Part shown: piece by piece, positions 1 to 45,409 of the stretch
Position numbering within the stretch: position 1 is the first letter of the stretch
Layout of the letters: every line of letters starts with the position of its first letter
From: Gammaproteobacteria bacterium
GTDB lineage: Bacteria; Pseudomonadota; Gammaproteobacteria; Ga0077554; Ga007554
NCBI GenBank assembly: GCA_023266055.1
Contig: JAHFRW010000019.1
Coordinates: 1-45,409, forward strand
Direction: 5' to 3'
DNA: 45,409 nucleotides
Translations under genes and position numbers: made by a program
The notes under the pieces: model-generated
What the model was told of the DNA's origin: nothing
Database searches by the model: none
What the model saw: only the letters and a program-made list of their open reading frames with translations

Positions 1-57
1 AAACGTGCCTGTGGGTTCAGGAATAGAGACCATTTCAAGATTGCCATCTACTTCCAT
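1..57 (-). other. Possible start of a gene running off the window edge
   Basis: On the minus strand an ATG at 57 opens a frame that stays open for 19 codons to the window edge (begins MEVDGNLEM). There is no convincing ribosome binding site and nothing recognisable in so short a stretch. In many gammaproteobacteria ligA follows zipA, but this peptide does not resemble the start of LigA. It may be chance. Confidence 0.15.
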
Positions 58-152
58 TGTGGCGGACTTGATCTGTATCCGGCATCAACGACCCACAGGA
101 AACCCGGATGAACCAAAAATCTTAACCATGAAAAAAAGATAGTAATGCGCAA

Positions 153-178
153 AAAACCTCTGATTAAATCCAAGGTTT
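153..178 (-). terminator. Weak rho-independent terminator after zipA
   Basis: Read on the minus strand, AAACCT and AGGTTT form a six-base-pair stem around a 13-nt loop, followed by a run of T. It lies just beyond the zipA stop codon, the right place to end smc-zipA transcription. The stem is A/T-weak, so termination may be partial. Confidence 0.4.
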
Positions 179-179
179 C

Positions 180-947
180 TTAATATAAGTCAGGATGATT
201 CTGATATCGGGCAATGCGGTCTCGCAACCGTGAAATAGCCACTTCCGTCAATAACTGGCGGTGCTCATCATATACCTCTGCATTCAACGCATGCGCCAGT
301 TGCTGCGCCGTAGCATGCATATGGGTAAAGGCATCCAGTCCATTGGTTGCTCCTGCCGCATCCGTCACACGCATGAACAAGGTAACGCCTGGGGTAGTCA
401 ACTGTTCAAGCTTGCTCATCTGGAACACACCCGGATTGAGAATATTGGCAAGACTGAATAGTGGCTCACTCTGTGGATTTTCCGGCAGAACATAATGAAA
501 TATGCCGGGATCACCATACTGCATGCCGGCATTACACACGGCATTGACGACTTGGGTACCCACCAGCCAGTGCTCCTGATTGGCAATAATGTTGAGCACC
601 ACAATCAATTCTTCCGGTGTATCCGGCACTGCATCCATAGCCAGTGGTGCAGCCGTCTCAGAGTCCGAGTTTGACAATGGCTCCCATAAGGGCTCAATGC
701 TGACATTCTCGTCATGCATTTCCTGATGATGGCCACGCGGACGTCGGGTACGTGTCACGGGAATAATCTCCCAGTCATTTACAGGGTCCGTTTCCCCTGA
801 ATCATCCCGTGGCATTGTGATTTTTGGCGTAGATTCACCGACGACAACGCGATTGCCTACCACGCCTTTGTTACGTGTAAACCATAACACGACGATGGCA
901 AGCACGCTGACCGCAACAAGGCCCAATATAATAGTTACGCCATCCAT
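180..947 (-). CDS. zipA: Cell division protein ZipA
   Basis: ZipA anchors and bundles FtsZ at the division septum; it is an inner-membrane protein with a cytoplasmic FtsZ-binding domain. This 255-residue protein begins with a single N-terminal membrane helix (about residues 4-24), then a short basic stretch (WFTRNKG), a low-complexity acidic/polar linker to about residue 105, and a C-terminal globular domain (about 108-245) with the ZipA_C signature elements GIFHYVLPE and LFSLANILNPG. The linker is short compared with E. coli ZipA (about 330 residues), as in many other gammaproteobacteria. It lies downstream of smc on the same strand with a gap of about 130 bp, the gene order known from Pseudomonas-type genomes. 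The start chosen is the ATG immediately before the membrane helix. Identification is firm from domain layout and neighbour. Confidence 0.93.
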   Translation of the reverse strand: MDGVTIILGLVAVSVLAIVVLWFTRNKGVVGNRVVVGESTPKITMPRDDSGETDPVNDWEIIPVTRTRRPRGHHQEMHDENVSIEPLWEPLSNSDSETAAPLAMDAVPDTPEELIVVLNIIANQEHWLVGTQVVNAVCNAGMQYGDPGIFHYVLPENPQSEPLFSLANILNPGVFQMSKLEQLTTPGVTLFMRVTDAAGATNGLDAFTHMHATAQQLAHALNAEVYDEHRQLLTEVAISRLRDRIARYQNHPDLY

Positions 948-1081
948 AAGAACAAAACTCTCCTGTATGGAAACTCCGGAAAACCCAATCCGGATTCTTC
1001 AGAGCACAAAAAATGAAACCCGCCGTCGTCATATTTTTTGATGTTTAATGGCAGCACATTCATGACCACGGGGAACACTAA

Positions 1082-4000
1082 TTATCCTGCCGCAACCAAT
1101 TGAACTGCTTCTTCCACGTCCACTGTCACCAGTCGCGACACCCCTGGCTCATGCATGGTCACCCCCATCAAATGGTCAGCCATTTCCATGGTGGCCTTAT
1201 TGTGAGTAATGTATATGAACTGAATACGTTGCGACATCTCTTTTACCAATTTGCAGAAACGCCCGACGTTGGCTTCATCGAGCGGTGCATCCACTTCATC
1301 AAGCATACAAAATGGCGCAGGATTCAGTTCAAAAATGGCAAACACCAACGCCACTGCGGTTAACGCTTTTTCACCGCCTGACAACAGATGAATAGTACTG
1401 TTACGCTTGCCCGGTGGGCGCGCCATAATGGTGACGCCCGTATCCAGCAAATCTTCGCCGGTCAGTTCCATATACGCCTGGCCACCACCGAACAGACGCG
1501 GAAACATGGTTTGCAGGCCGGTGTTGACCTTGTCAAAGGTATCCTTGAAACAGTCACGGGTTTCACGATCAATTTTGCGTATGGCATTTTCCAGCGTCGT
1601 GAGCGCCTCCATCAAATCGGTGTTTTGCGCATCCAGATACGCCTTGCGTTCTGATTGCGCGGCAAACTCATCAATAGCCGCCAGGTTTATTGCCCCGAGA
1701 CGCTGAATTTGCTGGGTAATACGCTCTACCTGTTCCTGCCACTCGCTTTCGGATGCCTCGGCCGGCATCGCGGCAAACAGTTCATCCAGTACAAAGTCGG
1801 TTTCGGCAAGTTGCTCCTGCAAGGTCTCACGCCGCACCTTGACTTCCTGCCAATGCATGCGCAGCTGATCCAGCTCACCGCGTATGCGCTGTACCTTGTG
1901 CTCTATCGTCTGATGTTCGTTACTGGCCTGACGCAAGGTATGGTCACATTCTTCGACACGGCGCCGCGCCTGGGTAAGCTCGGTTTCGACCGCAAGACGA
2001 CGGCCCAACATCTGCGCCAATTCGTCTGCCATTTCTTCCAGAGGTTGTTCACTGGTGCTCAGCGCCATCATCAACTCTTCACGTCGCAGGGTTAAATGGC
2101 CAATCTGTTCCCCGGCACGCCCCATTCTTTCCTGAGTGGCACCCAGCTGCGTACGTACGGTTTGAATACGCAATGCGACCTGATGCGCAGCATCGCGGTC
2201 ACCACGTGCCTGCATGCGCACCTGTTCCAGGCCATGACGGTGCTCATCACGCTGCTGCATCAGAATATCACGACGCAAGGCATGACCTTCGGTGGCCTCC
2301 AGTGCATCTTCCAGACGCAGGCGTGTTTCCACCATTCCCTGCTCATCACCGGTTTTTTGCTGCTGGACATCATCAATTTCATGACGCAGACGACTGCTGC
2401 GCGCCATGGTTTGCTCCAGACGCGCCCGCTTGCCGCTAACCTGTGCGCGCACTTCACCACGACGATGCGTGGCTTCATTCAGCGCCTTTTGATTCTGCTC
2501 ACGCAAAACTTCAAGCGATTTCAAATGTTCCTGATTATCCTTCTGGCGAACCTCAAGTTGCGAAATCTTCTCGGCGAGTTCATCCATCTTCCGCACCAGA
2601 TCCTTGATTTCCTGCTCACGGGCCAGCACACCTGCTTTTTCGTCAACATCACGCACCACGCGCAACCAGTTACCGCCGAGCCAAATGCCTTCACGGGTAA
2701 TCACCGACTGGTGCGGAACCAACTGCGTACGCAGTGCCAGGGCATACGACAAGTCATCAGCAATACACACACCGGCCAGCAACGCATCAAGACGCCACGG
2801 TGATTGCACCTTATCCAGCAAGGGTATGGCAGGCAAGGCGGATACTGTTGTTGCAGATGACGCAGTCAGATCAAACACGCCCAGCTTGCCACGCTGCAAG
2901 GTACCCAGCATGGCAGCGATATCATCCATACCCTGCACGCAGATGGCTTCAAGATGGAAACCCAGGACATGCTCCACAGCACGCTCCCATCCTGATTCAA
3001 CCTTCAAACCCTGCGCCAGGCGTTGCGCACCGTCAAGTTGATGCTCCTTCAGCCAGGAGGTTACTGCACCTGCACCCTTGCCCAATGCCTGCTGCTGTAA
3101 CGCCTCCAGCGAAGCATGGCGTCCTTTCATGGTCTGCAAGCGTCCACGCTCAGCATTCAAATCACTGGCCAACCGGTTAAGATTGTCACGCTCGGCGATA
3201 ATACCGGCCTGATGCTCCTGCACTTCCTGCTCGTACTGCGTCACCTGTTCATCCAGCACCATGGATTGTTCACCGAGCGTGGCGATCTCTTCTTCGAGCG
3301 CATCGGTGGACAATCCCTGCAGCTCATCTTCCAGACGTAGCAGACGCACCACCAATTTCTCATGCTGCTGCTCAAGCTGCTGAATACGTGCACGCTCCAC
3401 TTCCGCCGCGCGCACCTGTATTCCTGCCTGGGTGTTGAATTCATCCCATTCCTGTTGCCAGGCATGCTGTGCGGCCTCGGCGGCGGCCAGTGCGGCCGCT
3501 GACAGGGCTTCGGCTTCCTGGGCATGCGTCAATGCCGACTCGTCGGAGCGTAATGACTGTGTCAAATCAGTGATGAGTTGCTCGTCATTGGCAAGATGGG
3601 TTTGCGATTCATTCCATGCCTGCTCTACGCGTACCAGATCATGCTGCTGCTGCTGACGCGTTTCACGGGCATGGTGCAACGCCTGCTCCAGACGCGCAAT
3701 CTCTGCACCCGTACTGTAATAACGCCCCTGAATCTGATTAAATGCCTCACTTTCTTCGGTATGCTGTTCACGCTGCTGTTCGATCAGCGCTTCAATCTTG
3801 CGCAACTCTGCCAACGCCGCTTCCTGCGCCGTTTCCTGTGCCGCAATCTGCCGCTGCTGCTCATGAGTACCCGTATCAAGCACCTGCCAGCGCAATGCCA
3901 GTAATTGGGCCTTGAGCAAACGCTCCTGCTGTTTCAGCTCCTGATATTTTTCCGCAACCTTCGCCTGACGCTGCAGGGTCTGAATCTGTTTTTCGATTTC

Positions 4001-4597
4001 AGCGCGAATATCATTTAATCTTCCCAGATTCTCCTGCGCATGGCGAATGCGGGTTTCAGTCTCGCGACGGCGTTCCTTATATTTTGAGATACCGGCCGCT
4101 TCTTCGAGAAAAACACGCAATTCTTCAGGTTTGGCTTCAATCAGACGTGAAATCATACCCTGCTCGATAATCGCATAACTGCGAGGCCCCAGCCCGGTAC
4201 CCAGGAAGATGCCGGTAATGTCGCGGCGGCGGCAGTGTACGCCATTCAGGTAATAACGTGACTGCCCGTCACGCGATACCTGGCGCTTCACCGAAATTTC
4301 GCTGTAGGCCGCATATTCACCGCCCAATCGTCCATCGGTGTTATCAAACACCAACTCAATCGCGGCCTGTCCCACGGGTTTACGCGACGACGATCCGTTA
4401 AAAATAACATCCGCCATCGACTCGCCACGCAGGTGCTTGGCTGAACTTTCGCCCATCACCCAGCGTACTGCGTCAATAGTATTGGATTTGCCACAGCCGT
4501 TCGGCCCCACGATACCAATCAGGTTACTGGGTAAATTGAGGGTCGTAGGGTCAACAAACGACTTGAAACCGGCAAGTTTGATCTTCTTCAGACGCAT
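1082..4597 (-). CDS. smc: Chromosome partition ATPase SMC
   Basis: SMC is the core ATPase of the condensin-like complex that compacts and segregates the chromosome. The protein is about 1171 residues from the start preferred here. The N-terminal head carries Walker A GPNGCGKS at about residues 31-38. Two long Glu/Gln/Arg-rich coiled-coil arms flank a hinge domain in the middle (around residues 490-620). The C-terminal head carries the signature LLSGGEKALTA and Walker B with the catalytic Glu in MLDEVDAPLDEANV. The reading frame is open upstream to 4678, but the conserved N-terminus MRLKKIKLAGFKSF begins at the ATG at 4597, so the longer start is rejected. No scpA/scpB genes are next to it; zipA follows. 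Full length and intact. Confidence 0.96.
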   Translation of the reverse strand: MRLKKIKLAGFKSFVDPTTLNLPSNLIGIVGPNGCGKSNTIDAVRWVMGESSAKHLRGESMADVIFNGSSSRKPVGQAAIELVFDNTDGRLGGEYAAYSEISVKRQVSRDGQSRYYLNGVHCRRRDITGIFLGTGLGPRSYAIIEQGMISRLIEAKPEELRVFLEEAAGISKYKERRRETETRIRHAQENLGRLNDIRAEIEKQIQTLQRQAKVAEKYQELKQQERLLKAQLLALRWQVLDTGTHEQQRQIAAQETAQEAALAELRKIEALIEQQREQHTEESEAFNQIQGRYYSTGAEIARLEQALHHARETRQQQQHDLVRVEQAWNESQTHLANDEQLITDLTQSLRSDESALTHAQEAEALSAAALAAAEAAQHAWQQEWDEFNTQAGIQVRAAEVERARIQQLEQQHEKLVVRLLRLEDELQGLSTDALEEEIATLGEQSMVLDEQVTQYEQEVQEHQAGIIAERDNLNRLASDLNAERGRLQTMKGRHASLEALQQQALGKGAGAVTSWLKEHQLDGAQRLAQGLKVESGWERAVEHVLGFHLEAICVQGMDDIAAMLGTLQRGKLGVFDLTASSATTVSALPAIPLLDKVQSPWRLDALLAGVCIADDLSYALALRTQLVPHQSVITREGIWLGGNWLRVVRDVDEKAGVLAREQEIKDLVRKMDELAEKISQLEVRQKDNQEHLKSLEVLREQNQKALNEATHRRGEVRAQVSGKRARLEQTMARSSRLRHEIDDVQQQKTGDEQGMVETRLRLEDALEATEGHALRRDILMQQRDEHRHGLEQVRMQARGDRDAAHQVALRIQTVRTQLGATQERMGRAGEQIGHLTLRREELMMALSTSEQPLEEMADELAQMLGRRLAVETELTQARRRVEECDHTLRQASNEHQTIEHKVQRIRGELDQLRMHWQEVKVRRETLQEQLAETDFVLDELFAAMPAEASESEWQEQVERITQQIQRLGAINLAAIDEFAAQSERKAYLDAQNTDLMEALTTLENAIRKIDRETRDCFKDTFDKVNTGLQTMFPRLFGGGQAYMELTGEDLLDTGVTIMARPPGKRNSTIHLLSGGEKALTAVALVFAIFELNPAPFCMLDEVDAPLDEANVGRFCKLVKEMSQRIQFIYITHNKATMEMADHLMGVTMHEPGVSRLVTVDVEEAVQLVAAG

Positions 4598-4910
4598 GGA
4601 AACCCAATCATTGGCAAAATTAAGGGGTAGTATACAAGACAACCCTCGTTCCCGCGAAGCCTTCCGCGTGGGAAGCAAGGAGTTGACTGCCCGATCAAAG
4701 GGTTAACCCTTTGATCGGTTATCCTGCATCTGCACCCACACACGCTTTTGAACCGTTACCGAAATGAAACGTATAACAGCAAAGAATTGTGAGGGGCCGC
4801 GCTGACAATGAGGCCGTAAAAACCCTTCACCACAGAGGGAAAACCTATCTATCAGCGGCTGATTCATAGTATCATAGGCCCCTTATAAATCATGCTAAGC
4901 CATTGAACCC
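4598..4910. other. Divergent spacer between smc and trhO
   Basis: About 313 bp without a gene, between divergently transcribed smc and trhO, so it should hold both promoters. On the smc side a TATACT hexamer lies at about 4630-4636 (minus strand), but no good -35 is visible. The notable feature is the perfect palindrome described separately. I see no riboswitch or small ORF. Confidence 0.5.
4691..4718. promoter_or_regulatory. 28-bp perfect palindrome upstream of smc
   Basis: The sequence from 4691 to 4718 is its own reverse complement over all 28 bases: half-site CCGATCAAAGGGTT joined directly to its complement, with no loop. It lies about 95 bp upstream of the smc start and 190 bp upstream of trhO. 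With no loop and no T-run it looks more like a dimeric regulator site or cruciform than a terminator. The binding protein is unknown. Confidence 0.5.
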
Positions 4911-5726
4911 ATGCCAGATATCATTGTTGCCGCGTTATACAAATTTGCCAAACTGCCTGACTACCAGACCCTTCAAGGCCGCCTGCTCGATTTTTGTGTT
5001 GTCAATGAACTCAAAGGCACGCTTCTGCTGGCACCGGAAGGCATTAATGGCACTATTGCAGGCAGCCGCGCCAGGGTAGACGCCTTGCTTTCATTGCTGC
5101 GGTCCGAGCCGCGTTTCGCGGATCTCGAGCACAAGGAGTCAATGGCTCACGACATGCCATTTGGCAAAATGAAGGTGCGCCTCAAAAAGGAAATTGTCAC
5201 ACTGGGTGTGCCCAGCGTTGACCCGAACGAAAGTGTAGGTACGTACGTGGCACCGGAAGACTGGAATGCACTGATCAACGACCCGGATGTATTAGTGATC
5301 GACACCCGCAACCATTATGAATACGGAATGGGCACGTTCCGTGGTGCGCTCGACCCGAATACCGCCACATTCCGGGAATTCCCCACTTATGTGCACCAGC
5401 ATCTCGACCCGACGAAGCACAAAAAAGTGGCATTATTTTGCACGGGTGGGATTCGCTGTGAAAAAGCGACGTCATTCATGCTGGACCAGGGCTTTGAAAC
5501 GGTGTATCACTTGCAGGGTGGGATTCTCAAATACCTGGAAAAAATTCCCGCTGAAAACAGTCTGTGGCAAGGAAAATGCTTTGTTTTTGACCAGCGGATT
5601 GCACTCAGGCAGGGGTTGGAGGCAGGCGGAAATGCCGCTACTGAAAAAATACCTCGCCAAACGGCTCTCAAGCCGTTACCCCCGCCCTCCGATACCCTCC
5701 ACAATGAAACCGTTCCTGCGCCATAG
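4911..5726 (+). CDS. trhO: tRNA uridine(34) hydroxylase, rhodanese family, short form
   Basis: TrhO (YceA) hydroxylates uridine 34 of certain tRNAs as the oxygen-dependent first step to 5-methoxyuridine-type modifications. The 271-residue protein has the N-terminal acylphosphatase-like domain (about residues 1-95, with [14 protein letters not shown]), then a rhodanese domain (about 115-215) with active-site loop [11 protein letters not shown] carrying the presumed catalytic cysteine, and the following [10 protein letters not shown] motif. It then reads [12 protein letters not shown] and ends in a low-complexity tail. E. coli TrhO is about 350 residues and has a Cys-containing C-terminal region after the FDER element; that region is missing here. 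Short proteobacterial forms exist, so this is probably natural. The 3' end overlaps the start of the next gene by 23 bp. Confidence 0.88.
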
Positions 5727-7143
5727 CATTACTGCATGTACTCCTCTCGCCGCCAGTCTGGCGTTATTGATGAGTAGCCCGATAACGCTCGCCCAATCAG
5801 TCGAACAAAAGGCCGATCAGGACAGTGCTTACACGCGCGGCAAAACAGCGCTCGCGGCACGCGATGGACAAACGGCAATCACTGAATTTTCGCAATGCCT
5901 CAATGAACAGCCGCAGAACGTTGAGTGCCACTGGGAACTCGGCTGGTCTTTTTTTCTGACCCATGACTATAAAAAAGCTCACGCCACATGGCTCACCGTT
6001 AAACGCATGACCCCCAAAAGACCAGGACTCACCAAGGTATTGAACACCATCAACGAACATCTTGTCCTTACCACACAAGCCCAAGCATTACGCGCGGCGA
6101 GCCCACCCAGCTTTGCGGCAACGGCTGCCGGCACATCCATTAAAATTCATGCCGTCGGCGACACCATGCTCGGCACGAATTTCCCGCGTAACCTGCTACC
6201 ACCCGGTGACACCCCGCCCCTGAAAAAAATAACACCCTTGCTCAAGGGCGCAGATATTACTTTCGCAAACTATGAAGGTACGCTCTGCGATGGCGGTGAA
6301 TCAGAAAAATGTGCCGTGCCGGTGAACAGGGGAACAACCGCTTCAAAAGTTGCGAGCAACTGCTTTGCATTCCGATCACCCAAAAAATTTGCCACACAGC
6401 TCCAGGACGCGGGCTTTGATGTAATCTCACTGGCAAATAATCACATTCTCGATTTCGGCGAGGAATGCCGTGACCAGTCCGAAAAAATACTCGACGACCT
6501 TGGCATTGCCTGGTCAGGCAGACAGGGCACAGTAGCACGCTTCGAACGTCACGCCATTCCCTTCTCATTCATTGCGTTCCACTCGGCACTCCACGCCAAC
6601 ACCACATTGGACACTGAAATGGCTCAAGACATGATCGCTGCAGAAAAAGCCCTGGGCCGACGGGTCATTATCTCATTCCATGGCGGCGCTGAAGGACTAC
6701 AGGCCATGCATGTACCCAACAAAGCCGAAGTTTTCATGGGTGAAAACAGAGGCCATGTGCGACGCTTTGCACGCGCCGCAGTGGATGCAGGTGCAGATAT
6801 TGTATTAGGCTCCGGCCCACATGTGGTACGTGGCATGGAGGTCTATAAAGATCGACTCATCGCGTACTCACTCGGCAATTTCGCCACCTACCGCGTCTTT
6901 AACATCTGGGGATTAAGCGGCATAGGCTTGATACTTGAAGCGGAGCTTGATGATACTGGCCGTTTCATTGCAGGAAAAATCATTCCCACCCATCAGACAG
7001 GGTTTGGCACGCCGGTACTGGATGAAAAAATGATCGCCACTGACGTCATTCGCGTGTTATCACAACAGGATTTCCCTGACTCCGGCGTGCTCATCGCGCA
7101 GGACGGTACACTTCAAAAGAAACATAACATGCAACCCGATTAA
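5704..7143 (+). CDS. CapA-like (poly-gamma-glutamate synthesis type) secreted protein with N-terminal TPR-like region
   Basis: Proteins of the CapA/PGA_cap family have a metallophosphatase-like fold; some help make or anchor poly-gamma-glutamate, but for many the substrate is unknown. The preferred start at 5704 gives 479 residues. It has a signal peptide ([10 protein letters not shown], hydrophobic core, then ITLAQS), a TPR-like helical segment at about residues 40-115, and the CapA domain from about 145 with [44 protein letters not shown] and YSLGNF, which contain the metal-binding positions expected of the family. The frame stays open much further upstream, but that part lies inside trhO. 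Translation probably depends on coupling to trhO because no Shine-Dalgarno sequence is seen. There are no pgs/cap partner genes nearby, so a polyglutamate role is not supported. Confidence 0.8.
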
Positions 7144-7254
7144 ACTATTGTTCACACCAGAACACCCCCGCAACACAGTATTCTGCATGAAGCCTTACCT
7201 AATCGTCCCGCTTTCCCGTACAATCAAACCATCAACATCATCACGAGAGCATCT

Positions 7255-9228
7255 ATGAAAAATCTATGGAACAATGATGAAGCCCAACATTATTCAGGTG
7301 ACCTGGCATTGCGCGTGTACACTTCGCGCCTGCTGGGACGTGACACCACACTGGTATTGCATGGCGGCGGAAACACGTCCGTCAAGATCACCGAAAAAAA
7401 TATTCTCGGTGAAAATGAGGAATTGCTGTATGTGAAAGGCAGCGGCTGGGATCTTGAGACCATCGAGGCCGGTGGCTTTTCACCGGTGCGACTTCAACAC
7501 ATGCTGGCACTGGCCAGGCTCGACAATCTCAGCGACCCGCAAATGGTCAATGAAATGGTCACTCACATGACACGCGCCTCGGCCCCCACACCGTCGGTAG
7601 AAACCATTTTGCACGCAACCCTGCCCTACAAATACGTGGATCACACCCACGCCGATGCCATTGTGACGCTCACCAATACCCACGCCGGACTGAACCGTGT
7701 GAAAAAAATCTACGGTCAGGCGGTGGTCATTGTCCCTTACATCATGCCGGGATTTGATCTGGCGCGTCTGTGCGCCCAGGAATTCGCAGCCCAGGCTCAC
7801 AAGGATACCTTGGGTATGATTCTGATGAATCATGGCATTTTCTCCTTTGGCAAAACCGCCCAGGAATCCTATGAACGCATGATCAACCTGGTGACACGCG
7901 CCGAACTCTATCTGGCGCGCAAAAACGCCTGGAGTCTGCCCACCGTCACCGCGACTGCTCCGGATACGCCTCAACGTCAGAACATCGCCCAATTACGACG
8001 TGATATTTCCAATGCGGCAGGTACGCCCATGATCCTGTGCATCGACGCCGATCCACGCAGCCTGGACTTTGCACGCCACCCGGATGTCGCCACCCTCTCA
8101 CAGCAAGGCCCGGCAACACCCGACCACGTCATTCGTACCAAACGATTACCGATGCTGGGACGTGATGTAGCGGCTTACACGGCGGCCTACAAAAATTACT
8201 TTGACACGCACGCACCTGCGGCCAAAGAACCCAAAACCATGCTCGATACTGCACCCCGCGTGGTACTTGATGCCGAACTCGGCTTATGTACCGCAGGCCG
8301 CACTGCCAAAGACGCCGCCATTGCCAAGGACATTTATCAGCACACCATCGAAATCATCCTGCGCGCCACGGCGCTGGGTGGCTGGCAGGCATTGCCAGCC
8401 CAGGATATCTTTGACATGGAATATTGGGACCTGGAACAAGCCAAGCTGCGTAAGGGCAACAAACCGCCGCTGTTCACGGGTGAAGTCGCTCTCGTAACAG
8501 GCGCGGCGTCCGGCATCGGCAAAGCCTGCGTAGATGCCTTGCTGGCACGCGGCGCAGCCGTCATCGGACTGGACATCAACCCCGCCATCACTACCCTCTA
8601 TCAGCGCCAGGATTTCCTCGGCCAGGTATGTGACGTGACCAGCGAAACACAACTATGCACCGCACTGGAAAACGGCACGCGCGCGTTTGGTGGCCTGGAT
8701 ATGCTGATCTTGAATGCCGGCATCTTTCCCGCCAGCTGCCGCATCGAATCCATGACCAGCGACGCATGGCGCAATGTCATGAACATTAATCTCGACGCCA
8801 ATCTGGCACTCCTGCGCGAAGCACACCCTCTGCTCAAACATGCACCGAAAGGTGGGCGGGTCGTCATCATCGGCTCCAAAAACGTCCCCGCCCCTGGCCC
8901 CGGCGCCGCCGCCTACTCCACCTCCAAGGCCGCGCTCAACCAGCTGGCGCGTGTCGCCGCACTGGAATGGGGTAAAGACCACATACGCATCAACTCCCTG
9001 CATCCCAACGCGGTGTTTGATACCGGGCTGTGGAGTGACGACATATTGCACGCCCGTGCGACACACTACGGCATGAGCGTCGACCAATACAAACGCAATA
9101 ACGTACTGGGCGTCGATGTTACCCGCCGCGATGTTGCCGAACTTGCCGCTGAAATGTGTGGCCCCCTGTTTGCCAAAACCACGGCTGCCCAAGTACCGGT
9201 AGATGGCGGTAATGAGCGGGTGATCTAA
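7255..9228 (+). CDS. Bifunctional class II aldolase / short-chain dehydrogenase
   Basis: This is a 657-residue fusion of the type annotated as bifunctional rhamnulose-1-phosphate aldolase/lactaldehyde dehydrogenase-like. Residues about 15-250 are a class II aldolase/adducin domain with LHGGGNTSVK, the metal-ligand segment YVDHTHADA and MNHGIFSFG. After a helical linker, residues about 405-655 are an SDR Rossmann domain with the cofactor motif TGAASGIGK, ILNAGIFP, VIIGSKN (catalytic Ser) and AAYSTSKAA (catalytic Tyr and Lys). Both halves keep their key residues. The fusion suggests that the aldehyde made by aldol cleavage is passed to an oxidation step, but no sugar kinase or isomerase lies nearby, so the physiological substrate is open. 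A GAGAG ribosome binding site precedes the ATG. The stop codon abuts a MITE-like element. Confidence 0.85.
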   Translation: MKNLWNNDEAQHYSGDLALRVYTSRLLGRDTTLVLHGGGNTSVKITEKNILGENEELLYVKGSGWDLETIEAGGFSPVRLQHMLALARLDNLSDPQMVNEMVTHMTRASAPTPSVETILHATLPYKYVDHTHADAIVTLTNTHAGLNRVKKIYGQAVVIVPYIMPGFDLARLCAQEFAAQAHKDTLGMILMNHGIFSFGKTAQESYERMINLVTRAELYLARKNAWSLPTVTATAPDTPQRQNIAQLRRDISNAAGTPMILCIDADPRSLDFARHPDVATLSQQGPATPDHVIRTKRLPMLGRDVAAYTAAYKNYFDTHAPAAKEPKTMLDTAPRVVLDAELGLCTAGRTAKDAAIAKDIYQHTIEIILRATALGGWQALPAQDIFDMEYWDLEQAKLRKGNKPPLFTGEVALVTGAASGIGKACVDALLARGAAVIGLDINPAITTLYQRQDFLGQVCDVTSETQLCTALENGTRAFGGLDMLILNAGIFPASCRIESMTSDAWRNVMNINLDANLALLREAHPLLKHAPKGGRVVIIGSKNVPAPGPGAAAYSTSKAALNQLARVAALEWGKDHIRINSLHPNAVFDTGLWSDDILHARATHYGMSVDQYKRNNVLGVDVTRRDVAELAAEMCGPLFAKTTAAQVPVDGGNERVI

Positions 9229-9370
9229 GAGCCTATTCAATATCTCGCTGAAGGGCGCATCGCGGCGTTGGAAACGGGCTCAGAATGCTCATGTACTACC
9301 TGTACACTCCGCTTTTTCGCCCATTTCCGCCTTGCGCTGCATCCCTTGATCGAGATATTGAATAGGCTCT
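9228..9370. mobile_element. MITE-like element, copy A (20-bp terminal inverted repeats)
   Basis: A 143-bp non-coding element bounded by a perfect 20-bp inverted repeat (9228-9247 and 9351-9370; AGAGCCTATTCAATATCTCG on the left). It begins at the last base of the aldolase/dehydrogenase stop codon. A second copy with closely similar interior lies at 37871-38043. It codes for no protein, so it would need a transposase in trans if it ever moved. An obvious target-site duplication is not seen. Confidence 0.75.
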
Positions 9371-9545
9371 AAGCCGGTGGCACCATAAACCACGGGACAC
9401 ACGCCGTAGTTCCGGAGGTTGACGCACAGTGGGAGGCAGCACGCCTCCCCTGGCGACAAATTCAGCAGCCCCAGACACCTCAAGTATATCCTGACGGGTG
9501 CCGATTCTATAGGTGATATCTCACCATTTCAGAGCACTCAAATAC
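9371..9545 (+). other. Leader region of the cheX-like gene with a GC-rich hairpin
   Basis: Gene-free stretch between the MITE-like copy and the CheX-like gene. It contains a perfect seven-base-pair hairpin GGGAGGC-AGCAC-GCCTCCC at about 9431-9449 without a T-run. I compared it with the glycine, cobalamin and cyclic-di-GMP riboswitch consensus cores and see none. Confidence 0.35.
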
Positions 9546-10067
9546 ATGGAACTACAAGGCGCGCTACCCGACACGGTTCGTAACTCGATATTATTACCGC
9601 TCATTAACGAGACCATTACCGCCCTCAACACCATGGCTGACTTGCATGGCGCAAGCGACCTTCTGGGCTACAGCGACCCCCTGGACGTGTTTGTCTTCAA
9701 GGAATTTGCCGTATGTATCTCTGCAAAGACCCGCAGCGGCACCGGAAAAATAATCATGAACTATGATCTGGGCACTGCCGTCACCATTGGTAATCGCGTA
9801 CGCTCGAAAATGTTGGGCACGGTTGAAAAATCGACCGTATTAAATAATGACATCATGGAAGCATTAGCTGAATTTTCAAATACCATTATTGGTCTGGCGA
9901 CGCGTCATATCAACAACACTCAACATAAAATCAGCTTCGGAACCCCCATTTATATCGTCAACAAACAGGACAGCGAATTTTTACTGGCCGATGTCAAACA
10001 CATTTACACCGTTCCCATTGATATCGCCAAAACCGGCCGCTTTTATTGCAGCTACCTTCTAAGCTAA
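9546..10067 (+). CDS. CheX-like chemotaxis phosphatase-family protein
   Basis: The protein is 173 residues from the ATG at 9546; an upstream GTG at 9513 is possible but adds an unlikely N-terminus. The CheX/CheC family dephosphorylates CheY-type response regulators or serves as a regulator-binding adaptor. The sequence shows the CheX layout: NSILLPLINETITALNTMA at the start, alternating strand segments, and the helix ALAEFSNTIIGLA, whose E-x-x-N arrangement matches the phosphatase motif of the family. No membrane segment or signal is seen. The next gene, 15 bp downstream, is a receiver-only response regulator, its natural partner. There are no other chemotaxis genes in the window, so the pair may regulate something other than flagellar switching. 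Confidence 0.7.
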   Translation: MELQGALPDTVRNSILLPLINETITALNTMADLHGASDLLGYSDPLDVFVFKEFAVCISAKTRSGTGKIIMNYDLGTAVTIGNRVRSKMLGTVEKSTVLNNDIMEALAEFSNTIIGLATRHINNTQHKISFGTPIYIVNKQDSEFLLADVKHIYTVPIDIAKTGRFYCSYLLS

Positions 10068-10082
10068 ATCCAGAGGTGAATC

Positions 10083-10466
10083 ATGTTGGATAAAAACGCA
10101 ACCATACTGATCGTAGACGACACCCTCATCATGCGTGAATCGCTCCGGCGCATCCTGGCAACCATGGGGTATGAACAGGTTCTTCAGGCTGAGAATGGCC
10201 GAGCGGCGATGAAAGTACTCGAAACCTCCGGCACAAAAATCGACCTGGTGTTTTTAGACATTGTCATGCCCATCATGGATGGAAAAGCCACACTGAAAAA
10301 AATACGGGAAACCAACAAAATACTTCCCATCATTATGCTCACCTCTGTTGCCGACAAAGACTCCATCATGGAATGCAGCAAACTGGGCATGACCAGCTAC
10401 ACGTTGAAACCCATCAATGCCGCAGATGGCCCCGCCATACTCACTGATATTTTCGCCACGCTTTAA
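10083..10466 (+). CDS. Single-domain (CheY-like) response regulator
   Basis: A 127-residue receiver domain with no output domain. Visible landmarks are the acidic pair in ILIVDDTLI, the phospho-acceptor Asp in LVFLDIVMP, the Thr of MLTSV and the Lys of YTLKP, all at the spacing expected of CheY-type proteins. Phosphorylated receiver-only proteins act by binding other proteins. Here the partner is likely the CheX-like protein encoded 15 bp upstream, which probably removes its phosphate. The start has an AGAGGTGA-like ribosome binding site (about 10071-10078). No histidine kinase is encoded nearby, so the phosphate donor is encoded elsewhere. Confidence 0.88.
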   Translation: MLDKNATILIVDDTLIMRESLRRILATMGYEQVLQAENGRAAMKVLETSGTKIDLVFLDIVMPIMDGKATLKKIRETNKILPIIMLTSVADKDSIMECSKLGMTSYTLKPINAADGPAILTDIFATL

Positions 10467-10628
10467 GCAGCCACCCCTTGTCAGACCACACATCCATTGA
10501 GCGCCGCATATACACAGCGCATCAATCGCCCCGGCCATGGATCGGGCCTTACCGGGCTGCCAAAAACTGCACAATGAGCAGAAACACCACGCCATATATA
10601 CCCGCAAGACATCCACTTCAGCCTCCTC

Positions 10629-10658
10629 CTGACCCGTACTCGCCATTCAAGCTATAAT
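10629..10658 (+). promoter_or_regulatory. Candidate sigma-70 promoter for ettA
   Basis: A perfect -10 hexamer TATAAT at 10653-10658 is preceded by CTGACC at 10629-10634 with an 18-bp spacer. It lies about 125 bp upstream of ettA. A second weaker candidate (TACAAT at 10722-10727) is nearer the gene. The rest of the 319-bp spacer 10467-10785 shows no gene. Confidence 0.4.
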
Positions 10659-10785
10659 AACCTGAAATATCAGAGACTCGGGCACACCTTCCACATACTT
10701 CTTTGTTTTAACTTTGCCTGCTACAATACCTCATTGAATTAACCATACCTTACCTGAATACTAACTCACGGAAACCCGTAAACAC

Positions 10786-12453
10786 ATGGCTCAATATATC
10801 TATACCATGAGTCGCGTGGGCAAGGTGGTACCCCCCAAGCGCGAAATTCTCAAAGACATCTCATTGTCATTTTTTCCCGGTGCCAAAATCGGCGTACTGG
10901 GACTGAATGGCTCCGGCAAATCGACCCTGCTGCGCATCATGGCAGGAATAGATAAGGAACATCTGGGCGAAGCACGACCACAACCCGGCATTCGTATAGG
11001 CTATCTATCGCAGGAACCGCAGCTGGATAACAGCAAGGACGTGCGCGGCAACGTCGAAGAAAGCGTAAAGGAAGTAAAAGCCCTGCTCACCCGCTTCAAT
11101 GCCATCAGCGACGCCTTTGCCGACCCCAACGCCGATTTTGATAGCCTGCTCGCCGAACAGGCCGAACTGCAAGACAAAATCGAAGCCGCTGGCGCCTGGG
11201 ATCTGGAGCGCAAACTTGAAATTGCCGCTGACGCACTGCGCCTGCCCCCATGGGATGCAGACGTCACCAAACTCTCCGGCGGTGAACGTCGCCGCGTGGC
11301 CTTGTGCACACTCCTGCTCTCCAACCCCGACATGCTGCTGCTCGACGAACCGACCAACCATCTGGATGCCGAATCCGTAGCATGGCTGGAGCGTTTCCTG
11401 CAGGAATACGCTGGCACCGTCGTCGCCATCACCCATGACCGCTATTTCCTCGACAACGTCGCAGGCTGGATCCTGGAGCTCGACCGTGGCCACGGCATAC
11501 CGTGGGAAGGCAACTACTCCTCCTGGCTGGAACAAAAAGAAAAACGTCTGGGCCTCGAAGAACGTCAGGAAACCGCTCGCCAACGCGCCATGAAGGAAGA
11601 ACTGGAATGGGTACGCAGCAACCCCAAGGGACGCCATGCCAAAAGCAAGGCACGTCTGGCACGCTTTGAAGAAATGGCTTCCCAGGAATTTCAGAAGCGC
11701 AACGAAACCAAGGAACTGTACATCCCCCCCGGCCCACGTCTGGGCGATCTGGTCGTCGAAGCCATCGGCCTGCGCAAAGGCTTTGGCGATCGCCTGTTGA
11801 TTGATAATCTGAACTTCAATCTGCCACGCGGTGGCATTGTCGGCATCATCGGCCCCAATGGCGCCGGTAAAACCACCTTGTTCCGCATGATCACCGGCCA
11901 GGACAAACCTGATTCCGGCGAAATGCGCATTGGTGACACCGTACAACTCGCCTACGTCGACCAATCACGCGACAGCCTGAACGGCCACAACAGCGTCTGG
12001 GAAGAAGTGTCTGGCGGGCTCGACATCATCACCGTCGGCAAATTTGAAATGCCTTCACGTGCCTACGTCGGCCGCTTCAACTTCAAGGGCACCGACCAGC
12101 AAAAACTCATCAAGGATCTTTCCGGCGGCGAACGCAATCGTGTACATCTGGCCAAACTGCTGAAAAGTGGCGGCAATGTACTGCTGCTTGATGAACCTAC
12201 CAACGACCTCGATGTTGAAACCCTGCGTGCCCTGGAAGATGCGCTATTATCCTTCCCTGGCTGTGCCGTGGTAATCTCGCATGATCGCTGGTTCCTCGAC
12301 CGTGTCGCCACCCACATGCTGGCGTTTGAAGGTGATAGCCAGATCACCTGGTTTGAAGGCAACTATGCCGATTACGAAGCCGACAAACACCGTCGACTCG
12401 GCACCGATGCCGATCAGCCACAGCGCATCAAATACCGGAAGCTGGCAATTTAA
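10786..12453 (+). CDS. ettA: Energy-dependent translational throttle protein EttA (ABC-F)
   Basis: EttA is a soluble ABC-F ATPase that binds the ribosomal E site and gates the first elongation step according to the ATP/ADP ratio. At 555 residues it has the usual length. Two ABC domains are present: the first with GLNGSGKST (about 39-47), LSGGERRR and [14 protein letters not shown]; the second with [17 protein letters not shown] and [14 protein letters not shown]. The linker between them contains the conserved [21 protein letters not shown] segment (written here only by its key residues EWVR..PK.R..KSKAR). There are no membrane segments. It is followed after 10 bp by a strong hairpin and then by the antiporter gene. 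Confidence 0.97.
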
Positions 12454-12462
12454 CGTCGCACC

Positions 12463-12486
12463 CCGTCCCCTTGGTTAAGGGGACGG
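12463..12486. terminator. Intercistronic hairpin between ettA and the antiporter gene
   Basis: CCGTCCCCTT and AAGGGGACGG pair perfectly over ten base pairs around a GGTT loop, 10 bp after the ettA stop codon. There is no T-run on the plus strand, so it may act as an mRNA 3'-end stabiliser or partial attenuator rather than a classical terminator. The next gene starts 33 bp later. Confidence 0.5.
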
Positions 12487-12518
12487 CATATATCATTCAA
12501 TCCCTGGGAAACTCCACA

Positions 12519-13523
12519 ATGTCCGTTTTTGTCACACTGTTTTTAATGCTCGTCATCATCCTGATTGCGGCCGAAGTCTTCACCAATGCGCTCGAACACC
12601 TCGGCGAAAAGCTGAAAATCTCCGAAGGCGTCACCGGCTCGCTGTTTGCCGCCGTGGGCACTGCACTTCCGGAAACCATGGTACCTTTACTCGCCATTTT
12701 TGCCGGCACCGATGACAAACACCTCAACGAAGAAATCGGCGTCGGCGCCATTCTCGGCGCGCCGCTCATGCTGATTACGCTATCGATAGCACTGCTGGCG
12801 GTCGCCACCTTTCGCAAACGCACATTGTCCGGCCACTTCACACCGGAAAAAACCGGCTTCATACGCGACCTCAATTTCTTCCTGTTCGCCTTCACGCTGG
12901 CCGCGATCGCCATGTTCATCCCTCGCGACATGGACTACCTGCGCATCTTCGTCGGCGCGTCGCTGGTGCTCACCTACTTCGTTTACGTCATGATGACCTT
13001 GCGCGCATCCAAACATCTGGTGGAAGAAGGCCACGCCACCGAAGCCCACTCACCCATGCTGCTCAATCGCATTGGCCTGCCCACCAATTACATCACTATT
13101 ATCTTCCAGCTTGCACTGGGCCTGGGCTTGTTGATCTTTGGCGCCAAAGGTTTTATTGGCGGCGTTCAGGAAGCCTCCGCCATCCTCGGCATCTCGGCCC
13201 TGCTGTTATCACTGCTGATCATCCCCATCGCCACCGAATTACCCGAAAAATTCAACAGCATTTTATGGATACGTCGCCACAAAGACACCATGGCGTTTGG
13301 CAACCTCACCGGCGCCATGGTATTCCAGGGCACCCTGCTGCCCGCCATAGGTATCACCCTCACCCCCTGGTCACCACGCCCGGAAGTCATGGCGGGCATC
13401 ATCATCGCGTTACTCGGCGCATTATGGTTACGTTTCCTCATCTCCTGTGGACAATTAAGGGTATGGCATGTACTCGTGAACGGTGGCCTGTATGTGCTGT
13501 TTATTGCGATTGTGCTGGGTTAA
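12519..13523 (+). CDS. Sodium/calcium exchanger family (CaCA) membrane protein
   Basis: A 334-residue polytopic inner-membrane protein with about ten hydrophobic segments. The two alpha-repeats of the CaCA superfamily are visible: EGVTGSLFAAVGTALPET near residue 35 and GISALLLSLLIIPIATELPEK near residue 230, each containing the Gly/Ser-rich turn and the acidic residue used for cation binding. The family exchanges Na+ or H+ for Ca2+ or related cations; the ion is not predictable here. The start is set at the ATG at 12519, because the extension to 12471 runs through the intercistronic hairpin. It follows ettA on the same strand. Confidence 0.85.
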   Translation: MSVFVTLFLMLVIILIAAEVFTNALEHLGEKLKISEGVTGSLFAAVGTALPETMVPLLAIFAGTDDKHLNEEIGVGAILGAPLMLITLSIALLAVATFRKRTLSGHFTPEKTGFIRDLNFFLFAFTLAAIAMFIPRDMDYLRIFVGASLVLTYFVYVMMTLRASKHLVEEGHATEAHSPMLLNRIGLPTNYITIIFQLALGLGLLIFGAKGFIGGVQEASAILGISALLLSLLIIPIATELPEKFNSILWIRRHKDTMAFGNLTGAMVFQGTLLPAIGITLTPWSPRPEVMAGIIIALLGALWLRFLISCGQLRVWHVLVNGGLYVLFIAIVLG

Positions 13524-13597
13524 AACCGGCCTCATATAACATACAGAGCGAACACACCTGAAGCTTCCTCACCCAGTACCACAGGCTTGCATACCGA

Positions 13598-13690
13598 TCA
13601 GGCACGGGGCAGATTGCCGACGTAAGGGAGCATCTCGGCACGTTTGAGTTTTTTGCGTACGGAACCTTTGCCATGCTCGTTCACACCATG
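13598..13690 (-). pseudogene. Possible IS110-family transposase N-terminal remnant
   Basis: On the minus strand about 30 codons read VNEHGKGSVRKKLKRAEM then LPYVGNLPRA before a stop. This resembles, from memory, the N-terminal region of IS110-family transposases (an NEHGK element followed by RKKLKR and a LPPC-like segment). Both flanks have lost the frame. It lies next to the palindromic repeat at 13700-13760. The match is short and unverified. Confidence 0.3.
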
Positions 13691-13699
13691 TGAAAGTGT

Positions 13700-13760
13700 G
13701 TCACCGTGCTCGCGAACCATTCTGGGGTATCCCCGTCCCCAAATGCCTGCGCTCGGTGAC
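13700..13760. repeat. Dispersed palindromic repeat, copy 1
   Basis: A 61-bp element starting GTCACCGTGCTCGCGAA and ending TGCGCTCGGTGAC, with a central TGGGG..ATCCCC..CCCCA pattern. The outer GTCACCG/CGGTGAC and inner GGGG/CCCC blocks are inverted, so it can fold. Two more copies lie at 38363-38424 and 43394-43455. The rest of the spacer 13524-13832 holds only the transposase-like remnant. Confidence 0.65.
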
Positions 13761-13832
13761 AAGTATGCCTTCGGCGCTACGCAGTGCGTCATGGCGACCA
13801 CAATGCCGCTACGCCTGTCGTTATCAAGACCC

Positions 13833-14335
13833 CTACAACACTACGGGTCGGTTCGGCAATTCGTCAGGATTTTCCCCCGACGCTGGAAAATGCTCAGAAA
13901 GCCGCTCAGCCACTGCATGAATACCGTTAATAACACCTTCCTGATAATTTCCCTGACGAAACGCATCTTCCATGCGGCGACATATCGCTTGCCACCCCAG
14001 CTCCCCCACCTTCGCGTCAATATCACGATCAACCACAATTTCAACATCGCGGTCGGCCAGCAATAGATAGATCAACACGCCATTATTATGTTGCGTATCC
14101 CATACTCGCAACTGAGAAAACACTTCAATGGCACGTTCACGGGAAGATTGCCCTCTGAAGAGAGGCCCCGTATGCAACGCACCTTCTACGGCAAAACAAA
14201 TTTCACCTGTATGGGTACGCTCAGCCAGTTTGATCTCCCGCTCAATCGCCGCTAACGCAGCGCAGCACGCGGAAAAACCCGGTCAAGATGCCAGCGAGTC
14301 ATCGCAAGGTGTTTAATAATACGTGCGCCATTCAT
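13833..14335 (-). pseudogene. TPM-domain gene disrupted by a 5-bp tandem duplication
   Basis: This would encode a soluble TPM (YgcG/TLP18.3/Psb32) domain protein, the second TPM gene of a lemA cluster. The first part (ATG at 14335, MNGARIIKHLAMTRWHLD..FPRAALR) runs into TAG at 14252. The rest of the domain continues in another frame (LAAIEREIKLAERTHTGEI..., then ERAIEVFSQLRVWDTQHNNGVLIYLLLADRDVEI) to the stop at 13833. At the switch point GCAGC occurs twice in tandem (14257-14266 on the plus strand). Deleting one copy joins the frames and restores FPRAALAAIE, which is what the family shows at this place. So it is either a recent frameshift mutation or a sequencing error. It starts 14 bp after the upstream TPM gene. 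Confidence 0.75.
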
Positions 14336-14349
14336 AGCATGGTTACCTC

Positions 14350-15186
14350 TCACCACCGTCCAGAAGCACCACCACCGCCAAAACCACCTCCACCACCACT
14401 GAGGCCACCGCCGCCAAACCCTCCTCCACCACCGCTGCGCCAACTACCGCCCCGGCCCATCCCACCGCCCAAAGTAACCACAGCCGCAATTACACCAATG
14501 ACAACCGCCATCAATAACGAACCCAGCAAGAACCACAACACCAACGCTGTTAAACCACCCACCGCCAATGCCCCCGGAAAACGTCCCAGCATGGCGCGCA
14601 ATAACCCCCCTCCCGCCAATACTGCAAAGAAAATAAATGGGATCAACTGACCCAGATTCTCTATTGAAGAGGATCCTCGCCTGGACTCAGGCGCTGACAA
14701 CGGCTCACCTTCGATGACACGTAATAAGCGATCAATACCTGCCTGAAGACCGCCATAAAAATCACCCTGCTTGAAGTAAGGGGCAATAATGTCATCAACA
14801 ATACGATTAGCGACCGCATCAGGAACCGCACCTTCCAAACCATAGCCAACTTCAATGCGCAAGGTGCGATCCTGCTTCGCCATCAATAACAATACGCCGT
14901 CATCGATGCCCTTACGTCCCAGCTTCCATGCCGTTGCGACACGAATACCGTACTGTTCTATGGTTTCCGGTTGCGTGGTAGGCACTATCAACACAGCAAT
15001 CTGGCTTCCTTTTTGCCTTTCAAAGGCACTCAAGGTTTGCTCCAGCTGAGCTTGTTGCTGGGTAGTCAACGTATCTGTAAGGTCAGTAACATGTGTTTGC
15101 AACGCAGGCACAGGCACGCCATTATCAGCAGCCCATACCACACCGCAGATCAGCAACAGCCCCCACAAAGCCCCACGCCATAACAT
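14350..15186 (-). CDS. TPM-domain protein, YgcG-like, exported
   Basis: A 278-residue envelope protein often encoded beside lemA; its biochemical role is unsettled, with suggested phosphatase or repair functions for the TPM fold. It has an N-terminal signal peptide (MLWRGALWGLLLICGVVWAADN), then a TPM domain at about residues 30-150 (VTDLTDTLT, VLIVPTTQPETIEQYGIRVA, WKLGRKGIDDGVLLL, RIEVGYGLEGAVPDA), one or two membrane helices at about 180-245, and a C-terminal Gly/Ser-rich tail of repeated GGGGFGGGG type. It lies 20 bp after lemA and 14 bp before a second TPM gene, so the three form an operon. The tail is typical of this family. Confidence 0.85.
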   Translation of the reverse strand: MLWRGALWGLLLICGVVWAADNGVPVPALQTHVTDLTDTLTTQQQAQLEQTLSAFERQKGSQIAVLIVPTTQPETIEQYGIRVATAWKLGRKGIDDGVLLLMAKQDRTLRIEVGYGLEGAVPDAVANRIVDDIIAPYFKQGDFYGGLQAGIDRLLRVIEGEPLSAPESRRGSSSIENLGQLIPFIFFAVLAGGGLLRAMLGRFPGALAVGGLTALVLWFLLGSLLMAVVIGVIAAVVTLGGGMGRGGSWRSGGGGGFGGGGLSGGGGGFGGGGASGRW

Positions 15187-15206
15187 AGCGATATTGATCC
15201 TGGGTG

Positions 15207-15812
15207 TTATTCCGTAACCGGTTTGTCAAAATTGACTGCAGGTGGCGTGGCAATGGCTTTTTCGTTTTCTACACTAAAATTTGGCTTGGTGTTGAAACCG
15301 AACATCATTGCAGTCAGATTACTGGGAAATGAGCGCACCGTAACATTATATTCCTGTACCGCCTGAATATAACGATTACGCGCTACCGTAATACGGTTTT
15401 CCGTTCCTTCAAGCTGAGCCTGAAGATCACGAAATACAACGTCGGATTTTAACTGGGGATAATTTTCTGCAACCACCAGCAATCGTGACAGCGCACTGGA
15501 CAACTGCCCTTGAGCCGCCTGGAATTTCGCAAACGCCTCTGGATCATTAATCAGCTCAGGAGTTGCCTGAATCGAGCCTACCTGCGCCCGCGCCTGAGTC
15601 ACGCCCAGAAATACGGCCTGTTCCTGAGCAGCAAAGCCTTTTACGGTATTGACAAGATTGGGCACCAAATCGGCCCGGCGCTGGTATTGATTCAATACTT
15701 CAGACCAGCTTGCCTTGATCTGCTCATCAGTAGATTGCAGAGTATTATAACCACATCCTGTCAAAAATAATGACAGGACAAGCCCGAGAACTGCTGGGAA
15801 ATAACGCATCAT
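15207..15812 (-). CDS. lemA: LemA family lipoprotein
   Basis: LemA proteins are small, mostly helical membrane-associated proteins widely encoded with TPM-domain genes; their role is unknown. This one has 201 residues with a lipoprotein signal ending in LTGC, so it is probably lipid-anchored after cleavage before the Cys. The helical domain shows the conserved SWSEVLNQYQRRADLVPNLV region (key residues W..V..QYQRR.DLVPNLV), the FLGVTQARAQ segment and RNRYIQAVQEYN..VRSFPSNL near the C-terminus. It is the first gene of lemA - TPM - TPM'. An AGGAGG-like ribosome binding site sits just before the ATG. Confidence 0.93.
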   Translation of the reverse strand: MMRYFPAVLGLVLSLFLTGCGYNTLQSTDEQIKASWSEVLNQYQRRADLVPNLVNTVKGFAAQEQAVFLGVTQARAQVGSIQATPELINDPEAFAKFQAAQGQLSSALSRLLVVAENYPQLKSDVVFRDLQAQLEGTENRITVARNRYIQAVQEYNVTVRSFPSNLTAMMFGFNTKPNFSVENEKAIATPPAVNFDKPVTE

Positions 15813-15871
15813 AACCTCCTTGTTTTATCCAACACACCTAACTACAGAGATCTTACAAAATATTTTATTCA

Positions 15872-16903
15872 TTATACCGCACATACCACTATTTCTCTCA
15901 ATACCATTGTTGCATAACTGCCCGGTGGCAGGCTGAATTGCAGATGCAATTCACCTGAAGACAGTAAATTCCAATTTAAATCATTAACTTTTAAACGCAA
16001 GGCACGGCGCTGCTGATCCAGCTCCGCCTGTTCAAGACCGTTCCGCCACACATTACACTCCTGCAAAACACTTTCTTCCATTTGCCGCGCCCATAAACAG
16101 GTACGCAACTCGCCGCGTCCCCACAAAGGCCCCGTAGGATGAATGTCATGCTGCATCACACGCTGCTCAATTTCAGCATCAACCTGCATGACAGGAAAAA
16201 TGCTATGTGTACCATTGAGCATCATCACATCACCATCGACGGCACAGTTCCAGTTATTCACTGCCACGCGATGTGACAAGACACGATTGAATAATTCCGA
16301 ACGTATCGACGAAAGATATAAACCACGCTGATGCCGATCCTTAACCCGAAGTTGTCCCTCAAACATGGCGGTAGCATGTTCAAGGTTCGCATGTCCGAAA
16401 CGCTGATCACCGAAATAATTCGGCACGCCCTGTTGTGAAATGCGTGTCAGGCGCTGCTCCATATCCACAACGTCACCTTGCAGGTTACGCACGACCAGAG
16501 CGAAACGATTACCCTGCAGGGCGCCTCGGCGCAGTTTGCGGTCATGGCGCGCCACAGTGATAAACTGAAGGTCATCAGACGCCAACACCGTCCAATCCGG
16601 CTCAGGCTTGCCGGCCAGATTGACAGTAAACCACTGACTGGTCGACGCCATGCGATCCTTCAATCCGGCATAGCCTACATCCACCAGTTTTACAGCCGCC
16701 AATTTAGCCAACTGGCGAGCCACGGCTTCTGTGTTCAGATGACGCTTGCGGATTTGCAGTAGGATATGCTCACCTCGCCCCGCAGGCTCGAAACCCAGAT
16801 CCTCATCCACCTGAAAATCATCTGCTGTACTGCGTATCACACCCGTCACCAGAGGACGGTGGTTCACATACTGCAAAGCAGAAGGCTGAATATTTTTAGT
16901 CAC
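15872..16903 (-). CDS. truD: tRNA pseudouridine(13) synthase TruD
   Basis: TruD isomerises U13 in tRNA(Glu) to pseudouridine. The 343-residue protein contains the catalytic motif GYAGLKDR (catalytic Asp), the N-terminal element STADDFQVDEDLGFEPAG, the GVPNYFGDQRFG motif, and the QGNRFALVVRNL segment, in the usual order including the TRUD insertion domain. Length is typical (E. coli 349). Its start overlaps the ispF end by 8 bp, so it is translationally coupled as the last gene of the pyrG cluster; surE and pcm, which often follow, are absent. Confidence 0.96.
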   Translation of the reverse strand: MTKNIQPSALQYVNHRPLVTGVIRSTADDFQVDEDLGFEPAGRGEHILLQIRKRHLNTEAVARQLAKLAAVKLVDVGYAGLKDRMASTSQWFTVNLAGKPEPDWTVLASDDLQFITVARHDRKLRRGALQGNRFALVVRNLQGDVVDMEQRLTRISQQGVPNYFGDQRFGHANLEHATAMFEGQLRVKDRHQRGLYLSSIRSELFNRVLSHRVAVNNWNCAVDGDVMMLNGTHSIFPVMQVDAEIEQRVMQHDIHPTGPLWGRGELRTCLWARQMEESVLQECNVWRNGLEQAELDQQRRALRLKVNDLNWNLLSSGELHLQFSLPPGSYATMVLREIVVCAV

Positions 16904-17375
16904 GAAACTCTTTCAACAATACCACGGCATGCGCAGCAATTCCTTCCTTGCGACCGGTAAACCCCATTCCCTCCGTCGTCGTGGCCTTAATGTTAACGCG
17001 GTTAACATTAAGATTCAGGTCCTCTGCCAGGCATTTCTGCATGGCAACAACATAAGGCTTGAGGCGTGGCACCTGCGCAATCACTGTGACATCAGCATTA
17101 GAGATACTCAACGCGCTTTCTTCCAGCAGTGCCACCACACGGCGCAGCAGAATACGGCTGTCAATATCCTTGAAATCAGCACTCGAATCGGGAAAGTGCC
17201 TGCCAATATCACCCAGACCCGCCGCCCCCAACAAGGCATCACATAACGCATGTATCAACACATCGCCATCGGAATGTGCTGCCATGCCGAACTCGTGGGG
17301 AATTTCAACCCCCCCCAATACCAGCCTGCGTCCTGGCGCAAAACAATGCGCGTCGTAGCCGTGTCCTATTCTCAC
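16896..17375 (-). CDS. ispF: 2-C-methyl-D-erythritol 2,4-cyclodiphosphate synthase
   Basis: IspF makes MEcPP from CDP-ME 2-phosphate in the MEP isoprenoid pathway. At 159 residues it has the usual length. Metal ligands are visible in GHGYDAH (Asp and His near residues 8 and 10) and in the region HSDGDVLIHALCDALLGAAGLGDIG (key His of LIHA). The C-terminal GMGFTGRKEGI element is the typical substrate/hydrophobic-cavity segment. It overlaps ispD by an ATGA and truD by 8 bp, so all three are coupled. Confidence 0.97.
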   Translation of the reverse strand: MRIGHGYDAHCFAPGRRLVLGGVEIPHEFGMAAHSDGDVLIHALCDALLGAAGLGDIGRHFPDSSADFKDIDSRILLRRVVALLEESALSISNADVTVIAQVPRLKPYVVAMQKCLAEDLNLNVNRVNIKATTTEGMGFTGRKEGIAAHAVVLLKEFRD

Positions 17376-18109
17376 AGCCTGCTCTCCTGTTGTTTGATAT
17401 AAAGCTCCGCGAGCGCCAAATCCTGCGGATGAGTGATCTTGATGTTGTCCGCGCGGCCTTCAATCATGCGCGGCGCGAAACCACACAATTCCATGGCAGC
17501 GGCTTCGTCAGTCACTGGCAAACACTGCGTCACCACATGCTGCAAGGCATGCGTTAACACTTCGAGCCGAAACATTTGCGGCGTAAGCGCCCGCCACAGA
17601 CCGTGGCGATTAACCGTTTCCGTTACATCGCCAGTATTATCAGCACGCTTTACCGTATCAGAAACAGGTACACCCAGCAAACCACCCACGGCATGATCCA
17701 CAAGCCGTGCAATGAGTGTGTCGATATCCGCATGACGAACACATGGGCGAGCGGCATCATGCACCAGCACCCAATCATGGGGTTGAGCAATTTCTGCAAG
17801 TTTGCGCAAACCGTTCAATACTGAATGATAGCGCTCTGTACCGCCCTCAGCGATCATCAACGTCTTGATAGAGGATATTGATGAAACAGCCTGCCAGTGA
17901 ATATCACCCGGCGCGATGACGACCACGACTCCAGCAATATGCGGGTGACTGCTCAATCGTTCCAGCGTATGTTCAATAACGGCCTTGCCGAGCAGCGGCA
18001 AGTATTGCTTGGGAATCGATGAACCCATGCGGGCACCAAAACCGGCGGCGGGAACCACCGCCCAGTATTTAACAGGGAATAGACGCGAAACAGTTGAAAT
18101 GAATGCCAC
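17372..18109 (-). CDS. ispD: 2-C-methyl-D-erythritol 4-phosphate cytidylyltransferase
   Basis: IspD transfers CMP to MEP in the isoprenoid pathway. The 245-residue protein has the nucleotide-binding N-terminus VVPAAGFGARMGSSIPKQYLPL (key residues AAG.G.RMG...PKQ), the HDAARPCV motif and the C-terminal ITHPQDLALAE. The N-terminus has about 15 residues before WAVVPAAG, slightly longer than usual, so an internal start cannot be excluded. It overlaps ispF by four bases. The order ftsB-ispD-ispF-truD is the standard gammaproteobacterial one. Confidence 0.95.
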   Translation of the reverse strand: MAFISTVSRLFPVKYWAVVPAAGFGARMGSSIPKQYLPLLGKAVIEHTLERLSSHPHIAGVVVVIAPGDIHWQAVSSISSIKTLMIAEGGTERYHSVLNGLRKLAEIAQPHDWVLVHDAARPCVRHADIDTLIARLVDHAVGGLLGVPVSDTVKRADNTGDVTETVNRHGLWRALTPQMFRLEVLTHALQHVVTQCLPVTDEAAAMELCGFAPRMIEGRADNIKITHPQDLALAELYIKQQESRL

Positions 18110-18152
18110 CTGATTTTACACAACCATCAAACCGGAGAATCTCAATGGGCGC

Positions 18153-18421
18153 TTACTCCACAATTCGATAAAACGTTTCATCTTTTTTAATCATGCCCAG
18201 TTCCACGCGCGCCCGCTCTTCGATTGCATCAAGACCATGTTTCAGATCTTTTACTTCCGCATCCAGGGCGGCGTTACGTTCCTTGAGCATGGCATTTTCT
18301 TGCGCCTGAATTTCTATGGTCTGATGGGTTCGCCATACTTCGGCCAGGCTTCCTTCGCCCAGCCACAACTTATACTGCAAAAAAACCAGTAAAGACAGCA
18401 ACGCGACAATCAATAGTTTCA

Positions 18422-18422
<1 letters not shown>
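18153..18422 (-). CDS. ftsB: Cell division protein FtsB
   Basis: FtsB is a bitopic inner-membrane protein that with FtsL and FtsQ activates septal peptidoglycan synthesis. The 89-residue protein has an N-terminal membrane helix (about residues 3-21), then a coiled coil with EIQAQENAMLKERNAALDAEVKDL (key residues QE...L..RN..L..EV.DL) and the conserved ARVELGMIKKDETFYRIV end. It starts within the stop codon of eno, as often seen. Confidence 0.95.
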
Positions 18423-19732
<1,310 letters not shown>

Positions 19733-19766
19733 TTACTACCTGAAATTCACAACTCTCAATCCGGAG

Positions 19767-20597
19767 CTATACCATTTCCGAAAATTTCTGCGCCTTGACG
19801 GCCGCATCAATCTCTTTAAGAATACCCAGCAATTCTTCCATGCGTCCCAATGGCCACGCATTAGGGCCATCACTCAAGGCGGTATCAGGTGTCGGGTGTG
19901 TTTCCATAAACAAACCTGACACCCCCGCCGCCACGGCAGCGCGTGCCAGCACGGGCACGAACTCGCGCTGACCACCCGAACTTGCACCCTGCCCACCCGG
20001 TAATTGCACCGAATGAGTAGCGTCAAAAACGACCGGGCAACCCGTATCCCGCATGACTGCCAACGACCGCATGTCCGAAACCAGATTATTGTACCCAAAA
20101 GAAACGCCACGCTCACAAACCATGATCTGGCTATTACCGGTTTCGCGGGCTTTTTCCACTACATTTTTCATGTCCCATGGAGCAAGAAACTGACCTTTTT
20201 TTATGTTCACCGGCTTGCCGAGGCGCGCTACATTTTGAATAAAATTAGTCTGACGGCACAAAAATGCCGGGGTTTGCAACACATCAACCACCTCAGCCAC
20301 TTCCGACAAAGGGGTATCTTCATGCACATCCGTCAGAACCGGTACACCCAGGGTTTGCCGCACTTCCTGCAGGATACGCAAACCTTCTTCAATACCGGGG
20401 CCCCGATAACTTTTGCTGGATGTACGATTCGCTTTATCAAACGATGATTTATAAATAAAAGGGATTTTCAGACGTGCCGTAATGTCTTTCAACTGCCCGG
20501 CCGTTTCCAATGCCATGGCACGGCTTTCAATGACGCACGGCCCCGCTATTAAAAAAAACGGCTGGCTTAACCCAACATCAAAACTGCATAATTTCAT
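19767..20597 (-). CDS. kdsA: 3-deoxy-D-manno-octulosonate 8-phosphate synthase
   Basis: KdsA condenses arabinose 5-phosphate with PEP to make KDO-8-phosphate for lipopolysaccharide, which identifies the host as a Gram-negative. The 276-residue protein shows IAGPCVIES at the start, [12 protein letters not shown]-type residues ([12 protein letters not shown]), [55 protein letters not shown] and [15 protein letters not shown]. It lies 15 bp after pyrG on the same strand. Confidence 0.97.
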
Positions 20598-20612
20598 GGT
20601 GCGAGCCTCTTG

Positions 20613-22319
<1,707 letters not shown>

Positions 22320-22517
22320 TCAAGGCAACACCCGGAGAGATCCGGTGAAACACGGTCAGCGGCCTGGTCGAGGGCGTACCAAGTTTAATCTAGGGAGACG
22401 GGACAGTAGATTACCAGAAAGTACGGTTTTACTCAAATCCTTAAAGTGATCCAAAACAGTCAAAAGTACCCGGCCCGGGGACAAAACCAGACCGCGTGCC
22501 GCTCACCAAAGGAAAAC

Positions 22518-22608
22518 TGGCGGAGAGGGTGGGATTCGAACCCACGTGGGGTTTTCACCCCCATCCGATTTCGAGTCGGCGCCGTTATGACCGCTTCGGT
22601 ACCTCTCC
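22518..22608 (-). tRNA. tRNA-Ser(CGA)
   Basis: The minus strand folds as a 91-nt serine tRNA. The acceptor stem GGAGAGG pairs with CCTCTCC, there is a long variable arm (GGGGGTGAAAACCCC), the T arm is GTGGGTTCGAATCCCAC, and CCA is encoded. The anticodon loop CTCGAAA gives anticodon CGA, reading UCG. It begins only 13 nt after the tadA stop codon on the same strand, so it is probably made from the same transcript. Confidence 0.97.
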
Positions 22609-22621
22609 AGATACAATTCGC

Positions 22622-23131
<510 letters not shown>

Positions 23132-23149
23132 TTAACCGTTCGTGGTGAG

Positions 23150-23182
23150 CCTGTCGAACCACCATCCAGACCCTTCGACAGG
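23150..23182. repeat. Hairpin of the TTCGACAGG type at the tadA-proximal island edge
   Basis: CCTGTCGAA (23150-23158) and TTCGACAGG (23174-23182) form a nine-base-pair stem around a 15-nt loop. Sequences of this kind (TTCGACAGGCTCA) recur in many bacterial genomes as small dispersed repeats. It sits exactly between the guaA remnant and tadA, so it may mark the junction. Confidence 0.55.
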
Positions 23183-23186
23183 TCCC

Positions 23187-23413
23187 TGACACCTCGTTAA
23201 TGATGCGGTTTGAAATGGTGCCCAATACATCATAAGGCAAGTGCGACCAATGCGCGGTCATGAAATCAATTGTCTCCACGGCACGCAGCTCAATCACATA
23301 ATCATAACGACGCCCGTCACCCATCACACCCACAGATTTCACCGGTAAAAACACCGCAAACGCCTAGCTTACCTTGTCGTACAAATTATTTTTGCGCAGC
23401 TCTTCAACAAAGA
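23187..23413 (-). pseudogene. Duplicated 3' fragment of guaA
   Basis: About 227 bp align with guaA positions 29834-30060 at roughly 96 percent by hand count, in the same orientation. The copy encodes the segment around [18 protein letters not shown] to ISNRIINEV. It lacks the last 60 bp or so of guaA and diverges into unrelated sequence at both ends. A TAG replaces the CAG codon of VSQAF, so the frame is broken. It is a direct repeat of the real guaA tail, and everything between the two copies is foreign material. The copy probably records the insertion of the island. Confidence 0.9.
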
Positions 23414-23425
23414 ATCAATCAAAAA

Positions 23426-23496
23426 TCAATGGGGTCAGACTCGATTGAATTTGTATTAAATAGCCGCTGAAAATCAATCGAGTCTGACCCCATTGA
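23426..23496. repeat. 71-bp GGGGTCAGACTC hairpin, copy 1
   Basis: A perfect 23-bp inverted repeat (23426-23448 and 23474-23496, core TGGGGTCAGACTCGATTGA) flanks a 25-nt A/T-rich loop. A near-identical copy in the same orientation lies at 24775-24845, and a partial one at 29267-29282. It lies just after the fic stop codon and beside the guaA remnant. Similar sequences are, from memory, frequent around REP-associated (Y1) transposase genes, but none is present here. Confidence 0.8.
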
Positions 23497-23500
23497 CCCG

Positions 23501-24640
23501 TTAAGTGAGCACTCTCCCGGCCGGTTCGACAACAGTCAACTCATAACAGGTTATTCTGCCACCACCCGGTAGCGGCATGATGATTCCCTTGGCAACCAGA
23601 TCTGAAAGATCACGACTCGCTGTTCGATTGGGACACTTGGTGATCGCTTCATATTTTTTTGTCGTTATCCCGCCTTCAAAGCCCTTGCGACCCTCAGCAA
23701 ATACACGCGACACCATCCTGGCCTGCCGGTCATTCAGATGATCGCCGTAGGCTTCGTAGAAACGTGTCTTGGCCAATACAAAGTCCACTTCTTCCCTGGC
23801 AATTTCCTGTGCATTGATGACCCTATCGGCAAAGTAGTCAAGCCAAACATTCACATCCAGGCTTCCACGGCTCGCTTTCTCCAGATGCAGGTAATAGGAT
23901 TTCTTGTCTCCCTCTATTGCCGTGGCAAGACAAGCCGTGGTCGGATAGCCGAGAGATTGCGAAAGTGCATGGTCGGCAATCGCCCTGCCGACTCGCCCAT
24001 TACCATCATCGAAGGGATGAATTACCTCGAACCAAAGATGGGCAATCCCTGCTCGGGCAATCCCGTGTATCGGCTTGTCCCTATTCATGGGGCTGGTCTG
24101 GTTGTACCAATTGATGAACCTCGCCATTTCATCAGGCACCTGCGTCGCTGGTGGCGCTTCATAGTGAACTTTTTCCCGCCCGTAAGACCCGCTAATGATC
24201 TGCATTGGCGAAGGATCGTTCCGATATACACCTCGCAGAATAGACGTGTAGCGCTGCTCGGGAACTGCCATGGATTGCCAATTAGCCAGCAGATCATGTG
24301 TCAGGGATGTTCGCCAGTTCTTGCGAACGTCCACCAGCAGCGAAGCAGCGCCTGCCGCTTTCTGGTCTGAGTTGTCCGGTAGCGTATCCGATGTAATGAG
24401 AGAGAGTAGAGATGACCTGACCGATGCTCTATCCAGATTCTCGCCTTCAATGGCGCTGGTTTTGATGGCCTCGGAAAGCATCAAATCGATCGTGGCATCC
24501 TCTTGAGACGCCATTGGCAAAGCCTCAAAGCGGCCGGCCAGACGCTCTGAGTTTATACAAAATTCAAGATCCCGGCCTTCGAGCGCACACTTGTCATAGC
24601 GAAAATCTGGCCAGCCAGGTTGTTGCCATATCCATCTCAT
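23501..24640 (-). CDS. Class II Fic family protein (probable AMP transferase) with N-terminal DUF4172-like domain
   Basis: Fic proteins transfer AMP or similar groups to target proteins and often act in toxin or stress roles. This 379-residue protein has an N-terminal domain with the self-inhibition motif TSAIEG at residues 61-66 (pattern S/T-x-x-x-E-G/N, the inhibitory Glu being E65), which makes it a class II Fic. The catalytic motif HPFDDGNGRVGR spans residues 208-219, with the nucleophile-activating His208. The C-terminus (about 300-370) looks like a winged helix that could bind DNA. Start at the ATG at 24640: there is no ribosome binding site, and an operator-like repeat ends at the base before it. 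The gene lies between two direct copies of the same hairpin. There is no small antitoxin gene next to it, as expected when the inhibitory motif is in cis. Confidence 0.9.
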   Translation of the reverse strand: MRWIWQQPGWPDFRYDKCALEGRDLEFCINSERLAGRFEALPMASQEDATIDLMLSEAIKTSAIEGENLDRASVRSSLLSLITSDTLPDNSDQKAAGAASLLVDVRKNWRTSLTHDLLANWQSMAVPEQRYTSILRGVYRNDPSPMQIISGSYGREKVHYEAPPATQVPDEMARFINWYNQTSPMNRDKPIHGIARAGIAHLWFEVIHPFDDGNGRVGRAIADHALSQSLGYPTTACLATAIEGDKKSYYLHLEKASRGSLDVNVWLDYFADRVINAQEIAREEVDFVLAKTRFYEAYGDHLNDRQARMVSRVFAEGRKGFEGGITTKKYEAITKCPNRTASRDLSDLVAKGIIMPLPGGGRITCYELTVVEPAGRVLT

Positions 24641-24667
24641 GGCGCGATTTTAGCACTTATTCACGCC
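24641..24667. promoter_or_regulatory. Operator-like repeat 1 of fic (abuts the start codon)
   Basis: A 27-bp imperfect palindrome, GGCGCGATTTTAGCAC...CACGCC on the plus strand, matches the repeat at 24686-24712 in about 21 of 27 positions. On the fic strand it contains TAAAAT (a good -10) ending seven bases before the ATG, so the mRNA could start at or next to the A of the start codon. A regulator bound here would block transcription initiation. Confidence 0.6.
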
Positions 24668-24685
24668 AAATTCTATGCAATATAT

Positions 24686-24712
24686 GGCGCGAATATAGAC
24701 CTTAATCACGCC
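24686..24712. promoter_or_regulatory. Operator-like repeat 2 of fic
   Basis: Second copy of the GGCGCGA...TCACGCC imperfect palindrome, centred 45 bp upstream of the first, thus on about the same helical face after four turns. Together the two sites bracket the expected -35 region of fic. They may be bound by the Fic protein itself through its winged-helix-like C-terminus, which is inference. Confidence 0.55.
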
Positions 24713-25190
24713 AATCACCCATCCAAGAAGAGACAACCACCATGCGATTCAACAGGACAACAAATAAAGGTGAATCAATGGGCTCAGACTCGATTGAGTT
24801 TGTATTAAATAGCCGCTGAAAATCAATCGAGTCTGACCCCATTGACCCCATTGATCGAGTGACTTTCTCGTCAAGTGATCGCTGGAACCGTTCCTGATCA
24901 AGTGCCACGTCTCGCAAGCCCCCCAAGACCTGATCCCTGAATTCGGGACCCAGTTCGTTGAGCTTCTCGTAGTAACTGTCATCCTGCCCCAGCGAGAAGA
25001 ACTCCTCGCCAAGCTGATCAAACTGCTCTGGCACCTCCGGTCGCCGCTGCCCTTCCCTCATCCCGAACTGTCCGATCTTGACTCCACCAGCAATGAAGTC
25101 CTGGCCTTCCGCGTCATACACGACCAAGGAGTACATCGTGCTGTAGGTGAACCAGTCGTCCCAGTTGTCGGTTAGCAAAAATGCCATCAT
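24702..25190 (-). pseudogene. N-terminal stump of an unrecognised defence-island gene, cut at the hairpin repeat
   Basis: From the ATG at 25190 the frame reads MMAFLLTDNWDDWFTYST, then GGVKIGQFGM, FFSLGQDDSYYEKLNELG and ALDQERFQRSLDEKVTRS. After that it enters the hairpin repeat (about 24855) and continues in repeat-derived codons (MGSDSIDF...) to a stop at 24702. The first 110 residues look like a real protein start. From memory, this DNWDDW and FSLGQDDSYY module is found at the N-terminus of larger ATPases, and the family continues after VTRS, so most of the gene is missing. It lies downstream of the OLD/UvrD pair on the same strand with G+C-rich codon use like theirs. Function unknown. Confidence 0.6.
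24775..24845. repeat. 71-bp GGGGTCAGACTC hairpin, copy 2
   Basis: Inverted repeat 24775-24797 / 24823-24845 with one mismatch (GGGCTCAG in the left arm) and a loop almost identical to copy 1 at 23426-23496. It is in the same orientation, so fic with its operators lies between two direct copies. The truncated DNWDDW gene ends at the right edge of this copy, where a partial extra repeat unit (CCCCATTGA) follows. Confidence 0.8.
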
Positions 25191-25244
25191 TCGAGACCCT
25201 GCGGGGGCTCGTCCTCCATGGGGAAGTACAGTGAAAAACATCGG

Positions 25245-25469
25245 CTATGAACTCCCTTGAATTCGTTTTGCTCTTACTGGCGTCACCTCGCTGCACAACA
25301 CGCAAATAGCCACCACAGTTGTCTTTGTCGCCCCGACACCTTCAAGACCTACCGTTGCTTGCACCGGGTTATCTTCTTCGCTCAACTCCTGCAAGCGGTT
25401 CAAGCCCGCAAATGCAAATAGGTCAACTCGATATTGGCGAGGAGCAAATTTCCGAAGATTCGCAGTCAT
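25245..25469 (-). CDS. Small ORF coupled to the UvrD-like helicase gene; unrecognised
   Basis: A 74-residue frame (MTANLRKFAPRQYRVDLF...) whose ATG overlaps the stop codon of the helicase gene as ATGA, an arrangement typical of translationally coupled genes. It has no signal peptide, membrane segment or motif I recognise. It stops 54 bp before the start of the DNWDDW gene. It could be a genuine small accessory gene of the defence operon or the beginning of a larger, frameshifted gene. Confidence 0.4.
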   Translation of the reverse strand: MTANLRKFAPRQYRVDLFAFAGLNRLQELSEEDNPVQATVGLEGVGATKTTVVAICVLCSEVTPVRAKRIQGSS

Positions 25470-27241
25470 AGATCTCTTCTGGAAAATGGAACTTGACAGG
25501 CGATCATCAACGCAGCGCAGCGATCGGCAAAGGCGATAGGAACTGCCAACGCACTGAAATGCCGAGTCCTGGTTACGCCGACGTAGATCACGCGCTTAGC
25601 TTCGGCATCAGTTCTGTTCGCCCACGATTCAAAGAGAGCTTCGCTGCGATTCTCCGGCGCCCGGTTGGGCGGAATCACAACGCAGACGGCATCGTATTCG
25701 CGGCCCTTCGCATCGTGAATCTTGGCGCATGTCAGACCGAGTTCGACCGGTACTTGAAGGTGGTTCGACCATTGCCCATTGGTTGGCCGCCGAAAAAAAT
25801 TACGCACGGTCGCACCGGCCGGCAGCGGCAGGTTCAGCCGTTCCGTCTCCGCTTGCACACGGGCGATCCAGGCGAGCCGATCAACGTCGGCATTCCCGCA
25901 TACCTTGGGAAGGCTCATGAGGAAACTCAGCGCTCGTCTTCGATGTGCTCGCCGATCCATGCCAACGCGTTCGACAGTGCGCAACAGATGCTCGTTCTCC
26001 TGGCGCAACCTCATTACATCCAGCAATAACGTCTCCACCGCCAGAACTACAGCTTCTCTCGATCGCGCCGTTGCGGCAGGTGACCAGAACTCAGCCACTT
26101 TGCGAGCCAGCGACTCGATCTTCGAGCTTCCGTCCGAGTCGCTGGGTGCCACGCCAGCGGCACGCTGCGCGACCTTGCCCGAATGCGCCAGGACGATCAC
26201 GTCCGTTGAATCCAAGCCAAGTTCAGTAACCCGATCCAAGAAGGCCCGACCGATCGTCGCAGTCGGCCCTCGGCCACCGTATGCGAGAAGCAAAACTGGA
26301 TGTGCAACATTCGCGGTGTCGCCGACAGACTGATCCACCTGGCCCGCGCTTCTGAGCGTGGCGGCCAACCGGCAGACCGCAGGGCTGCTGCGAAAATTAC
26401 CTGTCAGCCCTCGATGCGATTCAACGGGGTATGTCTCCTTGAATACCTGAACACCAGCAGGATTGCCGTTGCGGAACCCATAGATCGCCTGGTCCGGGTC
26501 ACACACGAAAGTGACATGCACGTCGTGCTCTCTGAGCCACGAGAGGATCTGTAGATCGAGCGGATTGCAATCCTGGCCTTCGTCCACCATGACTTCGTGG
26601 AAACGTGCCGCCAGTGCACGACCGAGTGCCCCGCCATTCACGGGATCACGAATCAGCCGCAGCGTCTGAACGCGAGCATCGCCGACGCTCAGATAGCCAG
26701 CCTGCAGCAAGCCACGTCGCCGGTGTGCCGCAGCCTGCTGATACCGGGCTTGATGCTGGAGTACATGGTTTCGTAGTCCGGTGTGTCCGATCCTTCCCGG
26801 ATCAATGACATTGGTTTCTGGGTCGAACAGGTCCAGGCTCACCGGATCACCTCGGAAAACGAATTGTCCCAGCAACCGAATTTCGATGTCGAGACTGTCC
26901 CAACTGTCGAGGATGATTGGCCGTACCGTGCTTGTTGCCGCACAGCCTGGGAGCACCACGAAATGCCGGACAAAAGCATCGAGCGTTCCCATGAAGCTAG
27001 GATACTTCAAGAGTGGGTCGAGCCCCGCAGCCCGGCAGCGTTCCCGAAACTCATCGACGGCAGAGTTCGTGAAGGAGAGCACCGCGACACCGCGACGCGG
27101 CGGCAACGTGGCTGCGATCTTGGCCAAGCGCGCAATGATCGTACGGGTCTTTCCGGCGCCGGGGCACGCATGCACGAAGGTACCGCCGGCATGCGAGGCG
27201 AATGCCTCCTGCTCTGCCGTCAGGTCGTGAATGCCGATCAT
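25466..27241 (-). CDS. UvrD/Rep-type SF1A helicase, Gabija GajB-like
   Basis: A 591-residue helicase, the second gene of an OLD-nuclease/helicase pair. In Gabija anti-phage defence, GajB works with the OLD nuclease GajA to cut or degrade invading DNA and disturb nucleotide pools. SF1A motifs are complete and in order: Q-like LTAEQEAFA, Walker A CPGAGKTRT (Lys about residue 31), LSFTNSAVDEFRER, Walker B VMVDEGQDCNPLD, CDPDQAIYGFRNG, NFRSSPAVCR, IHDAKGREYDAV and IYVGVTRTRH. It starts with an ATGA overlap of the nuclease stop codon (27238-27241). The frame is open upstream to 27424, but that part lies in the nuclease gene. It is somewhat longer than the about 490 residues of the studied GajB. 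The gene looks intact. Confidence 0.87.
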   Translation of the reverse strand: MIGIHDLTAEQEAFASHAGGTFVHACPGAGKTRTIIARLAKIAATLPPRRGVAVLSFTNSAVDEFRERCRAAGLDPLLKYPSFMGTLDAFVRHFVVLPGCAATSTVRPIILDSWDSLDIEIRLLGQFVFRGDPVSLDLFDPETNVIDPGRIGHTGLRNHVLQHQARYQQAAAHRRRGLLQAGYLSVGDARVQTLRLIRDPVNGGALGRALAARFHEVMVDEGQDCNPLDLQILSWLREHDVHVTFVCDPDQAIYGFRNGNPAGVQVFKETYPVESHRGLTGNFRSSPAVCRLAATLRSAGQVDQSVGDTANVAHPVLLLAYGGRGPTATIGRAFLDRVTELGLDSTDVIVLAHSGKVAQRAAGVAPSDSDGSSKIESLARKVAEFWSPAATARSREAVVLAVETLLLDVMRLRQENEHLLRTVERVGMDRRAHRRRALSFLMSLPKVCGNADVDRLAWIARVQAETERLNLPLPAGATVRNFFRRPTNGQWSNHLQVPVELGLTCAKIHDAKGREYDAVCVVIPPNRAPENRSEALFESWANRTDAEAKRVIYVGVTRTRHFSALAVPIAFADRCAALMIACQVPFSRRDL

Positions 27242-28989
27242 GCCTGCGAAGCGCCACGAATCGCATCGGCAAGATAGGGCGGTACGACAAACGGTTCGCC
27301 CGCAGTAATGCGTGAAGCGATTGCCTGGGCCAGGTCGCCCTTGCGGGTCTTCTTCGCTTTGATCAGCTTGAGGAACGCGTCGGGACGATCCTGCGCTGCG
27401 ATACCCTCGATCCGTTCCATCCAATCGCGACGCGAGTTGCGATGCAACCGAAGGAACACGCTTTTCAAAAAGGCCTCATTGCCAGCCCCGAAAATCTCGT
27501 GTTCCAGAGTGTGCTGATTGGTCAGCACCGTCAGCGCCTGCGGCGCACCATGCGTCGCGGCGAGGTTTTCCAGATCGACCTTCCGATTCCCCAACACAGT
27601 CGGGTCAGTGTCCGTGATCACAATCAGTCGATCGGCGATACGTGCGTCGCCATGCGGTCGCAGCAGCACCTCGACGTAGGGTCGGAAGTCCACGCCCTCG
27701 ATCGGCACGATGACGGTTCCCTTGAACCGTAGCCACCCGTCGGCGTCGCCGGCGAGCACAAGCTTTTGCGCCAGCACCGGCAACAGCAGTGCTTCTGCGA
27801 TCCCTTCCACCAGGATGGCCCTGTTGCCGAACAACAGTGCGGAGCGGGTCACATCCAGATAGCGGCTGATCTTATCCAGCGTCTTCGGTTTGAGTCCAAG
27901 TTCGGCGATGGGCACGCTGACCGATTCCGACACTGCCACTCCGTTCTCTTCGCTACGGCGTGAGCGCATGACCACAAGGTGTACAGGGGAGACCCATGCC
28001 GTCAGGTTCGGCGAATGAGTCGTTACGACGATCTGGATGCGGCCTTCCGGCTTGCCAGCCTCAATGGCCCGATCAGCCGATTGGCGTGCCTGCGCCAGCA
28101 GGAATTCGAGCACCAGCACCTGCAACTGCGGGTGCAGATGCGCTTCCGGCTCTTCGACGAGAAAGATCGTGAGGTCGGCTTCCTTAGCTTTCGCCAGTTC
28201 GACGACGACCGTGGCCATGTAGAGCAGATTGGAGTAGCCCAAACCGGAGGCCCGGATGTCTTCGGGTAAGAGGCCGGTATCAGCCAGACGAAACCTCAAG
28301 TCGCGAGCAACATCGAGCAGCGTTTCGGCTCCGAAGTCCAAGGCCGCCGTTTGCGGCCGGACCCCATTGGTCAACATCCCCAAGGCAGTGCCGATCTCCG
28401 TGTTCATCGTTGTTAGGACATCAGGCCGGTCATCCGCACGTCTGACACCAGCGAGAAAATCCTGTTCTTGGTCCTTCGGCAGGAAATGACGCAACAGCGC
28501 CATTACCCGCGTGCCGCTGCCAGTGCCAAGCGCCTGGTGCGCATCGCGCAGAGGCGGCAAGTAGACATGCCGGATCAGGTCGGTGGAGCCGGTCTCCGGC
28601 TCATTGGTATCGAAGCGCCCGGCCCAGACGGTGGTCTTGCCGCGTGGTGCACGCTCGGACCGCGACTCATACCGATAACCGAAAACTGCTTCGTCCTTGG
28701 TGGGATCTGGGACAGCCGAGATCAGCAGTCCTTTCAGTGTATCGCCGAGTCCCCGGAAAGCGCCTTCTATCTGGAAGTTGGGAACGGTCGCGTGGCGCCG
28801 TACATCTTCATCCTCCGGATACCGCTCCCGGCGTCCGCTCAGCGGCAAGGTGAGCAACCGGATCGCGTCCACGACGTTGGACTTGCCGCCATTATTCTCA
28901 CCGACCAAGACGGTCAGATCGGGGCGGAGGCTGACGGTCACGTTGTCGCAAGACCGGAAACGCGAAATTATCAGCCTGCCCAGATGCAT
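27238..28989 (-). CDS. OLD-family ATP-dependent nuclease with TOPRIM domain, Gabija GajA-like
   Basis: A 583-residue class 2 OLD nuclease, close to the 578 residues of the studied GajA. The ABC-type ATPase head has Walker A GENNGGKS (30-37), the signature-like GLGYSNLLYM (about 249-258), Walker B FLVEEPEAHLHPQ (Glu279-280) and the switch His in VTTHSPNL (about 325). The C-terminal TOPRIM nuclease has the Glu in AILVEGIAEALLLP (E395), the Asp pair in VITDTDP (D460, D462) and the Lys-rich KKTRKGDLAQAIA. All catalytic positions are kept. A GGGAGA ribosome binding site precedes the ATG, 10 bp after the AbiEii remnant. Class 2 OLD genes are defined by an adjacent UvrD-like helicase, which is what follows. 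Promoter position is unclear because the upstream gene is truncated. Confidence 0.88.
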   Translation of the reverse strand: MHLGRLIISRFRSCDNVTVSLRPDLTVLVGENNGGKSNVVDAIRLLTLPLSGRRERYPEDEDVRRHATVPNFQIEGAFRGLGDTLKGLLISAVPDPTKDEAVFGYRYESRSERAPRGKTTVWAGRFDTNEPETGSTDLIRHVYLPPLRDAHQALGTGSGTRVMALLRHFLPKDQEQDFLAGVRRADDRPDVLTTMNTEIGTALGMLTNGVRPQTAALDFGAETLLDVARDLRFRLADTGLLPEDIRASGLGYSNLLYMATVVVELAKAKEADLTIFLVEEPEAHLHPQLQVLVLEFLLAQARQSADRAIEAGKPEGRIQIVVTTHSPNLTAWVSPVHLVVMRSRRSEENGVAVSESVSVPIAELGLKPKTLDKISRYLDVTRSALLFGNRAILVEGIAEALLLPVLAQKLVLAGDADGWLRFKGTVIVPIEGVDFRPYVEVLLRPHGDARIADRLIVITDTDPTVLGNRKVDLENLAATHGAPQALTVLTNQHTLEHEIFGAGNEAFLKSVFLRLHRNSRRDWMERIEGIAAQDRPDAFLKLIKAKKTRKGDLAQAIASRITAGEPFVVPPYLADAIRGASQA

Positions 28990-28999
28990 GGTGTCTCCC

Positions 29000-29266
29000 T
29001 TACCGACTCAAAAGGCCGGGATATTTCTTTACGCGCAGTTCTTCGAGCGCTTTGTCGGTCAGCTTCCACGCATCGCCCTTGATGCGCGCGATGAGTTCCT
29101 TCCAGACTCGCTCGAAAGCCTGTATCGCATCGTCATCGCTAAAACGGATACCCGCCGGCAACAACGGCGCGATGTCCTCAATCAGAGCGAGCTGGTCGAG
29201 CCCGTGACGCAGATCGAAAAGGTCGCGGTTTTTGCGCCGCTGCAGCAATGCGCGCAGCTTGGCACG
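29000..29266 (-). pseudogene. AbiEii/AbiGii toxin C-terminal remnant
   Basis: About 88 codons survive (from RAKLRALLQRRKNRDLFDL to a TAA 10 bp before the OLD gene). KLRALLQRRK.RDLFDL and DIAPLLPAGIRF are, from memory, features of the C-terminal part of AbiEii-type nucleotidyltransferase toxins, which are about 270-310 residues. The catalytic N-terminal domain is gone: the frame ends at a partial copy of the hairpin repeat (29267-29282). The spacing between the two motifs is also shorter than in the family, so an internal deletion is likely. There is no AbiEi antitoxin gene. The remnant cannot be active. Confidence 0.7.
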
Positions 29267-29282
29267 TCAATGGGTCAGACTC
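29267..29282. repeat. Partial copy of the GGGTCAGACTC repeat
   Basis: TCAATGGGTCAGACTC matches one arm of the 71-bp hairpins at 23426 and 24775 with one G fewer. It stands exactly where the AbiEii reading frame breaks, as the full copy at 24775 does for the DNWDDW gene. Confidence 0.6.
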
Positions 29283-29574
29283 TGAGGTTTCCCCTCAAAT
29301 TCTCAGTGCTGGGTGCGGCTCCCGCCACGCGCGTAGCGTTTCTCCAAACTCCGCCGTAGTGAATTGGCCGAGAGCATTCTTGATCAGCAACAGGCCTACT
29401 CTAATACACGATATTTCCGGGCGTGAACGGCGATTGGTCAGTTGCAAATCATATGGTTGATGCTGGCTGATCGCTGTTCCTCCCCTCAGGCGCACTACAC
29501 ATTCGGCAAGGCTCGCGATCAGGGCCAGTATGCCTAACCGTGCCGTACCGCAGCTGCCGCTTTCGAAAGAGGCC
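29283..29574. other. Gene-poor stretch in the island
   Basis: About 290 bp between the AbiEii remnant and the large palindrome. A 66-codon open frame on the minus strand (29295-29495) has no recognisable motif and no ribosome binding site. It may be decayed mobile-element or defence-gene DNA. Confidence 0.35.
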
Positions 29575-29740
29575 TAGCAGCCTGTCGGACTTAGGTCGAA
29601 TCTACTGCAAAAGTGGGAGAACGGTCCATTTTTTCGCAAAAACTCATCAAATAGAATGAGCTATTCTCCTCATTTTTGCGAAAAACTGTCCTCGCTCTCC
29701 CACTTTTTCGCTACGACCCCCTAAGTCCGACAGGCTGCTA
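29575..29740. mobile_element. 166-bp MITE-like palindromic element
   Basis: A perfect 21-bp terminal inverted repeat (29575-29595 and 29720-29740, containing CAGCCTGTCGGACTTAGG) encloses an interior that is itself an imperfect inverted repeat (AAAAGTGGGAGA and TTTTTCGCAAAAA blocks on both sides). The whole unit can fold into one long hairpin. It codes for nothing and lies 30 bp beyond the guaA stop codon, where it may also end guaA transcription. A miniature inverted-repeat element mobilised in trans is the best reading. Confidence 0.75.
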
Positions 29741-29770
29741 GCCGGCGGTCATCGCTTTGCACTGCGAGCC

Positions 29771-31357
29771 CTACTCCCACTCAATCGTCGCAGGCGGCTT
29801 GCCGGAAATGTCGTACGTAATGCGTGAGATGCCCGGCACTTCATTAATGATGCGGTTTGAAATGGTGCCCAATACATCATAAGGCAAGTGCGACCAATGC
29901 GCGGTCATGAAATCAATGGTCTCCACGGCACGTAGCGCAATCACATAATCATAACGACGCCCGTCACCCATCACACCCACAGATTTTACAGGTAAAAACA
30001 CCGCAAACGCCTGGCTTACTTTGTCGTACAAATTATTTTTGCGCAGCTCTTCAATAAAAATCGCATCGGCACGACGCAATATATCAGCGTATTCTTTTTT
30101 TACTTCCCCCAGAATGCGCACACCCAGACCCGGCCCAGGGAAAGGATGGCGATACACCATGTCAGACGGCAGACCCAGCTCAACACCCAACTTGCGCACT
30201 TCATCTTTAAACAATTCACGCAGTGGCTCGATCAATTTGAGGCGCATGTTCGCCGGCAAGCCACCCACGTTATGATGGGTTTTGATCACATGTGCCTTGC
30301 CATTTTTGGAACCCGCGGATTCGATGACATCGGGATATATCGTGCCCTGCGCCAACCACTTTACATTGGTGAGTTTAGTGGCTTCTTCTTCGAAGATTTC
30401 AACAAATAGATTGCCGATGATTTTGCGTTTTTTTTCTGGATCAGCCACGCCGTCCAACGCATCCATAAAACGCTGCTGGGCATTCACCCGCAACACGCGC
30501 ACACCCATGTGCTGCGCGAAGGTCGCCATCACCTGATCGCCTTCATTGAGGCGCAGCAGGCCGTTGTCGACAAATACACAGGTGAGCTGTTTACCGATAG
30601 CCTTGTGTAGCAGCGCAGCCACCACAGAAGAGTCTACGCCGCCGGACAGCGCCAGCAACACATCATCACTGCCGACTTTCTCACGGAGCTGGCGAATGTT
30701 TTCGTCCATCACGTTGCTCATGGTCCACAGCGCCGCGCAACCACAAATGTCACGCACAAATCGCTGTAAAATGCGTGCGCCCTGACGGGTATGTGTTACT
30801 TCAGGGTGAAATTGTACGCCATAAAAACCCCGTGACTCATCCGCCATGCCCGCAACGGGTGCGGCATCGGTGCTGGCAATGACGTTAAAGCCTTCCGGTA
30901 GGCGTGCAACACGATCACCGTGACTCATCCACACATCAAGCATGCCGTAACCTTCAGGTGTCGTGTGGTCTTCGATGTCACGCAGTAATTGTGAGTGCCC
31001 GCGTGCGCGTACTTGCGCATAACCAAATTCACGGTGGGAGGAAGACTCAACGCCTCCCCCCAATTGCGCCGCCATGGTTTGCATGCCATAGCAGATTCCC
31101 AGCACTGGCACACCCAGATCAAAAACCACCTGCGGTGCGCGCGGCGTAGAGGCCAGGGTAACCGATTCCGGCCCACCCGACAGAATAATACCACGGGGAT
31201 TAAACGCACGAATGGCAGCCTCATCCATGTCGTGAGGATGCAGTTCACAATACACACCCACTTCACGCACACGGCGCGCGATCAGCTGGGTGTATTGGGA
31301 ACCAAAATCGAGAATCAGAAGGCGGTGTTCGTGAATATTGGTCAATGTATCGCTCAT
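29771..31357 (-). CDS. guaA: GMP synthase (glutamine-hydrolysing)
   Basis: GuaA converts XMP to GMP. From the ATG at 31357 ([21 protein letters not shown]) it is 528 residues. The glutamine amidotransferase half carries the nucleophile in VLGICYGMQ and the QFHPEVTHT pair. The ATP pyrophosphatase half has the P-loop [11 protein letters not shown]. The C-terminal dimerisation domain ends normally in [10 protein letters not shown]. The start at 31402 is rejected because it adds 15 non-family residues. guaB lies upstream on the same strand. A diverged copy of this gene's 3' part is found at 23187-23413, so the gene end was the place of island insertion; the functional gene is intact. Confidence 0.97.
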
Positions 31358-31411
31358 TTTAGTATGGAGGCATAACCATGCTGCGCTGCGGGAATTCAGC
31401 ACAGCATTTTG

Positions 31412-32872
31412 TCAATCCATGCGGTAATTGGGTGCTTCGCGTGTAATCGTTACATCATGTACATGACTTTCGCGCATACCGGCGCTGGTCACGCGCACAA
31501 ATTTTGGCTTACTGCGCATTTCTTCAATATTGGCGCATCCAGTGTAGCCCATGCTGGCACGTACACCTCCCATCAATTGATGCACAATCGCCACCAGACT
31601 GCCCTTATACGGTACACGTCCTTCAATGCCTTCCGGGACCAGCTTTTCAGCCTCGGCGGTCATTTCCTGAAAATAACGGTCGCTGGAGCCTTGCTGCATG
31701 GCACCAATCGAACCCATACCTCGGTACGACTTATACGAGCGCCCCTGAAACAGTTCGACATCGCCCGGTGATTCTTCAGTGCCTGCAAACATGCTGCCGA
31801 TCATCACCGAGGATGCGCCGGCGGCAATCGCCTTGGCGAGATCGCCCGAGTAACGGATGCCACCATCGGCAATCACTGGCACTCCCGTACCGGCCAGCGC
31901 ATTGGCGACGTTGGAGATGGCCGTAATTTGCGGTACGCCTACGCCCGTCACAATACGCGTGGTGCAGATTGATCCGGGGCCGATGCCAACCTTAACGGCA
32001 TCTGCACCCGCCTCAACCAATGCCAACGCTGCTTCAGCAGTAGCAATGTTGCCACCGATCACCTGCATGCCGGGGAAATTACGCTTCACCCAACGCACCC
32101 GATCCAGCACGCCCTGCGAATGGCCATGCGCGGTATCCACCACCAGCACGTCCACACCGGCGGCAACCAGCGCCGCCACACGGTCATCGGTGCCTTCACC
32201 CGTACCCACCGCCGCGCCTACGCGCAGCCGCGCCAAGTGATCTTTGCAGGCATTAGGTTTTTCTTTGGCTTTTTGAATGTCTTTAACGGTGATCAAGCCA
32301 CGCAACTGAAACTTGTCATTCACCATCAACACTTTTTCAATACGATATTTGTGCAGCAATGCCACGACTTCATCGCGCCCCGCACCTTCGCGCACCGTAA
32401 CCAGGCGCTCTTTGGGCGTCATGATGCTCGACACCGGGTTGTCGTAGCCGGTTTCAAAACGCAGGTCACGATTGGTGACAATCCCCACCAGATCCTTGCC
32501 ATCTACCACAGGCACCCCTGAAATGTTGTGGGCACGCGTTAGGGCGCGTACTTCGCGGATACTGGTGCTGGGTGAAACGGTAATGGGATCCTTAATGACG
32601 CCGCTTTCAAACTTTTTGACGGTGCGAACCTGCTCGGCCTGCTCATCAATGGTCATGCTTTTGTGAATGATACCGATCCCACCTTCCTGCGCCACGGTAA
32701 TCGCCAGGCGCGCTTCGGTCACGGTATCCATCGCGGCTGAAACCAAGGGGATATTCAGTGCAATTTCGCGCGTCAGCGAACTTTCCAGACTCACCTGTTT
32801 GGGCAACACCGTGGAATGATCCGGCACCAGCAGCACATCGTCAAACGTCAGGGCTTCCTGTAGGACTCGCAT
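31412..32872 (-). CDS. guaB: Inosine-5'-monophosphate dehydrogenase
   Basis: GuaB oxidises IMP to XMP, the rate-limiting step of GMP synthesis. The 486-residue protein has the family N-terminus [18 protein letters not shown], two CBS domains (about residues 95-205), the catalytic loop [18 protein letters not shown] with the active-site Cys, the [11 protein letters not shown] motif, and the flap [17 protein letters not shown]. Followed by guaA after 54 bp, together the guaBA operon. Confidence 0.97.
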
Positions 32873-33463
32873 GAGAGACTTCCCTAGTGAAAAATCTGTT
32901 GATTATAAATCCTGTTTGCCCTCAGGTAAACCCATTAAGGCCCCACCATGAAACATACCTTGGGATGTCTCTTTGCGGGAACACTAAAAAAATACCAGAT
33001 ATCAATATGTTGAAATTAAAACTTCACGCTGGAGCAACAATCGGAGACATGCCATGGCACGAAAATAACCACTTGTTTAGTATAAAGATATAACAAAAAC
33101 ACCCGCGCAGTCAGCACCCTGGCCAGATCCGCCAAGCCCCACAACAGCACACACCTTTCATGTTAGTGCATGAATCTGGGGCATTACACCCCCCTGACAT
33201 CAGGCATACGGCAACACAAAAAATATAAATAACTAAATAAATCAATTGTATAAATAAATTCTGTGCCACATGGCACATGAATTGCTTTATCAGTTTACGT
33301 GACACATTGGGCCGCTTCACCGCATGACACGGTAATGTTATGTTAACGACTCCATAACGTCATATTTGGCGAGTACAGTATCTCACGTAGCCATTTAATG
33401 TATTACATACGGCTGCTACGGAAAGTGAGCCATGTTTTTTTGCAATAGTCAGGAGTACTACAC
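32873..33463. other. Intergenic region between guaB and the DUF2892 gene
   Basis: About 590 bp, A/T-rich in its second half, with divergent genes on each side. Short open frames here have no ribosome binding site or recognisable sequence. Apart from a CRP-like palindrome (33262-33277) I see no RNA or regulatory element of a known type. Confidence 0.5.
33262..33277. promoter_or_regulatory. CRP/FNR-family-like palindrome
   Basis: TGTGCCACATGGCACA is a perfect 16-bp palindrome with the TGTG-N8-CACA layout of CRP-type sites (consensus half-site TGTGA, here TGTGC). The flanking AATT bases extend the symmetry. It lies in an A/T-rich stretch about 190 bp upstream of the DUF2892 gene. Confidence 0.35.
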
Positions 33464-33748
33464 ATGAACTATTTTAACTTAGCCGAAAATATCGGCACGA
33501 CAGACAGAATACTCAGAATGTCGGTTGGCATGACATTGTTACTGCTGACCTTCACAGAAGCGGGACCCTATGTCCACCCCAGCATTTTCCCGGCACTAGC
33601 CGCTTATTTGGTGTTAACCGCCATCATGAAATGGGATCCGGCCGGCTTTATTGTTGAAATGCTGTTACGCATGCTGGGGCAATCAGACGTAGCCAAGGCA
33701 TCACCGGCACCCCCTGCCTTGCAGGCAAATTATACAGGCCATCATTAG
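33464..33748 (+). CDS. DUF2892 (YgaP-type) small membrane protein
   Basis: A 94-residue protein with two hydrophobic segments (about residues 18-32 and 38-57) and the family start NIGTTDRILRMSVGMTLLLL, as in the membrane part of YgaP-like proteins, often linked to rhodanese or sulfide-related proteins. There is no rhodanese domain in this one. The residues after 70 are low complexity. A CAGGAG ribosome binding site stands about 10 bp before the ATG. Monocistronic, as the next gene begins 200 bp later behind a large hairpin. Confidence 0.75.
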   Translation: MNYFNLAENIGTTDRILRMSVGMTLLLLTFTEAGPYVHPSIFPALAAYLVLTAIMKWDPAGFIVEMLLRMLGQSDVAKASPAPPALQANYTGHH

Positions 33749-33799
33749 AAAACGGCGCTGGCTGAAACCCAGCATTTGATTTAACCGATTAACCAGTTT

Positions 33800-33889
33800 G
33801 CAGGAGCAGCAAACCCCCTCCCTCGCCTCCTCGTGATGCGATACCCTCCCACCCTCTCTCAGGCACGGGAAGGCGAGCGCTGCTCCTGC
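33800..33889 (+). terminator. Long-loop hairpin followed by T-run
   Basis: GCAGGAGCAGC (33800-33810) pairs perfectly with GCTGCTCCTGC (33879-33889), followed by CTTTTT. A second inner pairing CTCGCC/GGCGAG (33822-33827 and 33872-33877) continues the stem. It probably terminates DUF2892 transcription, but the 68-nt loop is unusually long and the unit could be a structured RNA. Confidence 0.5.
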
Positions 33890-33948
33890 CTTTTTACTTC
33901 TTCGGATTTCCATTAGGCATCAGGCGCATGCTGGGTTATGATCATGGC

Positions 33949-35340
33949 ATGCCAAACTTTCTGCCATCTGATCAAGAAAACCGTTTGACACGTGATGTTT
34001 ACAGCGTGTCACAACTCAATCACGCCGCACGCTCCATTCTGGAAGGCAGCTTTCCACTCATCTGGGTTGAAGGTGAAATTTCCAATCTCGCCAAACCTTC
34101 TTCCGGCCACCTGTACTTCACGCTCAAAGATGAAATTGCATCCGTGCGCTGCGCGATGTTTCGCCAACGTAACCGGTTACTCAGCTTTACACCCGAAAAT
34201 GGCGCGCACGCATTAATCCGTGCGCAGGTTAGCCTGTATGAGGGGCGCGGCGAATTTCAGCTGATTGCAGAGCACATGGAAGAAGCCGGTGATGGCGCGC
34301 TACGCCGCGCCTTTGATGCATTGAAACAACGTCTGGCAGCCGAAGGGCTTTTTGATGCTGCACACAAAAAAACCTTGCCCGTATTGCCACGCTGTATCGG
34401 CGTTGTAACATCACCCACAGGCGCTGCCATTCGCGATATTCTAAGCATTTTGCAACGGCGCTTTCCTGCCCTGCCGGTCATTATTTACCCGGTACAGGTA
34501 CAGGGTAGCGGGGCTGTCGCCCAGATCGCTCACGCCATTCGCACCGCATCACAACGCAGGGATTGTGATGTGCTGATCGTGGCACGCGGGGGTGGCTCAC
34601 TGGAAGATTTGTGGGCATTCAATGATGAAGCCGTGGCGCGCGCCATTCATGCCTGTGAAATACCCGTCGTCTCAGGAATCGGTCATGAAATTGACTTCAC
34701 CATTGCTGATTTTGTCGCCGATCAACGCGCCGCAACGCCTTCTGCCGCCGCCGAGCTGGTCAGCCCTGACCAGCTCGAAATAACCGCAGTCATTACCCGT
34801 CATCACAAACGCCTTGCGGCGCTCACGCAAAATTACATTACGGACACACACAAAACCCTGCACTGGCTGATACAACGCCTGCAGCAACGGCATCCGGGTC
34901 AACGTCTGCGCACCCAGATGCAACATCTTGATGAACTGGAACAACGCCTGCATCATACCCAACGCATTATGCTGCGCCACAAATGCTCTACACTTGCAGC
35001 ATTGTCATCATCCCTGCATCGCTACACCCCTTTACATCGTTTGGCGCAACTCGGAATCAAACAGCATCATCTTGCACAACGCCTGCATCAGGCGTTACAT
35101 TTGACCATGCAACGAAACCAGCAACAGCTCATGTCTGCCAGCCACGCACTTGATACCGTCAGTCCGCTTGCGACACTGGCACGGGGCTATGCCATCATCC
35201 GTACTATGCCCGGTATTCCATCTCCCGCCGCACCTACGGTATTACGTACCGCACGTGATGTAACTCCTGGCGACAAAATAGAAGTACGTTTGGCACAAGG
35301 CCGACTGTCATGCCTTGTTGAAGGGGTTCACAATGACTAA
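33949..35340 (+). CDS. xseA: Exodeoxyribonuclease VII large subunit
   Basis: XseA with XseB forms exonuclease VII, which degrades single-stranded DNA. The protein is 463 residues from MPNFLPSDQEN. The N-terminal OB-fold has VYSVSQLNHAAR and VEGEISNLAKPSSGHLYFTLKD. The catalytic domain shows GVVTSPTGAAIRDIL, VARGGGSLEDLWAFNDE and SGIGHEIDFTIADFVADQRAATPSAAAEL (key residues GHE.D.T..D.V.D.RA.TPSAAAE). Then follow a long helical region with Gln/His-rich coiled coil and the final SPLATLARGYAI. The ATG at 33928 would add seven residues; the one at 33949 fits the family better. The stop overlaps the start of the M23 peptidase gene by 8 bp. Confidence 0.96.
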   Translation: MPNFLPSDQENRLTRDVYSVSQLNHAARSILEGSFPLIWVEGEISNLAKPSSGHLYFTLKDEIASVRCAMFRQRNRLLSFTPENGAHALIRAQVSLYEGRGEFQLIAEHMEEAGDGALRRAFDALKQRLAAEGLFDAAHKKTLPVLPRCIGVVTSPTGAAIRDILSILQRRFPALPVIIYPVQVQGSGAVAQIAHAIRTASQRRDCDVLIVARGGGSLEDLWAFNDEAVARAIHACEIPVVSGIGHEIDFTIADFVADQRAATPSAAAELVSPDQLEITAVITRHHKRLAALTQNYITDTHKTLHWLIQRLQQRHPGQRLRTQMQHLDELEQRLHHTQRIMLRHKCSTLAALSSSLHRYTPLHRLAQLGIKQHHLAQRLHQALHLTMQRNQQQLMSASHALDTVSPLATLARGYAIIRTMPGIPSPAAPTVLRTARDVTPGDKIEVRLAQGRLSCLVEGVHND

Positions 35341-36238
35341 AGGAATGCAACGCACAGGATTAATAATGGCATTAGTGTGGCCATTGCTTGGGTATACCCC
35401 GGCGTTTGCCGGCGATCTGCCACGTGTCGAACAGGTGCCCGGGGGGATTGCAATAATCCCATTAACCTCTCAGCCTGCCTTGGACAATGATTTACGGACA
35501 AAAATAACGAGGAACGACAAAACGGCATCACCTCCTGCGCCACCTGTCGTTCATTACAATAAACAACGTGTACTGGTGACACAACAACCCCAAGGTTGGG
35601 TAGCCGTTGTGGGCATACCCCTGGACACACCGCCGGGCGAGCAAACATTGCAGGTACAACCGGCTTCTGGCCCACTGCATAACCTTACATTTATGGTGCA
35701 GGACAAGGAATATGCGACGCAACGCATCACCATCAAAAACCAGCGCAAGGTTGACCCCAACCCAGAAGACATGCAACGCATCGAACGCGAGTTCACGCAA
35801 ATCAATGCCGCCCACACCCAATGGAGCGAGGAATCGCAGGTACCCCTGGACTTTCTAAAACCCGCCGAAGGCGAATATTCCAGCCCGTTTGGTTTGCGAC
35901 GTTTCTTTAACGGCCAGCCCCGTAACCCACACAGTGGCCTGGATATCGCAGCACCGAAAGGCGCACCTGTATATGCACCCACCGATGCCACCGTGATCAG
36001 CGTAGGCGATTACTTTTTTAATGGCAACACCGTGTTTCTCGATCACGGCCAGGGATTGGTGACCATGTACTGCCATCTCGACAAAATTACCGTGCAGCCC
36101 GGCACACGTATCACACGCGGTACGGTTATCGGCCATGTGGGAATGACCGGGCGCGCCACCGGCCCGCACCTGCACTGGGGTGTCAGCCTGAATAATGTGC
36201 GGGTTAATCCTGCATTGTTTCTGCCAGACGCAAAATAA
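35333..36238 (+). CDS. M23-family (LytM) peptidoglycan endopeptidase-like protein
   Basis: A 301-residue exported protein. Signal peptide MTKGMQRTGLIMALVW..AFAGD, then a beta-rich N-terminal region (about 30-140), then the M23 domain (about 185-295). The zinc ligands are present: NPHSGLDIAAP (H and D), and HLHWG near the end, with the YCHLDKI segment between. The family cleaves peptide bridges in peptidoglycan, so it is probably a periplasmic cell-wall hydrolase. The pairing with xseA by an 8-bp overlap is seen in some gammaproteobacteria. It converges with der, the two stop codons being about 42 bp apart. Confidence 0.9.
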   Translation: MTKGMQRTGLIMALVWPLLGYTPAFAGDLPRVEQVPGGIAIIPLTSQPALDNDLRTKITRNDKTASPPAPPVVHYNKQRVLVTQQPQGWVAVVGIPLDTPPGEQTLQVQPASGPLHNLTFMVQDKEYATQRITIKNQRKVDPNPEDMQRIEREFTQINAAHTQWSEESQVPLDFLKPAEGEYSSPFGLRRFFNGQPRNPHSGLDIAAPKGAPVYAPTDATVISVGDYFFNGNTVFLDHGQGLVTMYCHLDKITVQPGTRITRGTVIGHVGMTGRATGPHLHWGVSLNNVRVNPALFLPDAK

Positions 36239-36280
36239 CCCGCTCAAATACCTGCCTTGCAGCAAGGCACCCTACCGGCA

Positions 36281-37672
36281 TCAAGACTTGCTGTAATGCC
36301 GCCGCATGCGCTGGCGTTTTTGGAGCTGACGTGGCGTGAGGATATTTTTCTTATCCCGGTAAGGATTCTCACTCCCCTTGAATTCAACCACTAACGGCGT
36401 GCCTTCCAACTTCAGAATTTCACGAAACGCATTGGAAAGGTAACGCCGATACGCGCCGGGTACAGCATCAACCTGATTACCATGAATAATAATCGTCGGT
36501 GGATTCTGTCCACCCTGATGCGCATAACGCAGCTTGATACGGCGACCATGCACCAAGGGTGGCTGATGCTGTTTTACCAGATTCATGAGATGGCGCGTCA
36601 GTTGTGGCGTAGACAGCTTTTGTGTCGCCGACTGATAAGCACGATCGACGCCTGCCATCACCTTGTCAACACCTGCACCGTGCAATGCGGAAATAAAATA
36701 AACCGTCGCAAATTCCAGGAACGGCAATTTGCGCTCCACCTCACGCTTCAAATAAGTACGCTGTTCGCTATCCAGTTTGTCCCATTTATTCACGGCAATC
36801 ACCAGCGCCCGGCCACTTTCCAGCACAATACCCGCCAGTGTCGCGTCCTGATCCGTCACGCCGCTATCGGCATCCAGCACCAGCACCACCACATGAGCTT
36901 CTTCGACGGATTGCAGGGTTTTTACAACACTGAATTTCTCAACCATCTCAGTGACTTTATGACGACGCCGCACACCCGCCGTATCAATCAGGGTATAGTG
37001 GCGTTGATCACGCTCAAAGGGGATGGAAATACTGTCTCGTGTAGTGCCCGGCTCATCAAACGCCAGCACGCGCTCCTCACCGATCACACGATTGACCAGC
37101 GTGGATTTACCCACATTAGGCCGACCCACGATGGCGACCTTAATACCAGATGCAATATCTGCCTCACTGCCTTCAGACTCGACCGGCAGGGGCGCCAACA
37201 CCGCCTCCATCATGTGGCCAATCCCATCGCCGTGGGTAGCCGATATCGGATACGGTGTCCCCAACCCCAGCGCCTGAAACTCTGCACTGACGATGGCCGC
37301 ATCCAGGCCTTCAGCCTTGTTCAGTATCAGGTATACCGGCTTGCCAAATTGCCGCAGATGCCGCCCAATATCCTGATCCCCGCTAGTCATACCAGCACGC
37401 CCATCCACCAGAAACAGGATCACGTCAGACTCCTGCACTGCCAGCATCGCCTGCTCGGCCATCAACGAATCAATGCCATCACGTTCGCCGCTTAACCCGC
37501 CGGTATCGACGGCAATATAGGGCCTATCTCCCACCCTGCCCGTGCCATAAATACGATCACGGGTTAAGCCAGGCTGATCCGCCACCAATGCCGCACGCGA
37601 CTGCGTCAGGCGATTAAACAGCGTGGATTTTCCTACATTGGGACGCCCAACCAGGGCAATAACCGATTTCAT
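36281..37672 (-). CDS. der: Ribosome biogenesis GTPase Der (EngA)
   Basis: Der is the tandem GTPase required for 50S subunit maturation. The 463-residue protein has two G domains: the first with [16 protein letters not shown] and NKAEG; the second with [16 protein letters not shown] and NKWD. The C-terminal KH-like domain (about 355-440) ends in the basic [19 protein letters not shown] tail. Length is as usual. hisS and bamB, frequent upstream neighbours, are absent; upstream is a repeat-rich spacer. Confidence 0.97.
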
Positions 37673-37870
37673 TTGGATGGCAAACCACTATCAACAATGG
37701 AAAACCCTTGATTATACCTTAAAACCCCAAAACTTTCAGATAGTTCGACGACATGCTAAATATTCGACCAGACATATAGACCAAGGCCGCCTGATTACCA
37801 GAGCAAACCGCTGGGGGGCTCAGGCTAGCGACCCTGCAATGAGGGAGGAGAGGTATAAGCAAACGGCCTA

Positions 37871-38043
37871 AGGGCCTATTCAATATCTCGCTGAAGGGCG
37901 CATCGCGGCGTTGCCATGATCTATAAAGGCGGGCTCAAAATGCTCATGTACTCCCTGTACACTCCGCTTTTTCGCCCGTTTCCGCCTTGCGCTGGGAACC
38001 CTTCGCTTCGCTCTTCCCTTGATCGAGATGTTGAATAGGCTCT
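37871..38043. mobile_element. MITE-like element, copy B
   Basis: A 173-bp relative of the element at 9228-9370. The terminal repeats AGGGCCTATTCAATATCTCG (37871-37890) and its near complement (38024-38043) have two mismatches. The interior shares the block TGTACACTCCGCTTTTTCGC and GTTTCCGCCTTGCGCTG-like parts, with an extra 30 bp or so made of short inserts. Non-coding. Confidence 0.75.
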
Positions 38044-38126
38044 AAAATGCCAATTTACCACCTTTTCCGAAGCGGCTAACTCTCTAAAAAATCAAAAATA
38101 GCCGCCCATAAAATGGATGGGTTACA

Positions 38127-38201
38127 TGGTGGGCGATGCTGGGATCGAACCAGCGACCCCTGCCGTGTGAAGGCAGTGCTCTCCCGCTGAGCTAATCGCC
38201 C
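38127..38201 (-). tRNA. tRNA-Val(CAC)
   Basis: The minus strand folds as a 75-nt tRNA with encoded CCA. The acceptor stem is GGGCGAT/ATCGCCC, the D arm GCTCAGCGGGAGAGC, the anticodon stem CTGCC/GGCAG with loop TTCACAC (anticodon CAC, valine codon GUG), and the T arm CGCTGGTTCGATCCCAGC. No other tRNA is next to it. Confidence 0.95.
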
Positions 38202-38362
38202 ATGCAACCTATTAATTTTACTGGGGATCACCCGCCAGCGTCAAATATTTTGGTTTTCGTGGAATTTTTCACGGGAAGCTCATCACACGGTTCCCTCCCG
38301 TTCTACAAAACAGCGTAGACACGCTGTCAGGCACAGGATGACTTCCATAACACTGGCCGTAT

Positions 38363-38424
38363 GTCGCCGTGCTCGTGATACATTCTGGGGCATCCCCGTC
38401 CCCAAAATGACTGCGCTCGGTGAC
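38363..38424. repeat. Dispersed palindromic repeat, copy 2
   Basis: A 62-bp relative of the 13700-13760 element (GTCGCCGTGCTCGTGATACA at the start, TGCGCTCGGTGAC at the end). The similarity to copy 3 goes on to about 38490 (a block with CCTCCCTGGTGGGCGCCT). The rest of the spacer 38202-38640 holds no gene I can support. Confidence 0.6.
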
Positions 38425-38667
38425 AAATATACCTGGACAGACCTGCGCTCACTGTCGCCCCGCCCTCCCTGGTGGGCGCCTCTGTCGACAAGAATAAATC
38501 CTCTGCCAGAATAACCCGCCTTAGTCCAACTGAACATTTCACGAACATCACAGAATAACGTCAAATCTTTCAAATTTCATAGGTTTTTTCTGAAAAATCC
38601 CATACTTTAATAACCAAAATCATGCAATTTTTGCTACTATGACGGCTAAATAGAGGAGGTTTCACCG

Positions 38668-38925
38668 ATGATTGACCCCAAAATACTCGACGACCTGGCA
38701 AAGCGCCTGGCCGATGCCTTACCCTCGGGTATCCGTGATTTACAGCGCGATGTGGAGAAAAACTTTCGTGCAACCCTGCAAACAGGCTTTAATAAACTGG
38801 ATCTGGTGACACGCGAAGAGTTTGAGGTACAAGCTGCTGTACTTAACCGTACCCGCGCCAAGGTAGATGCGCTGGAAAAACAGGTTGCTGACATGGAAAG
38901 CCTGCTGAAGAATACTGCGCAGTAA
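38668..38925 (+). CDS. ubiK: Ubiquinone biosynthesis accessory factor UbiK
   Basis: UbiK (YqiC) helps the soluble Ubi complex make ubiquinone under aerobic conditions. The 85-residue protein shows the typical two parts: an amphipathic N-terminal region (MIDPKILDDLAKRLADALP, then LQRDVEKNFRATLQ) and a C-terminal coiled coil (REEFEVQAAVLNRTRAKVDALEKQV; key residues EEFDVQ-like, VL.RTR.K...LE). A strong GAGGAGG ribosome binding site stands before the ATG. It is followed by comM after 42 bp. Confidence 0.92.
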   Translation: MIDPKILDDLAKRLADALPSGIRDLQRDVEKNFRATLQTGFNKLDLVTREEFEVQAAVLNRTRAKVDALEKQVADMESLLKNTAQ

Positions 38926-38967
38926 CGGAGACTGGCTGCAGCACATCAACTCTCTCTGGATAAATCC

Positions 38968-40539
38968 ATGTCGCTCGCAATTGTGTATAGCCGTGCACAG
39001 TGTGGTATTGACGCCCCACTGGTTACCGTAGAAGTGCATCTTTCCAATGGTTTGCCCAGCCTATCCATCGTGGGTCTACCGGAGATGGCCGTCAAGGAAA
39101 GCAAGGACCGTGTACGCGGGGCGCTGCTTAATGCCCAGTTTGAATTTCCGGCGCGACGCATTACCGTTAATCTGGCGCCGGCTGATCTCCCCAAGGAAGG
39201 TGGCCGCTTTGACCTGCCGATCGCACTCGGGATTCTGGCCGCGTCAGGACAAATCCCCACCCAGATCCTGCAGCAATACGAATTTGTGGGTGAAGTTGCA
39301 CTGAGTGGTGAGTTACGTCCGATACGCGGCGTGTTATCCGCCGCCGTGCGTGCACGCGATGCGCAACGTTGCCTGCTGGTGCCCATGGATAACGCCGCTG
39401 AGGCATCGCTGGTCAACGATGTTGTGCTGTTCGCTGCACGTCATATCACACAGGTATGTGCTCACCTCTCTGCGGCACAGCCTTTGGCTCCCTATTCACC
39501 CCCTGCACGGACCAATCCGGAAACACCGGCAGCGACCCACCTCACACCTCAGTATGACGCCGCAGATGCGCAGGACCTGAGCGAGGTACGCGGTCAACAA
39601 CACGCCCGACGTGCACTGGAAATTGCCGCTGCAGGCGGTCACAGCCTGCTGATGATCGGCCCGCCCGGCACCGGCAAATCGATGCTCGCCAGCCGTTTAC
39701 CCGGCATTCTACCGAGCATGAGTGAAGCAGAAGCGCTGGAAGCGGCCACCATCATGTCAATCAGCGATGCAGGCTTTGTTCCGGCCCTGTGGGGCAAGCG
39801 TCCCTTCAGGGCACCGCACCATTCCGCTTCCGGCGTGGCGTTAGTGGGAGGCGGGTCGCAACCGCGTCCCGGAGAAGTTTCGCTGGCCCATCATGGGGTG
39901 CTGTTTCTGGACGAGCTACCGGAATTTGAGCGGCGTGTACTGGAGGTGCTGCGCGAGCCTTTGGAATCGGGCCACATTACTATTTCACGTGCTGCACGAC
40001 AGGCGACTTTCCCCGCCCGCTTCCAGTTGATTGCCGCCATGAATCCATGTCCGTGTGGTTATCTGGGCGACCCCAATGGGCGTTGTCATTGCAGTGAGGA
40101 TCAGGTGCTACGTTACCGGACGCGCATCTCTGGCCCATTACTGGATCGTATCGACATGCATATTGAAGTACCGCGACTACCGCGCAATGTACTCAATGCT
40201 GATGAAGGCCGCCACGAGGAAACCAGTGAAACGGTACGTGGCCGGGTTGAGCTCGCACGTGAACGCCAGATACAACGCGCGGGTAAAGCCAATTATGTAT
40301 TGAGCAACCGGCAAATCGAACGCACCTGTCGTTTGAACAAGGCGGATGCGCAGTTGCTGGAACAATCCATCGAACGGCTAGGATTATCCGCACGCGCCTA
40401 TCACCGGATTTTAAAAGTGGCGCGCACTATCGCAGATCTTGCAGACAGTGAAACCATATTGACTACACACCTTGCAGAAGCGATCTCGTACCGGCGCCTG
40501 GATCGACATAAACCGGCTCATTCCAAAACATCGTCTTAA
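38968..40539 (+). CDS. comM: ComM/YifB family Mg chelatase-like AAA+ ATPase
   Basis: ComM is a hexameric helicase that promotes branch migration during natural transformation. The 523-residue protein has the N-terminal ChlI-like domain ([40 protein letters not shown]), then Walker A GPPGTGKS at about residues 229-236, Walker [10 protein letters not shown], the RAPHHSAS element and the zinc-like [14 protein letters not shown] cluster. The C-terminal lid carries [18 protein letters not shown]. Length is as expected (about 500). Gene order ubiK-comM is common in gammaproteobacteria. Confidence 0.95.
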
Positions 40540-40569
40540 ACAATCCTTAGCGGGCCGCCCCTGACGCCA

Positions 40570-41736
40570 CTATATTGATGTCTTGATCACATGCGCTGCC
40601 TGCGCCGGTAGAAAATAACCATACACCGGCGCTGAATGCAATGGATTGTGTGGCTGATATTCAAGCCCATACAGCATAAACCACTGGCGGGCATGCGCGG
40701 CGCGCATCTCCCGACGCGATACAATTTCCAGCAATTTTCCATTCTCGATAGCACGCGGTAATTTGGCATCAATCTGTATCAGCATTTGCTTGATATCATC
40801 CGGTATCTGCTGATTACGTTCCGGACGAGTGAATACCTGCAATAATAAACCCTGCGTGTAATTCCCCGTGGGCGTCATGCTTTCAATGCCATGCTCCGCC
40901 AGTGCCGCCATTACCTCGGCAAGTGGCACCGCCTGACGTTCGCCATGGATTTGGCGCGTGGCGCGCAACGCCATATGATGTGCGGTATAACCATAGACAT
41001 AATGCCAATGCTGAATGATTTGCGCGGGCTGCGTCTCGTCAGACTGGTCAATGAATAAACGCAACAACTGACCGTTGGCAAGCACCTTATAGAGAGGATA
41101 AGCATTCCAGCCATCAGGAAAACTATAAAAATCTTCTCCGCACACCTGAGACGCAACATAGCCATGCTCGGTTATCAGCAATTCAACCACACGCTCGGCC
41201 GCACGTTCACGGGAAGACCCGCAACGAATGGCGATATGATCAAAATGTACCGTCCAGCCTCTCGCCGCCGCTAGCCTTAACAAAGCCAGATCAGCATGGC
41301 TGTTCAACAATGACTCTACCGCCTTAACAGCGGCATAGACATCGAAGTGCTTCACCCACTGAGCAATGCACCTGGCATCATCATCACTCAGGTGGGTATG
41401 CGCACGCGCCAGAATATCCGTGATAAAAGTATGCGCGAAGGGATGCACAGGGATGCCCGTCTCAAGATCATCCTCAAAACGGCAGGCACCACGCGTCTGG
41501 GTGTATGCATCCAGCAATTGCAGTGTTGTGCATACCTTTTCAAAGTAACCCTGTGCCGTGGAGGGCTGCGGCATCGCATACACTGGCGTGAGATCCAGGC
41601 TGACCTCATCACCATTTTCGTTGGTCACCAGCAACTTGCACGGCTCAGCCGGATCGGGCTTCAAGCCTTGCTCATGCCGCAAAATATCAGCCATTATATT
41701 ATGGGCAAACGCGATGCAGGATTCGTTGTGTAACAC
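40570..41736 (-). CDS. DUF1338 family protein (HglS-like 2-oxoadipate dioxygenase/decarboxylase)
   Basis: DUF1338 enzymes of the HglS type convert 2-oxoadipate to D-2-hydroxyglutarate in bacterial lysine breakdown, using a non-haem iron in a fold related to hydroxyphenylpyruvate dioxygenase. In this 388-residue protein the probable iron ligands and substrate Arg are visible: HIAIR (His167, Arg171), AHHMALR (His253 or His254) and KLLEIVSR (Glu337), with the dioxygenase-like strand LLLQVFTRPE before the last. The C-terminal APVYGYFLPAQAA is the family end. It is shorter than P. putida HglS (about 460), so the assignment to that exact activity is open. It is divergent from an aminoadipate-semialdehyde dehydrogenase-like gene, which supports a lysine role. 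Confidence 0.75.
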   Translation of the reverse strand: MLHNESCIAFAHNIMADILRHEQGLKPDPAEPCKLLVTNENGDEVSLDLTPVYAMPQPSTAQGYFEKVCTTLQLLDAYTQTRGACRFEDDLETGIPVHPFAHTFITDILARAHTHLSDDDARCIAQWVKHFDVYAAVKAVESLLNSHADLALLRLAAARGWTVHFDHIAIRCGSSRERAAERVVELLITEHGYVASQVCGEDFYSFPDGWNAYPLYKVLANGQLLRLFIDQSDETQPAQIIQHWHYVYGYTAHHMALRATRQIHGERQAVPLAEVMAALAEHGIESMTPTGNYTQGLLLQVFTRPERNQQIPDDIKQMLIQIDAKLPRAIENGKLLEIVSRREMRAAHARQWFMLYGLEYQPHNPLHSAPVYGYFLPAQAAHVIKTSI

Positions 41737-41765
41737 CTATAATTTTCCTCTGGCGCACGTTATGT

Positions 41766-41781
41766 CCAGAACATATTCTGG
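41766..41781. promoter_or_regulatory. Inverted repeat in the DUF1338/ALDH7 divergent promoter
   Basis: CCAGAACATATTCTGG (CCAGAA, four bases, TTCTGG) lies near the middle of the 100-bp divergent spacer 41737-41836. Its place suits a shared regulator of both genes. No regulator gene is adjacent. Confidence 0.4.
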
Positions 41782-41836
41782 CCTGTATTCCTAGTTTAAT
41801 GATACATTATAAATAACACAATGCGGGGAAGCATTC

Positions 41837-43369
41837 ATGAGCAATAGACAAACCCTGACACTTCTAAAAACTCTGGGTATCGGCACACTGAATGCGGGTG
41901 TCTGGCCTGAATCGACAGCCGCGCCCACCAAAAACAGCGACCACCTTGACTCATTCAACCCGGCCAATGGTGATCTCATTGGCCGGGTAAGCCTGTGCCC
42001 GGATGATGCCTACGACACTCTCATTACCAACAGTCTGTTTGCCTTTCAGACATGGCGCAACGTGCCTGCTCCCCGACGTGGTGAGCTGGTACGTTTAATC
42101 GCCGAACGACTCCGCGCCCACAAGGACGCTCTCGGCAGTCTTATATCGCTGGAAATGGGCAAGATCAAAAGCGAAGGTGATGGTGAAATTCAGGAGATGA
42201 TTGACATCGCCGACTTTGCTGTCGGCCAGTCCCGTATGCTCTATGGAAAAACCATGCACTCGGAACGCCCACAACACCGCATGTATGAACAATGGCATCC
42301 ACTGGGCGTGATTGGCGTTATCACCGCCTTTAATTTTCCGATGGCCGTATGGGCCTGGAATGCGTTCATCGCTGCCATTGCAGGTAATACCATCGTTTGG
42401 AAGCCATCACCCAAAACTCCCTTGTGCGCTATCGCCATACAGAAAATCTGTGAGGATGTGATGACTGAACACGGGTATAGTGGTATCTTTTCGCTGTTTG
42501 TTACTGACAGTAATACACTTGCGGAACGATGTGTCTCGGATCCGCGCCTACCTCTGATTTCATTCACTGGCTCTACCCCAGTGGGGCGCCATGTCGCAGG
42601 GATCGTCGCACGGCGCCTGGGGAAAAGCCTGTTGGAACTCGGTGGTAATAACGCAGTCATCGTTGACGAAAGTGCCGATCTCAACCTTGCCGTGCCCGCC
42701 ATCGTATTCGGTGCCGTGGGCACGGCGGGCCAACGCTGCACCACCACACGCCGCCTGCTCGTACACGCGTCACGGCATGAGGAACTGATCACGCAATTGA
42801 TTCATGCCTACAAACAGGTACGCATTGGCGATCCACTCGATCCAAATACACTCATGGGCCCTCTGTGCGATCATGCCGCCGTAGAAAACTATCGTCATGC
42901 ACTGCAGGAAGCCGTCGCAGCAGGCGGCACGATTCTTTATGGTGGTCACGTATTACCAGGACCCGGTTACTTTGTTGAACCGACCCTGGTGCATGCCGAG
43001 AACCATTGGCCGGTGGTGCAGCACGAAACATTTGCACCCATTCTGTATGTCATGCCTTATCAGGATCTCGACGAAGCCATTGCACTCAACAACAGTGTTC
43101 CGCAGGGGCTGTCTTCGGCGTTATTCACCACACGTCTCCAATATGCCGAGCAATTTCTGTCAGCCACAGGCAGCGACTGTGGCATCGCCAATGTCAACAT
43201 TGGTACTTCTGGCGCGGAAGTCGGCGGTGCTTTCGGCGGAGAAAAAGATACCGGCGGCGGACGCGAAGCCGGCTCAGACGTGTGGCAAGCCTATATGCGG
43301 CGCCAGACCAACACCATTAACTGGGGAAGCAAACCAATGCTGGCGCAGGGCATTCAATTTGATTTGTGA
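41837..43369 (+). CDS. Aldehyde dehydrogenase of the ALDH7 / AmaB type (aminoadipate-semialdehyde dehydrogenase)
   Basis: A 510-residue NAD(P)-dependent aldehyde dehydrogenase. ALDH7A1 and AmaB oxidise L-2-aminoadipate 6-semialdehyde (in equilibrium with piperideine-6-carboxylate) to 2-aminoadipate in lysine breakdown. Family-type features are the N-terminal [33 protein letters not shown], the catalytic Glu267 in LELGGNNA, the catalytic Cys301 in [12 protein letters not shown], and the ALDH7-specific C-terminus [30 protein letters not shown]. All catalytic residues are present. A GGGGAAG ribosome binding site precedes the ATG. An aminotransferase for the step to 2-oxoadipate is not in the window. 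Confidence 0.88.
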
Positions 43370-43393
43370 GGTTAGCAAAAAATAGAAAAAAGT

Positions 43394-43455
43394 GTCGCCC
43401 TGCTCGCGAACTATTTTGGGACATCCCCATCCTCAAAATGACTGCGCTCGGCGAC
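43394..43455. repeat. Dispersed palindromic repeat, copy 3
   Basis: Third copy (GTCGCCCTGCTCGCGAAC at the start, TGCGCTCGGCGAC at the end), 25 bp after the aldehyde dehydrogenase stop codon. Similarity to copy 2 continues to about 43530 (CGCTCCCTGGCGGGCGCCTTTG). The remainder of the spacer 43456-43854 shows no gene I can support. Confidence 0.6.
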
Positions 43456-43854
43456 AAGTATGCCTTCGGAGCCCGGACAGGCTTGCGTCCGACCGCTCGC
43501 TTTCGCCTCGCGCTCCCTGGCGGGCGCCTTTGTTTTTTGGCGAAAAAAATACGAGTTTGCTTTTTTATTTCAATATCTTGTCGTGAAAAACAGACCCTAA
43601 TTTACTGAAACGTTGGATCTTGTTTATTTCCAACTTACCTCAAGGAGTGACCCTGGGTTGCAAAAATATACCTTTATACCTAGCGGTCAGGAATAGCCCA
43701 TCCACACCTGTTGATTTATACTTCAACTTTGAATGTCATTACGCGGCTGGAGAACGGGGAACGTCACCGCTGCATAACTTTATAATGCAGGACTCGAATC
43801 GATGCTCAATTCAACATCACACGTTATTTTCGTACCCTCAAAAAGATTGGCGAG

Positions 43855-44304
43855 ATGAGCATGATCCTTCCCATTATGCTGCTGCTCCTGCTTGTCGGCG
43901 CCCTGTTTTTATCTAAACGTCATATTGTTATCGCGTTTCTCGTCCCGGTGATGCTTCTTCCTTTCTGTTTCCTGGCGTTGTATGCGGCTTATCAGATCGC
44001 GACTCAACAACAGGACATGTTTGATTTCAGCGAGACCTTAAGCGCAGGGCTGTTTCTGTCAATGCTTGGCATTCCCATATTTCTCATTGTAATGCTGCCT
44101 GTCTACCATGGCTTGCTGCGCATCCATTTACCCATCATCATTACCTTTCCAATGGCCGTTGCAGTTATCCTGTTACTGGTTGCTTATCTGGTCGCTGAAA
44201 GACCTCTTACACCTGCACTCACTCTGACTATTACGGGCTGCGGATTAATCCATGCTTTTGTAATATTATCTTTAATTTCCACAATGAAATCCTTTTCAAA
44301 ATAA
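43855..44304 (+). CDS. Small polytopic membrane protein, unrecognised
   Basis: A 149-residue protein made almost wholly of hydrophobic segments, with four to five predicted membrane helices (about residues 3-20, 24-46, 60-84, 90-113 and 122-143). It has no Cys-rich, nucleotide-binding or charged motif that I recognise. The ribosome binding site is weak (GGCGAG close to the ATG). Codon use looks like the neighbouring genes. It is followed by an oxidoreductase gene after 59 bp on the same strand. Confidence 0.6.
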   Translation: MSMILPIMLLLLLVGALFLSKRHIVIAFLVPVMLLPFCFLALYAAYQIATQQQDMFDFSETLSAGLFLSMLGIPIFLIVMLPVYHGLLRIHLPIIITFPMAVAVILLLVAYLVAERPLTPALTLTITGCGLIHAFVILSLISTMKSFSK

Positions 44305-44363
44305 TCAGAAGTATTAACTGTCATGGTTTCTGCCAACCTCCCTCCAACTCAGGACGATAACGT

Positions 44364-45344
44364 ATGAAAGCCATTGTGTATGAAAAATATGGGCCGCCCG
44401 AGGTTCTTCAATTAAAGGAGATCGAAAAGCCTACGCCCAAGGACAATGAAGTCCTGATAAAAATACATGCGACAACGGTAACGTCGGGTGACTGGAGAAT
44501 GCGAAGTCTCAATGTGCCTACCGGTTTCAGGCTCATCATGCGTTTGGTATTGGGCTTTTCAAAACCCAGAAAACCCATACTCGGGACAGAGTTGGCCGGG
44601 GTCGTTGAGTCCGTTGGCAAAGATGTACGGCAATTCAAGGCCGGTGATTCGGTTTTTGCGTTCAGCGACGCCACCATGGGTTGCCATGCAGAATACAAAT
44701 GCATGCCCGAAGACGGAGCAATGGCATTCAAGCCCGCCAATCTAACTTACGATGAAGCTGCCGCACTCTCTTTTGGTGGTACAACAGCGTTGGATTTCTT
44801 CAGAAAAGGAAAACTTCAGCGTGGCGAGAAGGTACTCGTCAATGGTGCTTCCGGAGGGGTAGGGACGGCAGCTGTGCAGCTTGCCAGACATTTCGGGGCA
44901 GAGATTACCGGGGTGTGCAGTACCGCAAACATGGAACTGGTAAGATCTCTGGGCGCCCATCATGTTATCGACTACACCAAAGAAGACTTCACGCAAAAAG
45001 GTGCAACCTATGATGTCATTATTGATACCGTCGGCACGACACCACTCTCCCGCAGCAAAGCTTCGCTGAAGGATGGAGGACGCCTGCTTATGATCTTAGC
45101 GGGTCTGCCAGACATGCTGAAAATTCCATGGATGTCGATGACAGGCAACAAAAAAATCATCGCCGGGCCCGCAACCGGGGGTGCGGAAGATTTGCGTTTC
45201 CTCGCGGCGCTGGCGGAAGCGGGCGAATTCAAACCGATTATTGATCGGCGCTATCCGTTTGAGCAGATCGCCGAGGCTCATCGTTATGTCGATAGTGGAC
45301 GCAAGAAGGGAAATGTTATTATAACGCTGAAACATGATAATTAA
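44364..45344 (+). CDS. Medium-chain NAD(P)-dependent oxidoreductase, quinone-reductase type
   Basis: A 326-residue MDR-superfamily enzyme. The N-terminal GroES-like domain starts MKAIVYEKYGPPEVLQLKEIEKP and contains PILGTELAGVVESVGKDV. The nucleotide-binding domain shows VNGASGGVGTAAVQLAR, and SLGAHHVIDYTKEDF, YDVIIDTVG and GGRLLMI follow. The Cys ligands of zinc alcohol dehydrogenases are missing, so it belongs to the zinc-free quinone oxidoreductase/YhdH-like group that reduces quinones or activated double bonds. The substrate cannot be told. A weak ribosome binding site (CAGGACGATAACG) precedes the ATG. The remaining 65 bp to the window end hold nothing recognisable. Confidence 0.87.
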   Translation: MKAIVYEKYGPPEVLQLKEIEKPTPKDNEVLIKIHATTVTSGDWRMRSLNVPTGFRLIMRLVLGFSKPRKPILGTELAGVVESVGKDVRQFKAGDSVFAFSDATMGCHAEYKCMPEDGAMAFKPANLTYDEAAALSFGGTTALDFFRKGKLQRGEKVLVNGASGGVGTAAVQLARHFGAEITGVCSTANMELVRSLGAHHVIDYTKEDFTQKGATYDVIIDTVGTTPLSRSKASLKDGGRLLMILAGLPDMLKIPWMSMTGNKKIIAGPATGGAEDLRFLAALAEAGEFKPIIDRRYPFEQIAEAHRYVDSGRKKGNVIITLKHDN

Positions 45345-45409
45345 GAAGCAGTGGCTCAGCCGTAGTCACGGCATATAATGAAAAAGAAATTAAAGTTGTA
45401 CAGGTAAAA

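Follow-up and report, generated by a model that had tools for sequence, protein, structure and literature searches.

The stretch of DNA analysed here (the window, 45,409 nucleotides) carries a Gabija operon between remnants of other defence genes. All the frames and coordinates given by an earlier reading of the sequence alone were confirmed, and these frames lie on the minus strand throughout. The features are the following:

27238-28989, minus strand: gajA, 583 aa, intact; class 2 OLD-family nuclease with ABC ATPase and TOPRIM domains
25466-27241, minus strand: gajB, 591 aa, ATG at 27241, intact; UvrD/Rep-like SF1A helicase
27238-27241, minus strand: gajA/gajB start/stop overlap ATGA, common to the relatives examined
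25245-25469, minus strand: open frame of 74 codons between gajB and ptuA, most likely a non-genic spacer
25242-25265, minus strand: probable ribosome-binding region of ptuA, with AAGGGAG upstream of the ATG at 25241, read from the sequence
24858-25241, minus strand: ptuA (Septu/PDC-M01A) remnant, residues 1-128 only
24773-24848, no strand assigned: REP/MITE-like hairpin adjoining the end of the ptuA homology
29000-29248, minus strand: remnant of the C-terminal part of abiEii, internally deleted, immediately upstream of gajA

By comparison with the PADLOC models, GajA matched GajA PDLC00073 over residues 1-582 of 583 (906 bits), and GajB matched GajB PDLC00112 end to end (residues 1-591, 843 bits). 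The Pfam domains were AAA_15 and OLD-like_TOPRIM in GajA and UvrD-helicase in GajB. The ATPase and TOPRIM motifs of GajA, described as complete in the sequence-only reading, are indeed so. The Walker motifs are located at residues 30-37 (GENNGGKS) and 277-287 (LVEEPEAHLHP) and are invariant across 8 relatives, and the class 2 OLD TOPRIM site is formed by E395 (LVEG), D460 and D462 (TDTD), and K550 (KG), which align with the C-terminal regions of two class 2 OLD proteins of known structure (6njv and 6nk8). GajB, correctly taken for an SF1A helicase, contains the Walker A ACPGAGKT and the DExQD box VDEGQD.

Twelve loci with close GajB relatives (L001-L012) were compared. The gajA and gajB genes of the window are adjacent on the same strand, and the ATGA that they share is also found in L001-L008, L010, and L012. 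Considering that the models match end to end and that the pair is kept in relatives, this arrangement is far beyond chance, and the identification of a Gabija-type OLD nuclease/UvrD helicase pair overlapping by ATGA was borne out. In the aligned set, identity to the relatives was 87-93% for GajA and 73-87% for GajB. The dN/dS against L008, obtained by counting, was 0.07 for gajA and 0.14 for the last 201 codons of gajB. Both proteins are intact, with conserved motifs, and are under strong purifying selection. No further close GajB was found in 369 genomes of the class, and GajB had no match in viral contigs.

GajB is 591 residues long versus 494 in the solved GajB, a difference of about 100 residues to which the sequence-only reading had drawn attention. 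The difference in size is real, but the protein is not extra-long for its subfamily; its length is ordinary, given the 581 positions of the PADLOC GajB model that it matches best. The listed GajB models span 382-663 positions, and the crystallised 494-residue GajB is one of the short ones. The structure of GajB predicted with the alignment of 8 close relatives had a mean pLDDT of 40, too poor to use.

In Bacillus cereus, the active site of GajA consists of the glutamate corresponding to E395 (E379) and the corresponding DxD motif (PMC8136825, PMC10781630), and the replacements E379A, D511A, and K541A abolish cutting (PMC8136825). The studied Gabija nicks or cuts phage DNA, and nucleotides hold this activity back (PMC8136825); the B. 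cereus complex is described in PMC10822852 as made of four GajA and four GajB. By analogy to these studied members, GajA and GajB of the window would form a complex in which the TOPRIM domain of GajA would cut phage DNA, its ATPase domain could serve as nucleotide sensor, and the GajB helicase may regulate or activate the nuclease.

The 224 nt between gajB and the start of the next gene are taken up by the 74-codon frame. It shares an ATGA (25466-25469) with the gajB stop, at the coordinates first assigned to it, and had been interpreted, on condition that it is real, as the accessory gene of a Gabija variant. This ATGA arises because gajB ends with Leu (CTA) followed by TGA, as it does in both the window and L008. 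The gajB of L001-L003 ends in TTA-TGA, also giving ATGA, and is followed there by an unrelated 23-codon frame; in the other seven relatives the stop is TAA or TAG, with no ATGA. The overlap of gajB with the 74-codon frame is not beyond chance. Among the 11 relatives with downstream sequence, related DNA after gajB was seen in one, L008, which is the only close relative where the search for homologues beside other OLD/UvrD pairs found the ORF; unrelated DNA follows gajB in the 10 others. Neither Pfam, PADLOC, and NCBIfam nor plasmids, viral contigs, and a sample of 398 genomes of the phylum gave a match to the 74-residue protein.

The counterpart in L008 also has 74 codons and is 62% identical, without gaps. 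Between window and L008, the substitutions at the three codon positions were 13:18:19 in the frame versus 17:13:61 in the adjacent 201 gajB codons, and the dN/dS of the frame by counting was 0.77. In a codon model applied to this one homologous pair, in which ptuA is a remnant on both sides, the maximum likelihood omega was 1.16; omega = 1 was not rejected (2ΔlnL of 0.15), and values of 0.3 and 0.14 were both rejected (14.1 and 33.6). The last 76 gajB codons of the same pair were the positive control and gave an omega of 0.22, with omega = 1 rejected (13.2); since this control of similar length rejected neutrality, the test had power. The amino-acid identity was 46/74 versus 44.2 ± 2.8 in a neutral simulation (P = 0.33), and the frame stayed open in 23% of the simulation runs; the divergence between window and L008 is about 22% here. 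There was no clear coding signature between window and L008 in any frame of the spacer, on either strand. As judged from this comparison of sequences, the pattern of synonymous and nonsynonymous changes is neutral and shows a frame evolving without constraint at the protein level, which, together with its occurrence in one of 11 relatives, speaks against the accessory gene proposed. The spacer was also considered as a possible structured RNA, but this was rejected: the folding z-score was +0.76 (no stabler than the shuffles), and Rfam gave no match.

The ORF that follows runs from the ATG at 25241 to 24702 (179 codons), and homology was found for the first 128 codons only. It had been reported as a truncated unknown gene, with a DNWDDW module. 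It is truncated, but it can no longer be called unknown, since it is the N-terminus of PtuA according to PADLOC (PDC-M01A, 2.7e-37; PtuA, 5.9e-33) and to the match with L083 (Agrobacterium plasmid pB7.6), whose 515-residue PtuA/PDC-M01A is 61% identical over residues 1-128. In L083, the PtuA gene is followed by a PDC-M01B gene. In the window, the homology is lost before Walker A, leaving neither ATPase motifs nor a partner gene, and no frame for an HNH partner was seen between the remnant and the next gene, fic. The ptuA of L008 is broken even earlier. The PtuA N-terminus had no match in viral contigs. The ptuA homology of the window ends about 10 nt from the 76-nt hairpin repeat at 24773-24848 (27-nt arms and a 17-nt loop), of which a second copy, 97% identical, is located at 23424-23499. 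The fic gene lies between these two REP/MITE-like hairpins, and no further copy of their arm sequence, GGGGTCAGACTCGATTGA, was found in the assembly.

Taking all this into account, we consider it very probable that this locus holds a standard two-gene Gabija within a small defence island that has partly decayed, that the 74-codon frame is a non-coding spacer before a former ptuA, and that ptuA and abiEii are remnants. The frame would then be the stretch between gajB and ptuA, with the ribosome-binding site of ptuA at its end, and its apparent coupling would stem only from the CTA-TGA with which gajB finishes. The end of the frame (25242-25265) holds AAGGGAG shortly upstream of the ATG at 25241, differs little between window and L008, and is likely to include the ptuA ribosome-binding site, as read from these letters. 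It counts against a spacer that the stop of the frame and the ptuA start are 3 nt apart, a layout that looks operon-like, and that the frame has no stop codon in either of two genomes diverging here by about 22%, the probability of this under neutral drift being about 0.23. The ATGA shared with gajB and the 74 open codons kept in both window and L008 would also suit a real third gene in a variant Gabija, coupled to the translation of gajB and modulating GajAB; this we regard as extremely unlikely, in view of the missing protein-level constraint, the absence from 10 other close relatives, and the lack of any domain or match in the collections searched above. It is barely credible, too, that the ORF evolves fast as a third gene, formerly the link between Gabija and a Septu-type PtuA within a combined operon, and that it continues to modulate GajAB in this lineage.

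Considering that ptuA is a remnant in both the window and L008, constraint could have disappeared in each of them, and the frame could be a former gene of an ancestral gajAB-ORF-ptuA(-ptuB) operon that is decaying together with ptuA in the two known lineages. However, the nearest loci with an intact ptuA (L083 and L084) are unlike the spacer beyond the ptuA start, and no frame on either strand bears a clear coding signature, so that we find such a decaying gene very unlikely. The preferred reading, a spacer, illustrates that an open frame with a start/stop overlap can pass for an accessory gene coupled to its neighbour; a single homologous pair suffices to distinguish the two.

On the other side of the operon, the abiEii remnant (82 codons; PADLOC AbiEii, 1.3e-6) ends 10 nt before gajA. 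It aligns to the AbiEii of L001-L003, with about 37 internal residues missing, and AbiE is incomplete in the window, where this remnant stands without AbiEi. Among the relatives, L002 has AbiEi and a full AbiEii upstream of gajA, and other related loci have long AbiEii frames. Directly upstream of gajA, L005 (1846-4151) and L010 (1832-4137) have instead two unannotated genes that overlap each other and encode proteins of 420 and 348 aa, and L007 (up to 1707) shows at least the second of them; these loci belong to different genera. The pair of L005 had no match in Pfam, PADLOC, or NCBIfam. The 348-aa protein has a D...DAKNK stretch, could be a PD-(D/E)xK nuclease, and has relatives on a few plasmids. 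The two genes are possibly an undescribed defence pair.

Regarding the surroundings of the operon in the window, an intact DUF4172-Fic protein adjoins it at 23501-24640. A 232-nt stretch near the guaA 3' end (23180-23411) is repeated, with 94% identity, at 29827-30058, beyond the defence genes and beside tadA. The entry point of the island seems to be beside guaA. A perfect 22-nt inverted repeat (CTAGCAGCCTGTCGGACTTAGG) around 124 nt is located at 29574-29741, between guaA and the defence genes, and this unit resembles a small non-autonomous transposable element.

By comparison with known systems, the Gabija of Bacillus cereus VD045 (8sm3, 8tk0/8tk1, 8jqb, and 8u7i) likewise consists of an OLD ATPase-TOPRIM nuclease followed by a UvrD-like helicase, and the two genes and the motifs of both proteins are common to it and the window. 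The window system nevertheless belongs to a subfamily distant from the VD045 type, its GajB has 591 residues versus 494, and the solved structures are not of close relatives. With Septu/PDC-M01 (PtuA ATPase plus HNH partner, as in L083), the window has the first 128 PtuA residues in common, whereas the ATPase core and the HNH partner are missing. The Gabija loci of Thiobacillus, Hydrogenophilales, Trinickia, Pseudomonas, Xanthomonas, and others (L001-L011) present the same gajA/gajB ATGA overlap, in the loci named above, but the DNA after gajB differs from that of the window except in L008, and a fuller AbiEii immediately precedes gajA in L001-L003 and L012, where the window has a remnant. This suggests that variation around this Gabija subfamily resides mainly in the neighbouring defence genes and not in a built-in third subunit. 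The Gabija described here adds nothing new to the system, whose biology gains one more ordinary member.
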